In this document: positions 1 through 64,000 of the stretch, one piece after another | Layout: the number at the start of each line of letters is the position of its first letter | Position numbering within the stretch: the first letter of the stretch is position 1 | DNA from: Ruania alkalisoli | GTDB taxonomy: Bacteria; Actinomycetota; Actinomycetes; Actinomycetales; Beutenbergiaceae | Reading direction: 5' to 3' | Length of the DNA: 64,000 nt | Assembly: GCF_014960965.1 (NCBI RefSeq) | Contig: NZ_CP063169.1 | Coordinates: forward strand, 3,939,581-4,003,580 | Made by a program: the position numbers and the translations under genes | Notes under the pieces: generated by a model | What the model was told of the DNA's origin: nothing | Database searches by the model: none | The model's input: only the letters and a program-made list of their open reading frames with translations

Positions 1-222
1 GGTGACCACCTGCACCACACCCGACCCTGCGCCGTCAGAGGTGCCGGAATCCGAGTCGTTCTCGGAACCGGTCCCGATCACCGAGCACCCGGCGAGGGCG
101 AGCGCCACGAACCCGGCTCCCCCAGCGAGCCCAACCCGCTTCCGGCCGAACGCTGAGTTCTGCGGCACTGGTGGGCCCGAATGCCGCAGAAGCTGGCCTT
201 CGGCGTTGTGAATGGTGGTCAT
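1..222 (-). CDS. Lipoprotein, probably thiamine-related ABC substrate-binding protein (N-terminus only)
   Basis: The gene runs off the left edge; 74 codons are visible. An arginine/lysine-rich n-region (FGRKR, residues 25-29) is followed by a hydrophobic stretch and a lipobox LAGC with the lipidated Cys at 46, so the product is an exported lipoprotein. A Ser/Asp/Gly-rich linker follows, typical of actinobacterial ABC solute-binding proteins. Two ATGs lie in tandem; the second (220-222) is chosen because it is 5 nt from a GGAGG ribosome site, while the first is only 2 nt away. The TPP riboswitch in the leader implies that the ligand is thiamine or a precursor such as HMP. No binding domain is visible, so the exact family is inferred from the riboswitch. 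Confidence 0.7.
   Translation of the reverse strand, partial: MTTIHNAEGQLLRHSGPPVPQNSAFGRKRVGLAGGAGFVALALAGCSVIGTGSENDSDSGTSDGAGSGVVQVVT
142..159. repeat. 18-bp dispersed repeat, copy 1
   Basis: CCGGCCGAACGCTGAGTT occurs exactly here and at 7772-7789, and its 13-bp core occurs inverted at 7820-7832. All copies lie inside coding sequence. Confidence 0.8.
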
Positions 223-261
223 CATGTCCTCCTCAGTTCAAAGGAGGGGTAAAGAGAGAAA

Positions 262-350
262 CTCGACTTCCTTCGCCGGTGCTAACCGGAGCAGGTTCGA
301 GGGTCTGCGGCTGTCCGCACTCTCAGCGCCCGAGGCGCTCCCCTGTCGTG
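262..350 (-). promoter_or_regulatory. TPP riboswitch (THI element)
   Basis: On the minus strand this leader holds both conserved TPP-aptamer halves: GCGCTGAGAGTGCGGAC (pyrimidine-sensor side) and CCCTCGAACCTGCTCCGG followed by TTAGCACCGGCG (pyrophosphate-sensor side). They are closed by a short CGAC/GTCG P1 helix. It ends about 40 nt before the lipoprotein start and the strong AGGAGG ribosome site, so translational control is likely. A possible -10 (TACTGT, 359-364) lies just upstream of the aptamer. Confidence 0.93.
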
Positions 351-462
351 TGGGGCTCACAGTACACCTCCGGGCGCCACATCCCTGCCGCCGCCATCGC
401 CCTCTCCGGACGGCGGAGAGCGGCTAGGCTGGACCGGCAGCACCCGATCTCAGGAGCCGAGC

Positions 463-720
463 ATGAACATCTCGAAGCTGGTCACCACGCTGGCCGCCAT
501 CGCGGCCGGTATCGCCGCGAACAAGCTGCTCACCATGGGGTGGAAGGCCGCAACCGGCCACGAGCCGCCCACTGGTGACGCCGATGACGGTGAGATCAGC
601 CTCGGCGAGCTCGTCGTGTTCGCTGCCGTCAGCGGTGCGGTGGTCACGTTCGCGCGAACCTTCGCCACTCGCGGCGCCAAGAAGTGGCTCGATAGCGGAG
701 ACCTGCCGCCGAAGAAGTAG
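463..720 (+). CDS. DUF4235 family small membrane protein
   Basis: This 85-aa protein has an N-terminal hydrophobic segment (about residues 5-25), then the DUF4235 signature W-K-x-x-T-G-x-x-P-P near residues 27-37. A second hydrophobic stretch (about 49-65) precedes the conserved R-x-x-A-x-R-G-A-x-x-W end. An AGGAG ribosome site lies 7 nt before the ATG. The family is common in actinobacteria and has no known function. The gene is monocistronic, facing the Mrp operon tail with an 18-bp gap. Confidence 0.85.
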   Translation: MNISKLVTTLAAIAAGIAANKLLTMGWKAATGHEPPTGDADDGEISLGELVVFAAVSGAVVTFARTFATRGAKKWLDSGDLPPKK

Positions 721-738
721 GCGCAGCGCACGCCCCGT

Positions 739-1095
739 TCACGACTCCTCTCGCGAGCGCGCCCGCTCCAAATCCTCGGTGAGCTCATCTCGCACCAGCA
801 GGTCCGAGCGCACCTTCCCGGTGCGATACCCGGCACGGCCCACCATGTGCGCGGCCACCGGCGCCGTCAGCAGCTGGAAGACCACCACCAGCACCAGCTT
901 CCAGGTGAGCTGACTCGATCCGAGCCCGAACGCCAGCCCGGCCATCAACAGCATCAGACCGAGCACCTGCGGCTTGGTGGCGGCATGCATCCGCGCCAGC
1001 ATGTCCGGGAAACGCGCCACGCCGATGGCGGCGACGAGGGTGAGCAGGCAGCCCGCGATCAGGCATACCGACGCGGCGATCATCATCGGGTTCAC
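739..1095 (-). CDS. mnhG: Na+/H+ antiporter subunit MnhG
   Basis: Last gene of the Mrp/Mnh operon, 118 aa. Three membrane helices (about 3-25, 38-58 and 63-85) surround the conserved loop R-F-P-D-x-x-x-R-x-H-A-x-T-K-P. A charged C-terminal tail rich in Glu and Arg is predicted to be cytoplasmic. It starts with GTG inside a GTGA overlap with the mnhF stop, so translation is coupled. MnhG is a small core subunit of the multi-subunit Na+(Li+)/H+ antiporter, needed for complex assembly. Confidence 0.93.
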   Translation of the reverse strand: MNPMMIAASVCLIAGCLLTLVAAIGVARFPDMLARMHAATKPQVLGLMLLMAGLAFGLGSSQLTWKLVLVVVFQLLTAPVAAHMVGRAGYRTGKVRSDLLVRDELTEDLERARSREES

Positions 1096-1445
1096 CGGCT
1101 GTCCTCCCCCATCGACTCCTCGTCCTCGAGCTCGGCCGCCTCAGCTGCTGCAGCCTCGGCTTCGGTCAGGATCCGGCGTTCCTCTTCCGGTTCCGACGCC
1201 GCGAACCGCGCAAGTGTCACGGCCCCGACGAAGCCGACCAACGCGAGCACCATCAGCACCAGTACCAGGTCCTCCCGCCCGAACCACAGCGAGACCAGCG
1301 CCAGGCAGCCGATCAGCGTGGAGACCAGCACGTCGAGGGCGACCACCCGATCGAGCATGCTCGGCCCCTTCTCCACCCGGTACAGGGTCACCACCGCAGC
1401 CGCAGTCAGCAACGCGGCACACACCACCATCACCACCGGACTCAC
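1092..1445 (-). CDS. mnhF: Na+/H+ antiporter subunit MnhF
   Basis: About 117 aa with three membrane helices and the family motif R-V-x-K-G-P-S-x-x-D-R-V-V-A-L-D near residues 23-38. The C-terminal third is an unusually acidic Glu/Ala-rich tail. The start is placed at GTG 1445, which overlaps the mnhE stop (GTGA) and has GAGGA at suitable spacing; the reading frame stays open further upstream but only antisense to mnhE. It forms part of the membrane arm of the Mrp complex. Confidence 0.9.
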   Translation of the reverse strand: MSPVVMVVCAALLTAAAVVTLYRVEKGPSMLDRVVALDVLVSTLIGCLALVSLWFGREDLVLVLMVLALVGFVGAVTLARFAASEPEEERRILTEAEAAAAEAAELEDEESMGEDSR

Positions 1446-2095
1446 GACTCGTCCTCGCCGTCTCCCGGAAGCACCTTCCCGCGTTCGAACGAGTGCCGCT
1501 CCCGCGTCGAACGGGTTCCCCGGCCACTCCCACGCGAGCGCAGCCGCCACGGCCGGGGCTCGAAACCAGCTGCCTCGATGTCGGCGTCGGTGGCGAAGGC
1601 GTACATCACCCGGCGCTCCTGCTCGAAGACGTCGTGGCGCGCTCGCTCCAGCGCCCCCGGACGGGTCACATCGAGCACGTGCAGGTACAAGGTCCCGGTG
1701 AACCGGTGCGCCTCCACCACGAAGGACCCCGGTACCAGGGTGGTCAGCTCGGCAGTCAGAGTGAGGAACAGATCCGATTCCGAACGCAGCGGCACCCGGA
1801 TCACGGCCCCGTGCGGGGTCTGCCGCCACCGCAGCGCCCTGATCGCCACCGACACCGAAGCACGCACCACATCCACCAGCAGCCGACCGGTCAGCAGCAG
1901 CACCCCGATCAGCGACACCCTGCCCTCGAATCCGACGCGCGGCATCGGGAAGACCCACAGCAGCAGGACGCTCACCAGCACCCCGGTGAGGACGTTGGCA
2001 ACCGTCAGGTGCCCCCAGAGCAGCACCCACACGGCCGTCATCCACACGGCCATCGGCACCCGTTGCAGCCAGTCCCAGCGACCACGCCCGCTCAT
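1442..2095 (-). CDS. mnhE: Na+/H+ antiporter subunit MnhE
   Basis: 217 aa. The N-terminal third is hydrophobic with about three helices, followed by the conserved cytoplasmic MnhE domain containing T-x-E-L-T-T-L-V-P-G-S (about 112-122) and L-Y-L-H-V-L-D. A basic tail of about 45 residues after residue 170 is longer than usual and low in complexity. The ATG overlaps the mnhD stop (ATGA). MnhE is an accessory membrane subunit of the antiporter. Confidence 0.92.
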   Translation of the reverse strand: MSGRGRWDWLQRVPMAVWMTAVWVLLWGHLTVANVLTGVLVSVLLLWVFPMPRVGFEGRVSLIGVLLLTGRLLVDVVRASVSVAIRALRWRQTPHGAVIRVPLRSESDLFLTLTAELTTLVPGSFVVEAHRFTGTLYLHVLDVTRPGALERARHDVFEQERRVMYAFATDADIEAAGFEPRPWRLRSRGSGRGTRSTRERHSFERGKVLPGDGEDES

Positions 2096-3630
2096 GAGTC
2101 ACCTCCCTGAGCATCCGCGGATTGACCCTCGCCACGCCCGTCGTCCACGAGGACCGAGGAGATGTAGGGATCCTGCAGGCGCAAGTCCCGCGCGGCCGCG
2201 TCGGTGTAGGAGTACAGCGGCCCCGCCACCAGCGCGATCACCACACCGACCGCAGCCAGGACGGCCGTCGGCCCGAACATTCCCCGCGGCACGCTCGCCT
2301 CAGGCAGCGGCTCCGGCGCCTCTTGCCAGAACGCCTTGTTCCACGCCTTCACCACCGCGTAGAGCGTCAGCAAGGAGGTGGCCAGCCCGACGGCGACCCC
2401 CACCAGAGCCAATGGCGTCCCGTCCGCGAGGCCCGCCTGGAGCAGACCCGCCTTTCCGAGGAATCCGCTCATCGGCGGGATCCCCGCCAGGTTCATGGCG
2501 GAGACGAAGAACACCACGCCCAGCGCGGGGGCCACCTTCGCCAGGCTCCCCAGGCGCACCAGCGAGGTCGTCCCACCCCGCCGCTCGATCAGGCCGGACA
2601 CGAGGAACAGCGCGGTCTGCACGGTGATGTGGTGGGCCACGTAGAAGATTGCTGCGGAGAGCCCGACATCGCTGGCCAGCGAGATCCCGAAGATCATGAA
2701 GCCGATATGGCTGACCAGTGTGAAGGAGAGCAGACGTTTGATGTCCTCCTGCGCGACGGCCCCCGCGATCCCGACGAGCATGGTCAGCAGCGCCGCCAGC
2801 ATGAGCACGGTGTCGAGGGTGCCGTCGGTGAACAGCAGTGTCTGGGTGCGGATGATGGCGTAGACGCCGACCTTGGTCAGCAATCCGGCGAATACGGCGG
2901 TGACCGGGGCCGGTGCGGTCGGGTAGGAGTCCGGCAGCCAGGCCGAGAGCGGGAAGATCGCAGCCTTGATGGCGAAGCCCATGAGCAGCATGATCTGCAG
3001 GACGGTCTGCAGACCGGGATCCAGGGCGTCGATGCGGTCGGCCAGCTGGGCCAGGTTGAGAGTTCCGGTGGCCCCGTACAGCAGTGCGATCGAGATCAGG
3101 AACAGCAGTGAGGAGAGCAGCGAGACGACGACGTAGATGGCGCCGGCCCGGATGCGTTCACCGGTGCCACCGAGGGTGAGCAGCACGAAGCTGGCGGCGA
3201 GCAGGATCTCGAACCCGACGTAGAGGTTGAACAGGTCGCCGGAGGTGAACGCCATCGCCACCCCGGCTGCGAGCACCAGATAGGTGGGGTGGTAGATCGC
3301 CACGGGCGCACCCTTGGGGCCATCGGCGAGGCCCTGTGCCAGGGAGTACAGCAGCACTCCGAGCAGCACGACGGCCGAGACCACGAGCATCAACGCCGAG
3401 AGCCTGTCGGTGACCACCGCGATCCCGACCGGCGCTGCCCAGCCACCGACGTTCACCACCTGCGGCCCCACGGTGTGGGTGACGAAGATCAACGCGACCG
3501 CCACGATCAGCACGGCGGTGAGCGCCACCACGGAGATCACACCCTGGACGCGGGAGTGCTTCGCGAGGGCGAGAGCCAACCCGGCAGCGACAAGGGGGAT
3601 CACCACGGGGAGCGCGACGAGCCAGGTCAT
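2092..3630 (-). CDS. mnhD: Na+/H+ antiporter subunit MnhD (NuoN-like)
   Basis: 512 aa, about 14 transmembrane helices, with a proton-conducting antiporter membrane domain (proton_antipo_M) spanning about residues 125-420. The region K-A-A-I-F-P-L-S-A-W-L-P-D-S-Y around residue 225 and P-V-T-A-V-F-A-G-L-L-T-K-V-G just after it are hallmark MnhD/NuoN motifs with the ion-pathway lysines. It is one of the two large ion-translocating subunits. ATGA overlap with mnhC upstream and mnhE downstream shows tight coupling. Confidence 0.95.
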   Translation of the reverse strand: MTWLVALPVVIPLVAAGLALALAKHSRVQGVISVVALTAVLIVAVALIFVTHTVGPQVVNVGGWAAPVGIAVVTDRLSALMLVVSAVVLLGVLLYSLAQGLADGPKGAPVAIYHPTYLVLAAGVAMAFTSGDLFNLYVGFEILLAASFVLLTLGGTGERIRAGAIYVVVSLLSSLLFLISIALLYGATGTLNLAQLADRIDALDPGLQTVLQIMLLMGFAIKAAIFPLSAWLPDSYPTAPAPVTAVFAGLLTKVGVYAIIRTQTLLFTDGTLDTVLMLAALLTMLVGIAGAVAQEDIKRLLSFTLVSHIGFMIFGISLASDVGLSAAIFYVAHHITVQTALFLVSGLIERRGGTTSLVRLGSLAKVAPALGVVFFVSAMNLAGIPPMSGFLGKAGLLQAGLADGTPLALVGVAVGLATSLLTLYAVVKAWNKAFWQEAPEPLPEASVPRGMFGPTAVLAAVGVVIALVAGPLYSYTDAAARDLRLQDPYISSVLVDDGRGEGQSADAQGGDS

Positions 3631-4169
3631 GTGCTCTCACCCCGGTCGCGCTGCTCGGCCTCGTGGTCGTCGGCCCCCAGCCGAGGTCCATGATGAGCGG
3701 TCTCCAGCGAGTGCTCCTCCTCGGTCTCGTCGCGGGCTTCAGCGGCCTCGGTGGCGAGGTCGGTGCCGACGTCGTCGGCTCGGGAGTCTTCCTCGTGCCG
3801 GGCGGCGCGGCGGGCGATCCTGCGGTCTTCGAGGTCGTCCTGGACTTCGTCGTGACCGTGCAGCTGCCAGGAGCGATAGGCCATCGCCAGCACGAAGGCG
3901 GTGATCCCCAGATTGATGACGATCGCTGTCAGCACCATCGCCTGCGGCAGGGGGTCGGCCATCTGGTCCGGCTCAGTGGTCCCGACCAGCGGCGGCCCTC
4001 CTGCCGCTCCGCCTGCGATGAGGAAGAGCAGGTTGACCCCGTTGCTGATCAGCGTGATCCCGATGATCACCCGGGAGAGACTGCGTTCGAGCAGCAGGTA
4101 CACACCCGAGCCCACCAGGACCCCGACGGCGAGCACCAGCGCCAGGCTCGGGCTCATCTCCACGCCCAT
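3627..4169 (-). CDS. mnhC: Na+/H+ antiporter subunit MnhC (NuoK-like)
   Basis: 180 aa. Residues about 5-115 form three helices with the NuoK-like motif L-I-S-N-G-V-N-L-L followed by the P-x-P-Q-A-M-V-L-T-A-I-V-I loop. From about residue 120 the protein continues as a highly charged cytoplasmic tail rich in Glu, Asp, Arg and His, longer than the roughly 110-residue core of most MnhC proteins. It begins one base inside the mnhA stop (TGATG). The charged tail is not conserved in the family and its role is unknown. Confidence 0.93.
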   Translation of the reverse strand: MGVEMSPSLALVLAVGVLVGSGVYLLLERSLSRVIIGITLISNGVNLLFLIAGGAAGGPPLVGTTEPDQMADPLPQAMVLTAIVINLGITAFVLAMAYRSWQLHGHDEVQDDLEDRRIARRAARHEEDSRADDVGTDLATEAAEARDETEEEHSLETAHHGPRLGADDHEAEQRDRGEST

Positions 4170-7138
4170 CAGTGCTCACCTCCAGCGCCCACGAGCGGGC
4201 GGCTGTCGTCGGCACTGCTGCGCGGGGAGTCGTGGGCGATGTCCGGTGAGGCTGTGCCCGTGGCCTCACCCTGCCGGTCGATCTCGGCGCCGAGCGTGCG
4301 CAACACGTCCAGCATCAGTCCCACCACCACGAGGAACACGCCGATGTCGAAGAACAGTGAGGTGACCAGGTGCATCTCGCCGAGGATTCCGAGGTCGACG
4401 TCGATCTTCACCGACTGCAGCACCACACCCCCGAAGAACAACGGGACCGCACCCGCACCGGCAGAGAGGAACAGCCCGGTGCCCAGCAGCGCACCCGGCA
4501 GGATGGGCGCCGCCTCCCCGAGCTCGTACCGCCCGCCGGCGAGGTAACGGACGGTGAGCGCGATTCCGACGATCAAGCCCGCGACGAAGCCACCGCCAGG
4601 TGCATTGTGGCCGGAGAACAGCAGGAACAGCGCGAACACGAGCATGGTGTGGAACAGCAGCCGTGTCGCCACCTCGAAGATCACCGACCGCCGGTTCGGG
4701 GCGAGGGCGCCGGGACCGGTCAGCCAAGACCGCGCCCGGCGAGGGGCGGTTGCGGTGCCCTGGGCCGGGCGCAGTCTGGTGGCCGGGTCTTCCAACTCGC
4801 TCGGCCACACCTGCGCATCGCCACTGCGCCGGTCTCTCATCCGCTCCACCCGTCCGGTCCGGGTACGAGTGCGGGCGAACACCAGCGAGGCCACACCGGT
4901 TGCCGCCACCAGGAGTACGGCAATCTCACCCATCGTGTCCCAGGCGCGGATGTCGACGAGCGTGACATTCACGATGTTCTTGCCGTATCCGTACTCGTAC
5001 GCCTCCGTCGGGAAGAGCACCGAGACCGGGTCGGCCACCCGTGCCGCCGGAACGATCAGGGCGAGCGCCATCGCCAGCACACCCACGAGTGCACCCAGTG
5101 CCGCCCGCCACCACCGGCTGGATTTGAGCGGCCGGTTGGAGAAGTACGCCGGAAGCCGCCGCAGCACGAGGATGAACACCACCAGTGCGATGGTCTCCAC
5201 CAGTGCCTGCGTGAGAGCGAGGTCGGGGGCACCGTGCAGGGCGAACAGCACCACCACGCCGTACCCGGTCACGCCGAGCAGCACCACGGCCTTGAGCCGC
5301 CGCCGGGCCTGCGCCGTCAGGATCGCGCCGATCACGATGATCCCCGCGACCAGCAGCTGGGCGGGGCTGTCGAAGAGCCGCACCTGGCCGATCTGCACCC
5401 CCGAGCTCCCCAGCGCGATCGCCGCCGACACCACGGTCACCACCAGGATGATCCCGAGATAGCCGGGCAGGGATCCACGCTGCGTGGCGGAGGTGACGGC
5501 CACGGCCGCCCGGTCCAGGCGCCGCATCAGGGTGCGATACCCACGGTCCGCATCCGGGCCGAGAATTACCGCATCCTGCGCGCGTTCCACCAGCCCACGC
5601 AATGCGAAAAGCCCGAGCCCGACGGCGACGATCACCACGGTCAGCGCCAGCGCCGGTCCGATGCCGCCCCAGAGGGTCAAGTGCCCCGGCTCCCCGGCCG
5701 GGTAGGTGGCCGCGTACCGTTCGAACAACCCCTCCCCCAGCCCTGGGAGCAGCCCGGCGCCGAGGCCCAGGACGGCGAGGACGAACCCAGGCACGAACAG
5801 CCCCGGAGGTTCCCGGTCCAGCTGGGTGTCGGCCACACCAGACTTGCGGGCGAAGGCACCCCACAGGAAACGCATCCCGTAGGCGAAGGTCAGCACAGAC
5901 CCGACCACCACGACGGCGAGGAGCGCACCCTCGTACGCTCCGCCGTCGTGGGTGAGGGCCTCCAGCACGGCCTCCTTGCCGACGTACCCGGCGAACGGTG
6001 GCAGGCCCACCATGGAGAAGGTGGCGAGGAAGCCGGGGATGGCGGCCCCGCGCAGGTTCCGCCCGAGGCCGGAGAGCTGACGCAGGTCGCGCGTGCCGGC
6101 GGAGGCGTCGATCACGCCGACGGTCAGGAACAGCGCGGCCTTGAACATCGCGTGGGCGCCGATGAGCGCCAGGCCCGCGAGCGCGACGGCCTGATTCGCC
6201 TGTCCCACCAGCAGGATCAGGAAGCCGAGCTGGCTGACGGTGCCGAACGCGAGCAGCAACTTGAGGTCGTGCTGCTTGAGCGAGCGGTACCCGCCGATGA
6301 GCATCGTGGCCGACCCGGTGATCAGGATGATCCAACGCCAGGTGTCCATCTCCGCGAAACCTGGTGCGAGGCGGGCCACGAGATAGACGCCCGCCTTCAC
6401 CATCGCGGCAGCGTGCAGGTAGGCGCTCACCGGAGTGGGTGCGGCCATCGCGCCAGGGAGCCAGAAATGGAACGGCACGAGCGCTGACTTGCTGAGCGCA
6501 CCCACCAGGACGCAGACGATCGCCACCGTGGCCGCGGTGCCTGCGGGCGGTTCGCTGACCAGCTCGGACAGCGAGAACGAGCCGCCGGGCATGGCGCCGA
6601 GGATGAGGAAGCCGGCGAACATGGCCAGGCCGCCGAACGTCGTCACGATGATCGCCTGCATGCCGGCGCGGCGGGAGCCCTTACGGGTGAAGTAGTGCCC
6701 GATCAGCAGGTAGGAGAAGACCGTGGTCAGTTCCCAGAAGGTGTACAGGGCCAGGGTGTTGTCCGTGGTGACCAGGCCCAGCATGGCGCCGGCGAAGCCG
6801 ATGAAGATGCCGGAGAACCGGCCCAGGAACTTCGCACCCGTGGCGAAGTACCAGGCGCAGTAGATCAGCACGAGCGCGCCGATCCCGCCGACCAGCAGCA
6901 CCATCAACCAGGCGAGCACGTCGAGCCGGAACGTCAGGTGCATATCCAGCGAGCCCACCCACGCCACACTCTGGACGGGCACCTCGCCGGCGAGGACATC
7001 GCCCAGACGGGTCAACGCCCAGATGGCGGCGGAGCCGGGCACGAGCGCCAGCGGAAGGAACATCCGCCGGCCGAAACGCGAGACCAGCGCCGGGGCAGCC
7101 AGAGCCGCGAGCAGGTGCACGGCGATCAGCTGCAGCAC
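4169..7138 (-). CDS. mnhA: Na+/H+ antiporter fused subunit MnhA-MnhB
   Basis: First gene of the Mrp operon, 989 aa. The N-terminal NuoL-like antiporter domain covers about 60-450, with T-V-S-Q-L-G-F near the middle. An MrpA C-terminal/DUF4040 region follows (about 600-720, motif H-G-A-P-D-L-A-L-T-Q-A-L-V-E-T). From about 840 on there is a complete MnhB domain (L-L-F-S-G-H-N-A-P-G-G-G-F-V-A-G), so no separate mnhB gene exists. The fusion is common in actinobacteria. Start is GTG 7138 with a GGGAG site 6 nt upstream. The complex exports Na+ using the proton gradient and supports salt and alkali tolerance. Confidence 0.95.
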   Translation of the reverse strand: MLQLIAVHLLAALAAPALVSRFGRRMFLPLALVPGSAAIWALTRLGDVLAGEVPVQSVAWVGSLDMHLTFRLDVLAWLMVLLVGGIGALVLIYCAWYFATGAKFLGRFSGIFIGFAGAMLGLVTTDNTLALYTFWELTTVFSYLLIGHYFTRKGSRRAGMQAIIVTTFGGLAMFAGFLILGAMPGGSFSLSELVSEPPAGTAATVAIVCVLVGALSKSALVPFHFWLPGAMAAPTPVSAYLHAAAMVKAGVYLVARLAPGFAEMDTWRWIILITGSATMLIGGYRSLKQHDLKLLLAFGTVSQLGFLILLVGQANQAVALAGLALIGAHAMFKAALFLTVGVIDASAGTRDLRQLSGLGRNLRGAAIPGFLATFSMVGLPPFAGYVGKEAVLEALTHDGGAYEGALLAVVVVGSVLTFAYGMRFLWGAFARKSGVADTQLDREPPGLFVPGFVLAVLGLGAGLLPGLGEGLFERYAATYPAGEPGHLTLWGGIGPALALTVVIVAVGLGLFALRGLVERAQDAVILGPDADRGYRTLMRRLDRAAVAVTSATQRGSLPGYLGIILVVTVVSAAIALGSSGVQIGQVRLFDSPAQLLVAGIIVIGAILTAQARRRLKAVVLLGVTGYGVVVLFALHGAPDLALTQALVETIALVVFILVLRRLPAYFSNRPLKSSRWWRAALGALVGVLAMALALIVPAARVADPVSVLFPTEAYEYGYGKNIVNVTLVDIRAWDTMGEIAVLLVAATGVASLVFARTRTRTGRVERMRDRRSGDAQVWPSELEDPATRLRPAQGTATAPRRARSWLTGPGALAPNRRSVIFEVATRLLFHTMLVFALFLLFSGHNAPGGGFVAGLIVGIALTVRYLAGGRYELGEAAPILPGALLGTGLFLSAGAGAVPLFFGGVVLQSVKIDVDLGILGEMHLVTSLFFDIGVFLVVVGLMLDVLRTLGAEIDRQGEATGTASPDIAHDSPRSSADDSRPLVGAGGEH

Positions 7139-7379
7139 GTCGGCTCCCGGTCAGTCGGCGTGGTCAAGGGCAGGTGGTGCTCGGATGTGAGGTTGTGGGT
7201 GCGCGGCAGCACCGGCCCGAACGCCGGAGTGGACACCGCGGTTGAGCCAACCTTATCAATCGGGCGTTATCAACGATCGGCAGCGACCGCGGCACTGACC
7301 TCGATCCGGTCGGCCGGATCGAGATGAGTGAATCCGGAGGGTGCGCGGAGGTGGTCACCCTCGGCGGATGCGTCCTCGC
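7139..7379 (-). promoter_or_regulatory. Promoter region of the mnh operon
   Basis: A 241-bp gap separates mnhA from the co-oriented upstream gene. On the minus strand around 7250-7275 there are two direct TTGATAA copies 14 bp apart, the only AT-rich patch here, which probably mark the promoter. The far end holds a terminator-like hairpin, listed separately. No start site can be fixed by eye. Confidence 0.4.
7300..7323 (-). terminator. Hairpin downstream of the 7380-8411 gene
   Basis: A perfect 10-bp inverted repeat, CTCGATCCGG and CCGGATCGAG, with a 4-nt loop lies about 57 nt past the stop of the minus-strand gene. It has no U-run, as is usual for actinobacterial terminators. It would separate the dcd operon from the mnh operon. 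Confidence 0.5.
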
Positions 7380-8411
7380 CTACAGCTGGACGAGGAACTG
7401 ATCGTCGTCGGTGACCTCACCATCGGTGGCGGCCTGAATTGCCCGGGCCGCAGCCTCGATCCGGGTGCGCGCATCCTCTCGCTGGTCCAGGACGACCCGC
7501 CCGGCCCGATGCTGCTCTAGCGCCACCGGGTCGGCCGGGTACCAGCGCAGGGAGTAAGCGATGGTGCCGGTCGCCGCCCACTCGAGGCCGGCGAGCACGA
7601 GTGGCACCAGCACCTCGGCCTCCACCGAGACGCCGATCGTGCCGCCGTCGGGGTAGGGCGAGACGGCGCCGTAGGCTTCGGTGACCTGCGGCTCGTTCAG
7701 GGCATGGGCGTCATAGGCGTCGGCCTCAGCGTGCAACCAGGCGCGCTCCCCCTCGTCCAGCTCCCGCACCCCCGGCCGAACGCTGAGTTGTTCGGCGTTC
7801 GAGGGGTGATTCGCCGAGGAACTCAGCGTTCGCGGCGGGTCGGGCTCGGCGAGCAGGCGGACACCAGGGAGGGCGGGCCGGAGCACGTGCACCAGCGCAT
7901 CGGGGTGCAACCACACCGGTGCGTGCACCACCAGGTCCACACCCGCCATCGGGCCAGGTTCCAACACGTGGCCGGTTGAGGTGCGCACCACGCCGGCGAG
8001 GCGACGGCCCATCGCGCACAACACCTCGACGGCGGCCCTCTCCATCCCCTCGACGCTCCCCTGCCCGAACGCCGCCAGCAGGCCACCGACCGCCTGCAGC
8101 TCCTCCGGGACTGGTCCGCCGCGTTCGGGCGGGCACGTCAGCAGGTACGCATGCTCAGCCCAGACGGGCAGGCCCAGCTCCGCCCGATCGGCGGCGGTGA
8201 CCAGGAACGGGCCGGAGAGGTAGGTCTCCTCCTCCAGCTGCAGGACGTCGTCGGCGACCCAGTGCGCCCGGGGGTAGCGGGACAGGGCGAGCGCCTCCAC
8301 CTCCTCGACCGTGACGTCGTCGGGAAGGGCAAGCAGGTGCCGGGCGAGGGCGGCGGCGAGGTCGAGTGGCGCCGCACTCTCGGGGTGGCCGGCAGCACCA
8401 GTGCTGGCCAT
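7380..8411 (-). CDS. Hypothetical protein downstream of dcd
   Basis: 343 aa, soluble, with no signal peptide or membrane segment; I recognise no family. The sequence is rich in Ala, Leu, Glu and Asp and reads like a mixed alpha/beta domain with repeated hydrophobic strands (L-V-V-H-A-P-V-W-L and similar). It begins 7 nt after the dcd stop, so the two are probably cotranscribed. The middle (about residues 195-215) contains two inverted copies of a 13-bp sequence, one of which extends to an 18-bp word also found in the first gene of the window. This local insertion makes the stretch NHPSNAEQLSVRPG. Confidence 0.75.
   Translation of the reverse strand: MASTGAAGHPESAAPLDLAAALARHLLALPDDVTVEEVEALALSRYPRAHWVADDVLQLEEETYLSGPFLVTAADRAELGLPVWAEHAYLLTCPPERGGPVPEELQAVGGLLAAFGQGSVEGMERAAVEVLCAMGRRLAGVVRTSTGHVLEPGPMAGVDLVVHAPVWLHPDALVHVLRPALPGVRLLAEPDPPRTLSSSANHPSNAEQLSVRPGVRELDEGERAWLHAEADAYDAHALNEPQVTEAYGAVSPYPDGGTIGVSVEAEVLVPLVLAGLEWAATGTIAYSLRWYPADPVALEQHRAGRVVLDQREDARTRIEAAARAIQAATDGEVTDDDQFLVQL
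7772..7832. repeat. 18-bp dispersed repeat, copy 2, with inverted 13-bp copy
   Basis: CCGGCCGAACGCTGAGTT (7772-7789) and AACTCAGCGTTCG (7820-7832) form an inverted pair with 13-bp arms and a 30-nt spacer, inside the hypothetical gene after dcd. The pair can fold as a stem-loop. Confidence 0.8.
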
Positions 8412-8417
8412 GGCGAC

Positions 8418-8999
8418 CTAACCCTCGACCCGGGTGCGGTGGAAGTTCTGGTGGGAGCGGGACGCCGTCGGGCCACGTTGACCCTGGTAGCGCGAGCCCT
8501 GGGCTCCGGACCCGTACGGATGCTCGGCCGGGCTGGTGAGGCGGAAGTAGCAGAGCTGGCCGATCTTCATCCCCGGCCACAGCGTGATCGGCAGGGTGGC
8601 CACATTCGACAGCTCCAGCGTGACGTGACCGGAGAAGCCCGGGTCGATGAAGCCGGCGGTGGAGTGGGTGAGCAGGCCGAGTCGGCCGAGGCTGGACTTG
8701 CCCTCCAGGCGGGCCGCGATGTCGTCGGGGAGGGTGATGAGCTCGTAGGTGGAGCCGAGCACGAACTCGCCCGGGTGCAGTACGAACGGCTCGTCCGGGT
8801 CGACCTCCACCAGCCGGGTGAGGTCAGGCTGGTCGGCGGCCGGGTCGATCACCGGGTACTTGTGGTTGTCGAAGAGCCGGAAGTAGCGGTCGAGGCGCAC
8901 GTCCACACTGGAGGGCTGGATCATGTCGGCGTCGAACGGGTCCAGGCCCACACGGCCGGAGGTCAGTTCGGCCCGGATGTCGCGGTCGGAGAGCAGCAC
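8418..8999 (-). CDS. dcd: dCTP deaminase (probably bifunctional dCTP deaminase/dUTPase)
   Basis: 193 aa from GTG 8999, giving the standard family N-terminus [10 protein letters not shown]; an in-frame GTG at 9008 would add three residues. Motifs: [17 protein letters not shown] (about 100-116), F-I-D-P-G-F-S-G, catalytic Glu129 in T-L-E-L, and Y-Q-G-Q-R-G-P near the C-terminus. It closely follows the mycobacterial enzyme, which converts dCTP to dUMP in one protein; bifunctionality here is inferred from that similarity. It acts in cytosolic dTMP supply. Confidence 0.95.
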
Positions 9000-9106
9000 G
9001 CAGGCCACGGTAGCCGAGACGGCTGAGCGGTGCGGCCCCCGACTGTGCCGGGTAACGGCGGAGATTAGGTATGCTGGTTCCCGCAGTGGCCCACAAGGCC
9101 GCTCGT

Positions 9107-9177
9107 GCGGGTGTAGTTCAATGGTAGAACATCAGCTTCCCAAGCTGATAGCGCGGGTTCGATTCCCGTCACCCGCT
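9107..9177 (+). tRNA. tRNA-Gly (anticodon CCC)
   Basis: The cloverleaf is complete: acceptor GCGGGTG/CACCCGC, D-stem GTTC/GAAC, anticodon stem TCAGC/GCTGA with loop TTCCCAA giving anticodon CCC, and a T-arm with TTCGATT. The discriminator base is T and CCA is not encoded. It reads GGG codons, frequent in this GC-rich genome. A TATGCT -10-like box lies at 9070-9075, about 30 nt upstream. Confidence 0.96.
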
Positions 9178-9185
9178 CGCTTAGC

Positions 9186-9217
9186 AAAGGCCGCCTCGAC
9201 TCGTCGGGGCGGCCTTT
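9186..9217 (+). terminator. Terminator after tRNA-Gly
   Basis: The hairpin AAAGGCCGCC ... GGGCGGCCTTT is followed by TGTCGT. It is a strong GC-rich stem with A/T-rich flanks, 8 nt after the tRNA, and could also serve the minus-strand VOC gene that ends at 9247. Confidence 0.85.
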
Positions 9218-9246
9218 GTCGTGCGAGGGGTGTGGGAGTCGGCGTC

Positions 9247-9660
9247 TCAGGCTGGCTGTCCCGCGGCGTTGACGAGCCACCGGATCCCGAACGGGTCGAT
9301 CAGCATCCCGAAGGTGTCACCCCAAGGTGCCGCCACGAACGGCTCCACCACGGTGCCGCCGGCAGCGAGCCCATCGAAGTAGCCGCGCAGCTCGTCCACG
9401 TCATCGCCACTGAGGGAGATGTGGACGTTGGTCCCCGGCTGGTACTCCATCTGGGCGGGTACGTCGGCCGCCATCAGGGTCATTCCGCCCGGGGTCTGCA
9501 GCATCGAGTGCATCACCTGGTCGGCCTCGGCCGGGTCCTGGTTCATCCCGAACTCGCCGAAGGTGCTGAACGTCGGAGTGCCACCGAGCACCGAGGCGTA
9601 GAACTCCATCGCCTCCCGGGCCTGACCGCGGAAGTTGAGGTACGGATTGAGTACGGTCAT
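9247..9660 (-). CDS. VOC family protein, PhnB-like
   Basis: 137 aa with one glyoxalase/bleomycin-resistance (VOC) fold. It begins M-T-V-L-N-P-Y-L-N-F, continues with A-M-E-F-Y-x-x-V-L-G-G-T, and ends W-G-D-T-F-G-M-L-I-D-P-F-G-I-R-W, the pattern of the PhnB/YjdN subgroup. The substrate cannot be told from sequence. It stands alone, divergent from the TolB-like gene. Confidence 0.88.
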   Translation of the reverse strand: MTVLNPYLNFRGQAREAMEFYASVLGGTPTFSTFGEFGMNQDPAEADQVMHSMLQTPGGMTLMAADVPAQMEYQPGTNVHISLSGDDVDELRGYFDGLAAGGTVVEPFVAAPWGDTFGMLIDPFGIRWLVNAAGQPA

Positions 9661-9750
9661 CGTAGAGTCCTTTCTCCTGGGCTCTCATCGTCCCATCCAC
9701 CTGCCGGTCGCGCGGCGGAACCGCACCATCAATCCCGAACGAAGGCACCG

Positions 9751-10638
9751 ATGCCCCGCACCCTCGCACCCGGCCAGCGCTGCCGGATCCACGTCCTCGA
9801 CGTCACCACCGGAGCCACCCGGCTGGTGCACGAGTCGGCCGACGTGCTCTATGAGGCCCCGAACTGGAGCGCTGAGGACCTGATCGTCAATGGCGACGGC
9901 CTGCTCTTTCGACTGCCCGCCGACGGGTCGGGTGATCCGGCGCCGATCGATATCCGAGGCCTGCCGGCGGCGAACAACGACCATGTGCTCGCTCCGGACG
10001 GGATCCACGTGTTCGTCTCCGCCGAGGACGGGCACATCTACCGTGCCCCGCTCGCCGGCGGCGAGGCCGTGCGAATCACCAGCGACGACGGGCTGCTGCA
10101 TTTCCTGCACGGCGTCAGCCCCGACGGCGTCACCCTCGCCTACGTTGGCGTGGTCACCGATCCTGCAGGCACGTGGCGGGCGCCGAACCTGTTCACGATC
10201 CCCGCTACCGGCGGCCCGAGCGTCCAGCTCACAGATGATGAGTTCCCCGACGACGGAGCCGAGTTCTCCCCGGACGGCGCCTGGATCTACGTCAACACCG
10301 AGCGACCCCTCGATGGCACGCCCCGGGAGGCCGGGCACGCCCAGTTGGCGCGGATGCGGCCCGACGGCTCCGGAGCCGAGCAACTCACCGACGACGAGCG
10401 GGTGAACTGGTTTCCGCACCCCTCCCCCGACGGCACCCGGCTCGCCTATGTGTCCTTCCCGCCCGGGACCGTGGGACACCCGGCCGACCACGACGTGATC
10501 ATCCGGGTGTGCGGACCGCGAGGCGAGGGTGTGCGCGACCTGGTCACGCTGTTCGGCGGGCAAGGGACCATGAACGTGCCCAGCTGGGCCCCGGACGGCA
10601 CGCGGCTGGCATTTGTGGACTACCCACTGAGCGACTGA
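9751..10638 (+). CDS. TolB-like WD40/PD40 beta-propeller protein
   Basis: 295 aa. Four PD40 blades are readable: V-S-P-D-G-V-T-L-A-Y-V (about 125), F-S-P-D-G-A-W-I-Y-V (about 172), P-S-P-D-G-T-R-L-A-Y-V (about 230) and W-A-P-D-G-T-R-L-A-F-V (about 280). There is no signal peptide, so this is a cytosolic propeller, unlike periplasmic TolB. The first ATG of the propeller frame (9751) is chosen; the frame is open further upstream, but over the VOC and tRNA genes. It probably binds a protein or ligand; function unknown. Its last codons form half of a convergent hairpin. Confidence 0.82.
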   Translation: MPRTLAPGQRCRIHVLDVTTGATRLVHESADVLYEAPNWSAEDLIVNGDGLLFRLPADGSGDPAPIDIRGLPAANNDHVLAPDGIHVFVSAEDGHIYRAPLAGGEAVRITSDDGLLHFLHGVSPDGVTLAYVGVVTDPAGTWRAPNLFTIPATGGPSVQLTDDEFPDDGAEFSPDGAWIYVNTERPLDGTPREAGHAQLARMRPDGSGAEQLTDDERVNWFPHPSPDGTRLAYVSFPPGTVGHPADHDVIIRVCGPRGEGVRDLVTLFGGQGTMNVPSWAPDGTRLAFVDYPLSD

Positions 10639-10665
10639 ATGCTTGCGAATCCTGGTCAGTCGCTC
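10629..10665. terminator. Bidirectional hairpin made of both gene ends
   Basis: GAGCGACTGA (10629-10638) and TCAGTCGCTC (10656-10665) are perfect 10-bp inverted repeats around a 17-nt loop. Each arm encodes the last codons and TGA stop of one of two convergent genes (TolB-like and ABC ATPase), both ending Ser-Asp-stop. It is a likely two-way terminator. Confidence 0.6.
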
Positions 10666-11717
10666 GTCTGCGCCGGATAGGTCCGGATCGGACCCACGAC
10701 CCGGGCGCGCACGAGGTCCCCGACCTGCACGGCGGCATCGCGTCCGCTCACCGCCAGGGAGAGCACGGTCGTGCCGGCGACGTCCAGGCTCACCATGGCG
10801 TCATGGCCCCGATAGTCGATCCGGCGAACCCGGGCCGGCACACCACCGGACTCCGGCTCCGTCCCGAGCATCACCTGCTCGGGACGGATGACTGCGACCA
10901 TCGCGGCGCCGTCGGGGGTTGGCTCGGCCAGCTGCACCTCTCCGAGCACGCACCGGCCGAGACTTCCCTCAGCCTGGATCCCGAACACCATCGCCTCACC
11001 CACGAACTGCGCCACCCAGGGCGTCCCCGGCCGGCCGTACACCTCGGCGGGGCTCCCGGTCTGCAGGATCGAACCGTCGCGCATGACGGCGATCTGATCG
11101 GCCATGGAGAGCGCCTCACCCTGGTCGTGCGTGACGAGCACGGCCGTAGCGCCGTCCGCGTGCAGCGCATCCCGGATGTCCCGACGCAGCCCCGATCGAA
11201 GGCCGGCATCGAGGGCACTGAACGGTTCGTCCAGGAGGATCAGCGGCGGCCGGGGTGCGAGTGCTCGGGCCACCGCCACCCGTTGCTGCTGCCCGCCGGA
11301 GAGCTCGTGCGGCATCCGGTTGGCGCTCCCGTTCAGCCCGACCAGCTCCAGTACCTCCTCCACCCGGACCGCCGCGGCGGAGTCCGACCGGCCGCGCCCG
11401 GGAGTCAGACCGAAGCCCACGTTCTCCCCGACGCTCAGGTGCGGGAACAGTGCGCCCTCCTGTGGGACCACGCTGACCCGCCGACGGTGCGCGGGGACAT
11501 GTCGGCGATGATCGGTCACGATCTGGTCAGCCAGCGTGATCGAGCCGCTGTCGGGCCGCTCAAACCCCGCAAGGCACCGCAGCAGGGTGGTCTTCCCACA
11601 CCCGGACGGTCCGAGCACGGCGAGCAGCTCCCCTGTCTCGACCCGCAGGTCCACGCCATCGAGCGCACGGGTGGCACCGAACCGCTTGCGCAGATCCTGC
11701 ACCGTCACGGCGACCAT
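10656..11717 (-). CDS. Iron(III) ABC transporter ATP-binding protein
   Basis: 353 aa. Walker A GPSGCGKTT (36-44), signature L-S-G-G-Q-Q-Q-R, Walker B L-I-L-L-D-E-P and the H-loop V-T-H-D are all present. A C-terminal TOBE-like regulatory domain (about 270-353) marks it as an FbpC/PotA-type importer ATPase. ATG 11717 is preceded by AGGAG and lies inside the end of the permease gene (13-bp overlap), so the three genes form one operon. It energises Fe(III) import with the permease and lipoprotein below. Confidence 0.92.
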   Translation of the reverse strand: MVAVTVQDLRKRFGATRALDGVDLRVETGELLAVLGPSGCGKTTLLRCLAGFERPDSGSITLADQIVTDHRRHVPAHRRRVSVVPQEGALFPHLSVGENVGFGLTPGRGRSDSAAAVRVEEVLELVGLNGSANRMPHELSGGQQQRVAVARALAPRPPLILLDEPFSALDAGLRSGLRRDIRDALHADGATAVLVTHDQGEALSMADQIAVMRDGSILQTGSPAEVYGRPGTPWVAQFVGEAMVFGIQAEGSLGRCVLGEVQLAEPTPDGAAMVAVIRPEQVMLGTEPESGGVPARVRRIDYRGHDAMVSLDVAGTTVLSLAVSGRDAAVQVGDLVRARVVGPIRTYPAQTSD

Positions 11718-13285
11718 GCCTGGGCTCCTTTCGACCGGCCTTGTCCCCGCGGCGACGCACCGTCGCGCACACCGATCACCCCGCTGCCAGCGACGAGCGC
11801 CCACGTGGGCACGGCCGCAAGCAGGACCAGCAACACAGCGTACGGCGCGGCAGCCGCGTAGCTGCCGACCTCGGTATGCGACCACAATCGCGTGGCCATC
11901 GTCTCCAACCCGGTGGGCCGGAGCATGAGCGTGGCCGGCAGCTCCTTCATGATGGTGAGCAGCACCAGCGCTGCACCCATGCCCACGCCCGGCAGCGTCA
12001 GCGGCGCCGTCACGCGGCGGAAGGTGCGCCACGGCCCGTGGCCCAGGCTGCGCGCGACATCCTCCAGCACCGGCGGCGCGTGGGCGGCCGCACCCGCCAC
12101 CGCCCCCACACCGAGCGGGAGGAACAGCACGGCATAGGCCAGGGCAAGCATCCAGGTGGTTTGGTAGAGCGGGTAGGCGAACGTGACGCCGAAGAACACG
12201 AGGGACAGGCCCACCACCACACCGGGCAGGGCGTGCGCAATGTAGACGGTGCGGTTCAGTAGCGCCGAGAAGCGCCCCGGCACCCGCGCCACGAGTAGTC
12301 CGAGCGGGATAGCCAGGGCCATGGTGAGCATGGTCCCGGTCGCGGCTACCGCCAACGATCCGCCCATCGCGGTCAGCACGGCAGCGATCGAACCCGGGCG
12401 TGAGATGCCTTCACCGAACCACCGGATCATCGCCAGCAGTGGCAGCCCCAGGGCCAGGATCAGGACTCCAGCGAACGCCGCCGTCGCGAACGGGCGCGCT
12501 GCACCCAGTGGCACGGCGACGTGCGGGCGACGCACCCCCGACCCCACCCGGGCTACCCGCTCGGATGCCGCCCGGGTGCGCCCTTCAGCGACCAGGATCA
12601 CCACGGTGACCAGGACCAGGATCGAGGACAGGCCGACGGCGGTGCCCCGGTCGAATCCGACGTTGAAGGCTGTGAAGATGGCCCGGGTGAAGGTGTCCAC
12701 CCGCAGGATCGCGACCGCCCCGAAGTCGGAGAGCACGTAGAGCACAGCGAGCAAGCCACCGCCAAGAATCGCCGGGCGCACCTGTCGTAGCGTGAGCGAG
12801 AACAGGGTCGCCACCGGCGTTCGTCCGAGCGAACGGGCCACTTCCTCCTGGCTCCGGTCGACCCCGGTCAGCGCCGCCGCCACCGGTAGGTACACGTAGG
12901 GATAGGTGCACAACGTGAGGACGACGGCGGCCGTCCCGAATCCCTCCAAGCGCACCGGGGTGGGCCATAGGGAGCCGAGGGCGAGCCAGGAGTATGCCGC
13001 CACATAGCTGGGGACAGCGAGCGGGAGCGCGGCGAGCACAGCGAAGTGGCGCCGTCCCGGCAGGTCGGTGCGGGTGACCAGGACCGCGCTCGCCACTCCG
13101 ATCACGAGCGAGGCGGCCCCCACCACGGCTGCGAGCGCCAGGCTCCGGATGGTGAAGGCCGCCACTCGCTCCGTGAGCACGATCGTCAGGATCGAGCCCC
13201 AGCCGGTCTCCGTTCCCCGTACTCCGAGGTAGACCAGGGGGAGCAGCGAGACACCCACGGCCACGCAGGAGAGCACCACCAGCAC
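11705..13285 (-). CDS. Iron(III) ABC transporter permease, FbpB type (duplicated)
   Basis: 526 aa, about 12 transmembrane helices, with two ABC permease domains in one chain. Each has an EAA-like loop: E-E-V-A-R-S-L-G-R-T-P in the first half and L-E-D-V-A-R-S-L-G-H-G-P in the second. This internal duplication is the FbpB/ThiP layout. The start used is GTG 13285, but the frame is open upstream to a CTG that would abut the binding-protein stop (giving S-T-A-T-R-A-L-S-R-R-P), so the true start may be about 12 codons earlier. Confidence 0.9.
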   Translation of the reverse strand: MLVVLSCVAVGVSLLPLVYLGVRGTETGWGSILTIVLTERVAAFTIRSLALAAVVGAASLVIGVASAVLVTRTDLPGRRHFAVLAALPLAVPSYVAAYSWLALGSLWPTPVRLEGFGTAAVVLTLCTYPYVYLPVAAALTGVDRSQEEVARSLGRTPVATLFSLTLRQVRPAILGGGLLAVLYVLSDFGAVAILRVDTFTRAIFTAFNVGFDRGTAVGLSSILVLVTVVILVAEGRTRAASERVARVGSGVRRPHVAVPLGAARPFATAAFAGVLILALGLPLLAMIRWFGEGISRPGSIAAVLTAMGGSLAVAATGTMLTMALAIPLGLLVARVPGRFSALLNRTVYIAHALPGVVVGLSLVFFGVTFAYPLYQTTWMLALAYAVLFLPLGVGAVAGAAAHAPPVLEDVARSLGHGPWRTFRRVTAPLTLPGVGMGAALVLLTIMKELPATLMLRPTGLETMATRLWSHTEVGSYAAAAPYAVLLVLLAAVPTWALVAGSGVIGVRDGASPRGQGRSKGAQAWSP

Positions 13286-13317
13286 CGGGCGGCGACTCAG
13301 GGCTCGGGTCGCGGTGC

Positions 13318-14400
13318 TCAGCTCAGCCCGGCCTCGGAGATCATGGCGACAGTCCCCTGGAGGTCGTCGAGGTCGTTGAGGTTCACATCGGGCACCTGCA
13401 GGTCGGTCAGCGCAGGCAGGCCATCCGGACCTGGAACGCCCTCGATCATCGGATACTCGCGGGTCTCCTCGGCGAAGTACTGCTGGCCGGCCTCCGAGAG
13501 CAGGAAGTCAACCAACGCCTGCCCGTCGCCATCCGGCTGGTCGGTGAGCAATCCGACACCGGAGACGTTCACGAGGCCGCCTACGTCGCCGTCGGGGAAG
13601 AAGTGCAACTGTGCGGCCATCTCAGAGGGATCGACGCCCAGCTCGGCGGCCCGCTCGAAGACGTAGTAGTGGTTGATGAGGCCGACCGGGACGGCGCCCT
13701 CGTCCACGGCAGCCAGGATGTGCCCGTTCTTCTCGTAGATCTGCGGGTCGTTGCCGGCCAGACCAGTGAGGAACTCCTCGGCCGCCTCGTCACCGTCCTG
13801 CACGCGCACTGCGGTCACGAACGACTGGAAGGACGCGTTCGTGGGCGCGACGCCGACCCGACCGTTCCAGTCCGCACTGGTGAGGTCGAGCACCGAGTCC
13901 GGCAGGTCCGCCTGGTCCACGAGGTCGTGGTTGTAGACAAGTACGCGGGCGCGTCCGGTCACTGCCACCCATTCGCCGTCCGCGGACCGGAACTCGTCGG
14001 CGACCAGATCGAGCGTCTCCGCCGGGAGTTGCTCGAACAGTCCGGCCTGCGCCACGGCACCGAGCGCGCCCGCATCCTGGGCGAGGAAGACATCAGCCGG
14101 AGATCGCTCTCCCTCTTCGAGAATCTGGGCAGCGAGCTGAGCAGTCTTGCCGTCCCGGATGTCGACCTCGATCCCGGTCTCGGTGGTGAACTGCTCGAGG
14201 ATCGGCTCCACCAGTTCCAGGTTGCGGCCCGCGTACAGCACGACGGTGCCGTCCGACTCTGCCGTGGTCATCTCGTCGGTCGCGCTCGAGGTCTCCGGCT
14301 CCTCACCCCCCGCCTCGGCGGGGCTGCCGGAGCAGGCGGCGAGCGTCATGGCGGCGGATACGGTCACGGCGCCAACAAGCAGGCGACGGGTCGGGGTCAT
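13318..14400 (-). CDS. Iron(III) ABC transporter substrate-binding lipoprotein
   Basis: 360 aa. The signal peptide ends in the lipobox L-A-A-C (Cys23), followed by an acidic/Ser linker. The mature part is an FbpA-type type-II binding protein: V-L-Y-A-G-R-N near residue 55 and the Tyr pair in G-L-I-N-H-Y-Y-V-F that coordinates Fe(III) in FbpA proteins. It starts at ATG 14400 with TTGGAGAC upstream. It is the first gene of the operon, with a DtxR-type operator 26 bp upstream. Ferric iron as ligand is supported by both the Tyr dyad and the operator. Confidence 0.92.
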   Translation of the reverse strand: MTPTRRLLVGAVTVSAAMTLAACSGSPAEAGGEEPETSSATDEMTTAESDGTVVLYAGRNLELVEPILEQFTTETGIEVDIRDGKTAQLAAQILEEGERSPADVFLAQDAGALGAVAQAGLFEQLPAETLDLVADEFRSADGEWVAVTGRARVLVYNHDLVDQADLPDSVLDLTSADWNGRVGVAPTNASFQSFVTAVRVQDGDEAAEEFLTGLAGNDPQIYEKNGHILAAVDEGAVPVGLINHYYVFERAAELGVDPSEMAAQLHFFPDGDVGGLVNVSGVGLLTDQPDGDGQALVDFLLSEAGQQYFAEETREYPMIEGVPGPDGLPALTDLQVPDVNLNDLDDLQGTVAMISEAGLS

Positions 14401-14425
14401 CAAGTCTCCAAGCGAGCAGGGGGAA

Positions 14426-14444
14426 TCAGGCAAGCCTAACCTAA
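14426..14444 (-). promoter_or_regulatory. DtxR/IdeR iron box
   Basis: The minus strand reads TTAGGTTAGGCTTGCCTGA, matching the DtxR/IdeR consensus TTAGGTTAGGCTAACCTAA at 16 of 19 positions, including a perfect left half. It sits just upstream of the iron-binding lipoprotein start, so Fe(II)-loaded DtxR should repress the operon. Confidence 0.88.
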
Positions 14445-14579
14445 TTGCCGAATCGCCAATCGGATCCAGACCCCACAGCCCGTTCGACCAGTGAGACGGT
14501 TGGTCTCGTCCGGCCGCCCGTCAGCGCATCGCATCCAGCAGTGGTCGCCCACGCACTGCTCTGGCCCTACCGTTGCCCT

Positions 14580-15467
14580 ATGGGAGACGCGCCGGAGCAG
14601 GGTCAGCGCCTGATCACCTCACACAAATTGTCGCGTGGCGCGGTCGCTGCGTGCTGGACGATTTCGCTCCTGCTACTGGCCTCGGGGATCGCGTCGACGT
14701 TCCTGGACAAGGCGGGCGCCGCGGCGGCGACGATGCTGGCGACGGGCGGAATCCTGGCGATCCTCGCTCTCATGAAGCGAGTCCCCTTGCGCCTCGAAGT
14801 GGCTGGGACCAAGCTCGATGCCACCTATCCGCCGCCGGACGAAGCTTTCGCAGCTGGTCGGGAGCGCGGTCTGCAGGAGGGCCTCGAGCGCGCCGTCAGG
14901 GAGTTGGACAGAGCCACGGACTCGGGTGAGAGTGTGGAGGAGCTCAACCGGGAACTCCAACAGCTGTTCACCGCCACCTTCGCCGCACGTCCCTTGGATG
15001 CAATCGGCCCGTCAGCGCCGCCTGGTGAGGACCCCGATGACCGAGTCATGTCAGGGACGCTTGGCTATCGCGGTCCGACCGCAGCCCGCGTCGCTGGGAT
15101 CACGTACCGCCAACTCGACTATTGGGCTCGTACAGGTCTCGTGTCGCCGAGTCTTGATCACCCAGACCGACGCCTGTACTCAGTGCGCGACATCGTGATC
15201 CTCACCGTCGTCAAGCGCCTCCTCGACACCGGTGTCTCCTTGATCCAGATTCGGACGGTCGTCGAGCTTCTCAAGGATCGCAGCCTGCCTGACTTCGCCT
15301 CGATCACGCTGATCAGTGATGGCGAATCCGTGCATGATGTGACATCACCGGATCAGATGTCTGACCTACTCAAAGACGGGCGCGGTCTGTTCGGAATCGG
15401 ACTTGGCGGCGTCGTTCAGGACGTCCAGCAAGCGCTGCGCCACCTCCCCGGCCCAGCAGGGCACTGA
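14580..15467 (+). CDS. Membrane-anchored MerR-family (Rv1828-like) regulator
   Basis: 295 aa. Two hydrophobic helices (about 21-41 and 46-63) are followed by a charged, probably coiled-coil linker (about 85-132). A winged-helix MerR domain follows (about 162-232: G-Y-R-G-P-T-A-A-R-V-A-G-I-T-Y-R-Q-L-D-Y-W), then a C-terminal part with L-I-S-D-G-E-S-V-H like mycobacterial Rv1828. The Rv1828 group is soluble, so a membrane-tethered version is unusual. It stands alone, with no partner gene nearby to suggest the target. No ribosome site stands out before ATG 14580. Confidence 0.8.
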   Translation: MGDAPEQGQRLITSHKLSRGAVAACWTISLLLLASGIASTFLDKAGAAAATMLATGGILAILALMKRVPLRLEVAGTKLDATYPPPDEAFAAGRERGLQEGLERAVRELDRATDSGESVEELNRELQQLFTATFAARPLDAIGPSAPPGEDPDDRVMSGTLGYRGPTAARVAGITYRQLDYWARTGLVSPSLDHPDRRLYSVRDIVILTVVKRLLDTGVSLIQIRTVVELLKDRSLPDFASITLISDGESVHDVTSPDQMSDLLKDGRGLFGIGLGGVVQDVQQALRHLPGPAGH

Positions 15468-15530
15468 GAGCCAGCCGAGACGGGACTGTAGGTGCAAACC
15501 ACCCGACAAGGAGACCGGCTCGGCGAGCCG

Positions 15531-15875
15531 TCAGATCCCGGTGACGAGACGAACTCCGCCGGCCACCTGAGTCATCAGATAGCCGGGAAGCCGACCAATC
15601 GGGTGCGGCTCGAGGAAGCCCCGGTCGATCGGTCCCACCTGGGAAACGACAGCAACGGAGTCGCGATCCAGACTAGAGGCCAGCGCCGGAATCCGCACAT
15701 TCCCCGGGAACACCTCCAGTTTCAGGTTGGAAGTCATGGGTACCACGATCACTGTGCTGATGGCTGACTCAATCAGCCAGTCCTCCTGCAGCACCACGGC
15801 GGGACGCCGCTTGGCGGGCTCGCTGCCGCGCGGGGTACCGAAGTCGACCCAGACGACGCTGCCACGTGCGATCAC
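15531..15875 (-). CDS. mazF: MazF/PemK-family toxin (endoribonuclease)
   Basis: About 114 aa. The N-terminus has G-S-V-V-W-V-D-F-G and then K-R-R-P-A-V-V-L-Q, the MazF/PemK core with its conserved Arg. S-T-V-I-V-V-P-M-T-S-N and V-V-S-Q-V-G-P-I-D-R follow, and the C-terminal L-P-x-Y-L matches the usual end. MazF toxins cut mRNA at short sequences. GTG 15875 overlaps the antitoxin stop (GTGA); a second GTG one codon earlier is also possible. The tight coupling fits a type II pair. Confidence 0.9.
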   Translation of the reverse strand: MIARGSVVWVDFGTPRGSEPAKRRPAVVLQEDWLIESAISTVIVVPMTSNLKLEVFPGNVRIPALASSLDRDSVAVVSQVGPIDRGFLEPHPIGRLPGYLMTQVAGGVRLVTGI

Positions 15876-16117
15876 CACTCGACCTCACGCGAGGCGGCTT
15901 CGCGGGCCGCGTTCAGGAACAACCGGTCTTCGGCAGGTTGGCCGGCGGCCTCTATCGCTGCGTCCGCCAGTCGAGTGAGTTCGCTCGTCCCCTCTAACTC
16001 GTCCGCCAGCCGTTCACCAGCACGACGGAAGAACTCCGAACGATTCATCGCATGACGCTTCGCTACCCGCTCGAATCGCTCGAACTCTTCATCGGGCAGG
16101 GAGATTGCGGTCTTCAT
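15872..16117 (-). CDS. MazE-like ribbon-helix-helix antitoxin
   Basis: 81 aa. The N-terminal K-T-A-I-S-L-P-D-E-E-F-E-R-F is a ribbon-helix-helix DNA-binding start, with helix residues to about 45 (N-R-S-E-F-F-R-R-A). The Glu/Ala-rich C-terminal half would wrap the toxin. ATG 16117 has no ribosome site; a TATACT -10 box ends 6 nt before it, so the mRNA is probably leaderless. It is first in the pair and should repress its own promoter through the palindrome at 16125-16140. Confidence 0.88.
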   Translation of the reverse strand: MKTAISLPDEEFERFERVAKRHAMNRSEFFRRAGERLADELEGTSELTRLADAAIEAAGQPAEDRLFLNAAREAASREVEW

Positions 16118-16124
16118 TAAGCAA

Positions 16125-16140
16125 GTATAACTGGTTATAC
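16125..16140 (-). promoter_or_regulatory. Antitoxin operator and promoter
   Basis: GTATAAC-TG-GTTATAC is a perfect palindrome with 7-bp arms. On the minus strand it contains the -10 TATACT (16124-16129). A -35-like GTGACG lies at 16148-16153 with 18-bp spacing, overlapping the thiolase stop. Antitoxin binding would block RNA polymerase directly. Confidence 0.75.
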
Positions 16141-16149
16141 TCGCTCCCG

Positions 16150-17331
16150 TCACCCCTCCAACAGCAGCGCCTCGCCCTGGCCTCCCCCACCACAGAGCCC
16201 GACGGCGGCCCTTCCGCCGTGCGACGCCCGCTGGTGGGCGGCGTGGACGACCAGGCGCGCTCCGGAGGCACCGATGGGGTGCCCGAGGGCGATCCCACCC
16301 CCGTGCGGGTTCACCACGTCCAGCCCCACACCGAGCTCAGCCACCGAGTGGGCCACCACCGCCCCGAATGCCTCGTTGATCTCGATGTGGTCCAGGTCGG
16401 CCACCGCCCAGCCCTGCCGGTCCAGCGCAGCCAGGATCGCCCGCGCCGGCTGAGAGTGCAGCGACGTATCGGGACCGGCCACTTGACCGGCTGCGCGGAC
16501 GGTCGCGAGCACGACCCACCCCTGGTGCTCCGCGTGGGCGCGCGTAGTCAGGACCAGGGCGGCTGCGCCGTCGGAGATCTGCGAAGCGTTGCCTGCGGTG
16601 ATGGTGCCCTCGGGGGTGAACGCAGGCTTCAGCCTCGCCAAGGTCTCCGTGGTGGTGTCCGGCCGGATGCCCTCGTCACGGTCGACGATCACCTCCCCCT
16701 TCCGCGTCATGATCGCGACCGCCGCGATCTCCGGGGTGAAGACTCCCGCCTCCCACGCCGCCGCCGCCCGCTGGTGCGACCGGGCGGCGATCGCGTCCTG
16801 GTCGGCGCGGCTGACATGGAAGCGCTCGGCGTCGTAGCGGTCGGTGGCCAGGCCCATCGCCTCGTGGTCGAAGGCGTCGGTGAGGCCGTCGTGGGCCGTC
16901 ACGTCGAGCGCTTCGACCGATCCGTAGGCCCAGCCCTGCCGCGACCCGGGGAGCAGGTGCGGGGCGTTGGTCATCGACTCCATGCCACCTGCCACCACCA
17001 CCTGCGCCTCACCGCAGCGCAGCAGCCGGGCCGCGTCGATCACCGCCGTCAGGCCGGACAGGCAGACCTTGTTCACGGTGTTGGCGGGTGCGTCCCAGCC
17101 GATCCCGGCGCCGATGGCGGCTTGGCGGGCGGGGTTCTGCCCGGCTCCGGCCTGCAGCACCTGGCCCATGATCACGGTGTCCACCGCTTCCGCGGGAACA
17201 CCCTCGAGCGCCCCGCGGATCGCGATCGCGCCCAGCTCCGTGGCCGCCAGCGGCGCCAGCTGGCCGCGCAGCTTCCCCTGCGGGGTGCGTGCCGCACCCA
17301 CGATCACGACGTCGTCAGCTGCTCTGGTCAT
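16150..17331 (-). CDS. Acetyl-CoA C-acyltransferase (thiolase)
   Basis: 393 aa. Both catalytic cysteines are visible: the acyl-accepting Cys in N-K-V-C-L-S-G (about residue 90) and the C-terminal one in C-G-G-G-G-Q-G. The His of [10 protein letters not shown] and the N-E-A-F motif are also present. The ATG overlaps the scoB stop (ATGA). With the CoA-transferase genes it forms a 3-oxoacyl-CoA unit: acetoacetate or 3-oxoadipate is activated with succinyl-CoA and cleaved. No other aromatic-ring genes are nearby, so acetoacetate use is the more likely role. Confidence 0.92.
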
Positions 17332-17987
17332 AGGGAGTTCACCTCGGTCAGATCGGGGTCGACGGCGATCTCTGGTTCCGTACATTCGCGCACCTCATCC
17401 GCGGTGACACCGGGAGCGAGCTCACGCAGCACCAGCCCGCCGCCGGTGACGTCCAGGACCGCGAGGTCAGTGATGATCCGGTTCACCACGGCGCGCCCGG
17501 TGAGCGGCAGGGAGCACTCCCGGACGATCTTGGGCGATCCATCCTTGGCCGTGTGCGTCATCAGCACCACCACCCGCCGGGCACCCTGCACCAGATCCAT
17601 CCCCCCGCCGGGACCCTTGACCATCTTGCCGGGGATCATCCAGTTCGCCAGGTCGCCGGCGCCCGAGACCTGCATGCCGCCGAGGATGGCCACGTCGATT
17701 TTCCCGCCGCGAATCATCCCGAAGGACATCGCGGAGTCGAAGAAGGACGTGCCCGGGAGGGTGGTGACGGTCTCCTTGCCGGCATTGATCAGGTCCGGGT
17801 CCACGTTCTCCTCGGCCGGGTAAGGCCCGACGCCGAGGATCCCGTTCTCGGATTGCAGCACCACCTCATGCCCCGCCGGCACGTAGTTCGGCACCAGCGT
17901 GGGGAGCCCGATTCCGAGGTTCACGTAGGCGCCGTCGGGCAGCTCCCGGGCGGCGCGGGCGGCCATCTCTTCCCTGGTCAGTGCCAT
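17328..17987 (-). CDS. scoB: 3-oxoacid CoA-transferase subunit B
   Basis: 219 aa, within the usual 210-220 range. [10 protein letters not shown] carries the catalytic Glu that forms the glutamyl-CoA thioester. [14 protein letters not shown] and K-G-P-G-G-G-M-D-L are conserved family blocks. It starts in the stop of scoA (TGATG) and overlaps the thiolase start. It works as a heteromer with ScoA. Confidence 0.95.
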
Positions 17988-18793
17988 CAGACCGCTCCCT
18001 CGCCGTCGGCCGGAGCGACCGTCCGCTTCTCGATCCGCTTCTCGATATCCGGCCCCACCTCGACCACCCGGTGCACGTACACACCGGGCAGGTGGATCTG
18101 GTCCGGAACCAGCTCACCCGGTTCCACCAGCCGCTCCACCTGGGCGATGCACACCCGCCCGGCCATCGCCGCCTGCGGGGTGAAGTTGCGGGCGGACTTG
18201 TTGAACAGGAGGTTGCCCTGCCGGTCTGCGATGGCGGCGTGCACGAGCGCGAAGTCGGCATGGATGGCCTCCTCCAGCACAAACTCACGGGGCCCAGCCT
18301 CCGTGGCGAAGGTGCGCACCTCCTTGGGCGCCGACGCCTGGGCAACGCCACCTGCGCCGTCGTACCGCTGCGGCAGCCCACCGTCGGCCATCTGGGTGCC
18401 AGTGCCGGCCCGCGTGAAGAACGCCGCAATCCCCGAACCGCCGGCCCGCAACCGTTCGGCGAGGGTGCCCTGCGGAACCAGCTCCACCTCCAGCTCACCG
18501 GAGAGGAACTGGCGCTCGAACTCCTTGTTCTCCCCCACGTAGGAGGCGGTCATCTTGCTGATCCGCCCGGCGCCGAGCAGCAGCCCAAGCCCCCAATCGT
18601 CCACGCCGCAGTTGTTCGAGACCACGCGCAGATCGGTGGTGCCCTGCTCGAGCAGGGCCTGGATCAGAACGGACGGGATACCGCACAGGCCGAAGCCCCC
18701 GACGGCGAGGGTGGCGCCGTCCGGGATGTCCGCCACCGCGTCAGCGGCGGAGGCGACCGTCTTGTCCAGGCCGCGGGAGGTGTGGGTGGTCAT
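17987..18793 (-). CDS. scoA: 3-oxoacid CoA-transferase subunit A
   Basis: 268 aa, slightly longer than the typical 230-240. G-G-F-G-L-C-G-I-P (about 32-40) is the CoA-binding signature, followed by V-S-N-N-C-G and [10 protein letters not shown]. It is the first gene of the scoA-scoB-thiolase operon, divergent from the 18968 gene across 174 bp. A short extension at the C-terminus (P-A-D-G-E-G-A-V) is not conserved. Confidence 0.94.
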
Positions 18794-18943
18794 CGTCGAG
18801 CCCCTTTCTCTTCGTCCATGGTGCGACAGGGGCTCGGAGACGGCACGTCAAGACGGCAATGGCCCGCTCCGAACGGCCGAGATCGGTCACTGAGGGGGTT
18901 GACGCCCTCTCCACACACCCGTATCGTTGCGATGCATTCAGAG

Positions 18944-18954
18944 TTGAATAGATA
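18944..18954 (+). promoter_or_regulatory. TTGAATAGATA motif shared with the transketolase operon
   Basis: TTGAATAGATA lies three bases before the AGGAGG site of the 18968 gene. TTGAATGGATA (10 of 11 identical) occurs on the minus strand at 28646-28656, at the head of the transketolase operon. The copy here is part of the palindrome ATTCA-GAGT-TGAAT. It may be a common promoter or SorC-regulator site; function is inferred. Confidence 0.35.
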
Positions 18955-18967
18955 CCCAGGAGGCAAT

Positions 18968-19966
18968 GTGGCATCCCGCTGGACGATCGACGAGTTCCCG
19001 TGGCTGGACAGGGATCTCACCGGCACGCCCGAGGCGCGAGTGATCGTGGACAACGACTTCGCCGGCGACCCCGACGACCTGTACCACGTGGTCCACCACC
19101 TGCTGACACCGTCGGTGGACACGCCCCTGCTGGTCGCCTCGCACCTAGCTGTCGGCGATCGCTGGGACCCCAGCGGGCACTCGGCGGCAAACGCTGCCAC
19201 GGTGCTCGGGAAGACGCTTGAGCTGATGGGCCTGGACCCCGCCGACCGCGTGGTCACCGGATCCGAGGTGGCGCTTACCGACCGCACCACCCCGCAGGAC
19301 ACCCCAGCCGCCCGCGCCATCATCGACGAGGCGATGCGGAAGTCCGACACTCCGCTCTACTACGCGGCCGGCGGCGGCCTGACCGACCTGGCCAGCGCGT
19401 ACCTGCTCGAGCCGCGTATCGCGGACCGGCTCACCCTCGTGTGGATCGGCGGTCCCGAGTACGCGGGGCACGCCTTCCCGCCGGACGGCAAGCTCGATCC
19501 CGAGTACAACCTCAACATCGACGTGACCGCCGCGCAGGTGCTGTTCAACGACTCGACCATGCCGATCTGGCAGGTCCCGCGGAACATGTACCGGCAGTGC
19601 CTGGTCTCCGACACCGAGCTGCGTCGCCGGGTGAAGACGAAGGGCCCGCTCGGCGAGCACCTCTACCAGGCGCTGCGCGAGGTGGCCCTAGCGACGGGCT
19701 TGCTGCGGTCGGAGACGTACGCCCTCGGCGACCAGCCGCTCATTCTGCTCACCGGCCTGCAGTCGTTCTTCCAGCCCGACACCACCTCCAGCGACTACGA
19801 GGTGCTCCCGGCGCCCCTCGTGCAGGACTCCGGCCGGTTCGTCCCTACCCACACCGGGCGCGCCATCCGTGTCTACACGCGCATCGACGTCCGCCTCATG
19901 TTCGAGGACATGTTCCTCCGACTCGACGAGTTCGCCGAGTGGCTCTACTCGGACACCCGTCCCTGA
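18968..19966 (+). CDS. Nucleoside hydrolase-like protein (IUNH fold)
   Basis: 332 aa from GTG 18968, which follows AGGAGG by 4 nt. The N-terminal D-N-D-F-A-G-D-P-D-D (residues 28-37) is the calcium-binding Asp cluster of inosine-uridine nucleoside hydrolases. The later V-W-I-G-G and N-I-D motifs also fit. Members cleave N-glycosidic bonds of nucleosides, but many homologues in sugar clusters have unknown substrates. It is cytosolic and heads the operon with the sugar ABC importer, so an imported N- or O-riboside-like compound is possible. Confidence 0.75.
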   Translation: MASRWTIDEFPWLDRDLTGTPEARVIVDNDFAGDPDDLYHVVHHLLTPSVDTPLLVASHLAVGDRWDPSGHSAANAATVLGKTLELMGLDPADRVVTGSEVALTDRTTPQDTPAARAIIDEAMRKSDTPLYYAAGGGLTDLASAYLLEPRIADRLTLVWIGGPEYAGHAFPPDGKLDPEYNLNIDVTAAQVLFNDSTMPIWQVPRNMYRQCLVSDTELRRRVKTKGPLGEHLYQALREVALATGLLRSETYALGDQPLILLTGLQSFFQPDTTSSDYEVLPAPLVQDSGRFVPTHTGRAIRVYTRIDVRLMFEDMFLRLDEFAEWLYSDTRP

Positions 19967-19988
19967 TTCCCGACCCACGGAGACTCCC

Positions 19989-21257
19989 ATGACCACCACC
20001 ACCGTCCGACGCCGCGCACTCATCGCGGCCACACTCACCGGCGCCCTCGCCCTCACCGCCTGCAACAGCGGCGGAGAGGCCGACGGCGGCGACGATCAGC
20101 TCACCATCTGGATGCTCACCAACGAAGACTCCCGCGTCGAGGCCATGGATCTCATGACCAGCGGCTTCGAGGAAGCGAATCCCGGCGTGGAGATCGTGGT
20201 CGAGGAACGCGGCACAGACGCGCACAAGGACGCGATGCGCCGCGCAGCGGGCACCGAAGCCGGACCCGACATCTACTGGTATTGGCGCGGACCGGGCCTT
20301 GGGGGTGAACTCGTGGACCTCGGCGTCAGCCTGGACATGACCGAGTACTACGAGGAGTACGGCTGGGACGACCGCTTCACCGAACCGGCACTGGCGAACA
20401 TCACCCAGTACGGTGGCTACCACGGGGTGCCGTGGACGGTGCAGGGGCAGGGCATCTACTACAACAAGGAGCTGTTCGAGCAGGCCGGCATCACTGACCT
20501 ACCCACGAGCTACGACGAGCTCGTGGCGGTCGCCGATCAGCTGGCCGCCGCGGGCACCACCCCGATGGCGCTCGGCGGCACCGTGAACTGGCACGTGATG
20601 CGCCTGCTGGACAATCTCCTGGAGACATTCTGCGGCGCCGAGACCGCCGACCGGCTCAACACCGAGCAGACCGGCTGGGACTCCGAGGCCTGCGTCACCG
20701 AGGCCTTCACCGAGCTGCAGACCTGGGGAGATGAGTATCTCAACGAGGGCTACATGGGCGTGGCCCAGGAGGACTCCGCACAGTTGTTCTTCCAGGGCAA
20801 CGCCGCGATGACCATCGAGGGCACCTGGTTCAACCAGCAGATCGTGGACAACGGGATGGATCCCGAGAACGTCGGTGTCTTCCTCTTCCCCACCGACACG
20901 AACCGCATCTACGGATTCGGTGAAGGTCCGTACGTGAACGCGATGAGCGACAACCCGGACCTGGCCGCCGAGTTCCTCGACTACATCACCAGCGCCGAGA
21001 TCCAGGAGCAGGTGTACCAGGCATGGGGCGCGATCTCGGTGAACCGGGAGGTCGAGGCGGACACCTCAAACCCGCTGAACAGCGCCTGGGTGGAGTACTT
21101 CGCGAACGCCGAAGGCATCTTCACCAACAACGACCAGAACCTCAGCCTGGAGCAGACCACCGAGTACTGGCGGATCCAGAACTCGGTGCTCACCGGTGAC
21201 ATCGCGCCCGAGGACGCCGGCACCACGTTCCAGGGGTTCGTGGACAGCTCGTCCTGA
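19989..21257 (+). CDS. Sugar ABC transporter substrate-binding lipoprotein
   Basis: 422 aa. The signal peptide has R-R-R at 7-9 and the lipobox L-T-A-C with Cys25. The mature protein is a MalE/UgpB-type family-1 binding protein: L-T-I-W-M-L-T, then Y-Y-N-K-E-L-F-E-Q-A-G-I near residue 157. A GGAG ribosome site is 7 nt upstream. It delivers the sugar to the two permeases that follow. No ATPase gene is present, so a shared MsiK-type ATPase elsewhere is expected. Confidence 0.92.
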   Translation: MTTTTVRRRALIAATLTGALALTACNSGGEADGGDDQLTIWMLTNEDSRVEAMDLMTSGFEEANPGVEIVVEERGTDAHKDAMRRAAGTEAGPDIYWYWRGPGLGGELVDLGVSLDMTEYYEEYGWDDRFTEPALANITQYGGYHGVPWTVQGQGIYYNKELFEQAGITDLPTSYDELVAVADQLAAAGTTPMALGGTVNWHVMRLLDNLLETFCGAETADRLNTEQTGWDSEACVTEAFTELQTWGDEYLNEGYMGVAQEDSAQLFFQGNAAMTIEGTWFNQQIVDNGMDPENVGVFLFPTDTNRIYGFGEGPYVNAMSDNPDLAAEFLDYITSAEIQEQVYQAWGAISVNREVEADTSNPLNSAWVEYFANAEGIFTNNDQNLSLEQTTEYWRIQNSVLTGDIAPEDAGTTFQGFVDSSS

Positions 21258-21264
21258 GGCGCTG

Positions 21265-22197
21265 ATGACCACCCACACCTCCACCGCTCCCCGGTCGGCG
21301 TCGCACCCTCGCGGCGTCAACCGGGGCCGCGGCCTCCGTGCCGTTCCGTTCCTGGTCCCCGCAACCCTGCTGTATGTGTACTTCCTGGCCTACCCGATGG
21401 TCGACTCGGTACGCCTGTCGTTCTTCGAGTGGTCCGGCTTCCGCACCGAGGAACCCGTCTGGGTAGGGCTGCAGAACTACGTCCGCCTGTTCACCGCGGA
21501 CCCGGTGTTCTGGACGGCGGCGAAGAACTCCATCATCTGGGTGGCGCTCTCCCTCGCGCTCCCCGTGACACTGGGGCTGCTGATCGCGCTCGGCCTGAAC
21601 CGGGCGATGCTCGGCCGCAACACGATGCGGGCCGTGATCTACCTGCCGGCCGTCTTCGCTCCCATCACCGTGGCTGCCATGTGGCGGTGGATCTACAACC
21701 CCACGCTCGGTGCGCTGAACCAGTTCCTCACAGCGGTCGGACTCGAGTCCTGGGCCCAGCAGTGGCTCGGGGATCCCACCTTCGCACTGTACTCAGTGTT
21801 CGCCGCCTCGGTGTGGACCGGTGTCGGCTTCACCATGGTGCTCTTCCTCGCCGGGCTGCAGCAGGTCCCACCGGAGCTGGTGGATGCCGCCAAGGTGGAC
21901 GGCGCCGGCCGGTGGCAGGTCTTCCGGAACGTCACCGTGCCGGCACTGCGCCCCACGACCGCCGTCGTGGTAATCCTGACCATCATCAACTCGCTCAAGG
22001 TGTTCGACCTGGTGGTCGGGATGACCGGCGGCGGGCCGGCCCAGTCCACCCAGGTGCTCGCCCTGTGGTCCTACACCCAGTCCTTTGCGAACCACACCTT
22101 CGGCCTGGGAGGGGCGACGGCGACCGTGCTGCTGATCATGTCTCTCGCCCTGGTCGTGCCGTACCTCGTGTGGGCGCTGAGAGGAGACGACCGATGA
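21265..22197 (+). CDS. Sugar ABC transporter permease (MalF type)
   Basis: 310 aa, six transmembrane helices, preceded by a basic N-terminal stretch. The EAA loop V-D-A-A-K-V-D-G-A-G-R-W-Q-V-F near residue 210 contacts the ATPase. It starts 7 nt after the binding-protein stop and ends in an ATGA overlap with the next permease. Confidence 0.93.
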   Translation: MTTHTSTAPRSASHPRGVNRGRGLRAVPFLVPATLLYVYFLAYPMVDSVRLSFFEWSGFRTEEPVWVGLQNYVRLFTADPVFWTAAKNSIIWVALSLALPVTLGLLIALGLNRAMLGRNTMRAVIYLPAVFAPITVAAMWRWIYNPTLGALNQFLTAVGLESWAQQWLGDPTFALYSVFAASVWTGVGFTMVLFLAGLQQVPPELVDAAKVDGAGRWQVFRNVTVPALRPTTAVVVILTIINSLKVFDLVVGMTGGGPAQSTQVLALWSYTQSFANHTFGLGGATATVLLIMSLALVVPYLVWALRGDDR

Positions 22198-23084
22198 CCG
22201 CCACTGCCGTTGCGCGCCCGACGGGCACGCGCACACCGGACGGTCCGCGCCGCCGTCGGCCTACCGACTGGACGAGTATCGGCCTGTGGGTCTCCCTCGT
22301 GATCACGTGCCTGATCTGGGCAATCCCGTTCATCTTCATGTTCCTGACGGCGGTGAAGACCCAGGCGGACGTCAGTACCCGACCGGTGTGGGCGCTGCCC
22401 GAACTGTGGGCGTGGGGGAACTTCGCCGAGGGCGCCCAGACCGGTGACCTGTGGAACACCGGCCTGAACAGCCTGCTGGTGTCCGTGATCAAGGTGCCGC
22501 TCGGTCTGCTGCTCGCGGCCGCCGCGGCCTACGTGCTGGGGACCATCCGGTTCCGGCGGCACAAACTGGTCGTGGCGATCTTCGCCGTCGGGTCGATGGT
22601 GCCGATTCAGATCGCTCTGGGGCCGCTGTTCAACACCATGCTGAGCCTCGGACTGCTGGACTCGCTGCCGGGTCTGATCCTGCCGTACCTGGCGTTCGGT
22701 ATCCCGTACCAGATCTTCATGCTGTACGGCTTCTTCCGGGCCATCCCGGAGGAGATGATCGAGTCCGCACGGGTGGAGGGCGCCTCGACGTTCCGCATCT
22801 TCTGGCAGATCTGCCTGCCGATGGCCAAACCGGCGCTCGCCGCGCTGTTCATCCTGGACTTCGTGGCCACCTGGAACGAGTACGCCATCGCTGTGACGCT
22901 GCTGCAGAGCCAGGCGAACTACACGATCCCGCTCGCGGTGCAGAACTTCAGCACCCAGTTCTCCACCGACTACGGCCAGCTCAACGCATTCATCTTCATG
23001 TCGGCCATCCCGGTGCTGATCGTGTACCTGATGTTCCAGCGGTACTTCGTCCAAGGCGCGTTCGCGGGGTCGGTGAAGGGCTGA
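22194..23084 (+). CDS. Sugar ABC transporter permease (MalG type)
   Basis: 296 aa, six transmembrane helices. The EAA loop reads E-S-A-R-V-E-G-A-S-T-F-R-I-F and the chain ends F-V-Q-G-A-F-A-G-S-V-K-G, a common MalG C-terminus. It pairs with the MalF-type permease and is the last gene of this plus-strand operon, converging on the SorC regulator 19 bp away. Confidence 0.93.
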   Translation: MTATAVARPTGTRTPDGPRRRRPTDWTSIGLWVSLVITCLIWAIPFIFMFLTAVKTQADVSTRPVWALPELWAWGNFAEGAQTGDLWNTGLNSLLVSVIKVPLGLLLAAAAAYVLGTIRFRRHKLVVAIFAVGSMVPIQIALGPLFNTMLSLGLLDSLPGLILPYLAFGIPYQIFMLYGFFRAIPEEMIESARVEGASTFRIFWQICLPMAKPALAALFILDFVATWNEYAIAVTLLQSQANYTIPLAVQNFSTQFSTDYGQLNAFIFMSAIPVLIVYLMFQRYFVQGAFAGSVKG

Positions 23085-23103
23085 GCGGGAACTCACTCAC
23101 ACC

Positions 23104-24069
23104 TCACCCCCCGAGCAGATACCTCGCCGTCCGGCTGTCCGTGATCAGCACATCCACCCAGCCACCCCGCACGGCACCGCGGATCGCATCCCACTTCCGC
23201 TCACCACCGGCCACACCCACCGTGCGCGGGACGGCCTTGAGCTGCTCGGTCCCGATACCCACCACGCGGTCATCGAGGTCGCTGACCACGGGCGCCCCGT
23301 CGGTGTCGTAGAAACGCAGGCACACGTCACCGACGGCGCCGAGGTCCCGCAACCGTTCGAGCTCCTCCTCACCCAGCGCGTTGCCCGACTGGAGCAGCAG
23401 CGGGGAAGGCTGCACACTCCCGATGCCGGCGAGCACCACCGTGAGGTCGTCCCAAGCCTGCACGAGCTCCTGCGTGTAGGGCTCGGCGAGCAGCGCATCG
23501 CGCAGCGCCGACCCGGCCACGATGCCCGGCGCCGGCAGATACCGCGGCACGGCCTTGGTCATTCGTGCGAGCCGGTCCGCGAGCTGAGTGGCCTGCACCT
23601 GCACGTTGGGCCGGCCCACCCCGCCGAGCACCTGCACCACATCGGTGGCCGCGCGGGTGTTGCGGGGCGTCATCGCCTCCACTGTCGCCAACAGGGTGGA
23701 GGACCACGAGGAGATTCCCACGCGGTCCTTCCCGGTCAGCGTGGTCTCCAGATACCCGGCCGCCGCAGAGCCCACTGCCGAGAGCAAGCCCGTCTCGGTC
23801 TCGTCGACGTCGGCGATCACGACGTCGGCGAGCCCGTACGCCTCCTTGAGTTCCTGCTCCAGCGCCGCATGCACTCCCGGGGGCGGCACCACGATGGTGC
23901 GCACCACCCCGATCTGCACGGCTTCCTTCAGCAGCCGGGACACCCGGGACTGGCTGATGTGCAGGCGCGCGGCGATCTCCGGCTGCAGGACACCCTGCTC
24001 GTGGTACATGAGCGCGACCTTGGTCAGCAGCGAGAGGCGCTCCGACGCGGGCTGGGTCACCGTGGACAT
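23104..24069 (-). CDS. SorC/DeoR-family sugar-binding transcriptional regulator
   Basis: 321 aa. An N-terminal helix-turn-helix (about 15-50, Q-P-E-I-A-A-R-L-H-I-S-Q-S-R-V-S-R-L-L) is followed by a SorC-type sugar-binding domain (about 60-318) with V-G-I-S-S-W and V-V-G-I-G-T. Such proteins sense a phosphorylated sugar and control their own cluster. It is the last gene of the transketolase-kinase-isomerase operon, 9 bp after the isomerase, and probably controls it and the facing transporter operon. Confidence 0.9.
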   Translation of the reverse strand: MSTVTQPASERLSLLTKVALMYHEQGVLQPEIAARLHISQSRVSRLLKEAVQIGVVRTIVVPPPGVHAALEQELKEAYGLADVVIADVDETETGLLSAVGSAAAGYLETTLTGKDRVGISSWSSTLLATVEAMTPRNTRAATDVVQVLGGVGRPNVQVQATQLADRLARMTKAVPRYLPAPGIVAGSALRDALLAEPYTQELVQAWDDLTVVLAGIGSVQPSPLLLQSGNALGEEELERLRDLGAVGDVCLRFYDTDGAPVVSDLDDRVVGIGTEQLKAVPRTVGVAGGERKWDAIRGAVRGGWVDVLITDSRTARYLLGG

Positions 24070-24078
24070 ACCGACAGG

Positions 24079-25056
24079 CTAGTCGAGGTCGAATAGCGCC
24101 TCTTGCGCGATGCGTCCTGCCGCCACGGCGTCATGCCTGGCCTGCGCCTGCGCCAGTGCGTCCATGTCGAGTCGGTCGAGGCCGCGCTCGACCCGCTTGA
24201 GGAAATCGATCGCCCAGGTGGCCGCCTGCACGCTGTCCTCCCGGAACGGGAACTGGTCGAGCTGCCACACGCCCTCCCAGCCGTTGCGGCGCAGCACGTG
24301 GAAGAACTCGAACAGCTCGATCGGGTGCACCGAGCCGGCGATCATGTCGTCGTCCCAGCCGCGCAGGTTGTCGTTGACGTCCATGCCGAACAGGCGCCCG
24401 TAGTCGATCGCGAGCTGGGCCGAGTCCGCCGGGGACTCCCCGCCGAAGAGCGCGTGCCCGAAGTCGAGCAGGATACCCACGTTCGGCAGACCGATCTTCT
24501 CGATCCCGAGCAGGGTGCGGGCCACCGAGTCGAAGCTCATGTGCACGCGTGGTTCGCGCGGCTTGTACTCGATCACGAACTTCAGATCCGGGTTCTCCTG
24601 CGCGAGCTGACCCACGCCGTCCAGGGAGTTCTTCCACAGGGCGCCGTGGTCCACCTGGAAGGGGTAGTCCCAGCCGTCCTGTCCGGGCCACAGCTTGACG
24701 TAGTCGGCACCGAAGTGGCGCACCACGCCCGCGGCCTCGGTGCACAACTCATGGGCGAGGCGGCGCACGCCCGGGTCGGGGTTGGTGAATGAGCCCTTGG
24801 CGAATACGCGGGTGTAGATCTCCGGGGTGATGCCGATGACGTCGAGCCCCGCCTTCTCCAGCTCGGCGCCGATCTGCTCGTTGCTGAAGTCGCCCCCGAA
24901 GAAGGGGTAGTTCAGGTCCACGACGGACAGGTCGGGCACCTGGCCGGCCAGTGCGATGGCGTCCAGGATCGTGCGCGGTTCGCCGTAGCCGTCGGTGGCG
25001 TACCGGTCTACATAGGTGGCGAAGTGCCAGATTCCGGCACCGTATCGCTGTGTCAT
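24079..25056 (-). CDS. TIM-barrel sugar isomerase (candidate D-apiose isomerase)
   Basis: 325 aa, xylose-isomerase-like TIM barrel. Metal-ligand-type positions appear in F-V-I-E-Y-K-P (Glu), L-L-D-F-G-H (Asp/His), M-D-V-N-D-N and W-Q-L-D-Q-F-P. ATG 25056 has GAGGA upstream. Its neighbours are an FGGY kinase and a split transketolase, the gene set reported for the non-oxidative D-apiose route (isomerase to apulose, kinase, transketolase). The family also includes rhamnose and other isomerases, so the substrate is inferred from context. Confidence 0.8.
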
Positions 25057-25081
25057 GAGGGTCCTCTTCTCTCGCCTTGCG

Positions 25082-26545
25082 TCACTGCTGAAGTCCACGT
25101 GCCCGCCCGACGGCGGCCGCCCACCTCTGTCTGCGGGTATCCGCCCGTGTGGGGTCGAGTCGGGGGGTAAAGATGTCGGGGCCGTCCTGGCCCAAGGGCG
25201 TGGGCGGTGCATCTGTCCAGAGCCCGGCCACGTCCCCGGCCAGGTGCGCGGCCCCGAGGGCGGATAGGTCACTCACCCGCGCCCGGTGCACCTGCCGGCC
25301 GGAGAGGTCGGCCTGGTGCTGCATGAGCCAGTCGTTGGCGGACCCGCCGCCGTCGGCGAGCACGGTCGCCACCGGAGTACCGGCCCTGGACACCGCCTCG
25401 AGCACGTCCTCGACCTGCAGCACGACGGCGTCAACGGCCGCCCGGGCAATCTCGGCGCGCCCGGTGCCCAGCGTCATCCCGGTCAGCGTGGCTTGCGCGG
25501 CCGTGTCCCACCAGGGCGCCCCCAGGCCGGAGAATGCCGGGACCAGATCGACTCCGCCATCCCCGACCCCAACGGCCAGGTCGGCCAGTTCAGACACACC
25601 CACCCCGAGCAGATCGGCCGCCCACACCAAGGTGGCACCCGAGGCGAGGATGTTGCCCTCCAGGGCGAGCTGCGCCGTCGGGCCTCGTTGCCAGGCCACC
25701 GTGCGTACGAGCCCTCCCGACGACGGAGCCTCCTCGGCCAGTGCCATCACCGAGGAGCCGGTGCCGTAGGTGACCTTCACCTCGCCGGGGCGCCGGGCGC
25801 CGTGGCCGTACAGGCTGGCATGGGAGTCGCCGAGAACGGCGGTCAGGGGTGCGCTGACGCCGCCCCAGTCGGCAGTGGCCGCCGGTTCATCGGAGGCCAC
25901 CACGTGCGGCAGAGCTTCGGCCGGGATGGCGAAGCGGTCGAGCAACTCGGGTGCCCAGCCCGTGGTGGCCAGGTCGAGCAGCTGGGTGCGGCTGGCGTTG
26001 CCGGCTTCGATGCGGTGCTCACCGGTGATCCGGGTGACGATCCAGGAGTCCACGGTGCCCAGGCAGATCTCGCCGGCCCGGGCGCGGCGGCGGCCGGAGT
26101 CCACCTGGTCCAGCAGCCAGGCGAACTTCAGTGCGGAGAACATCGGATCCACGGGGAGCCCGGTGATCTCCTGCACCCGTGCGGCATCGCCGGCACCGAA
26201 GGCGTTCGCTCCGTCGCTGGTGCGCCGGTCCTGCCAGCCGAGAACGGGTCCGAGCGGTGCGCCGGTGCGGCGGTCCCAGATCAGTGCCGACTCGCGCTGG
26301 GTACTCAGGCCGACACTCACCACGGCACCGCTGTTCTCGACAGCGGCGTCGGCCATGGCGTCACGTACGGCGGAGTGCACGCTGGCGAGCAGCTCGGTGG
26401 CATCCTGCTCCACCCACCCCGGCCGCGGGTGGGTCAGGGAGACCGGCACGCTCGCCCGCCCCACCACCCGGCCACGCGGATCCACCACCAGTGCCTTCGT
26501 GGCGCTGGTGCCCTGGTCCACGCTGACCACGAGCGGTTCAGGCAC
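25082..26545 (-). CDS. FGGY-family sugar kinase (candidate apulose kinase)
   Basis: 487 aa. The N-terminal ATP-site motif [10 protein letters not shown] (about 9-18) and the C-terminal [17 protein letters not shown] are the two FGGY halves, so the enzyme is complete. GTG 26545 overlaps the stop of the transketolase C-subunit gene by 8 bp. It most resembles xylulokinase/glycerol kinase types. In this operon it should phosphorylate the ketose made by the isomerase, which then feeds the transketolase. Confidence 0.88.
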
Positions 26546-27497
26546 GGGCCATCGCCGCCTTCGCGGCTTCGGCGAGGTGCTCGGGATCGAGACCGAAGTG
26601 GGTGAGCAGTGCGTTGGTACTACCCGTCGGGGCGAAGTCGTGCAGGCCGAGGATCTCCACCGGAACTCGCTGCCCCGCGGGCAGGGCGGCCACCAGACTG
26701 GCCACGGCGGCCCCGAGCCCGCCTGACACATTGGCCTCCTCGACGGTCACGATCGCGCGCGTCTGCGCGGCGGCTGCACGCACAGCCTCGGCGTCGAACG
26801 GGGCGATCCAGGAGGCGTTCAGCACCCGCGCGGTGACGCCGTCAGCGGCGAGTGCTTCGGCCGCCTGGAGCGCGCGGGAGACCATGGTGCCGACGGCGAC
26901 AATGGTGACATCTGCGCCGTCACACAGTTGCTGGAACCGGCCCCGCTCGAGGGCGGAGGACTCCGGCAGGTCGGGCACCTTGTGCCGGCCCACCCTCATG
27001 AATGCCGGGCGCGGCTCGGCGGCGAGCATCCGCACCGCGTCCCGGGTCTGTGCACGATCCGCGGGAAGCACAATGTCCAGCCCGGGAAGGGCGCGCAGCC
27101 AGGAGAGATCTTCCACCGAGTGGTGGGTGGGGCCGAGTTCGCCGTAGGCCATGCCGGGGCTCATCCCACACAGGATCACCGGGTGCTGGGAGTAGGCCAC
27201 GTCCGCCTTGATCTGCTCCAGGGACCGGCCAGTGAGGAAGGGCGCGGCAGCGCAGACGAAGGGCACGAAGCCCATACTGGCAAGCCCGGCACCCACGCCC
27301 ACCATGTTCTGCTCGGCGATCCCGACATTGATCAGCCGGTCCGGGAAGCGTTCGCGGAACTCCACCAGGTTGCTCGAGCCGACCGAGTCGTTGCACACGG
27401 CCACGATCCGGGTGTCGGCCGCCGCGAGCGCCATGAGCTCCTCGGCGAACGCCTTGCGGTTGTCGTGCACAGGAGCTGTGACGTCGACGGCCGTCAT
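26538..27497 (-). CDS. Transketolase-like C-terminal subunit
   Basis: 319 aa, covering the pyrimidine-binding and C-terminal domains of transketolase. N-V-G-I-A-E-Q-N-M-V-G (about 60-70) carries the catalytic Glu that activates thiamine diphosphate, and P-T-H-H-S-V-E-D-L follows near residue 118. The ATG overlaps the stop of the 90-codon repeat ORF (ATGA) and has a GGGGG site upstream. Together with the N-subunit it matches AptB-type enzymes that act on apulose 4-phosphate; the substrate is inferred. Confidence 0.9.
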   Translation of the reverse strand: MTAVDVTAPVHDNRKAFAEELMALAAADTRIVAVCNDSVGSSNLVEFRERFPDRLINVGIAEQNMVGVGAGLASMGFVPFVCAAAPFLTGRSLEQIKADVAYSQHPVILCGMSPGMAYGELGPTHHSVEDLSWLRALPGLDIVLPADRAQTRDAVRMLAAEPRPAFMRVGRHKVPDLPESSALERGRFQQLCDGADVTIVAVGTMVSRALQAAEALAADGVTARVLNASWIAPFDAEAVRAAAAQTRAIVTVEEANVSGGLGAAVASLVAALPAGQRVPVEILGLHDFAPTGSTNALLTHFGLDPEHLAEAAKAAMARA

Positions 27498-27766
27498 GCT
27501 GTCCCCCTTTCGCCTGCCCACTGCGGTGCCTCACTCCGGTGTACCTCGTTCCTCGGCGCCCCTACGCGGGGGCTCCTCGCGCTCATGCTGTGGCTCCTCG
27601 TGCACGACCACTGCGGTGCCTCACTCCGGTGCACCTCGTTCCTCGGCGCCCCTACGCGGGGGCTCCTCGCGCTCATGCTGTGGCTCCTCGTGCACGACCA
27701 CTGCGGTGCCTCACTCCGGTGCACCTCGTTCCTCGGCGCCCCTACGCGGGGGCTCCTCGCGCTCAT
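27494..27766 (-). CDS. In-frame 90-codon repeat ORF bridging the transketolase genes
   Basis: This ORF encodes 90 residues as three 30-residue units (M-S-A-R-S-P-R-V-G-A-P-R-N-E-V-H-R-S-E-A ...), the third cut after 23 residues and ending A-G-E-R-G-T-A. Its ATG overlaps the stop of the N-subunit gene (ATGA) and its TGA overlaps the ATG of the C-subunit gene (ATGA). The product would be very basic and shows no known domain. It may be a real peptide or, more likely, a translated spacer that keeps ribosomes coupled between subunits. Confidence 0.4.
   Translation of the reverse strand: MSARSPRVGAPRNEVHRSEAPQWSCTRSHSMSARSPRVGAPRNEVHRSEAPQWSCTRSHSMSARSPRVGAPRNEVHRSEAPQWAGERGTA
27518..27766 (-). 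repeat. 90-bp tandem repeat, 2.8 copies
   Basis: Units run 27766-27677, 27676-27587 and 27586-27518 on the minus strand (the last partial, 69 bp). The copies are identical except one base at 27542, which is synonymous (GTG to GTA, Val) in the ORF. Each unit can fold: GCCCC-CGCGTA-GGGGC, and GGTGC/GCACC around a GGTGCACC palindrome. The near-identity points to recent duplication, slippage or gene conversion. Confidence 0.97.
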
Positions 27767-28674
27767 GCCAACTCCAGGAGTGCCTGATCGGCCTGCTCGC
27801 TCGTCGGCACCTTGTGGTGCCACTCGACCCGGTCCTCCATGAAGCTGATTCCTTTGCCCTTGATCGTGTTGGCGATGACCGCGACGGGGCCACCCGTGGT
27901 GGACGGTGCGTATGCCTCGGCCAGTGCCAGGTGGTTGTGCCCGTCCACGGACCGCACCTCGCACCCGAAGGCGGCGAGCCGCGCGTCCAGTGGGTCAAGT
28001 CCGTTGGTGTCCTCCGTGCGGGCTCCCTGCTGCAGCCGGTTCCGGTCGACCACCAGAGTGAGGTTCTCAAGGCCATAATGCGCCGCGGCCATGAGGGCCT
28101 CCCAGTTACTGCCCTCCTGCAGCTCGCCGTCTCCGGCCACCACGAAAACCCGTGCCGGCGAGCCGGCCAGGTGTGCACCCACCGCCTGCCCCACGGCGAC
28201 CGGCAGGCCGTGTCCAAGCGGCCCGGTGTTCGTCTCGACACCCGGAACCTTCACGCGGTTGGGGTGACCGTTCAGGGCGGACCCTTCAGCCATGAACGTG
28301 TCCAGCTCGTTCGGGGAGAAATAGCCGCAAGAGGCGAGTGTCGCGTACAAGGCTGCGGCGCAGTGGCCCTTGCTGAGGATGAACCGGTCGCGATCCTTGG
28401 GCAGGTCGGCCGGGTCGATCCGCAACGTCCCATAGAAGAGGGTCGTGAGAATGTCGGTCACCGACATGTCCCCGCCCACGTGCCCCTGGCGCGCGGTCAT
28501 GATCATCTGCACCACGCGGCGTCTGATGGCCTGCGCTCGACCGGCCAGCAAGGCCGCCTTCTCCGCGGGCTCGGCCGCAGCGATGCGATCGCGCTCAGCG
28601 CGCCAGATCAGCACCTGCTCGAGATCCGTCGTCAGCATCTCCGCATATCCATTCAATAGTGATCTTGTGTGCAT
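27763..28674 (-). CDS. Transketolase-like N-terminal subunit
   Basis: 303 aa from ATG 28674; an in-frame ATG at 28638 (M-L-T-T-D-L-E-Q) would give 291 aa and leave the shared TTGAATGGATA motif upstream. It has the thiamine-diphosphate domain: G-H-V-G-G-D-M-S, S-K-G-H-C-A-A-A-L-Y and the V-V-A-G-D-G-E-L-Q-E-G diphosphate-Mg site. It is the first gene of the operon that runs through the C-subunit, kinase, isomerase and SorC regulator. It is probably AptA-like. Confidence 0.9.
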   Translation of the reverse strand: MHTRSLLNGYAEMLTTDLEQVLIWRAERDRIAAAEPAEKAALLAGRAQAIRRRVVQMIMTARQGHVGGDMSVTDILTTLFYGTLRIDPADLPKDRDRFILSKGHCAAALYATLASCGYFSPNELDTFMAEGSALNGHPNRVKVPGVETNTGPLGHGLPVAVGQAVGAHLAGSPARVFVVAGDGELQEGSNWEALMAAAHYGLENLTLVVDRNRLQQGARTEDTNGLDPLDARLAAFGCEVRSVDGHNHLALAEAYAPSTTGGPVAVIANTIKGKGISFMEDRVEWHHKVPTSEQADQALLELA

Positions 28675-28747
28675 TCACCATGGCACGGCTACGTGGCGGC
28701 GTCAAGATCCGCGGCGCGCCCCGGTCCCGACCGCTCAGAAAATCGAA

Positions 28748-28764
28748 CGTCAATCTGGTTGACG
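28748..28764. promoter_or_regulatory. Palindrome upstream of the transketolase operon
   Basis: CGTCAA-TCTGG-TTGACG has 6-bp perfect arms about 75-90 bp before the operon start and contains TTGACG, a -35-like hexamer on the plus strand. It may be an operator of the SorC protein or part of the decayed HTH gene's promoter; weak evidence. Confidence 0.3.
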
Positions 28765-28815
28765 GCGTGGACGATTGCCCAGGTCGCGCCATCGCAGATT
28801 TGCTATACCGAGTCG

Positions 28816-28960
28816 GTGAGCACCTTCGGTGAGTTCCTCCGAGCGCGGCGTGAGGCGGTCGGCTTGACCCAGCAACGACTCGCGCGTCCAGCAGTCAACG
28901 ATCGCGGCTATCGAGCGCCGGCGGCGCCAGCCGTCTGACGAGGCCCGCCGTCACCTGTCG
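28816..28960 (+). pseudogene. Remnant of an HTH (probably MntA-type) antitoxin
   Basis: From GTG 28816 the reading gives F-G-E-F-L-R-A-R-R-E-A-V-G-L-T-Q-Q-R-L-A, an XRE helix-turn-helix start, then goes out of frame. In the next frame from 28886 it resumes as V-Q-Q-S-T-I-A-A-I-E-R-R-R-R-Q-P-S, the second half of the same HTH. About 11 bp are missing at the turn. In actinobacteria this HTH often heads nucleotidyltransferase (MntA) antitoxins placed before HepT; the nucleotidyltransferase part is absent here. Confidence 0.7.
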
Positions 28961-28985
28961 AAGCCCGGCGCGAGGCCATCGCCCT

Positions 28986-29517
28986 GTGACCGACGCCGCC
29001 GAGCAGCACCTCCGCGACGAGGCCGACTATGTGAGCGCCGACGAGAAACGGATGTACCAGGAGGGTCGGGGCTACCCGAAGAACGCCCGGCCGTTCTCGC
29101 CGGAGCAGACGCGACGCCGACTGGGCGACCTGGTCGAGGTAGCTATCCGGTGCGGGCGGATCGTCGAGCGTGGCCATGCCGCATTCCTCGCCGACGACAC
29201 CGACGGCGAACTTCTGAGGGCAGCGGCGGAGCGCTACCTCATCACGATCGGGAACATCGTCGAGAAGCTGCACAGCGACTACAAGGACATATTCCCCCAA
29301 CGTCCCGTGGCCTGCCGTCACCGCGATGCGAAGTCTCGTCGCACACCACAATGACAAGGTCGACCATGAGCAGGTCTGGCAATCGATCACGCGCCGGGTC
29401 CCGGAGCTCATCGAGACGCTGCACCTCGCCGACACGGTCGACGACATCACCCTTCCCGCCGACCTCCAGCCACGAACACCCCGGCCGGCCGACCCGTTTC
29501 CCGGGCCTGACGCCTAG
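28986..29517 (+). pseudogene. Frameshifted HepT-like HEPN toxin
   Basis: The first frame (28986-29298) carries F-S-P-E-Q-T-R-R-R-L-G-D-L and E-R-Y-L-I-T-I-G-N-I-V-E-K-L-H-S-D-Y-K-D-I-F-P. The next frame carries N-V-P-W-P-A-V-T-A-M-R-S-L-V-A-H-H, with the HEPN catalytic motif R-x4-H, then V-D-H-E-Q-V-W. Removing one C from the C5 run at 29294-29298 restores one continuous HepT (DUF86) protein. The gene lies behind the HTH remnant, so this is a decayed HepT/MntA pair. A sequencing error or phase-variable tract is the alternative. Confidence 0.75.
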
Positions 29518-29572
29518 CGCCGCACCTCAAGGGGGTAGCGGCCCCGGTCCCCTCGCGCCGTAGCATGGCGCC

Positions 29573-30523
29573 ATGCCGGAGGACTTCCTGATCGCCCGGA
29601 ACCCCGAGGAAGGCAGCACACTGCCGTATCTGCTGCGGATCCCACTGGGCGAGCACGGGATCGTGCTGAAGGCGCGCGAGGTCTGGCCCCGCACCGGGAA
29701 GGTCTACTGCCACCGCGCGGTCGGGTGGCCGAGCGAACCGGAGATCGTGGAGGCCACGCCCGTGCGTTCGTGCCGGCGCCGGGGCGCAGCGATCGATCTC
29801 GTATTGGACCGCTCCCGTGAGAACCGCAGCCAGTTCGTGCTCACCCGGATCAAGGGTGGCCGCGAAGCGGTGTTCTGGCAGACCGCACGAACAGCCAAGC
29901 AGGCGCGCCCCACCGTCGCGATCCCCACAGCCAGGGCGAGCGGCCTGGCCGAGCTGGAGATCGTCGTCGACAGCCACGAGCGATATGCCTGGAAGTTCAG
30001 TCATCAACAAGCCACCACCCGGAAGGCACCACTGGCCGCCGGCGACTATGCGGTCGAACTCGACGGCGCCGTCATCGCCTCCGTCGAACGCAAGAGCCTG
30101 AGCGACCTGGTCAGCACGCTCACCACCGGCAAGATGCGCTACCTCGCGGCCGACCTCAGCGATCTGCCGCGTGCCGCGATCGTGGTGGAGGACCGGTACT
30201 CCCACATCTTCGCGCTCGAGCATGTGCGGCCATCGGTCGTGGCCGAAGCCGTGGCCGAACACCATGCGCGGTTCCCCCAGATCCCGATCGTGTTCTGCGA
30301 GACCCGGGCGCTCGCGCAGGAATGGACCTACCGGTTCCTCGCTGCCGCGTTGGCCGCGATCGCCGGGGAGAGCATCGGCGAGGTGCGCACCAGCGCGCTC
30401 GCGAGCGCCGCCGCACCGACTCCGTCCGCCATCCGGGCGTGGGCGCTCGAGGCTGGTTACACGGTGTCAGCCCGCGGTCGCATTCCTGCCGAGGTGCGGG
30501 CCGCGTTCGACCGCCGCGAATAG
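29573..30523 (+). CDS. ERCC4-type nuclease domain fused to Lsr2-like domain
   Basis: 316 aa. The N-terminal 110 residues are unassigned. Residues about 128-255 are an ERCC4/XPF-type nuclease: V-V-D-S-H-E-R, then A-G-D-Y-A-V and V-E-R-K-S-L-S-D-L, matching G-D-x(n)-E-R-K-x3-D. The C-terminus (about 282-312, I-R-A-W-A-L-E-A-G-Y-T-V-S-A-R-G-R-I-P) is the Lsr2 DNA-binding domain that recognises AT-rich DNA. A structure-specific or AT-targeted nuclease is inferred. ATG 29573 is used; no strong ribosome site. Confidence 0.85.
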   Translation: MPEDFLIARNPEEGSTLPYLLRIPLGEHGIVLKAREVWPRTGKVYCHRAVGWPSEPEIVEATPVRSCRRRGAAIDLVLDRSRENRSQFVLTRIKGGREAVFWQTARTAKQARPTVAIPTARASGLAELEIVVDSHERYAWKFSHQQATTRKAPLAAGDYAVELDGAVIASVERKSLSDLVSTLTTGKMRYLAADLSDLPRAAIVVEDRYSHIFALEHVRPSVVAEAVAEHHARFPQIPIVFCETRALAQEWTYRFLAAALAAIAGESIGEVRTSALASAAAPTPSAIRAWALEAGYTVSARGRIPAEVRAAFDRRE

Positions 30524-30633
30524 AGCGCGCCAGCGCACGAGGTTGCACAGTTCCGCAATGGCGAAGTCCGACGGCGAAGGCTGCGCCATCCGGGATCCTT
30601 GCCACCGCCCGTGAAGGCTCGAGACGCCCACCG

Positions 30634-31380
30634 CTACGACGAACTCCGATCGGTCGGCAACCGGCGGCGCTGCCACGAGCCGAGGATGTGCTCGCGCATG
30701 GCCTCGCGTGCTCGGGCCTGGTCTCCGGCGTCGATCGCGTCCACGACAGCCTGATGCTCGGCGAGCGTCAGCTCGAAGGCGTGAGTCGGATCGAGCCCCA
30801 AGTATCGATCGCTGTGAACCGCATGCAAGATGAGCGCGCGGGCGATGTTCGCGGCCAGCGCGTTGCCGGAGAGGTCCATGACCGCGAGGTGGAACTGCAC
30901 GTCCGCTTCGCGGAAGACGCTTGAGTCCGCAACCGACTCCGCCATATCGTCGATCCGCTCGCGCAACAGCACCCGCGCCTGTTCGTCCACCGACCCAGCG
31001 ACGTCACCGGCCATCTCCGCCTCGAGTGCGCTGCGGACCACGCTGAGATCATCCAGGACGCCGAGCGTGCGATCGTTGCCGATCATCGTCGAGAGCACCA
31101 ACGGATCGAGCACGTTCCAGCTGGTGATGGGCTGAACGTGGGTGCCACGCCCCTGCGCAACCGTGATCATCCCCTTCTCCTGGAGCCGCTTCATGGTCTC
31201 CCGGATCACGGTGCGACTGACCCCGAACTCTGTGGTCAGTTCCGCCTCCGTCGGAAGGATCTGGCCCGCGGCGTACTCGCCGGAGACGATCGCTTGGACG
31301 AACTCGCGCAGCACCGTGGCTCCGATGCGCTCGATCGGGCGTCGGACACGCGCAGCAGCCGTCGGCTCAGAGATGGGCAT
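30634..31380 (-). CDS. GntR/FadR-family transcriptional regulator 1
   Basis: 248 aa. Winged HTH at about 20-85 (L-P-T-E-A-E-L-T-T-E-F-G-V-S-R-T-V-I-R-E) and an all-helical FCD effector domain (about 105-235) with metal-site-type His in F-H-L-A-V and the C-terminal A-E-H-Q-A-V-V-D-A-I. FCD proteins usually sense sugar acids or their keto derivatives. It is divergent from the sugar-acid operon, and a candidate operator between them recurs at 46.9 kb. Confidence 0.92.
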   Translation of the reverse strand: MPISEPTAAARVRRPIERIGATVLREFVQAIVSGEYAAGQILPTEAELTTEFGVSRTVIRETMKRLQEKGMITVAQGRGTHVQPITSWNVLDPLVLSTMIGNDRTLGVLDDLSVVRSALEAEMAGDVAGSVDEQARVLLRERIDDMAESVADSSVFREADVQFHLAVMDLSGNALAANIARALILHAVHSDRYLGLDPTHAFELTLAEHQAVVDAIDAGDQARAREAMREHILGSWQRRRLPTDRSSS

Positions 31381-31440
31381 GCCACCAATCTAGTGAGCAG
31401 GAGAGGGCGGCGATACCGGAACACACCAAAACAACAGACA

Positions 31441-31455
31441 TATGATGTATGCTGT
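31441..31455 (+). promoter_or_regulatory. Candidate GntR operator, copy A
   Basis: TATGATGTATGCTGT lies between GntR-1 and the sugar-acid operon, 28 bp before the dehydratase start. TATGACGTATGCCGT, 13 of 15 identical, lies at 46924-46938 in front of the GH28/ABC operon. The region also contains the local repeat CATA-TGATG-TATG. Confidence 0.55.
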
Positions 31456-31482
31456 ACGGACCGATCTCACCTCGAGGATGAT

Positions 31483-32637
31483 ATGAAGATCACCGGTTAC
31501 CGCACGCTTCGAACAACCCATCACTGGGGCAGACCAGTGGGCGATGTCAATGGGTTCGTTGCCTCCGGGGTCACCGAGTTGCCGATCGTGATCCTCGAGA
31601 CCGACGAAGGCGTCGAAGGGGTCGGCACCGGATCGCACGCCGACCTCGACCGCCTCTTCCCCGCGCTGGAGGGACAGGACCCTCGCGCGGCCACCACGTT
31701 GTACGACGCGATGCTCGCCCGGGTGTTCAAGACCTCCCACGCCGGAGCAACCTTCGGTGGCATCGGCACACTCGATACCGCTCTGTGGGACATCAAGGCC
31801 AAGCTCGCTGGAGAACCGCTGTGGCGCTTGCTCGGCGCCGGCGATCGCTATGTCCACGGATACGCTTCCGGACTCGATGCCGCGCTGACCGACGACCAGC
31901 TCGTGACCCTCTACCGTTCGTTCGCCGAGCGTGGATACACGGCCGCCAAACTCAAAGGAGGACGGCGCCTCAGCGACGACCGGCGGCGCTTCGGACTCCT
32001 CTCCGAGGCCCTCAGCGCCGGGGACACGCCACCGGCGCTGATGCTCGATGCCAACGAGTCCTGGAACGTCAAGCAGGCCGTGCGGTACGTCAGTGCGCTG
32101 GAACAGCACATCGATCTGACCTGGGTCGAGGAACCGCTGCGCCGCTGGGACGCGCTCGGGCACGCGCGCCTGAGCCAGTCGATCAAGTCCGCCGTAGCAA
32201 CAGGGGAGAACCTCACGGGCCTCGAGATGTACCGGCCACTCCTGGACGCTGGCGGCGCTGACATCGTCCAGGCCGGCGCCGTCTGGGGCGTCACTCACAT
32301 GCACCGGGTCGCGATGACCGCCCACAGTCGCGATCTAGCCATCAGCCCCGTCGGTCTCACCGCCAACTACGCCGTCGCCGCTGTCGCCGCCGCGGTGCCC
32401 AACCACCTCACATCCGAAGTTCAGGACCTGGGGACGCCCCTCGGGCTGACCATCGATCAGGAGTTCATCGACGGCGGCATCGTGCTGGGCTATCAGCCCG
32501 GCGCCGGCATCGCCGTCGACGAAGCGGCCATCTGCGCCGCTCGCGCCGCCGACGGCTGGCAGACACCTGATGGACCACACGTGCGACCACAACGAAGCGG
32601 ACTGCGCATCGTCGACGGCGGCGGATGGGGGGAATGA
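31483..32637 (+). CDS. Enolase-superfamily sugar-acid dehydratase
   Basis: 384 aa, mandelate racemase/muconate lactonizing fold. Visible residues: the base motif K-L-K at 156-158, metal ligands Asp189 (L-M-L-D-A-N), Glu216 (W-V-E-E-P) and Glu242 (T-G-E-N). The usual His of the His-Asp dyad is not seen; the chain reads A-I-S-P-V-G there. It should remove water from a sugar acid to give the 2-keto-3-deoxy acid, the first acid step of the operon. GAGGA precedes ATG 31483. Confidence 0.88.
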   Translation: MKITGYRTLRTTHHWGRPVGDVNGFVASGVTELPIVILETDEGVEGVGTGSHADLDRLFPALEGQDPRAATTLYDAMLARVFKTSHAGATFGGIGTLDTALWDIKAKLAGEPLWRLLGAGDRYVHGYASGLDAALTDDQLVTLYRSFAERGYTAAKLKGGRRLSDDRRRFGLLSEALSAGDTPPALMLDANESWNVKQAVRYVSALEQHIDLTWVEEPLRRWDALGHARLSQSIKSAVATGENLTGLEMYRPLLDAGGADIVQAGAVWGVTHMHRVAMTAHSRDLAISPVGLTANYAVAAVAAAVPNHLTSEVQDLGTPLGLTIDQEFIDGGIVLGYQPGAGIAVDEAAICAARAADGWQTPDGPHVRPQRSGLRIVDGGGWGE

Positions 32638-33596
32638 TGGAGTTGCGACCGGGACTACACCGGATCGTCGCTCCCCTGGGGGAGCGGTTCGTTGCTCTGT
32701 ATCTGCTCACCGGCCCGCGCGGCGCGCTGCTGTTCGACACCGGGGTGGAGGAGTCAGTCTCGGGCACGCTCAAGCCCTACCTCGGCGAGATCGGCCTGGC
32801 CCCGGCCGAGATCCGCTGGGTGATCAGCTCCCACTGCGACTTCGACCACACCGGCGGCAATGGCGCTCTCCGAGAGCTGGCACCGGGAGCAGAGTTCCTG
32901 GCCGGTCGCGCGGACGTCCCGATGACGGAGGACGTCGACCTGCTGATCACTGGTCGATACGGCGAGTTCGCCAGCCGGGACGGCTTCGACGACCCGCCCG
33001 AGACCACCAGCGAGATCCGCCGCAGCACCCGGCTCGTCGCCGTGGATCAGGCGCTCGACGGCGGCGAGGTCCTCGACCTGGGCGGTGACCGCCGGGTCGA
33101 GGTGATCTCCGCCCCCGGCCACTCCCCCGGCCACCTCGCCCTGTGGGACCCGGCCAACAACGCGCTGCTCATCTCCGACGCCGTGCTCGGTGAGAGCGTC
33201 CTGACGGCGCAGGGTGCGCCGGTCTTCCCACCCACCTACCGCGACACGGTCGCCTATGCCGACACCATCACCCGCCTGCGCAGGTACGACGCGGAACTGC
33301 TGCTGACAGCGCACTACCCGGTCTACGAAGGAGTCGAGGTGGACACCTTCCTGCACCGATCGGCCGCCTACGTGGACCACATCGACGCGGTGGTGGAGCA
33401 GCAGCTGGGTGCCGTAGAGGAGCTCACTTCGCTTGAGCTCATCCGTCGGTGCGCCCCGCACCTCGGCCCCTGGACCGAGGCAGCCGCTGACTACCTGATC
33501 TTCCCGATGACAGGCAATCTGGAACGGCTCGTGGCCGCCGGACGCCTGAGCGAGGGCATCCGGGACGGCCTGCGCACCTGGAGGTGGACCCGATGA
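32634..33596 (+). CDS. Metallo-beta-lactamase-fold hydrolase (possible sugar lactonase)
   Basis: 320 aa. The metal motif reads S-H-C-D-F-D-H-T-G-G, an H-x-D-x-D-H variant of H-x-H-x-D-H seen in a subgroup of the fold. Later ligands are A-P-G-H-S-P-G-H and I-S-D-A-V, with the final His in T-A-H-Y-P-V-Y. The ATG overlaps the dehydratase stop. Within a sugar-acid operon a lactone hydrolase role is plausible, but the fold alone does not prove it. Confidence 0.85.
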   Translation: MMELRPGLHRIVAPLGERFVALYLLTGPRGALLFDTGVEESVSGTLKPYLGEIGLAPAEIRWVISSHCDFDHTGGNGALRELAPGAEFLAGRADVPMTEDVDLLITGRYGEFASRDGFDDPPETTSEIRRSTRLVAVDQALDGGEVLDLGGDRRVEVISAPGHSPGHLALWDPANNALLISDAVLGESVLTAQGAPVFPPTYRDTVAYADTITRLRRYDAELLLTAHYPVYEGVEVDTFLHRSAAYVDHIDAVVEQQLGAVEELTSLELIRRCAPHLGPWTEAAADYLIFPMTGNLERLVAAGRLSEGIRDGLRTWRWTR

Positions 33597-34660
33597 CGGT
33601 CCGGCTCGGGGCGATCGGCGCGGGCTGGTGGGCGACAAGCAATCACTTCCCGGTATTCGCCGCCCGCGAGGACGTGGAGCTGGTGGGCGTCTGCGGCATG
33701 GGACCGAGCCTGGCCCACGCGCAGGCAGAGTTCGGGTTCGACCTGGCCACCGAGGACGCCGACGAACTCCTCGCCGCGGACATCGATGCCGTGGTCATCT
33801 CCACCCCGCATGACCTGCATCACCGGTTCGCGGCACAGGCGCTCGAGCGCGGATTACACGTGTTGTGTGAGAAGCCGATGACGTTGGACGCTGCCCAGGC
33901 GTGGGACCTGGTCGAACGTGCCGAACGCGCCGGGACCGTCTTCCTGGTGCCCTACGGCTGGAATTACAAGCCGTTCACGTCCGCGGCCAAGCGCATCCTC
34001 GACGCCGGCGGGATCGGTGAGATCCAGTACGTGCTCTGCCACATGGCCTCGCCCACCCGTGGCCTGTTCGGCTCCGACCCCACCCACATGCTGCAGCGGT
34101 GGAACTCGCACACCGCGCCCGACCCGAGCACCTGGGCCGACCCTGCCCACGGCGGCGGCTACGCGCACGGGCAGATCACCCACTCCTCGGCGCTGCTGTC
34201 CTGGCTCACGGGCCTGCGTGCCACCACGGTGGCGGGCCGGGTGAGCGGACCAGGGGCCGCCGTCGACCTCTTCGACGCCGCTGTGGTGCAGTTCGAGGGC
34301 GGAGCGCTGGGCACCGTCTCGGGTGCTGCCACGCTCGCCGACGGCGACAAGTACCAGCTCGACATCCGCCTGTTCGGCTCCGAGGGGGTGCTGATGATCG
34401 ATGTGGAGCGCGAGCGGGTCTCACTGAGCCGCTACGACGGCCGTCGCGAGAACGTCGCCATCGCCCCGGGTGAGGGCGAGTACGAGTGCCTCGTGCCCCC
34501 GGCCCGATTCATCGACCTGATCACCGGTACCAGCACCGAGAACAACTCCGATGCCCTGGTGGCCGCGAGATCGGTCGAGCTGATCGAGGCGCTGCTGCGC
34601 TCGGCCGGCGCCAGCGGCGTCGAGACGCCCGTCCATCGAGAACCTCTGAGGGAGACATGA
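33593..34660 (+). CDS. Gfo/Idh/MocA family oxidoreductase
   Basis: 355 aa. The N-terminal Rossmann domain has G-A-I-G-A-G-W-W (about 6-13) and the family E-K-P motif (L-C-E-K-P-M). The C-terminal substrate domain covers about 130-350. It is an NAD(P)-dependent sugar or sugar-acid dehydrogenase by family and probably makes the lactone that the neighbouring MBL protein opens. GGAGG lies 8 nt upstream of the ATGA-overlapping start. Confidence 0.9.
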   Translation: MTVRLGAIGAGWWATSNHFPVFAAREDVELVGVCGMGPSLAHAQAEFGFDLATEDADELLAADIDAVVISTPHDLHHRFAAQALERGLHVLCEKPMTLDAAQAWDLVERAERAGTVFLVPYGWNYKPFTSAAKRILDAGGIGEIQYVLCHMASPTRGLFGSDPTHMLQRWNSHTAPDPSTWADPAHGGGYAHGQITHSSALLSWLTGLRATTVAGRVSGPGAAVDLFDAAVVQFEGGALGTVSGAATLADGDKYQLDIRLFGSEGVLMIDVERERVSLSRYDGRRENVAIAPGEGEYECLVPPARFIDLITGTSTENNSDALVAARSVELIEALLRSAGASGVETPVHREPLRET

Positions 34661-35877
34661 CCGACGCCACCCACCGCGGAGTCCTCGACGGCTACCGCGT
34701 GATCGACTGCTCCATCGCCATGGCCGGCCCGTTCGCGGCCCAGCGTCTGGGCGACCTGGGCGCCGACGTCGTCAAGGTTGAACCCACCACCGGGGAGTGG
34801 CAGCGCGGCGCTGCTGCCGGTGGGGCGAAGGGCAACGAGATCAACGTGTCCTTCCTCAGCCTGAACCGGAACAAGCGGTCCCTGGCGATCGACCTCAAGT
34901 CCGAGGAAGGACGCCAGATCGTGCGCGAGCTCGTCGCGGGCGCCGACGTCTTCCTGCAGAACTACCGGCCCGGGGTCGCTGCCCGTCTCGGTCTGGACTA
35001 CGAGACCCTCGCTGCGATCAACCCGGCGCTGGTCTACGTGTCCATCTCCGGCTACGGCGAGGACGGACCGTACCGTGACCGCCCCGGCCAAGATCTCATC
35101 CTGCAGGCCATGAGCGGTGCCATGCTCTCCGCCGGGCGCGACGGTGAACCGCCCGCGCCCGCCGGGCAGTACCTGGCCGACGCCGTCACCGCCTCGACCG
35201 CGTTCGAGGGCGTGCTGGCAGCGTTGCTCCACCGGGAGCGCACGGGCGAGGGCCAGCTCGTCACCGTCAACATGCTCGACGCGCTCACCACCCTGCAGAT
35301 GCAAGAACTGAGTGTCTACACCGTCGGCGGCGTACCCCAGCAGCGGGGCGAGGAGCCGCACGCGCATGTCTATATCCGCGCCCCGTACGGCATCTTCGAG
35401 ACCGCGGACGGGTTCCTGGCCCTCGCGTTCGCCGACCTGGAGGCCCTGGGGGCCGTGCTGGAGGAGCCACGGCTGGCGGGCCTGGATGCCGAGACCCACG
35501 GCTGGACCCACCGGGACGAACTTCACGCGATCGTGGCCGGGCACCTGTGTGGGCGCAGCACGCAGCACTGGCTGGACGTGCTGCTTCCCGCCGGTATGTG
35601 GGTCGGTCCGGTATACGGCTACGAGGATCTGGTCCAGGACCCGCAGATCCGGCACAACGGGACGTTCGTCGAATACGACCACCCCACCGAGGGTCGCGTG
35701 AAGACCCCCGGCTTCCCCTACCGGATGACGAAGACACCACCGCGCATCGACCGCGGTGCGCCACGGGTCGGCGAGCACACCCGGGAGATTCTCGGCGAGC
35801 TGGGTATCGAGTCGGACCGCGCCGACAGCCTGGTCGGCAGCGGTGTGGTGACCGAACCGGTCAGCGCCCCGGTATGA
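34657..35877 (+). CDS. Family III CoA-transferase (CaiB/BaiF)
   Basis: 406 aa. It begins G-Y-R-V-I-D-C-S and has G-A-D-V-V-K-V-E-P, N-R-N-K-R-S and the catalytic Asp in P-G-Q-D-L-I-L-Q-A-M-S-G. Family III enzymes move CoA between acyl groups. A CoA-transferase inside a sugar-acid operon is unexpected and suggests that an acyl or carboxylic acid released from the substrate is activated here, to be used by the hydratase two genes on. ATGA overlaps on both sides. Confidence 0.9.
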   Translation: MTDATHRGVLDGYRVIDCSIAMAGPFAAQRLGDLGADVVKVEPTTGEWQRGAAAGGAKGNEINVSFLSLNRNKRSLAIDLKSEEGRQIVRELVAGADVFLQNYRPGVAARLGLDYETLAAINPALVYVSISGYGEDGPYRDRPGQDLILQAMSGAMLSAGRDGEPPAPAGQYLADAVTASTAFEGVLAALLHRERTGEGQLVTVNMLDALTTLQMQELSVYTVGGVPQQRGEEPHAHVYIRAPYGIFETADGFLALAFADLEALGAVLEEPRLAGLDAETHGWTHRDELHAIVAGHLCGRSTQHWLDVLLPAGMWVGPVYGYEDLVQDPQIRHNGTFVEYDHPTEGRVKTPGFPYRMTKTPPRIDRGAPRVGEHTREILGELGIESDRADSLVGSGVVTEPVSAPV

Positions 35878-36974
35878 CCGACTATGTCGGGCTCACTTGG
35901 GACCACCCGCGGGGCCGGAACGCGCTGGAGGCTGCAGCTCCTCGGCTGACCGGCCTGACCGGAACAGACACGCTGCGGTGGGAGGTGCAGCCGCTGGAGG
36001 GGTTCGAGTCGGCGGCGATCGCCGACCTCGCCAGGCGCTATGACGTCCTGGTGCTCGATCACCCTCACCTCGGCGACGCGCTGGCCGCCGACTGCCTGCA
36101 CCCGATCGACGGCCTCCTGCCCCCGGAGGTGGTCCAACGCCTGGAGCGGGGCGCAGTGGGGGCCAGCGTGCGCTCCTACCGGTTCGGCTCACACCTGTGG
36201 GCGCTCCCGCTGGACGCAGCCACGCAGGTGAGCGCACGGCGACCCGATACGGTTCCCGACGCACCCACCAGCTGGGACCAGGCGATCGCGGTGGCCGGGA
36301 CCGCGCGGGTGGCGATGAGCCTCGCCGGTCCGCATGCGTTCCTGACGTTCTGCTCCATCGCCGTCTCCCTCGGTGGCGAGTATGCGGGGGCCATCTTCGA
36401 GCGACGCACGGCCCAGCATGCCCTGCAGATCATGACCGACCTCTCGGCCAACCTCCCCGCAGGGACCGAGCACCTGAACCCGATCGGGCTGCTGGACCGG
36501 ATGCGCACCGCCGGCGACATCGACTACCTGCCGCTGGTGTACGGCTACGTGAACTACTCCTCGCGCACGCTCTCCTTCGGCCCGCCGCCGATGGCTCGCC
36601 GGATCGGTTCGACGATCGGCGGCACCGGTATGGCTCTCACCCGCAGGAGCCGTCCGTCTCCGGCGCTCCTGGACCACGTGCTGTGGCTGCTCGACGAGCA
36701 CACCCAACGCACGTTCATCCCCACTCACGACGGCCAGCCCAGCTCCCGGGCCGCCTGGTCGGACCCGGCCGTCGACGCCGCCGCCCACGGGTTCTACGGC
36801 GCCACGCGCGCCACCATGGAGGCTGCCTGGGTCAGGCCGCGCTTCGCCGGCTACGTCCCTGCCCAGAGCCAGGCATCGGCGATCGTGCGCTCCGTCGTCC
36901 TCGGCGGACGCTCTGCCAGCGAGGCCCTGGACGAGCTCGAGGAGCTGTTCGCCCATCAACCGGAGGCATCATGA
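35874..36974 (+). CDS. Solute-binding-protein-like protein lacking a signal peptide
   Basis: 366 aa. The fold-defining blocks of family-1 solute-binding proteins are recognisable: V-G-L-T-W-D-H-P-R-G at the start, Y-D-V-L-V-L-D-H-P-H near 60, a W-A-L-P-L-D-A hinge, and G-Y-V-P-A-Q-S near the end. There is no signal peptide, lipobox or export leader; the ATG sits in the CoA-transferase stop. It is therefore predicted to be cytosolic and may bind a metabolite or carry an enzyme role. The call rests on weak similarity. Confidence 0.65.
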   Translation: MTDYVGLTWDHPRGRNALEAAAPRLTGLTGTDTLRWEVQPLEGFESAAIADLARRYDVLVLDHPHLGDALAADCLHPIDGLLPPEVVQRLERGAVGASVRSYRFGSHLWALPLDAATQVSARRPDTVPDAPTSWDQAIAVAGTARVAMSLAGPHAFLTFCSIAVSLGGEYAGAIFERRTAQHALQIMTDLSANLPAGTEHLNPIGLLDRMRTAGDIDYLPLVYGYVNYSSRTLSFGPPPMARRIGSTIGGTGMALTRRSRPSPALLDHVLWLLDEHTQRTFIPTHDGQPSSRAAWSDPAVDAAAHGFYGATRATMEAAWVRPRFAGYVPAQSQASAIVRSVVLGGRSASEALDELEELFAHQPEAS

Positions 36975-37753
36975 CCCTCACCCCCGAGTCCACCCTCATC
37001 GCGGTCGAGATCCACGATCGCGTGGCGACCGTGCGGCTGAACAGACCGCACAAGCTCAACGCCGTCACCCAGGAAATGAGCAACGACCTCATCCGGATCA
37101 TCGCCGGAATCAATGACGACCCCACGATCCGGGCCGTCGTTTACACCGGCACCGGTCGCGCCTTCTGCGCAGGCAGCGACATCTCCACCCTCGATCAGTA
37201 CACCACGCCGTGGCAGTTCCGGAACCGGCGCGACTACTGCGACGCTCTGCGCGAGTGCCGGAAACCAGTGATCGCAGCCGTGAACGGCTACGCCTTCGGG
37301 GGTGGGCTGGAGGCCGCGCTGACCTGCGACATCCGGCTCGCCGCCGATTCCGCAACGTTCGCGGCACCGGAGGTCAAGCTCGGCTGGATCGGGGGCGGTG
37401 GCATGTCCCCCCTCCTCACGAACTCGATCGGTCCGAGCAACGCGGCCACCATGCTGATGACCGGGGACCCCATTGACGCCTCGCAGGCGCTCGCCTGGGG
37501 AATGATCAGTCAGAGCCTGCCAGCGGCGGACCTGCTCGACACAGCCCAGGCCCTGGCGGCGACGATCGCGGCCCGTCCACCGATCGCCGTCGAGACGGCG
37601 AAGGCGAACCTGCGCGCGGCGCAGAACCTCCCGCTCGACGGGGCCATCGGCTACGAGCGGGAGCTGCAGGCGATCACCTTCGCCACCGACGACGCCACCG
37701 AGGGCCGTGCGGCGTTCGCGCAGAAGCGCGCGGGCACCTTCCACGGCCACTGA
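36971..37753 (+). CDS. Enoyl-CoA hydratase/isomerase family protein
   Basis: 260 aa. Crotonase fold with the oxyanion-hole motifs C-A-G-S-D-I (about 62-67) and N-G-Y-A-F-G-G-G-L-E near 103. A-P-E-V-K-L-G-W-I-G-G-G-G replaces the common G-L-I-P-G-W-G-G. It is likely to hydrate or isomerise the CoA ester made by the CoA-transferase; the substrate is unknown. ATGA overlap with the preceding gene. Confidence 0.9.
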   Translation: MTLTPESTLIAVEIHDRVATVRLNRPHKLNAVTQEMSNDLIRIIAGINDDPTIRAVVYTGTGRAFCAGSDISTLDQYTTPWQFRNRRDYCDALRECRKPVIAAVNGYAFGGGLEAALTCDIRLAADSATFAAPEVKLGWIGGGGMSPLLTNSIGPSNAATMLMTGDPIDASQALAWGMISQSLPAADLLDTAQALAATIAARPPIAVETAKANLRAAQNLPLDGAIGYERELQAITFATDDATEGRAAFAQKRAGTFHGH

Positions 37754-37785
37754 CCAGCACTGACCAGCACTGAGGAGCAGAGCCC

Positions 37786-38976
37786 ATGACATGGTTCCCC
37801 CCGGTCACCGACATCCTGCCACAGGACGACGCCGACGCGGTGCTGGTCGGGCGCGCCTGGGTGCCGCGTGCCCCAGGGCCGGCGGTCGTAGCTGTCCGAG
37901 AGGGCGAGCTGCAGGACCTCTCCGCCACCTTCCCCACGATGCGTGACCTCACCGAGCAGCCGGACCCGGCCGCGGCCGCCGCCGGGGCGAGCGGCCCTTC
38001 CCTCGGCTCGCTCGAAACTGTCTGGGCCAACACCGATACCGGCCGCCGGGACGAGAGGCTGCCCTGGCTGCTCTCGCCGATCGACCTGCAGGTCATCAAG
38101 GCCGCCGGCGTGACGTTCCCGGTCTCGATGATTGAACGGATCATCGAGGAGCGCGCACGGGGCGAGGCCGCAACCGCCGAGAACATCCGTGGCACCATCC
38201 TGGAGGCGATCGGCGGTGACATCGCTGACCTCGTGCCCGGCTCGGAGGCCGCCGCGCGACTGAAGGAGGTGCTGCTCGAGGCCGGGATGTGGAGCCAGTA
38301 CCTCGAGGTCGGTATCGGGCCGGATGCCGAGATCTTCACCAAAGCACCCGTGCTCGCCTCGGTCGGGCCGGGCGCGGACGTGGGCGTGCTCGCCGAGTCG
38401 GAGTGGAACAACCCCGAGCCCGAAGTGGTGCTGGTGGTCTCCTCCGCCGGCGCGATCGTCGGCGCCACCCTCGGCAACGACGTGAACCTGCGTGACATCG
38501 AGGGCCGCTCCGCCCTGCTGCTGGGACGGGCGAAGGACAACAATGCCTCCGCCTCGCTCGGCCCGTTCCTGAGGCTGTTCGACTCCACGTTCACCCTCGA
38601 CCACGTGCGACGGGAGACCGTCTCGCTCACTGTCACCGGTGAAGACGGCTTCCGGCTCGAGGCGACATCGGAGATGGCGCGCATCAGTCGCGACCCCGCC
38701 GACCTCGTCCACCAGGCGACCGGGAATCATCACGCCTATCCGGACGGCTTCGTGCTGTACCTGGGCACCATGTTCGCCCCGACCGCCGATCGCGATGTGG
38801 CCGGTCACGGCTTCACCCACCACCCTGGTGACGTGGTCCGGATCGCCTCCCCAGGTCTGGGCGCGCTGAGTAATCGCGTCCAGCACAGCGAGTGCCTGCC
38901 CCCGTGGGAGTTCGGGATCGGTGACCTGATCTCCAACCTCGCTCAGCGAAACCTGATCGGAAGGATGACGCAATGA
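37786..38976 (+). CDS. FAH-family 2-keto-3-deoxy-pentonate dehydratase (XylX-like)
   Basis: 396 aa. Fumarylacetoacetate hydrolase fold in the long version of Caulobacter XylX: P-I-D-L-Q-V-I-K-A-A-G-V-T-F near 104, Y-L-E-V-G-I-G-P-D-A-E-I-F-T-K near 174 and G-N-D-V-N-L-R-D-I-E-G-R near 230. XylX converts 2-keto-3-deoxy-xylonate to ketoglutarate semialdehyde in the Weimberg pathway. The next gene is the matching dehydrogenase, which supports this reading. A 32-bp gap before the ATG breaks the overlaps of the preceding genes. Confidence 0.87.
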   Translation: MTWFPPVTDILPQDDADAVLVGRAWVPRAPGPAVVAVREGELQDLSATFPTMRDLTEQPDPAAAAAGASGPSLGSLETVWANTDTGRRDERLPWLLSPIDLQVIKAAGVTFPVSMIERIIEERARGEAATAENIRGTILEAIGGDIADLVPGSEAAARLKEVLLEAGMWSQYLEVGIGPDAEIFTKAPVLASVGPGADVGVLAESEWNNPEPEVVLVVSSAGAIVGATLGNDVNLRDIEGRSALLLGRAKDNNASASLGPFLRLFDSTFTLDHVRRETVSLTVTGEDGFRLEATSEMARISRDPADLVHQATGNHHAYPDGFVLYLGTMFAPTADRDVAGHGFTHHPGDVVRIASPGLGALSNRVQHSECLPPWEFGIGDLISNLAQRNLIGRMTQ

Positions 38977-40487
38977 CCACCCTGTCGACGACCGACCCGC
39001 GTACCGGCACCACCACACCCACGCTCGTCGAGCAGACCAGCCCTGAGCGGCTGGTCGAGATCACCACCCTGGCTCGTGATGCCTTCCGCGACCTGAGCAA
39101 CCGCAGCCGCGCCTGGCGAGCCGGGCTGCTGCTGGCCCTGGCGAACGGTGTCGAGCAGGACCGGGAAGCGCTCGTGAGCACGGCGATGAGCGAGACGGGC
39201 CTGCCCGAACCGCGGCTGAACGGCGAGCTCTCCCGCTCCGTCTACCAGCTGCGCCTGTTCGCCGACGTCGTCACCGACGGCGGGTACCTCGAGGCGATCA
39301 TCGACCACGCCGGTGAGACCCCGCTCGGCCCCGGCCCCGACGTGCGCCGCATGCTCGTGCCCCTCGGTCCGGTCGCCGTCTTCGGGGCGAGCAACTTCCC
39401 CTTCGCCTTCTCCGTGCTGGGCGGTGACACGGCCTCGGCGATCGCAGGAGGCAGCTCCGTGGTCATCAAGGCACACAGCTCGCACCTGCTGACCTCCCAG
39501 CGCTCCTACGAGAGCCTCGCGGCGGCCGCGGCCGCCTACGGCGCTCCCGAGGGCACCGTCGGGATCGTCTACGGGCAGCAGGCGGGGGCGGACCTGGTCC
39601 GTGACCCCCGCATCAGCGCTGTCGGCTTTACCGGGTCGCTGTCCACCGGGAAGATCCTGCAGTCCCTGATCGACGAGCGCCCCACGCCCATCCCCTTCTA
39701 CGGAGAGCTCTCCAGTCTCAACCCGCTCGTGATCACCACCGGCGCTCTCGCAGAACGCGGCGAGGAGATCGCCGACGGCTTGTACACCTCGTTCACCGGG
39801 TCCGCCGGGCAGTTGTGCACCAAACCGGGGATCGCGCTGGTCCCGGAGGGGGAGGCCGGTGATGCGCTCGTCGCCGGTCTGGTTGCACGCGGCGAGGCCG
39901 CCGGGCCGCAGACGCTGCTGAACTCCCGCATCCACGACAGCTTCGGCGAGATCCGCACCCGGCTCATCGATGAGGGTCGCGCACGCAGCCTGCTGGCACC
40001 CCGAGCCGGTGAGCAGGGCTTCTCGCTCACCCCGGCCGTGCTCGAGATCGACGCCGACGACGTCACCCCCGCCGTCGCCGAGGAGGCCTTCGGCCCCCTG
40101 CTCGTGGTGGTCCGCTATCGCGACCTGACGCAGGTCCGTTCGACCTTGACGGCTGTCCCCGACTCCCTGACGGCGACGATCCACTCGGGGGCCGGCGAGG
40201 AGAGCGAGCGGCAGGCCTTGACCGAGGCCGTGCGGGACGTCGTCGGGCGGATCGTCTACGACGGCTACCCCACCGGCGTGCGGGTGTGCTGGGCGATGCA
40301 CCACGGCGGCCCCTGGCCGGCGACGAACACCACGCACACCTCGGTGGGCGCCACCGCCATCCGTCGCTTCCTCCGGCCTCTCGCCTGGCAGGACGCACCA
40401 CAGGAGGTGCTGCCGCCCGAACTGCGCGAGGGCCGGGTGGGCATTCCCCGACGCGTTGACGGTGTGCTGCAGTCCGCCGAGGGCTGA
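38973..40487 (+). CDS. Alpha-ketoglutarate semialdehyde dehydrogenase-like (NADP+)
   Basis: 504 aa. Aldehyde dehydrogenase of the KGSADH/NADP group: P-L-G-P-V-A-V-F-G-A-S-N-F-P-F-A (about 129-144), F-Y-G-E-L-S-S-L-N-P with the general-base Glu, and G-Q-L-C-T-K-P-G with the catalytic Cys. It oxidises the XylX-type product to 2-oxoglutarate, which enters the TCA cycle. It is the last gene of the nine-gene operon and overlaps the XylX-like stop (ATGA). Confidence 0.9.
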   Translation: MTTLSTTDPRTGTTTPTLVEQTSPERLVEITTLARDAFRDLSNRSRAWRAGLLLALANGVEQDREALVSTAMSETGLPEPRLNGELSRSVYQLRLFADVVTDGGYLEAIIDHAGETPLGPGPDVRRMLVPLGPVAVFGASNFPFAFSVLGGDTASAIAGGSSVVIKAHSSHLLTSQRSYESLAAAAAAYGAPEGTVGIVYGQQAGADLVRDPRISAVGFTGSLSTGKILQSLIDERPTPIPFYGELSSLNPLVITTGALAERGEEIADGLYTSFTGSAGQLCTKPGIALVPEGEAGDALVAGLVARGEAAGPQTLLNSRIHDSFGEIRTRLIDEGRARSLLAPRAGEQGFSLTPAVLEIDADDVTPAVAEEAFGPLLVVVRYRDLTQVRSTLTAVPDSLTATIHSGAGEESERQALTEAVRDVVGRIVYDGYPTGVRVCWAMHHGGPWPATNTTHTSVGATAIRRFLRPLAWQDAPQEVLPPELREGRVGIPRRVDGVLQSAEG

Positions 40488-40511
40488 GGCGAACCGAGGC
40501 CGGGCTGGGGG

Positions 40512-41807
40512 TCAGTCCTCGGTGAGGAAGAGCTCCACGACCGGGACCGCGACCTCGGGCCGGACGGCAGGCAACTGCAACGTGACCGTGCCTGCAGGCT
40601 GCTCACCGGGGGTGATGTGGTCAAGCTGATGGTTGGCGTCGGTGCGCCCGCCGCCGGCCACCCTCACCTGCAGCTGAGAACCGTCGTGCAGGAACCGCGC
40701 ATACCGCACCGAGCCGGGCAGATCCCGCAGGTGCACGTGCTTGAGCGGCCAGTGCAGCAGGTGCACGTAGATCCGGTCAGCGCGCGCGGTGAACGCGGTC
40801 CCGGGCGCCGGGGTGGCCGCCACCGGCCCGGCCCCGACGATCGCCTGGCGGTGCAGGCGCATCCACTCGGCGAGGACCCCGAGCGAGGCCGCATCGCTGC
40901 CGGTGATCGCACCCCGTCCGTCTGGGCCGATGTTGAGTAGGAAGTTCCCGTTCTTGGACACGATGTCGATCAACGTGCGGATCAGCAGGTCCGGGCTCTT
41001 GAGGTTACGGTTCTCCCGGTCATACCCCCACGCCCCGTTCATGGTGTGGCAGGCCTCCCAGGTCTGCCAGGCGCCGTCGTCGGTCATCATCGGGGCGTCC
41101 GGCAGGTACTGCTCCGGGGTGACCAAATCGCCCGGGATGCCCAGCCGGTCGTTGACCACCGCTCCCGGTTGGAGCTCGCGCGTCATCGCGAGTAGACCGG
41201 CCGCGTCCCAGTCCTTCGGCCCCTTGCCGACCCAGCCGTCCTGCTCCCACGGGTAGGTGAAGTCGTAGAAGACGTAGTCGATCTGCCCGTACCCGGTCAG
41301 CAGCTCACGCACCTGCCCGTGCAGGAACCGGCGGTAGCTGTCCATATCGCGACCGGAGTTCAGCTCGGCGGCATCCGGGCGGTCCCGGAGCGGGTGCTGG
41401 AAGTCGATCGTGAAGTCCGGGTGATGCCAGTCGATGAGCGAGTAGTAGAGGCCGACCCGCAGCCCCACTCGGCGGCACGCCTCGACAGTCTCGGCGACGA
41501 GGTCGCGCCCACAGAAGGCGGCCGAGCTGTAGTCGCTGAGCGCGGTGTGGTACAACGCGAAGCCCTCGTGGTGCTTGGCGGTCAGCACCACATAGCCCAT
41601 CCCTGCGTCCTTCGCCGCCCGCGCCAGAGCATCGGCGTCGAACAGGTCGGGATCGAAGTACCTCGCGAGCCGCTCGTACTCCGCCGGGTCGATCCGCTCG
41701 TTGGTCATCACCCATTCGTGCCGGGCCAGGGCAGAATAGACCCCGAAGTGGACGAACATCCCGAACCGGTCGTGGGTGAACCACGCCGGTACCGACGTGC
41801 CCGCCAT
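40512..41807 (-). CDS. Alpha-L-fucosidase (GH29), intracellular
   Basis: 431 aa. The chain opens with the GH29 pattern W-F-T-H-D-R-F-G-M-F-V-H-F-G-V-Y and has Y-V-V-L-T-A-K-H-H-E-G-F (about 72-83). The expected nucleophile Asp is in I-D-Y-V-F-Y-D-F, where most relatives read W-F-D-G. G-N-F-L-L-N-I-G-P follows near 290. No signal peptide, so it acts on imported oligosaccharides. Its ATG overlaps the stop of the permease gene (TGATG); it is the last gene of the GH28-ABC operon. Confidence 0.92.
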   Translation of the reverse strand: MAGTSVPAWFTHDRFGMFVHFGVYSALARHEWVMTNERIDPAEYERLARYFDPDLFDADALARAAKDAGMGYVVLTAKHHEGFALYHTALSDYSSAAFCGRDLVAETVEACRRVGLRVGLYYSLIDWHHPDFTIDFQHPLRDRPDAAELNSGRDMDSYRRFLHGQVRELLTGYGQIDYVFYDFTYPWEQDGWVGKGPKDWDAAGLLAMTRELQPGAVVNDRLGIPGDLVTPEQYLPDAPMMTDDGAWQTWEACHTMNGAWGYDRENRNLKSPDLLIRTLIDIVSKNGNFLLNIGPDGRGAITGSDAASLGVLAEWMRLHRQAIVGAGPVAATPAPGTAFTARADRIYVHLLHWPLKHVHLRDLPGSVRYARFLHDGSQLQVRVAGGGRTDANHQLDHITPGEQPAGTVTLQLPAVRPEVAVPVVELFLTED

Positions 41808-42799
41808 CAGAACAGGCTGGTTTTCGCCACGCGCCGCGCCAGCCAGTTGGCCATCACGAGCATGATGACGGCGATCACGGACTTGAACAGGCCGATGGCG
41901 GCGGCGTAGGAGTACTGAGGGATCGAGGAGGCGAACGCGACGTTGTAGGAGTAGGTGTCGATCACCTCGGAGACGTTGAGGTTCAGCGGCGTCTGCATCA
42001 GCAACACCTTCTCGAAGCCGACGGAGAGCATCGAGCCCATGTTCAGGATCAGCAACGTCACCATCACCGGCAGAATGCCGGGGATGTCGATGTGCCAGAT
42101 GCGACGCACGATCGAGGCGCCGTCCACCTTGGCCGCCTCATGCAGCTGCGGATCGATGCCGGCCAAAGCCGCGAGATAGATGATCGCCGAGTAGCCCAGC
42201 GTCTGCCAGGCACCGGACCAGACGTAGGTGTGCCGGAAGAACTCCGAGCTGAGGAAGTCGGTCGGCTGGCCGCCCAGCCCGACGATCACCTGGTTCACGA
42301 TGCCGCCGCTCGGGGAGAACAGCATGATGATGATGCCCACCACCACCACCGTGGAGATGAAGTAGGGCGCATAGGTGATCATCTGAACGGTCCGCTTGAA
42401 CTTCATGTTGCGCACCACGTTGAGCAGTAGCGCGAGGATGATCGGCAGCGGGAAAAGTGCGATCAGCTCGTAGAAGTTCAGCACCAGGGAGTTCCTGATC
42501 ACAGTCCCGAACTGGAAGGAACTGACGAACTGCTCGATGTACTTCAGCCCAGCCCAGGGGCTGCCGTTGATGCCCAGGGCCACACTGAAGTCCTTGAATG
42601 CCATCTGCAGGCCGTACAGCGGGGCCCACATGAACAGGATCCCGTAGACAAACGGTGGCAGCAGGAGCACGTAGAGGCGCCATGATCGCTTCAGGCGCAG
42701 TCCGAGGGGGTGTTGATGCTTCCTCGCCGGCCTCCGGCTGACCGGCTCCGGAGCCCGGCCCCGCGACGCGGGCGGTGCGGTGGTCGTCGGTGACGTCAT
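41807..42799 (-). CDS. Oligosaccharide ABC permease, LplB type
   Basis: 330 aa, six transmembrane helices after a Pro/Arg-rich cytosolic N-terminus. W-A-P-L-Y-G-L-Q-M-A-F-K-D-F and the EAA loop H-E-A-A-K-V-D-G-A-S-I-V-R-R-I-W are typical of LplB/YtcP-class importers, which take up plant oligosaccharides such as those from pectin. It pairs with the next permease and the 588-aa lipoprotein. No ATPase gene is present. Confidence 0.93.
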   Translation of the reverse strand: MTSPTTTAPPASRGRAPEPVSRRPARKHQHPLGLRLKRSWRLYVLLLPPFVYGILFMWAPLYGLQMAFKDFSVALGINGSPWAGLKYIEQFVSSFQFGTVIRNSLVLNFYELIALFPLPIILALLLNVVRNMKFKRTVQMITYAPYFISTVVVVGIIIMLFSPSGGIVNQVIVGLGGQPTDFLSSEFFRHTYVWSGAWQTLGYSAIIYLAALAGIDPQLHEAAKVDGASIVRRIWHIDIPGILPVMVTLLILNMGSMLSVGFEKVLLMQTPLNLNVSEVIDTYSYNVAFASSIPQYSYAAAIGLFKSVIAVIMLVMANWLARRVAKTSLF

Positions 42800-42816
42800 C
42801 GTTCAGGCTCCCTGGC

Positions 42817-43716
42817 TCACTTCAGCGATCCGATCAGCGCACCCTTGGTGAAGTGCTTCTGGACGAACGGGTAGGCGATCATGGGCGGAATCATCGCGAC
42901 CACGATCAGGGCGTATTTGAGCTTGTCGAACAGTTCCTTGCGGCGGATCAGCTCGGAGACATCGCCGCCGATCATGGAGGGGTCCACCTGGCTCTGGGTA
43001 AGGATGTCGCGCAGCACCAACTGCAGCGGGAACAGCGTGTCGTCCGAGAGGTACAGCAGCGCGTTGAACCAGCTGTTCCACTGCGTGATCGCGTAGAACA
43101 GCACGTTCACGGCGATAATCGGCTTGCTCAGAGGGATGGCCATCCGGAAGAAGAACCGGAAGTCCGTGGCTCCGTCAACCTGCGCCGCCTCAAGCATCTC
43201 TTTGGGGATGTTCAGGCGGTAGAACGTCATCGTGATGATCATGTTGAAGACGTTCAGCACACCCGGCAGCACCACCGCCCAGATCGAATCCATCAGCCCC
43301 AGGGCATTCACGATCATGTAGGTCGGGATGATCCCGGCGCTGAACAGAAACGGGATGAGGAAGAAGAACATCAGGATCCGCCTGAACGGCAGATCGTCGC
43401 GCGAGAGCACATAGCCGGCCAGCAACGTCAGGAATGTCCCGATGGCCGATCCCAGCACCGTGTACAGCACCGAGTTCAGGAAGCCCCTGACCAGCCGGGG
43501 GGAGCCGAGGACCTCGGCGTACGCGTCAACGTTGACCCCGACCGGCCAGAACCAGACCTCTCCGCGCGTGAGCGCGTCGGCACTGGAGACCGACGCGCTC
43601 ACGACGAAGATGAGCGGGTAGAGCACGGACAGGGTGAAGACCGCCAACAAGATGTAGGTGGTCACCATGAAGGTGGCGTCACCCCCGGAATACCTCATCC
43701 GGCGCGTACGGGCCAT
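42817..43716 (-). CDS. Oligosaccharide ABC permease, YtcP type
   Basis: 299 aa, six transmembrane helices. The EAA loop is E-A-A-Q-V-D-G-A-T-D-F-R-F-F and the end is F-V-Q-K-H-F-T-K-G-A-L-I-G-S-L-K, the usual YtcP C-terminus. ATG 43716 follows the binding-protein stop by 8 nt with a GAGAG site; the frame is open further upstream but only over the binding-protein gene. Confidence 0.93.
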   Translation of the reverse strand: MARTRRMRYSGGDATFMVTTYILLAVFTLSVLYPLIFVVSASVSSADALTRGEVWFWPVGVNVDAYAEVLGSPRLVRGFLNSVLYTVLGSAIGTFLTLLAGYVLSRDDLPFRRILMFFFLIPFLFSAGIIPTYMIVNALGLMDSIWAVVLPGVLNVFNMIITMTFYRLNIPKEMLEAAQVDGATDFRFFFRMAIPLSKPIIAVNVLFYAITQWNSWFNALLYLSDDTLFPLQLVLRDILTQSQVDPSMIGGDVSELIRRKELFDKLKYALIVVAMIPPMIAYPFVQKHFTKGALIGSLK

Positions 43717-43724
43717 CGACTCTC

Positions 43725-45491
43725 TCACCCCTGACGTGCGTCGAAGGCTTGCTGGTGCAGATCGATGTACTCCGGCAGCCCCATCGCGCCGAACGCGGAC
43801 ACGTACTCCTCCCACGCGGCGTCGTCGTTGATGTCGAGCTCACCGATGGCGAAGCTGGCCATGTGCTGGCGCACGTGGCTCTCGATCGAGGTCGCGATAT
43901 CCGCGCGACGTGAGGCCTGCGTCTCGTCGAAGATCAACGAGGGCAGGAAGAACTCCCGCGGCTGCTGATACGGCTCGTACTCGGTGGTGGCGTTGTAGAG
44001 GAAGACCTCCAGGTCCGGATTGTCCGGGTCGGACAGCTGACCGAGGCGGAAGTCGTTGGAGTTGTAGGCCAGGGCCAGACCGCCCAGGCTGGTCCCGGCC
44101 GGGGGTGGCCAGGTCACACGGTCCCAGATGGCCTGCTCCCCGTTGATCCCGACGTCGCCTTCTTCGGCGTAGTTCCAGTTCTCCGTGTTCCCGGCCGCAG
44201 CGCGGAGAGTTCCCTCAAGCGTGAACATGTAGTCGAGCCACTGCACCAGCACTTCGGGGTTCTCGCAGTTGCGGGTGATCACGAACGGCCGGCTGCGGTC
44301 GGTCTCCCAGTTCCAGTTCGCGTAGCGCACACCGTTCGGGCCCTCGAGCGGCGGTACCGAGACGTAGTCACGCCAGAGGGCGTCCGGCTCGTCGGCGATG
44401 TCGGCGAAGAAGCCCCAGTAGTAGCTGCGGACGAACCCGAGGCGGCCCTGGTTGCCGGCCTGGAGCAGCTCGTCGGAGGTCATCGTGAAGGCGGAGCGGT
44501 CGAGCGTGCCGTCGTCGCTGAGGGTGCGCAGGTAGCGCAGACCTTCGCGCCACTCATCCTTGTCTGCGACGAACTCGACGTTGCCTTCGTTCAGGCGCAG
44601 CCACCCGCCGCCAGTGCCCTCGGAGCCTGGGTTGTATAGGAACGAGTTCATGATGAAGTTGTCGATGAAGTCGTTCGGGCCACCGCCGGAGAAGGGGATC
44701 ATCTGACCGGTACCGGACGGATCCTGTTCCTTGAACAGCTTGAGCACCTCGCGCAGGTCCTCCGTGGTCTGCGGCATCTCAGCACCGACCGCCTCGAGGT
44801 ACCGCTTGTTGATAAACGCGCGTGAGGGGCTCACCCGGCAGTGGTAGCAGTCGTTCGGAACAGCCATCTGATACTTGTGACCGTCCGTTGCGGTGAGCGC
44901 GGCTCCCCACTCGGGGTAGTCCTCCATCACCTGACGCAGCGCTGGCGCATAGGTCTCGATGAGATCCTCCAGCGGCTGGAACAGACCCTGGCTGCCGTAG
45001 AGGGAGACCTGATCGTTGGTGAAGGGGATCATCAGGTAGGCGTCCGGCATGTCGCCGGCCGTCATCTGTGCATTCACCCGGGTCAGGTCGGCGTCCTCGT
45101 TCAGCACGACGTCGTAGTTCACCGGGACGCCGGTCTGCTCCTCCATCCACTGGGTGAACTCGTTGGTGTTCCAGTCCCCGACGTCGTTGGGATTGAGCTT
45201 GGTGCCGATCGTGAAGGTGGCGTCACCGGTGTAGAACGGTTCGCGCACATAGGAGCGAGGTCCGACATAACCCTCCGGGTAGAGGATCCCCTCGGTGATC
45301 TCCTCTCCCAGCTGAACCTGCTCGACACCGTCGACGCCGCTCGCCTCGATCTCGCTCGGAGCCTCGGCTTCCGGTTCTCCGCCGCAGGCAGCGAGAACGC
45401 CAGTCGTGGCGAGAGCACCAGCGCCCGCTGCGCCGTAGCGAAGCAGCGAGCGACGGTCGAGGTCGCGCTCCAGGGGGTTGAACGTGGTCAT
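43725..45491 (-). CDS. Oligosaccharide ABC transporter substrate-binding lipoprotein
   Basis: 588 aa, the large LipO/YtcQ class that works with LplB/YtcP permeases. The leader has R-R-S-L-L (13-17), possibly a Tat signal, then the lipobox L-A-A-C with Cys36. W-M-E-E-Q-T-G-V-P-V-N-Y and M-T-A-G-D-M-P-D-A-Y-L-M mark the class. The ligand is likely an oligosaccharide large enough to be cut by the flanking GH28 and GH29 enzymes. Confidence 0.93.
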   Translation of the reverse strand: MTTFNPLERDLDRRSLLRYGAAGAGALATTGVLAACGGEPEAEAPSEIEASGVDGVEQVQLGEEITEGILYPEGYVGPRSYVREPFYTGDATFTIGTKLNPNDVGDWNTNEFTQWMEEQTGVPVNYDVVLNEDADLTRVNAQMTAGDMPDAYLMIPFTNDQVSLYGSQGLFQPLEDLIETYAPALRQVMEDYPEWGAALTATDGHKYQMAVPNDCYHCRVSPSRAFINKRYLEAVGAEMPQTTEDLREVLKLFKEQDPSGTGQMIPFSGGGPNDFIDNFIMNSFLYNPGSEGTGGGWLRLNEGNVEFVADKDEWREGLRYLRTLSDDGTLDRSAFTMTSDELLQAGNQGRLGFVRSYYWGFFADIADEPDALWRDYVSVPPLEGPNGVRYANWNWETDRSRPFVITRNCENPEVLVQWLDYMFTLEGTLRAAAGNTENWNYAEEGDVGINGEQAIWDRVTWPPPAGTSLGGLALAYNSNDFRLGQLSDPDNPDLEVFLYNATTEYEPYQQPREFFLPSLIFDETQASRRADIATSIESHVRQHMASFAIGELDINDDAAWEEYVSAFGAMGLPEYIDLHQQAFDARQG

Positions 45492-45515
45492 GCTCTTACC
45501 TCTCTTCGTTGAGAC

Positions 45516-46844
45516 TTACGCGGAGTGAGTGTTCGTCAGCATCAGGCCGACGACGTTCTCGATCGAGTCGGGCTCGGCCATCGACTCGAACGTGCTGTCA
45601 CAGATGTGGACGTCAGCGATGGGGCTGTGGGCGTACCCGGCCAGGTGCAGGGCACGCCTCGCCCGGCCGACCCGGACGTTGCTGATGCGAACGTGGCGCA
45701 CAGTCGGGGTCCGCGGGCCTTCCAGGCCCTCCCCCCGGAGGAAGTTGCAGCTGAGGAACTCGCGCCGCAACTCGGTCACCGCCACGTTGTCGACGTAGAC
45801 ATTCTCGACATATCCGCCACGTGCAGCGTTGGTCTTGATGTAGAGGCCGTACCAGAGGTTCGGTCCACCGATCGTGCAGTTGCGCACGTACACGTCGCGA
45901 ACGCCGGACGTGAGCTCGCTACCGATGGTGAATGCGCCGTACTTCATCGTCATCGCGCAGTCCTCGATCACCACATTCCGGCACGGCTCATCGACCCGTT
46001 CGGCGTCGTCTTCCCGGCCCGCCTTGATCGCCACCGCGTCGTCGCCGACGTCAAACCGGCAGTTCCGGATCACGACGTCGGTGCAGGACTCGGGGTCGAC
46101 ACCGTCGTTGTTGGGGCCATGACTGTCGATCTGCACGTCCTCGACGAGCACACCAGTGCACAGCACCGGGTGGATCTCCCACATGGGAGAGCCGACGATC
46201 CGCACCCCCTGCACCCAGACCTGCTCGCAGCGGTAGAACTCGATGAAGTTCGGCCGCAGATTGCTCGCCGGGGCCATGATCCGCTGCTTCGGCGGCACCC
46301 CCTGTCGAACCTGCTCCACCAGGTGTTCCCAGTCGTCCCCCTGAGCGGGGATCCCCGGGCGCCATCCGAACTCTTCCATCCCGCACCAGGGCCACCAGTG
46401 CTCGGTGTCAGCACCACCGTCGAGGATGCCGGCGCCGGTGACAGCAACGTTCTCGGCATCGTGGGCGTTGATGAGCGGGGCGTACCCCATCATCTCCACC
46501 CCCTGCCACCGGGTGAGGACGGGCGGAAGGTAGCGTTCGGGCTCGGGGATGAAACGCACCGTCGCCCCCGCGGCGACATGCAGATCGATGTTGCTGAAGA
46601 GCCGGATCGGCCCGGTCAGGTAGGTCCCCGCGCCGAGAACCACCCGGCCACCCCCGGCCCGGCGGACGGCGTCAATGGCACCGGCGATGGCAGCGGAGCA
46701 GTCCGTCGCGCCGTCGGCGACTGCCCCATGGTCCTCGACCAGCACCTCGCGGTCGGGGAAGGCAGGCGCCTGGACCCGGCGCACGATGGCGTCGGCCCGG
46801 TGCCAGCCGGGGCCGTCGTCCTGCCATTCATCGAGCTGCATCAT
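45516..46844 (-). CDS. GH28-family polygalacturonase-like enzyme, intracellular
   Basis: 442 aa, right-handed beta-helix. The GH28 acids are present: N-N-D (245-247) in H-G-P-N-N-D-G-V-D-P-E-S-C and G-D-D (267-269) in V-G-D-D-A-V-A-I-K-A-G. The usual G-H-G motif is replaced by Y-G-A-F-T-I-G-S, and the R-I-K site reads Y-I-K (335-337). It is therefore probably a specialised exo- or rhamnogalacturonan-type member rather than a standard endo-polygalacturonase. No signal peptide. It is the first gene of the GH28-lipoprotein-permeases-GH29 operon. Confidence 0.9.
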   Translation of the reverse strand: MMQLDEWQDDGPGWHRADAIVRRVQAPAFPDREVLVEDHGAVADGATDCSAAIAGAIDAVRRAGGGRVVLGAGTYLTGPIRLFSNIDLHVAAGATVRFIPEPERYLPPVLTRWQGVEMMGYAPLINAHDAENVAVTGAGILDGGADTEHWWPWCGMEEFGWRPGIPAQGDDWEHLVEQVRQGVPPKQRIMAPASNLRPNFIEFYRCEQVWVQGVRIVGSPMWEIHPVLCTGVLVEDVQIDSHGPNNDGVDPESCTDVVIRNCRFDVGDDAVAIKAGREDDAERVDEPCRNVVIEDCAMTMKYGAFTIGSELTSGVRDVYVRNCTIGGPNLWYGLYIKTNAARGGYVENVYVDNVAVTELRREFLSCNFLRGEGLEGPRTPTVRHVRISNVRVGRARRALHLAGYAHSPIADVHICDSTFESMAEPDSIENVVGLMLTNTHSA

Positions 46845-46923
46845 TGCCTTTCGCTTCTCACGTCCTCGTGCGATGAGACTCTTGGAAGGTACTATGTATG
46901 ACCCTTATGGTCAAGATCCTACC

Positions 46924-46938
46924 TATGACGTATGCCGT
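46924..46938 (-). promoter_or_regulatory. Candidate GntR operator, copy B
   Basis: On the plus strand it reads TATGACGTATGCCGT, matching the copy at 31441-31455 at 13 of 15 positions. On the minus strand a TAGGAT -10-like box lies just after it, about 70 nt before the GH28 start, so a bound repressor would block the promoter. A weaker related sequence (CTATGTATGAC) lies at 46892. Confidence 0.55.
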
Positions 46939-46951
46939 CACTTGATTCGAT

Positions 46952-48733
46952 TCACTGTGACGTCAAGGAGCCCGCAGGCTCGGGGCGATGAACGCCGGCC
47001 GGCCGGTAGCTCAGCGATCGACTCACGCCGAGCAGGTCGGCGAGGTACCAGACGATGGCCAACCACATCTCGGTCCCGCGCAGGCCGGGGGTCTCGGCCA
47101 GTGGGTCCCGCCCTGTCCCGGAGTCGGCGGCGAACGCGAACCCCTCACCGGGGCGCCAGTGGCTCAGGGCGTCAGCGAGCAGGCGCGCGGCCACCTGCCG
47201 GATCTCCTGCTGGCGGTAGTCACTCATGCGACCCGCAAGCCAGAGCGGATGCGCCACATCCAGCACGTTGCAGGCGTTCTGGCGATCAGCCGCGAAGTAA
47301 CGGGCATCCTGAGCGTGCGCAAGCACCGTGTCCACGACGCGCTCGGGGTGCGGCAGGGGCAGCCCGAACTGGGCGAACGACCCTCGCGCCGTGCGATAGA
47401 AGCCATTCACGGTCTCCAGCCGGCCCGAGCGCGGGTCGTCGGCGCCCCACATCCCCGTCCTCGGGTCCACGTGGGTGTGCAACCAGCCGAACAGCCCGGC
47501 CGCGGTGGCGGCACTGTGTGGTGTGCCGGCGCGGGTATTCCACAGCACCGCCGTCCCGAGCATGTCGGCGACGTTGCTGCTGCGCCACGGACTCCCGCGC
47601 CAGGGGAGTGAATCCAGCAGCGCGATCACTCCATCGGCACCGAGCTCGTCCACTGCGTGGATCGGGTGAGGCAGGCTGGACCCGAGCACCTCGAGCGCAT
47701 ACCCCACGCATAGCACGTGATAATGCGCATCGTCGACGCTCAGATCGGTCACTCTCGGCCCGGGGTGCCCGGAGGCATCGAGCTCGGCGATCATGCCGGA
47801 GGCCGGGTCCTGCAGCCCGCGTAGCCACGCGACGTGCTCTTCGCGGCTCAGCTGTGACGGGACGTCGCCGGTCAGGTAGGCCGCCACCTCGATCGCGTCG
47901 CAATGGGCGCGTACCGACGGCGCGTGCCCCGGCGCATCGACGTACCGGCCGGTGGCCGCGTCCCAGGATCTCGCGAGCACTTCCTCCGCCTGCTCGCGCA
48001 CCATCTGGTCGAACGCGCGCAGCTGCTCAGCCAGCGCGGGATCACCCGACGGCACAGGTCCACCGGAGGACACAGGTCCACCGGAGGGCACAGGTCCACT
48101 GGAGGGCACAGAGGCGGCCGTGGGCGGAGCGAGCTCGGGCACCCGCCACTTGCGCACCGTCGCCGGGTTCCCGGCGACGATCGCCCCGGCCGGCACGTCC
48201 TTGGTCACGATCGACCCAGCTCCGACGACGGCGCGGTCACCGATCGTGATCCCGTCCAGGACCATCACGTGCGAACCGATCCAGACGTCGTCGCCGATGG
48301 TGATGCCCCGCTGGGAGGTCGGCTGCTTGAAGACGGGCAGGTCCGGGTCGGTGATCGTGTGGTTGAAGGCCAGCATCGACGTGTGGGCGCCGATCCGCAC
48401 CGAGTGGCCGAGCCGGATGTTGCCCCGGATCACGCAGAACGGGTTGATCGTGCAGTTCGGGCCCGTCAGCAGCGTGCCCGTCAAGTAGGCGTGGCCGGAG
48501 ATGTAGGAGCTGCGCCCGAGCGTCAGCGTCTCTACCTGGATGGCGGCCAGCGGTGAGATGAAGCAGCGCTCACCGATCGAGGAGTCCGGCCGCACGCGCA
48601 GGAACTGCTCTTGCTGGGCGAGCTGCTCGGCCTTCTGCTCTTCACTGGCCTCAACCCAGAAGAACCAGGAGGAGTAGTCGTAGTGGTCGCGGTCGAAGGG
48701 GTTCGTCTCGATACCGGTCCTGGTCTCGCTCAT
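46952..48733 (-). CDS. Hexapeptide acyltransferase fused to alpha/alpha-toroid-like domain
   Basis: 593 aa. Residues about 45-200 are a left-handed beta-helix acyltransferase, with N-H-T-I-T-D near 125 (likely catalytic His) and I-G-D-D-V-W-I-G-S-H-V-M-V-L-D-G as typical hexapeptide coils. A Pro/Ser/Gly linker (about 208-228) made of 6-residue repeats joins it to a helical domain (about 230-585) that looks like an alpha/alpha toroid of polysaccharide enzymes. An acetyl- or acyl-sugar processing role is inferred. The ATG overlaps the stop of the upstream 911-aa gene (ATGA). Confidence 0.8.
   Translation of the reverse strand: MSETRTGIETNPFDRDHYDYSSWFFWVEASEEQKAEQLAQQEQFLRVRPDSSIGERCFISPLAAIQVETLTLGRSSYISGHAYLTGTLLTGPNCTINPFCVIRGNIRLGHSVRIGAHTSMLAFNHTITDPDLPVFKQPTSQRGITIGDDVWIGSHVMVLDGITIGDRAVVGAGSIVTKDVPAGAIVAGNPATVRKWRVPELAPPTAASVPSSGPVPSGGPVSSGGPVPSGDPALAEQLRAFDQMVREQAEEVLARSWDAATGRYVDAPGHAPSVRAHCDAIEVAAYLTGDVPSQLSREEHVAWLRGLQDPASGMIAELDASGHPGPRVTDLSVDDAHYHVLCVGYALEVLGSSLPHPIHAVDELGADGVIALLDSLPWRGSPWRSSNVADMLGTAVLWNTRAGTPHSAATAAGLFGWLHTHVDPRTGMWGADDPRSGRLETVNGFYRTARGSFAQFGLPLPHPERVVDTVLAHAQDARYFAADRQNACNVLDVAHPLWLAGRMSDYRQQEIRQVAARLLADALSHWRPGEGFAFAADSGTGRDPLAETPGLRGTEMWLAIVWYLADLLGVSRSLSYRPAGVHRPEPAGSLTSQ
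48054..48107 (-). repeat. 18-bp tandem repeat, 3 copies, in the linker
   Basis: Three 18-bp units (CACAGGTCCACCGGAGGR, plus strand) encode the Gly-Pro-Val-x-Ser-Gly linker between the two domains. The units differ at one or two bases. The repeat number is likely to vary between strains without breaking the frame. Confidence 0.9.
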
Positions 48734-51465
48734 GCCATGCTCCTGATCGGGTTCTCGTACAGCCAGTCGAAGGAATCCTCGCGCTCGGTGCCTGAGACGC
48801 TGCGACCGGTGAACTCCTGGTCGGCGGCGACAGCGCCGAGGATCACGTACGCGCCGCCGCCGGGGGCGAAGGTGTGCCGGCCCGCTTCGTAGCGGAAGGC
48901 GTGCACGTCCACTGCCGGGTTCCAGGAGACGGTCACCGCTGAGGTCAGCACCGGGGTGAGTCCGCCCCGCTCGTCGGCGTGCGTGTTCGTCTCCAGATCC
49001 GGCACCTGCAGCCAGGTGGGGCTGGAGTCCTTGAAGTAGCCGACCAACAGGTGCCCGTCCTGCGCCAACGAGAACTCCACGCTCGCCTCGCCGCCGAGCA
49101 CCGCGGACTTGGCGAACCGGACCCCGCGCAGGCCGGTCAGCTCCTCGGCGAGGGCGACCACCGGCTCGTCCACGTCGTCGAACAGCGCCTTCCCCTCCGC
49201 CACCTCGAAGACCTCGCCGCCGGCGTGAACCGTCAGGTCGATCCCGCGGAATCTGCCCGGTAATGCCGGGCGCTCCGCGACGGCCGGCGGGAGGTCGCCA
49301 CGGGCGAGGATCTCGGCGTTGGCCCGCAGGTTGGCCAGCTCGGCCTCATACTCAGGCAGGCATTGCTGCCAGTGCCCGTACACCTTGCCGTTCGGGAACG
49401 GGATCTTGCGCTGCGGCGTCTGCATGCTGTTCGCGTACCAGTAGGTGCCGGCCGTCAGGTCGGCCAGGCGGCGGTACACCTCCACGCTCGCCTCGACCAG
49501 GGAGACCGCCTCCCGCAGCCGGCCGGCGATGGCGAGAGGGTCACCCTCGAAAGTGGCCCGGGCGCGCAGGATCTCGACGGCGGCCCGCACCCTCAGGTCG
49601 TAGAAGTCGGCGATCAGAGCGATGGCTTGCGCGTCCCTGGCGAGCCGCTCGTACTCCGCTCCCCCGGTGCGCACCGCTGCACGCCCTGCGCCCACGGCGG
49701 CCTGCGCCCGCGAGGCGAAGCGCACCGCGTCCTCGACGACGTCCAGCGGGGTCTCCCCGATGTGCGTGCCCCCGGCCACCTCAGTCGCGACGAACTCCTC
49801 CAGCCGCTCCCCTGCCGGAGCGTGGGAGAGCCAGAGGTCGTCGTAGGCGCGGTGCCGGGCCGGGTTGGTGAGCTGGCTGAGCGTCATCCCGAGGCTGAGG
49901 GTCTGGCGGTTGCCCTCGGTGATCCCCAGCCGCCGCACCAGTCGCGGCGCGACCTGACCCATCGCCTCGAGCGTCTCGAGTGCTGCTGCTCCTGCCTGCT
50001 CGGAACCGAATTGCTCGGCGAGCCGGCCGGTCCAGTAGCGACGCTCGTCGTCGGCATCCCGATCGCACTTCCAGGCGTAGCGGTGCCAGGCCTCGAACCA
50101 GATCCAGTCCCGGTCGAGCTGACGCAGTCTCGGCTCCGCCCTATCCGGTGAGAGCGGCCACTCCCAGTAGAAGAGCGGGTACAGGTGCAGCCCGTTGCTG
50201 TCGAGGCGGTGGCGGATGGCGCGGACGCTGCGCTGGATGAAGGTGACGGCGCCGTACCGGAACGGTTCGAGGTCGGCCAGGATGTGGATGTTGACCACGT
50301 GGACCCCACCGAGCGAGGCGAGGTAGCGGTGGGTGCGCTGCCACTTCCCGCGCGGATTCCACGTGGTGAGGGACTCGCCGTTGTACTTGGCCTCGGTATG
50401 CAGGGCCGGATACCGGCCGGCGGACGCCTCGATCACCGGCTTGGGGTCCAGGGAGTGCGCGCGGAGCAGAATCGGTGGTGGCGCCTGGGCGCCGGCGGCC
50501 ACCACACCGTCCTCGACGGCGGGCAGGATGGTCTCGGTGAACCACTCGGTGCCGTAGAGGTCGCCCTGCAGCACCTCACCGAGGCAGACGTAGAGCCCGA
50601 CCTGCGGGAAGTCGCGCACGAAGTCGGTCAGGACCGCCCTGGTGTACCGCGAGGTGAGCTCGGTCGGTCGGGGCTGATGCAAGGGGATGTCGTGATGACG
50701 CGCGAACGGCAGCGGGATGTGGATGTTGTAGAACATCAAGAACAGCTGGATTCCGCGGCGCCCGGCCTCGGCCACCATCCACGCGAGGGTCTCCCGGTTG
50801 AGCGCGAGCTCGTCCGGGGTCACCTCGAGCGCTTCCGGGAACTGCGCCGTCTGCACGAACGAAGCGAACGGATGCCCGCTCCACAGGTAGATGACGTTGG
50901 CGCGCTGGCTGAGCAGCGTCTCGAACATCTCCAACCAGAGGTCGCGGTCGTAGAACCAGCCGAAGCGGTCGGGGGTGATCGGGTACTCATACACCTGCCG
51001 CGGCGGTTCCACCTCGGTGAGCTGGAGCCCGATCGCCGGCCCGCGTAGCGCCAGGTCGGGGGTCTGGCCGGTCTCGACATCCCAGGGGATCCCGCCCTCG
51101 GCGGCGATCAGCCGAGCCAGCTCCTGGCAGCCGTAGAGCACGCCGACGTCGTCGCCGCCGGTCACCACGAGGATCCGACCCGGCAGCATGCTCAGATAGA
51201 AGCCGTTCGGGCCCGGCGCCCCAGTGTTGTAGAGCAACCACTCCTGCTCTTCCAGCGCGGTGATCGCGGGCACCGTGCGATGACCGACAACGACGCACAC
51301 CTCCCCGTCCTGCGGACGCCGGATCGCGTTGCCGAGCGGTTCGTTCCGGTAGTCGATCCCCGTGTCGGCCAGGGCACGGCCGAGCATCTCGATCCCGTGC
51401 TGTGCGGCGGGACCGAGATCGGCGGCCGGGCTGATCACGACGGCGTGCTGCGCTGAGCCGGACAC
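48730..51465 (-). CDS. Large glycoside-hydrolase-like protein, family not assigned
   Basis: 911 aa from GTG 51465, which has GGGAG 6 nt upstream. The first 120 residues look like the N-terminal domain of GH20/GH67-type enzymes (G-F-Y-L-S-M-L-P-G-R-I-L-V-V-T-G-G-D-D-x-G-V-L-Y-G). A probable TIM barrel follows (about 160-480, with L-W-S-G-H-P-F-A and H-T-E-A-K-Y-N-G-E), then a helical region and a C-terminal beta domain. No signal peptide. The candidate acids (L-G-E-V-L-Q-G-D; A-K-Y-N-G-E) are not enough to name a family. It is divergent from GntR-2. Confidence 0.7.
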   Translation of the reverse strand: MSGSAQHAVVISPAADLGPAAQHGIEMLGRALADTGIDYRNEPLGNAIRRPQDGEVCVVVGHRTVPAITALEEQEWLLYNTGAPGPNGFYLSMLPGRILVVTGGDDVGVLYGCQELARLIAAEGGIPWDVETGQTPDLALRGPAIGLQLTEVEPPRQVYEYPITPDRFGWFYDRDLWLEMFETLLSQRANVIYLWSGHPFASFVQTAQFPEALEVTPDELALNRETLAWMVAEAGRRGIQLFLMFYNIHIPLPFARHHDIPLHQPRPTELTSRYTRAVLTDFVRDFPQVGLYVCLGEVLQGDLYGTEWFTETILPAVEDGVVAAGAQAPPPILLRAHSLDPKPVIEASAGRYPALHTEAKYNGESLTTWNPRGKWQRTHRYLASLGGVHVVNIHILADLEPFRYGAVTFIQRSVRAIRHRLDSNGLHLYPLFYWEWPLSPDRAEPRLRQLDRDWIWFEAWHRYAWKCDRDADDERRYWTGRLAEQFGSEQAGAAALETLEAMGQVAPRLVRRLGITEGNRQTLSLGMTLSQLTNPARHRAYDDLWLSHAPAGERLEEFVATEVAGGTHIGETPLDVVEDAVRFASRAQAAVGAGRAAVRTGGAEYERLARDAQAIALIADFYDLRVRAAVEILRARATFEGDPLAIAGRLREAVSLVEASVEVYRRLADLTAGTYWYANSMQTPQRKIPFPNGKVYGHWQQCLPEYEAELANLRANAEILARGDLPPAVAERPALPGRFRGIDLTVHAGGEVFEVAEGKALFDDVDEPVVALAEELTGLRGVRFAKSAVLGGEASVEFSLAQDGHLLVGYFKDSSPTWLQVPDLETNTHADERGGLTPVLTSAVTVSWNPAVDVHAFRYEAGRHTFAPGGGAYVILGAVAADQEFTGRSVSGTEREDSFDWLYENPIRSMA

Positions 51466-51590
51466 AAAGAACTCCCGTAGTTCTGCTCGGTGGTCTCGCC
51501 CGGTCGCAGGCGAGATGGCGAAGATAGCATCGTGCGATACCAGATACAATGTCTTGCGATCGGAGGGCGGAGGCTGGTAGAGATGACACC

Positions 51591-52298
51591 ATGACCCCAC
51601 CACCGGAGGTGGCGGATCCGGCCCCTCGACCGGCACTCGCCCTCGAACAGCCCATCTCCCGCGGCGATCGCGTCCGCGACGTGATCCAGGCAGCGATCCT
51701 CGACGCACGACTCCCGCAGGGCACGCCGCTCGTCGAGCGAGAGCTCTCTGCCATGCTCGGCGTCTCCAAGACGCCCATTCGCGAAGCGCTCAAGCAGCTC
51801 CAGTCCAGTGGCCTCGTCGTATCCACCGCGTATCAGGGCATGCGAGTCCGGGTGCTCGATGCCGCGATCGTGCGTGAGGTGACCGACGCCCGGCTGGCGG
51901 TCGAGCCGCAGGCCCTCCGCCTGGCCATCGCCGCTCGGGGCGCGACCACTTTCGATGAGGCACGTGAACTCCTTGCCCGGACCGAAGCACTGGTCAGCGC
52001 CGATGACACCGCCGAGCTCAGCGTGTCCAACAGAGCCTTCCACCGGTGCCTCTATGCGGCCTGCGGCAACGATCTGCTCACTGACTTCCTCGACAAGCTG
52101 CAGGCGCTGAGCAGCTTCATCGCCACGGCCGGCTGGCACCTGCAGGCGACCTACGACGAGGAACTCGCCGAGCACACCCGACTGCTGGCGGCGTTCGAAC
52201 GGGCCGACGTCGACACGGCCACCACCTTGCTGCGAAGCCACATCAGCACGGCGGCCGAAGGCACTCTCCGTGCGCTCGAGAGCGGGTCCGGCTCATGA
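51591..52298 (+). CDS. GntR/FadR-family transcriptional regulator 2
   Basis: 235 aa. HTH at about 25-85 (V-E-R-E-L-S-A-M-L-G-V-S-K-T-P-I-R-E-A-L) and an FCD domain (about 95-225) with the metal-site His of A-F-H-R-C-L-Y and E-H-T-R-L-L-A-A-F. It heads the plus-strand operon through 58380 and overlaps the next gene (ATGA), so it is probably autoregulated. The 125-bp divergent region holds AGATACAATGTCT, an imperfect palindrome that may be its site. Confidence 0.92.
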   Translation: MTPPPEVADPAPRPALALEQPISRGDRVRDVIQAAILDARLPQGTPLVERELSAMLGVSKTPIREALKQLQSSGLVVSTAYQGMRVRVLDAAIVREVTDARLAVEPQALRLAIAARGATTFDEARELLARTEALVSADDTAELSVSNRAFHRCLYAACGNDLLTDFLDKLQALSSFIATAGWHLQATYDEELAEHTRLLAAFERADVDTATTLLRSHISTAAEGTLRALESGSGS

Positions 52299-53452
52299 GC
52301 GTGATCACCGCGGTGCGGCTGACCCCGGTCAATGTCGCCCGCTCGACCGGCTTCGTCTGCGGGCACGTCATCGTCGAACTCGAGACCGACGACGGGCTCC
52401 TCGGCATCGGCGAGATGTCCGACCTGCAGCACCTGCCCCGGTTCCACCCTGACGTGGATGACCTGACCTCGACGTTGCAGGCGATGCTCATCGGCGCTGA
52501 CATCTGGAATGCGAACCGGCTGACGGGGCTACTCGCCGAGGCCTTTCCTCCTGCCGGAACCCTCTACGACAAGGGCGCCGTGATCCGCTGTGGCGTCGAC
52601 ATCGCACTCTGGGATCTACGCGGCAAGGCCACCGGGCGCAGCGTGACCTCCCTGCTCGGCGGGGCGGTGCGCGAGGCACTCCCGGTCGCCTATCCGATCT
52701 TCCGCCAGCGCAGCGAGGCCGACGTCGCCGCCAACCTCGACGTGGTCGCTGATCGGCTGGCAGCCGGGTTCTCGATGTTCCGGATCTACGTCGGCGGCGA
52801 CCTGGACCTCGACGAGCAGTTCCTGCGCCTGCTGCGCGAGCAGTTCACCGACCGGATCCAGATCAAGTCCCTCGACTTCTCCAACCTGCTGGACGCCCCA
52901 GCCGCCATCCGCTTCATCGAACGCACCCGCGATGTCGATTACGCCCTGGTGGAGGCCCCCGCGCACGAAGGTGACATCGACGGCCTGGCCGAGGTACGCC
53001 GTCGGACCTTGATCCCCGTCAGCGAGCATGTCTATGACTCCCGTTCGGCCCTCCGGCTCGCCTCTGAGCGCGCCGTGGACGTGTTCAACGTGGGGCTGTT
53101 CGCCCTTGGGGGCATCACCCCCGCCCAGCAGGTCATCGCCATCGCCGAGGCCGCCCGCCTCGACTGCCTCATCGGCACCACCCAGGAGCTCTCGATCGGG
53201 ACCGCAGCCGCCGCACACCTGGGACTGGCGACCGTGGGCGCGCGGGTCGCTGCCGACCCGGTCGGACCACTGCTCTACGACGGCGATGTCGTGACCGACC
53301 CGGTGACCTATCGCGAGGGCCGACTGACGGCGCCGACCGGACCCGGGCTGGGGATGACCATCGACGCTGATCGTCTGCGGCAGGCATCCGGCCCGTTGCG
53401 CTGGGATGCCGGTTCCGGTTCGGTGATCGATCGGGTGGGGGCGAAACCATGA
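52295..53452 (+). CDS. Enolase-superfamily protein lacking the usual K-x-K base
   Basis: 385 aa. Metal ligands are visible at Asp194 (S-L-D-F-S-N), Glu220 (L-V-E-A-P) and Glu244 (V-S-E-H). At the base position, where most relatives have K-x-K, the sequence reads M-F-R-I-Y-V (R163, Y165). The barrel also has I-G-T-T-Q-E-L-S-I-G near its end. It may be a dehydratase or epimerase with a changed mechanism. It lies in an operon with an SDR, an aldolase and a 2-hydroxyacid dehydrogenase. Confidence 0.85.
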   Translation: MSVITAVRLTPVNVARSTGFVCGHVIVELETDDGLLGIGEMSDLQHLPRFHPDVDDLTSTLQAMLIGADIWNANRLTGLLAEAFPPAGTLYDKGAVIRCGVDIALWDLRGKATGRSVTSLLGGAVREALPVAYPIFRQRSEADVAANLDVVADRLAAGFSMFRIYVGGDLDLDEQFLRLLREQFTDRIQIKSLDFSNLLDAPAAIRFIERTRDVDYALVEAPAHEGDIDGLAEVRRRTLIPVSEHVYDSRSALRLASERAVDVFNVGLFALGGITPAQQVIAIAEAARLDCLIGTTQELSIGTAAAAHLGLATVGARVAADPVGPLLYDGDVVTDPVTYREGRLTAPTGPGLGMTIDADRLRQASGPLRWDAGSGSVIDRVGAKP

Positions 53453-54255
53453 GCGCGGGGCGGTTCGCCGGCGCGCGGGTGCTGATCACCGGCGGGTCGC
53501 GCAACATCGGGCGAGCGATCACCGAACGGTTCGCCGCGGAAGGCGCGCACGTCGCGATCAACACCGTGGTCGAGGGTGAGGCCGAGGAACTCGCCGGTCT
53601 GCTGCGCACCGGGAGTCGCCGGGCGATCGCCGTGCCGGCGGACGTCTCCGACCCGGCGGCTGTGGAGGACATGCTGGCCCGGGTCGAGTCCGAACTCGGC
53701 GGTATCGACGTGCTGATCAACAACGCCGCCGTGCCGATGCTCGGGCGCGTACCGTTCTTCGACCTCACGCTGGCCGAGTGGGACAGGCAGTTCGCAGTGG
53801 GGGCGCGGGGAACCTATCTATGCACCCGGGGTGCGGCCGAGCGAATGAGCGACGGCGGCAGCATCATCAACATCTCCTCCATCGGGGCCACCAAGGCGCA
53901 CCGGGAGGCGGTCGCCTACGACGCGACCAAGGGCGCGATTGAGGCGTTCACACGCGCTGCCGCGCTGGAACTGGCGCCCCACCGGATCCGCGTCAACGCC
54001 ATCGCACCGGGTGCGATCTCGAACGCGCGGTACCAGGGCGAAGATCCTGCCGTCCAGCAGGCTGAGGTCACCCCCATCCCACTCGGGCGCGCAGGCACCG
54101 GCGGTGAGGTGGCCGGTCTCGCCGCCTACCTCGCCTCGCCGGAGGCGGCCTACATCACCGGGCAGGTCATCACCATCGACGGCGGCCTCAGCGTCCAGGC
54201 CAGGCAGGCCACGGCCGAGATCGCGCTCGTCTCTGAGCGGGAAGGTTCTGCATGA
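53449..54255 (+). CDS. Short-chain dehydrogenase/reductase (SDR)
   Basis: 268 aa, classical SDR. The coenzyme site is T-G-G-S-R-N-I-G (about 14-21), N-N-A-A follows at about 90, and the active site is Ser in N-I-S-S-I-G plus Y-D-A-T-K (Y-x3-K). A C-terminal extension of about 18 residues follows the usual end. It is likely to oxidise a sugar or sugar acid for the neighbouring enolase-superfamily enzyme. ATGA overlaps on both sides. Confidence 0.92.
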   Translation: MSAGRFAGARVLITGGSRNIGRAITERFAAEGAHVAINTVVEGEAEELAGLLRTGSRRAIAVPADVSDPAAVEDMLARVESELGGIDVLINNAAVPMLGRVPFFDLTLAEWDRQFAVGARGTYLCTRGAAERMSDGGSIINISSIGATKAHREAVAYDATKGAIEAFTRAAALELAPHRIRVNAIAPGAISNARYQGEDPAVQQAEVTPIPLGRAGTGGEVAGLAAYLASPEAAYITGQVITIDGGLSVQARQATAEIALVSEREGSA

Positions 54256-55154
54256 GGATCGAGCTCGACGGCGTCACCGCCGTGCTCGTCACCGGGTACC
54301 GCGACGGGACCACACAGGTGAACCAGGACGCGGTGTCCGCCCTGGCCGCCCATGTCAGCAACGGCGGGGTTCCGGTATTGACCGCACTGGGCAACACCGC
54401 CGAGGTCCATCAGCTTCAAGGCCCCGAACGGAGTGCAGTGCTGCAGGCCGTGGCCTCAGCCGGGCACTCCGGCACGCTGCTCGCTGGGGTCGCGGGCCCG
54501 ATGGCCGGGATGCTCGAGGAGATCGAGCTCGCACATGCCCTCGGTTACCACGCGGCGATGGTGCACGAACCCGCCGACCCGTTCGGTGACGGAACCGGTC
54601 TCGTCCGCTTCTACACCGAACTCGCGCACATGTCTGCGCTGCCGCTGGTGCTGTACCTGCGCACCACGCGCCTGTCGGTCGCGCAGCTGCGCGACCTCGC
54701 CGACCACCAGCGCGTGGCCGGCATCAAGTACGCGCGCCCCGATCTGCACACCCTCGGATCGCTGCTGCGGGAAGGATCCGGGTCCCGATGCACGTGGATC
54801 AACGGTCTGGCCGAATGGAACAGCCCCGCATTTGCCGCGATCGGCGTCACCTCATTCACCTCCGGCATTGCCAACGCCCGCCCGGAGATCGCGATGGCCG
54901 TGCACCGTGGCCTCAGCACCGGTGACCTGACCGCGGTGCACCGCCTGATCGAGGAGTACGTCGGCCCGGTGGAGGCGCTACGGGCCGAAGGCTCTGGCCG
55001 CTACAACGTCTCGGTCATCAAGGCGCTGCTGCGCTGGGAGGGCCTGGAGCTGGGCGGGGTGCGAGCGCCGCACTGCGAGCTCGACGAGGCGGCGCTGGCA
55101 CGGCTGGCCACGGTCTCGGCGCACCCATCGGCGATAGCGTCGGCCACGACCTGA
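54252..55154 (+). CDS. Dihydrodipicolinate synthase-family aldolase
   Basis: 300 aa. DHDPS/NAL TIM barrel with the Schiff-base Lys in V-A-G-I-K-Y-A-R-P-D (about residue 160). The usual Tyr of Y-N-x-P appears in the altered context V-L-Y-L-R-T-T, and the G-x-T-G-E loop is replaced by L-G-N-T-A-E, so it is not DapA. It is probably a 2-keto-3-deoxy-sugar-acid aldolase or dehydratase making pyruvate plus an aldehyde. Confidence 0.88.
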   Translation: MRIELDGVTAVLVTGYRDGTTQVNQDAVSALAAHVSNGGVPVLTALGNTAEVHQLQGPERSAVLQAVASAGHSGTLLAGVAGPMAGMLEEIELAHALGYHAAMVHEPADPFGDGTGLVRFYTELAHMSALPLVLYLRTTRLSVAQLRDLADHQRVAGIKYARPDLHTLGSLLREGSGSRCTWINGLAEWNSPAFAAIGVTSFTSGIANARPEIAMAVHRGLSTGDLTAVHRLIEEYVGPVEALRAEGSGRYNVSVIKALLRWEGLELGGVRAPHCELDEAALARLATVSAHPSAIASATT

Positions 55155-55176
55155 GCATCCTGACCGAGGGAGAGAC

Positions 55177-56181
55177 ATGACAGCACCGCGCCCAGTGGCC
55201 GGCTACCTACTCGATCCGAACGCCCTGGAGGCCGTCTTCGGAAGCGCCGAACGAGCACGGGTGGACGCGCTGCTCACCATCAGTGACGACGTGCACGCCA
55301 CCAAGGAGTCCCTCCTCGCCTCCCCTCGGTTGGCGCAGATGGAGGTGCTCATCGCCGGCTGGGGTACGCCCCGCCTGACGCCGGAGCTGCTCGAGAAGAT
55401 GCCATCGCTGCGACTGGTGCTCTACTCCGCCGGATCGATCCGCCCTCTGGTCACGGAGGAGTTCTGGGAACGCGACATCGACCTGGTCTCAGCTGCCGAC
55501 GCCAACAACGACCCGGTGGCGGAGTACGTGGTGGCGAACACGGTCCTGGCGCTCAAAGGCGAGCACCGCGCGATGACGCACCTGCGCGCCACACAGACGT
55601 TCCTGCCCGATCACACCGGCCTGGGGATCGACGAACGGCGGATCGGTTTGGTCGGCTTCGGCTCGATCGCGCGCAAGGTCGCCGAGCGGCTGCGCCGCTT
55701 CGGCCACCACATCGGCGTGTGGGACCCGTACCTGGACGAACGGGACGCCGTCGGCGTTCACCGGCACGAGACATTGACGGAACTGTTCGCAGGCAGCGAC
55801 GTGGTGAGCATCCACGCGCCCTGGATCGCCGGGGAGAACGACCGGCTGGTGGGCGAGGAGGCCCTCGCTGCGCTGCCCCATGGCGCGACGTTGATCAACA
55901 CCGCCCGCGGCGCACTGGTGGACGAGGACGCACTGGTGGACCTGCTGCGCCGGCGGCGCGACCTGTACGCCATCCTCGATGTGACCTGGCCGGAGCCGCC
56001 CCCGAGCGGCAGCCCCTTGTACGGGTTGGACAACGTCAAACTCACGGGGCACATCGCCGGCAGCATCGGCACCGAACGCCGGGCGCTGGGCAGGCTCGTG
56101 GTCGGCGAGCTGGAGCGCTGGATCGACGGCCGACCGCTCGAGCATCAGGTCACCGTGGGTGCCGCGCGACTACGCGCCTGA
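55177..56181 (+). CDS. D-isomer-specific 2-hydroxyacid dehydrogenase
   Basis: 334 aa. NAD-binding G-F-G-S-I-A (about 156-161), catalytic Arg in N-T-A-R-G-A-L-V-D-E, Glu in T-W-P-E-P and His in L-T-G-H-I-A-G-S. It interconverts a D-2-hydroxy acid and its 2-keto acid. It sits 22 bp after the aldolase with a GGGAGAG site and may reduce or oxidise the aldolase product. Confidence 0.9.
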   Translation: MTAPRPVAGYLLDPNALEAVFGSAERARVDALLTISDDVHATKESLLASPRLAQMEVLIAGWGTPRLTPELLEKMPSLRLVLYSAGSIRPLVTEEFWERDIDLVSAADANNDPVAEYVVANTVLALKGEHRAMTHLRATQTFLPDHTGLGIDERRIGLVGFGSIARKVAERLRRFGHHIGVWDPYLDERDAVGVHRHETLTELFAGSDVVSIHAPWIAGENDRLVGEEALAALPHGATLINTARGALVDEDALVDLLRRRRDLYAILDVTWPEPPPSGSPLYGLDNVKLTGHIAGSIGTERRALGRLVVGELERWIDGRPLEHQVTVGAARLRA

Positions 56182-56226
56182 CCGCGACCAACCCCCTCCA
56201 TCCCCGACGCGCACCCGAGGAGTCCC

Positions 56227-58380
56227 ATGTCCACCGACCGCATCGAGGTGTTCGTGCACCCGAACGGCTCACGCTACGCCGACGGCTCCCAGGGCTATCC
56301 GGTGGGCTCACTCCTGACGGCGATGGCCCTGATCCGCTCCCGGCGCACCCCGGGGCAGCGCGCCGTGGCGTGGGTCGCCGGTGGCCGCTACAGCCAGCAC
56401 GAGACGCTGGCGCTGGGGCCGGCGGATTCCTTCACCTCCTTCGTCGCCCTCGATCCGCAGGACCCGCCGGTGTTCGACGGATCCGCAGCGATCACCGGCT
56501 GGCGGCCCGTCACCGTCAACGGTCACGAGGTGCTCGCGGCCCCGGCACCGGCGCACGGTGGCCGTGCGTTGTACGTGGAGGGAGAACGCCGCTCCCGCCC
56601 GCGCCTGCCCCGCACCGGGCGGCTACGCATGGACAGCGCCGGCAACCTCGACCCCGCGGCTCACGGCGTGGGCACCATGTTCGACGGGGGCGACACGTTC
56701 ACCTTCTCCGAAGGTGACATCCCGCAGTTATCCGAGCCGGAGCGGGTGGAGGTGGTCGTCCCGCACTACTGGGTACAGGAGCGCCTGCCGATCGGCAGCA
56801 TCGACCACCAGACGCGGACCGTCGTCAGCCCGTACCGCAGCCTGTTCGCACTGCGCGACGACAGTGCGAAGACTTTCGCGACCTATTACCTCGACAACGT
56901 CGTGGAGGCGCTCGGCGAGGCGGGCGGTGAGTGGTACCTGGACGCCTCTGGCGCCGTCAGCGGTCTCGGCTCGGCCCACGTGCTCTACGCCCCGCTTCCG
57001 GGGGAGGATCCGGGGTCCCTGCGGGCCCACCTGCCCGTGATCGACGTCTTTGTCCGGATCGAGGGTAGCGCCGAGAATCCGGTGCGAGAGGTGCGCTTCG
57101 AGCACATCGAGTTCGCCTACGCGGACTTCCGGACTGCACCCGCAGCGGTCCCGCCGTTCGGCGTCCGGGAGGACCCGCTCCTGCCCGCGGGCCAGTACGG
57201 CAGCGACATCCAAGCCGCCAGCCAGATCCCGGCCGCGATCCAGCTGCGGTACGCCCATGCCTGCGCGATCATCGGCGGCGGAGTCTCCCACGTCGGCGGC
57301 TACGGCGTTGAGCTCGGCGAAGGCACCCGGGGCGCCCTGCTCTCCGGGATGGAGCTGACCGATCTTGGCGCCGGTGGCATCCGCGCCGGTGGTAGCGCTG
57401 AGGCAGCCTCGCCGGGATTCGTCAGTCACAATGAGATCAGTGACTGCACGATCCGTTCCGGAGGCCGGGTCTACCCGGGCTGCGTGGGCATCCTCGTCCA
57501 GCACGGCGCTCACCATGTCATCGCGCACAACGAGGTCGCGGACATGCTCTACACCGCGATCTCGGTCGGCTGGGTCTGGGACTATCACGCCAGCGCTTCG
57601 GTCGCGAACATCATCGAGGGCAACCACCTGCACCACCTCGGGCAGGGCGAGCTCAACGACATGGGCGGCATCTACCTGCTCGGCATCGCCCCCGGCACCG
57701 TCATCCGTCGCAACCACATCCACGACGTGAAGTGCCGCAACTATGGCGGGTGGGGTATCTATCTCGACGAGGCGTCCTCGCACGTGGTCGTCGAGCAGAA
57801 CACGGTGCACGACACCTCCAGCCAGTGCATGCACCTGCACTACGGACGGGAGAACATCGTCCGGGACAACCTCTTCGCGTTCGGTGGCGAGGGGCAGATC
57901 GCGGTCACCCGACCGGAGGAGCAGATCGGGCTCACGGTGATGAACAACGTGATCCTCGGGCGGGACCGACCGGCCTTCGGTGGGCACCACGAACGCCCGG
58001 ACGACGTGCGCGCGTTCAACGTCCGTAGCGATCTCAACCTGATCTGGGACTACGCGCCCACGCACGGGGCGGTGCTCGCGGCGAACGGCCGGGTCGAGGG
58101 ATCTGGCCACGAGCGGGACTGGTCGCTGGTGCATCCGGCGGACGAGGAGTGGCTCGCCGCCGGCCACGACACCCACTCGGTGGTCACCGATCCGCTCGTG
58201 CGGGACCCGGAGGCGCGGGACTTCACACCGCTGCCAGGGTCCCCGGTACTCGAGGTCGCCAAGAACGTCACCCCGATCTCCGACGGCGGCCCTCGCCCCG
58301 CCGAGGAACGTCGCCACCCGCTGGGTCAGCCAACATTGCCCGACCCGACCCCGCCCACGCGCGCACGGTCCGTCTTCTAG
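56227..58380 (+). CDS. Large parallel beta-helix protein (GH141/GH110-like)
   Basis: 717 aa. The start V-F-V-H-P-N-G-S and the block V-F-D-G-S-A-A-I-T-G-W (about 82-92) are typical of long beta-helix glycosidases grouped near GH141. The second half is a run of helix coils with H-N-E-I-S-D, A-H-N-E-V-A-D-M, E-G-N-H-L-H-H and R-R-N-H-I-H-D. No signal peptide. GH141 members include an alpha-L-fucosidase acting on rhamnogalacturonan II, but the family call is tentative. Last gene of the operon, before a long terminator hairpin. Confidence 0.75.
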   Translation: MSTDRIEVFVHPNGSRYADGSQGYPVGSLLTAMALIRSRRTPGQRAVAWVAGGRYSQHETLALGPADSFTSFVALDPQDPPVFDGSAAITGWRPVTVNGHEVLAAPAPAHGGRALYVEGERRSRPRLPRTGRLRMDSAGNLDPAAHGVGTMFDGGDTFTFSEGDIPQLSEPERVEVVVPHYWVQERLPIGSIDHQTRTVVSPYRSLFALRDDSAKTFATYYLDNVVEALGEAGGEWYLDASGAVSGLGSAHVLYAPLPGEDPGSLRAHLPVIDVFVRIEGSAENPVREVRFEHIEFAYADFRTAPAAVPPFGVREDPLLPAGQYGSDIQAASQIPAAIQLRYAHACAIIGGGVSHVGGYGVELGEGTRGALLSGMELTDLGAGGIRAGGSAEAASPGFVSHNEISDCTIRSGGRVYPGCVGILVQHGAHHVIAHNEVADMLYTAISVGWVWDYHASASVANIIEGNHLHHLGQGELNDMGGIYLLGIAPGTVIRRNHIHDVKCRNYGGWGIYLDEASSHVVVEQNTVHDTSSQCMHLHYGRENIVRDNLFAFGGEGQIAVTRPEEQIGLTVMNNVILGRDRPAFGGHHERPDDVRAFNVRSDLNLIWDYAPTHGAVLAANGRVEGSGHERDWSLVHPADEEWLAAGHDTHSVVTDPLVRDPEARDFTPLPGSPVLEVAKNVTPISDGGPRPAEERRHPLGQPTLPDPTPPTRARSVF

Positions 58381-58391
58381 CACCTGACGCA

Positions 58392-58440
58392 CTTGTGGTG
58401 TGGATCCGGTGCACGCGGCGCACCGGATCCACACCACAAG
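58392..58440. terminator. Perfect 21-bp-stem hairpin between convergent genes
   Basis: Arms 58392-58412 and 58420-58440 are exact 21-bp inverted repeats around a 7-nt loop (ACGCGGC). The hairpin lies between the beta-helix gene stop and the pgi stop on the opposite strand, so it can end transcription both ways. There is no U-tract. Confidence 0.9.
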
Positions 58441-58467
58441 CGGGTCACGATCGGGAGTAGCGGAAAC

Positions 58468-60150
58468 TCAGCCGCGCAGCTCGAGGTACCTCTCGATCAG
58501 CGCCTTCGTCGATGCGTCCTGGCTCGCCAGCGCCTCGACTTCCCCGGCCACGGCGGGAGCGAGCTCGGTCGCGAGCTGCTTGCCCAGCTCCACGCCCCAC
58601 TGGTCGAAGGAGTCGATCCCCCAGATCACGCCCTGCACGAAGGTGATGTGCTCGTACAGGGCGATCAGCTGGCCGAGCACGGACGGGGTCAGCGCCGGGG
58701 CGAGGATCGACGTCGTCGGGCGGTTCCCCTCAAATACCCGGGCCGGGACGATAGCCTCGGGCGTCCCCTCGGCCCGCACCTCCTCGGCTGATTTGCCGAA
58801 CGCGAGCGCCTTGGTCTGGGCGAAGTAGTTGGCGAGGAACAGACCATGAACATCGGTCTCCCCGTCCTTCAACGGGTGCGCCGGCGAAGCGACCGCGATG
58901 AAGTCGGCCGGGATCAGGCGGGTGCCCTGGTGGATCAGCTGGTAGAAGGCGTGCTGGCCGTTGGTGCCGGGCTCACCCCAGAAGATCTCCCCGGTGTCGG
59001 TGGTCACGGGCGTGCCGTCCCAGCGCACGCTCTTGCCGTTGGACTCCATGGTGAGCTGCTGCAGGTAGGCAGCGAAGCGGTGCAGGTGCTGGGAGTAGGG
59101 AAGCACGGCGTGGCTCTCCGCGCCCAGGAAGTTGACGTACCAGACGTTCAGCAGGCCCATCAGGACCGGCACATTCTCGACCAGCGGCGTGGTGCGGAAG
59201 TGCTCGTCCACCGCATGGAATCCGGCAAGGAACTCGGCGAAGCGCTCCGGACCGATCGCGATCGCCAGGGAGGTGCCGATGGCCGAGTCCACCGAGTAGC
59301 GCCCGCCCACCCAGTCCCAGAAGCCGAAGGCGTTCTCCGGGTCGATACCGAACGCGGCCACCTTGTCCAGGGCGGTGGAGACGGCCACGAAGTGCGCGGA
59401 CACCGCGGCGGTGCGCGCGTCGTCGACATCCTCGATCGCGCCGGCCGCGATCAGTCCCTTCCAGAGCCACTCCCGGGCCAGGCGGGCATTGGTGAGGGTC
59501 TCCAGGGTGCCGAAGGTCTTGGAGGCAACGATGAACAGCGTCGTCTCCGGGTCCAGGCCCTGGGTGGTCTCGGCCACGTCGGTGGGGTCGATGTTGGAGA
59601 CGAAGCGCACTTCGAGGCCGTCCGCCACGTACGGCTGCAGCGCTTCATACGCCATCACCGGCCCGAGGTCGGATCCACCGATTCCGATGTTCACCACCGT
59701 GCGCACCGGCTTGCCGGTCACCCCGGTCCACTCCCCACTGCGCACCTTCGCGGCGAAGTCGTACACCTTGGCCAGCACGGCGTGCACGTCGGCGTCGACG
59801 TCCTGACCATCGACCACCAGCGGCGGCTGCAGACCGGCGGGCCGGCGCAGCGCCGTGTGCAGCACGGCCCGGTCCTCCGTGACGTTGATGTGGTCACCGC
59901 GGAACATCGCCTCGATCCGGTCTGGCAGATGCACATCCTCGGCCAGCCGCAGCAGCAGGTCCCGGGTCTCGTCCGTGATCAGGTTCTTCGACAGATCCAC
60001 GTGGAGGTCGGCCGCCTGGTAGGTGAACCGCTCCGCCCTCCCGGGATCCTCGGCGAACCACCCTCGCAGATTCGGTTCGAGCACACGGCAGTGGGCCATG
60101 AGATCGGCCCAGCTGGTGGTGCGAGTGACGTCGATAGGCGCGTGGGTCAC
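58468..60150 (-). CDS. pgi: Glucose-6-phosphate isomerase
   Basis: 560 aa from GTG 60150, which has AGGAGA 5 nt upstream. Signature blocks: [31 protein letters not shown] and the C-terminal [15 protein letters not shown]. It interconverts glucose 6-phosphate and fructose 6-phosphate in glycolysis and gluconeogenesis. Length and motifs are those of a standard bacterial enzyme. It is a single gene, not part of the adjacent catabolic cluster. Confidence 0.97.
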
Positions 60151-60312
60151 AGTTCTCTCCTGAGGCGGCGCTGGCGGTGATCCCTCACACGGTAGACCGA
60201 CCGGGCGCGGCACGACCACCATATCGGGCGATATCTCGCCGCAGCCCACCACGAGAGCGCCCCGCCCGCTCCAGGGTCCGGTGCCGCCCGGGCGATCGGT
60301 ACCCTGGAGAGC

Positions 60313-60585
60313 ATGGACAGCCTGACGTTCCGGACCCGGGTGATGGAGATCCAGGCCGAGCTCTCCGACATGGATCCCACCGATCCGGGCACCGTCGAGC
60401 GGGCCACTGAGCTCGCAGACGAGCTGGACGTGCTCGCCGCGGAGCAACGCGAGCGGGCCAACCAGCTTGCCGCCCGGGCATTCGAGCAGCAGGTGGCCGC
60501 AACCGGCGTCGACACTCCGTTGGAGAAGGTGGGCGAGGCCGTGGACCACGTCACCGGCACCGACGGCACCGACGACCCGCGATGA
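60313..60585 (+). CDS. Small coiled-coil hypothetical protein
   Basis: 90 aa, acidic, with heptad-like Leu/Ala spacing from about 25 to 65 suggesting one long helix or coiled coil. No family recognised. The stop overlaps the ATG of the next gene (ATGA), so the two are translated together. Confidence 0.7.
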
Positions 60586-62006
60586 TCCTGACCGCCGACC
60601 TCATCCGCACCCGCCTCGCCGCCCCGGATCTCCCCGAGACCCTCACCCTGCTCGGTTTCACACCCGAGGACGCCGCCGCCACCCTCGAACTCCGTGAGCG
60701 CGCTCTCGACGACGCCGCGATCGAGCAGATCCGGGTTGACGCCCACGAGCTCTCCCGCCGCCTCGGCGATGTCACACGCGAGATCCCCGGCGAGATCTGG
60801 CCACGGATCGAGTCCAGCAGCGACGTCGGCGAGCGCGCCGCCGTGGGCCATCGCGCGATCCTCACTTTCCTGGCCACTCTGCCCGAGATCCGTTCCTTCC
60901 ACCGCAGCCGGGGCATTCCCGAGGCGATCTCCTGGCGGTCACTGGCAGATCTCGGCCAGCAGGTGGCCGTGCACCGGCTCGCCTTCGGCGAGTTCGGGCT
61001 GCACACCCAGAACTGGCTGATCAACGCCTGGGCGGGCGGGCTGTACTGGCTCGGCCGGTTGCAGTTCACCGTCGAGCGTGCCGGCGACGAGCTCCTCGCT
61101 TCCGCGCACATCCCACGCACCGGCCCTCTGGATCCCGCGGCGGTCGATGCGTCCTTCGCACGTGTCGGGCCGTTCTTCGCCCGCCACTTCCCCGAACTCC
61201 CGATCGCCGGTCTGCACTGCAACAGCTGGTTGCTGGACCCGCAGCTGGCACAGGTCCTGCCCGAGCGGTCGAACATCGTGGCGTTCGGGCGCCGTTGGCG
61301 CCTCACCGGGGAGTCCAGCCCCGGGACGGCGGACGTGCTGTTCTTCGTGTTCGCTCGCCGCGGGCAGGTGGATCTGGACGCCCTTCCGCTCACCTCGAGC
61401 CTGCAGCGCGGCGTGGTCGAGCACCTCCAGTCCGGAGGCACCTGGCACACGTGTGCGGGCAGGCTTGCGCTGCCTCCCGACGGCGGCCCCTCCTCCTGCG
61501 CTGACGCCGACACAGCTGGGGGGAGACAAGGCGATCTCACCACGGCCGGCGCCGAGGTGCCGGAATCGCTGGTGCGGGAGTTCCATCGCGTCTACGACGT
61601 GCCGGTCGGGTCGGCTCCGTCGCTCGACTCCAGCCGCGTACCGATGCGGATGGCGCTGATCGCCGAGGAGTTCGCTGAACTCGTCGGTGCCGTCTACGGC
61701 CGGGAGGCCGAAGCGGTCATGGAGGCCGCGTTCCTGCAGGCGGTGAGGGCCGCAGACGACGCACGGGACGCCGTCGGGGCGGCCGATGCGATCGGTGACC
61801 TGGTGTACGTGCTGTACGGGATGGCATTGGAATGCGGGATCCCGCTCACGGAGGTGCTGGCAGAGATCCAGGCGTCGAACCTGTCCAAGCTGGGCATGGA
61901 CGGTCGCCCGATCCTGCGCGAGGACGGCAAGGTGCTCAAGGGCCCCGGCTATCGTGCGCCGGATATCGCCGCGGTGCTGGAGCGCGCGCGAGACGGGCGA
62001 GCCTGA
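60582..62006 (+). CDS. Acyltransferase-like protein fused to MazG-like NTP-PPase domain
   Basis: 474 aa. Residues about 1-290 match the actinobacterial acyltransferase-domain proteins ([16 protein letters not shown] near 138; [12 protein letters not shown] near 206; [10 protein letters not shown]). From about 325 a second domain reads F-H-R-V-Y-D-V-P-V, then [12 protein letters not shown] and [12 protein letters not shown], the E-E-x3-E ... D-x2-D-L pattern of all-alpha NTP pyrophosphohydrolases. The fusion is unusual. Convergent with the CsoR-like gene. Confidence 0.75.
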
Positions 62007-62016
62007 CGGGTCAGGC
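62001..62016. terminator. Short convergent hairpin over two stop codons
   Basis: GCCTGA-CGGG-TCAGGC forms a 6-bp stem with a 4-nt loop. Its two arms contain the TGA stops of the converging genes. It resembles the 10629-10665 arrangement but is much shorter, so terminator function is doubtful. Confidence 0.35.
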
Positions 62017-62289
62017 GAGGGACAGGAACAGCTTCTCCAGCTCCTGCGTCGTGAGCCCGTCCTCGGACTCGGCAACGCCGTCGGGATCAGCGAGGCACTC
62101 CTTCATTGCTGCGGAGACCACGGTGAACCCGGCGCGGTCCAAGGCAGTGGAGACGGCCGCCAGCTGGGTGACGACGGCCCGGCACGATCCCCCCTCCTCC
62201 ACCGCGGCGATCACCGCATCGAGCTGACCGCGGGCGCGGCGGAGGCGGTTGAGGATCCGGCGCTGGGCCTCGGCATCTTGCGTGAGCAT
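62011..62289 (-). CDS. CsoR/CstR-family metal- or sulfur-sensing repressor
   Basis: 92 aa, DUF156 helical repressor. Cys36 and Cys65 are present, but the His61 that completes the copper site of CsoR is Ala. This Cys-Cys pattern is that of CstR-type persulfide sensors, so sulfide/persulfide sensing is more likely than Cu(I). It is second in a two-gene operon after the small Cys-rich protein, under a palindromic operator. Confidence 0.85.
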   Translation of the reverse strand: MLTQDAEAQRRILNRLRRARGQLDAVIAAVEEGGSCRAVVTQLAAVSTALDRAGFTVVSAAMKECLADPDGVAESEDGLTTQELEKLFLSLA

Positions 62290-62293
62290 CGGA

Positions 62294-62464
62294 TCAACGC
62301 CCCAGAATCCGGGCGAGGAATCCGGGCCGGGGCTGCTGCTCGGCCAACGGGTGTCCGGGGCACTGCTGCGCCTGGGGCACTGCCCTCATCACCTGGTCGA
62401 CGTGCTCACCGCAGCCGGCCCAGGTGGTCTTACCGCAGGTGTCGCACGAGACGGGACGGCACAT
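62294..62464 (-). CDS. Small Cys-rich (zinc-ribbon-like) protein
   Basis: 56 aa. M-C-R-P-V-S-C-D-T-C-G-K-T-T-W-A-G-C-G-E-H carries Cys 2, 7, 10 and 18 plus His21, enough for a metal site, and a further Cys35/His38 pair follows. AAAGGA precedes the ATG. Such proteins commonly accompany CsoR-like genes in actinobacteria; function unknown. A role in metal or sulfur handling is inferred from the operon. Confidence 0.8.
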   Translation of the reverse strand: MCRPVSCDTCGKTTWAGCGEHVDQVMRAVPQAQQCPGHPLAEQQPRPGFLARILGR

Positions 62465-62493
62465 GGGGGTTCCTTTCGATCGAATCTCAGACA

Positions 62494-62512
62494 ACTATAC
62501 CCCCTAGGGTAT
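62494..62512 (-). promoter_or_regulatory. CsoR/CstR operator with promoter
   Basis: ATACCC-CCTA-GGGTAT (62497-62512) is a perfect palindrome of the G-tract type bound by CsoR-family proteins. On the minus strand it overlaps the -10 TATAGT (62494-62499), about 30 nt before the Cys-rich protein start. The regulator encoded in the operon should bind here. Confidence 0.8.
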
Positions 62513-62534
62513 CGCATCCTCGTTGTCGTCGAGG

Positions 62535-63239
62535 TCAGGGCAGCACCGCGATGATCGCGAGCCCGGCCCACCAGGTGAGGACCCCCAGGACCATGACGAA
62601 ACTGGCCATCCACAGCAGCCGCGGAACAGGGGTCAGCGCCGCCAGCACTGCCGGGTCGCTACCCCGGCTGCGGTCGCGGGCCACCGAGCCGAGGTGCCGC
62701 CACGATCCGACCAGCAGGAGCGCACCCATCCCCAGCACCGCCAGTCCCTGCCAGAGCGGGTCCGCCGCCCACCACAGCAGGCCGACCACGGCGATCACGG
62801 CGAGCAGGACGACGGCGGTGAGGAACGAGCGCACCCGGATCAGCGAGCCGAGCAGAACCACCAGGGCGAGCGCCAGTACCGGGGGCGCCCAGCCGTGGGC
62901 TGCGGCGACGATGAGGACGGCCCCGACCACCGCCGGGGCGGGATAGCCGGCCCAGGTGGTGGCGATCCGGCCGAATCCGCGCGCCGGACCCTGGGTGACC
63001 GCATGCCCGGAGGCGTCCATCCGCAGGACGAAGCCAGTGAAGCGCCTGCCACAGAGAACACCGACGACGGCGTGCCCCAGCTCGTGCACGAGCGTCACGC
63101 CGAGCCGGGCCGCACGCCAGGCGGGGCCCAGCACGACCACAGCGACCACGAGCCCGAGCAACACCAGCAACTCCCGGGCCGTGGGCGCGAGCGCGTCCAC
63201 CGGGCCGATCCGGTCGACGATCTGCTGCCACCACTCCAT
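62535..63239 (-). CDS. M50-type membrane metalloprotease
   Basis: 234 aa, about six hydrophobic helices. The zinc motif H-E-L-G-H is at residues 52-56 within V-T-L-V-H-E-L-G-H-A-V-V-G, as in M50-like proteins. The start is ATG 63239 (M-E-W-W-Q-Q); upstream codons are less likely. The substrate is unknown. It lies upstream of the Cys-rich/CsoR-like genes in the same direction, but the operator and promoter between them suggest separate transcription. Confidence 0.85.
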   Translation of the reverse strand: MEWWQQIVDRIGPVDALAPTARELLVLLGLVVAVVVLGPAWRAARLGVTLVHELGHAVVGVLCGRRFTGFVLRMDASGHAVTQGPARGFGRIATTWAGYPAPAVVGAVLIVAAAHGWAPPVLALALVVLLGSLIRVRSFLTAVVLLAVIAVVGLLWWAADPLWQGLAVLGMGALLLVGSWRHLGSVARDRSRGSDPAVLAALTPVPRLLWMASFVMVLGVLTWWAGLAIIAVLP

Positions 63240-63471
63240 CCGGCTGAGCCTATGCGCCGCCGCTGACCGGACCGACACAGCCGCGTGGAGCGCGGCGAGA
63301 TAGTGCCGCACACGGGCGCCGTCGTGTCGGTTCGGTCAGCGAGGCGGCCGGTAGGAGCGCGAGGTGCTGCTGGAGCCGTCACCCGCCGGCACCCGGGCGT
63401 TCGCGGCTCGTTCATCCAGTGTTCGCCACGCCCCGAGAGGATCACAGGTGGCCCCTACCGAAGGAGCACCT

Positions 63472-64000
63472 GTGCGCCGCACGCTCTCCCTCGCCACGGT
63501 CGCCGCCCTCGTGGGCAGCGCGACCGGTGGCATCTTCCTCGCTGCACCTGCTGCCGCCGCCGAGACAGACGTGCGGATCAACGAGGTGCAGTCCAACAGC
63601 GCGGACAGCTCCCCCGACTTCGTCGAGCTGACCAACGCCGGCACCGAGAGTGTCGACATCTCCGGGTGGATCATCCGCGACGACGATGACACTCACACCT
63701 TCACCATCGCCGATGGCACCGTGCTCGAGCCGAGCGCGTACGCCGTGTTCGAGACCAACGAGGTCGCCGACGGCTTCGGACTGGGCTCGAATGACATGGC
63801 CCGCCTGTTCACCCCCGACGAGACGCTCGTCGACTCCTACGCCTGGACCGATCACGCCTTCACCGAAGGACGAGTGCCCGATGGCACCGGCGAGTTCACC
63901 GACACCGAACCCACCCCCGGCACCGCGAACGTGGAGCGGAACGAGCCGCAGTGGTACGACGCCGAGGAGACCATCGCCGTCAACGAGGTCATGTCCGATG
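63472..64000 (+). CDS. Secreted lamin-tail-domain protein (N-terminus)
   Basis: 176 codons are visible before the window ends. GTG 63472 has AGGAG upstream. A Sec signal peptide (residues about 1-30, cleavage after A-A-A-A-E or nearby) is followed by a lamin-tail domain: V-R-I-N-E-V-Q-S-N, F-V-E-L-T-N-A-G and D-I-S-G-W-I-I-R-D (about 33-140). A second copy appears to begin at the very end (I-A-V-N-E-V-M-S-D). Such extracellular proteins often go on to nuclease, phosphatase or cell-wall domains, which lie outside the window. Confidence 0.85.
   Translation, partial: MRRTLSLATVAALVGSATGGIFLAAPAAAAETDVRINEVQSNSADSSPDFVELTNAGTESVDISGWIIRDDDDTHTFTIADGTVLEPSAYAVFETNEVADGFGLGSNDMARLFTPDETLVDSYAWTDHAFTEGRVPDGTGEFTDTEPTPGTANVERNEPQWYDAEETIAVNEVMSD

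Follow-up and report, generated by a model that had tools for sequence, protein, structure and literature searches.

A probable MIRU-like mobile hairpin, in three tandem units, between the transketolase subunit genes of Ruania alkalisoli

The window considered here, a stretch of 64,000 nucleotides from Ruania alkalisoli (genome G000; contig NZ_CP063169.1, positions 3,939,581 to 4,003,580), carries on its minus strand the genes for the N-terminal and C-terminal subunits of a transketolase, and an FGGY-type kinase gene, assigned by Pfam, comes after the C-subunit gene. The space between the two subunit genes is occupied by a tandem array of 90-nt units that forms an open reading frame (ORF) joined to each of its neighbours by an ATGA overlap. 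In window coordinates, the features are as follows.

27763..28674, minus strand: transketolase N-terminal subunit gene (Pfam PF00456, Transketolase_N)
27763..27766, minus strand: upstream DTGA (ATGA), which holds the N-subunit stop and the element ORF start
27494..27766, minus strand: element ORF, 90 codons plus TGA, 273 nt, running from the ATGA at the N-subunit stop to the one at the C-subunit start
27679..27768, minus strand: repeat unit 1, 90 nt, adjoining the N-subunit gene
27692..27768, minus strand: unit 1 hairpin (from fold and covariation), whose outer stem takes in bases of the upstream gene's stop
27718..27742, minus strand: apical stem of unit 1, covarying (alignment columns 33-57)
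27589..27678, minus strand: repeat unit 2, 90 nt, identical to unit 1
27498..27588, minus strand: repeat unit 3, whose tail differs from those of units 1 and 2 and resembles the single unit of the relative G004 (L038)
27503..27510, minus strand: AAAGGGGG, a Shine-Dalgarno-like stretch in the unit 3 tail ahead of the C-subunit start (read from the sequence; family-wide duplex energies)
27494..27497, minus strand: downstream DTGA (ATGA), which holds the element ORF stop and the C-subunit start, with the ATG at 27497
26538..27497, minus strand: transketolase C-terminal subunit gene (Pfam PF02779 and PF02780, Transket_pyr and Transketolase_C)

A sequence-only reading of the same DNA had described an ORF bridging both subunit genes through ATGA overlaps, and this description holds in sequence, coordinates and frame. 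The same reading had counted three near-identical 90-bp units that differ only synonymously. The repeat is real, but TRF gives 2.8 copies rather than three (99% matches, score 495), and the synonymous-only difference applies to the first 69 nt from the ATG, over which unit 3 departs from units 1 and 2 by one change (GTG/GTA), its tail then being different. Units 1 and 2 are identical across all 90 nt. Because the focal units are 90 nt long, the array reads as one frame.

The unit is dispersed through the genome. A genome search for it, one of the checks that had been proposed, returned 18 matches in R. alkalisoli at E < 2e-6, and a covariance model places 20 units at 14 sites, as singles and as arrays of two or three; a 21st match, with an E of 0.26, was left uncounted. 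With copies dispersed in this manner, a tandem repeat confined to one locus (a simple VNTR or minisatellite) is rejected. The gene pairs that carry the element in this genome, as named by Pfam, include nuoB-nuoC, mraY-murD and oligopeptide ABC ATPases, together with luciferase-MarR, ThuA-GFO/IDH/MocA and GntR-CN hydrolase. At L012 (2010-2124), the opening codons of the CN-hydrolase gene are those of the element (MSARSPH...), and its G004 orthologue (L078) opens differently; the element appears to have given the protein at L012 its N-terminus. At L014, the element is followed by an aldehyde dehydrogenase ORF (1030-1926, 299 codons) that matches only positions 5-215 of a 461-position Pfam profile and is possibly truncated.

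The sites of insertion were characterized at 74 positions in nine genomes, which represent the better-scoring part of a longer match list together with the sites of R. alkalisoli itself; four of the 16 first own-genome stretches (L021-L024), which were partial matches inside genes, were excluded after reading. The element starts at ATGA in 55 of the 74 and at GTGA in 18 (73/74 together). Its TGA closes an ORF of at least 100 codons at 62 sites, compared with 376 of 2655 control words (P 8e-41), the controls being the other ATGA, GTGA and TTGA words on both strands of the same loci. The exceptions comprise 11 sites at which the TGA closes no ORF of at least 100 codons and one site without the TGA. 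At the far end, the DTGA in which the element ORF stops is the start of an ORF with at least 100 codons at 41 of the 74 sites, and of the next unit or an ORF with fewer than 100 codons at 12; at 17 sites the element ORF continues in frame, and at the remaining four it does neither. Elements are oriented as the surrounding genes, along transcription. Units 89 nt long chain through ATGA overlaps, and those 87 or 90 nt long are read through. The same arrangement recurs at 25 additional sites, of which 24 belong to other genera and one to the own genome: the TGA closes an ORF of at least 100 codons in 22 (21 at ATGA or GTGA and one, L208, at CTGA), and the distance to the following start is 2 mod 3 in 16, 0 in six and 1 in none, no start being found in three. 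Random scatter out of frame had been named beforehand as an outcome that would refute the sequence-only reading; the copies are indeed scattered, but they lie at non-random DTGA junctions and in frame.

Besides its reading frame, the element has a hairpin. Unit 1 is predicted to fold at -37 kcal/mol with a z of -2.08, five of 200 shuffles being equally good. The structure was evaluated in an alignment of 66 first units, from which eight of the 74 (L018, L073, L020, L091, L017, L045, L041 and L066) were left out for indels, truncation or a missing TGA; these exclusions removed four of the 17 multi-genome groups from the orthologue comparisons. Each group contributed a single site to the permutation tests (50 and 47 of 54 groups). 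In this alignment, pairing is found in 87.2% of cells, 17 of the 26 pairs have changed on both sides, and 140 cells carry a two-sided change against 43.6 after shuffling (0/500). The covariation score of 0.279 drops to 0.02-0.09 once the partner is slid, and one apical pair is A-U in 32 units and G-C in 31. Taken pair by pair, the permutation p is below 0.05 in 15 of the 26, distributed over all three stems (50 groups), and most of the others barely vary. An unconstrained RNAalifold run recovers the inner part of the hairpin (19 pairs), and the pairing is replicated in 20 sequences outside the alignment, five of the 25 further sites (L184, L191, L202, L205 and L208) having been left out, with a paired fraction of 0.896 against a shuffle maximum of 0.873 (n=1000). 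The outermost pairs reach the host gene: the first base of the DTGA is paired in 20 of 50 groups (14.4 expected), and the two host-gene bases before it in 30 and 41 of 50 (16.6 and 25.4 expected). At two different sites, L018 and L073, 12 extra nt are present at the same place in the hairpin, and the orthologues L046 and L033 are without them.

A structure of this kind could be the object of selection in its own right. REP elements are dispersed intergenic hairpins, and a comparable regulatory or mRNA-stability hairpin would protect or punctuate the message, with the ORF secondary; such a role is compatible with the element being mobile. The strength of the covariation and its replication argue for it. 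Differences between orthologous copies point the other way, since 35 pairs were gained or lost by one-sided change against 13 kept by two-sided change, besides 20 kept through one-sided change and nine other differences; in-place compensation happens but is not dominant. The focal site illustrates this mixture, as the G004 unit and unit 1 differ by one compensated pair and three gained or lost, and unit 3 carries just one half of that compensated change. Quasipalindrome correction can also yield such covariation, as could the mobility machinery, and a search of 27400-27900 against Rfam gave no known RNA family. Selection for an RNA function ahead of the frame is a possible explanation, although on the whole an unlikely one.

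Comparison with relatives reveals the same sites without the element. The joined flanks of 24 sites were searched against the eight genomes of the genus, and 40 places belonging to 18 sites were read. Clean empty places, in which the junction has a DTGA and the alignment is free of gaps for 10 columns around it, account for 17 of the 40 (10 of the 18 sites); a further 19 have DTGA with a gap nearby, and four are not aligned to DTGA. At L092, the filled site has GTGA and the empty relative ATGA. For the focal site, the proposed check of copy number in relatives gives three units in R. alkalisoli, a single unit in G004 (L038) and none in G006 and G003, in both of which the site is clean and empty. 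These empty sites, together with the 20 units at 14 sites, bear out the earlier suggestion of a mobile-type repeat; its qualification as tuned to the operon finds no support, given that unlike gene pairs carry the same element and that two relatives do without it at this very junction. Where L010 has a full element, L106 (G004:C1:1279107-1279410) has a short insert built solely from the element's ends, apparently what an internal deletion has left behind.

The history of the focal site can be approached through its flanks, which match those of R. alkalisoli in 188 of 200 bases in G006 and in 162 of 200 in G004, and through unit 3, which has six differences in 89 nt from the G004 unit. Either a clean loss in G006 or separate gains in G000 and G004 would produce this distribution, and we favour loss because unit 3 and the G004 unit have a common tail. 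Unit 3 is probably the oldest unit at this site. Traces of insertion are seen in the junctions themselves, whose left and right bases match at -3, -2, -1 and +4 (47 groups; 0/2000 permutations) and more weakly at 0 (p 0.0155), -4 (p 0.017) and +7 (p 0.0115); the pattern suggests a duplication of about eight bases around the DTGA.

The sequence-only reading had also suggested a translated spacer that determines the ratio of subunits; in its fuller form, this would be an operon-specific spacer acting through the copy number of the repeat. The array does have the shape of a translated linker, to judge from its in-frame units coupled at both ends, and its copy number varies by species as such a spacer might. 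The role assigned to it is nevertheless unsupported: the same element occupies 14 sites in unlike operons, the 3/1/0 series among relatives includes an empty site in G006, which is nearer in its flanks than the unit-bearing G004, and the peptide, as described below, is not conserved as a protein. Control of the subunit ratio is accordingly an improbable function for the array.

The frame of the element is preserved to a degree that its peptide is not. From the element start to the downstream start, the distance is 2 mod 3 in 37 of 47 groups, 0 in eight and 1 in two, the frame being kept in 45 of 47 (P 1.6e-6). In-frame stops are found in none of the 66 aligned copies, against 6.4 in column shuffles, of which 1 in 1000 reached zero; sense frames 1 and 2 contain stops in 36 and 22 of the 66 copies, in line with shuffles. 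Two of the antisense frames, 1 and 2, likewise contain almost no stops (one and two of 66; 6.0 and 1.9 when shuffled), so that the open-frame count alone is not specific and the frame-length result is the stronger. Shine-Dalgarno-like stretches precede both starts, with duplex energies of -8.0 at the element start and -8.9 at the downstream start, against a background of -4.1 (47 groups). In 19 orthologous comparisons, pN is 0.083 and pS 0.069, and entropy at codon positions 1, 2 and 3 is 0.51, 0.47 and 0.45. The best reading of these figures is that the frame would be under selection and the peptide sequence would not. A functional small peptide encoded by the element could draw on the 30-aa consensus M/V-SARSPRxGxPRxEVxRSEAPQ, recognisable at most sites and in both genera, but it is disfavoured to the point of being very improbable by a pN that is not below pS, by a third codon position no more variable than the first and second, and by the Pfam search of the focal 90-codon ORF, which found no match.

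Equally remote is a REP element moved by a RAYT (Y1 tyrosine) transposase, for which the short dispersed hairpins would speak, but from which these copies differ in lying at stop/start overlaps with an open frame, in an insertion bound to DTGA with duplication, and in the absence of Y1_Tnp (PF01797) from all 16 element-bearing genomes searched (it occurs in one of 16 others). No mobilising enzyme was identified in the element-bearing genomes, in which Y1_Tnp was sought.

The reading preferred here, and regarded as highly probable, is that the array consists of three units of a dispersed, non-autonomous, MIRU-like mobile hairpin that sits in coupled junctions and preserves their coupling. The original observation is real but was under-read, since the transketolase junction is just one of the places occupied by a mobile family that has specialised in translational coupling. 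In the proposed mechanism, an element of about 86-90 nt would enter the 4-base DTGA stop/start overlap in the direction of transcription, and a short duplication on insertion would leave DTGA at both of its ends, each copy combining an imperfect hairpin with an open frame of about 29-30 codons. A ribosome finishing the upstream gene at the TGA would restart at the overlapping ATG or GTG and read the element, whose ORF would either stop within the DTGA at which the downstream gene starts or run in frame with that gene, the purine-rich tail supplying a ribosome-binding stretch. Because selection appears to act on the open frame but not on the peptide, the element is best viewed as a passenger that keeps operon coupling; its effect on the host would be nearly neutral, and it would survive solely where coupling stays unbroken. 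At the focal site, a single unit, as in G004, may have received a further unit at its DTGA, after which a 90-nt duplication would have followed, with the frames fused.

How such an element might reach its targets is suggested by its right arm, which tends to complement the DTGA's first base and the two host bases before it. This match is site-specific (20, 30 and 41 of 50 groups paired, against 14, 17 and 25 when permuted). The idea that the arm finds translation junctions by base pairing is put forward tentatively and is rather doubtful; the arm either guides the element to stop/start overlaps or gets rewritten from the target after arrival. No mobile element is known to target translational coupling through pairing.

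All eight genomes of the genus that were examined carry the element, and 16 genomes of other genera in the family yielded one weak partial match. In the order- and class-wide searches, which scored 10-11 candidates per genome under strict filters and from which weak copies may escape, 16 of 396 genomes of the order were matched, namely the eight of this genus, seven of a genus in another family, and G331; the G331 copy (L208) starts at CTGA instead of ATGA or GTGA and was not accepted as a member. In the class sample of 394 genomes, six were matched: G000, G031, G671 (from another order), G725, G738 and G487. The matches read in G725, G738 and G487 are other hairpin repeats, none at DTGA, and were rejected as members. 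G671 has a copy coupled by ATGA (L143) and a second (L149), which begins in an ATGA, closes an ORF of 185 open codons and stands 1 mod 3 from the next ATGA, its own ORF ending a few bases inside the next frame; a third candidate in that genome (L154) is not at DTGA and was not accepted. Among 72,556 plasmid records and 50,697 phage records there was no element match, and spread through either vehicle was rejected on this basis. Similar-looking hairpin repeats of the genus g146, away from DTGA junctions, were noted at L145, L150 and L155 (G725), L144 (G738) and L154 (G671); they perhaps represent a broader family of hairpins that gave rise to the coupled element.

The closest known parallel is provided by the MIRUs of mycobacteria, apparently mobile sequences that insert at start codons and whose internal ORF is coupled with a spacing of -4 nt (PMC12548453, citing Supply et al. 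1997), an insertion thought likely to have little effect on the target gene or to limit harm to it (PMC12548453). Their units measure 77 and 53 bp and occur in tandem (PMC4213456, PMC2657100), their copy number differs (PMC9392950), and sizes, 41 locations and proposed roles have been given (PMC2734929). Those at senX3-regX3 are described as existing only in M. leprae and the tuberculosis complex (PMC4213456), and at rnc-fpg, species without the repeats have the gene pair just a few bases apart (PMC2734929). In 2009 their function was described as not well understood (PMC2734929), and in 2025 they are still called only 'apparently mobile' (PMC12548453).

The present element resembles MIRUs in being short, dispersed and single or tandem (20 units, 14 sites), in its gene-wise orientation at stop/start junctions (73/74 ATGA or GTGA; 62/74 with a TGA that ends an ORF of at least 100 codons), and in an internal ORF coupled downstream by a 4-nt overlap in 37 of 47 groups, with eight in frame and two neither. 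It differs in the bacteria that carry it, which fall into two genera outside the order of the PPE-rich, Mycobacterium-like genus of this class plus one genome of a further family, and in its unit of 86-90 nt. The MIRU passages cited mention neither a covarying hairpin nor a junction duplication, nor a comparison of frame with peptide, all of which are presented here. By analogy with MIRU descriptions rather than by sequence alignment, the element can be considered MIRU-like in every functional respect tested. Its model, run against 40 Mycobacterium-like genomes, gave 16 weak matches (E 0.002-1), of which six were read and none are elements. It is not classed as a MIRU because it lies outside the mycobacteria and because the matches read from those 40 genomes include no true copy. 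The literature collection that was searched lists no comparable elements from bacteria other than mycobacteria. With the present element, the MIRU architecture is seen in further actinobacteria, and close relatives offer a single site in filled and empty states and with one unit or several. Mobility, clean loss and the influence on coupled translation can therefore be tested in bacteria other than mycobacteria. Two pressures, for an open frame and for a paired hairpin, are moreover parted by the data from any peptide requirement.

Other families of small repeats share single traits with the element. Its inverted-repeat ends, in which the outer stem pairs above permutation, and its target duplication, at about -3 to +4 around the DTGA, recall MITEs. 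Enterobacterial RU sequences are small, mobile and MITE-like, measure 103-168 bp and are reported with open reading frames (PMC2759123), but that description states no tie to stop/start overlaps.

Elsewhere in the window, at 48043-48111, TRF reports an 18-bp tandem repeat of 3.8 copies (score 110) inside a 593-aa ORF on the minus strand, where it encodes an SGGPV-type linker.
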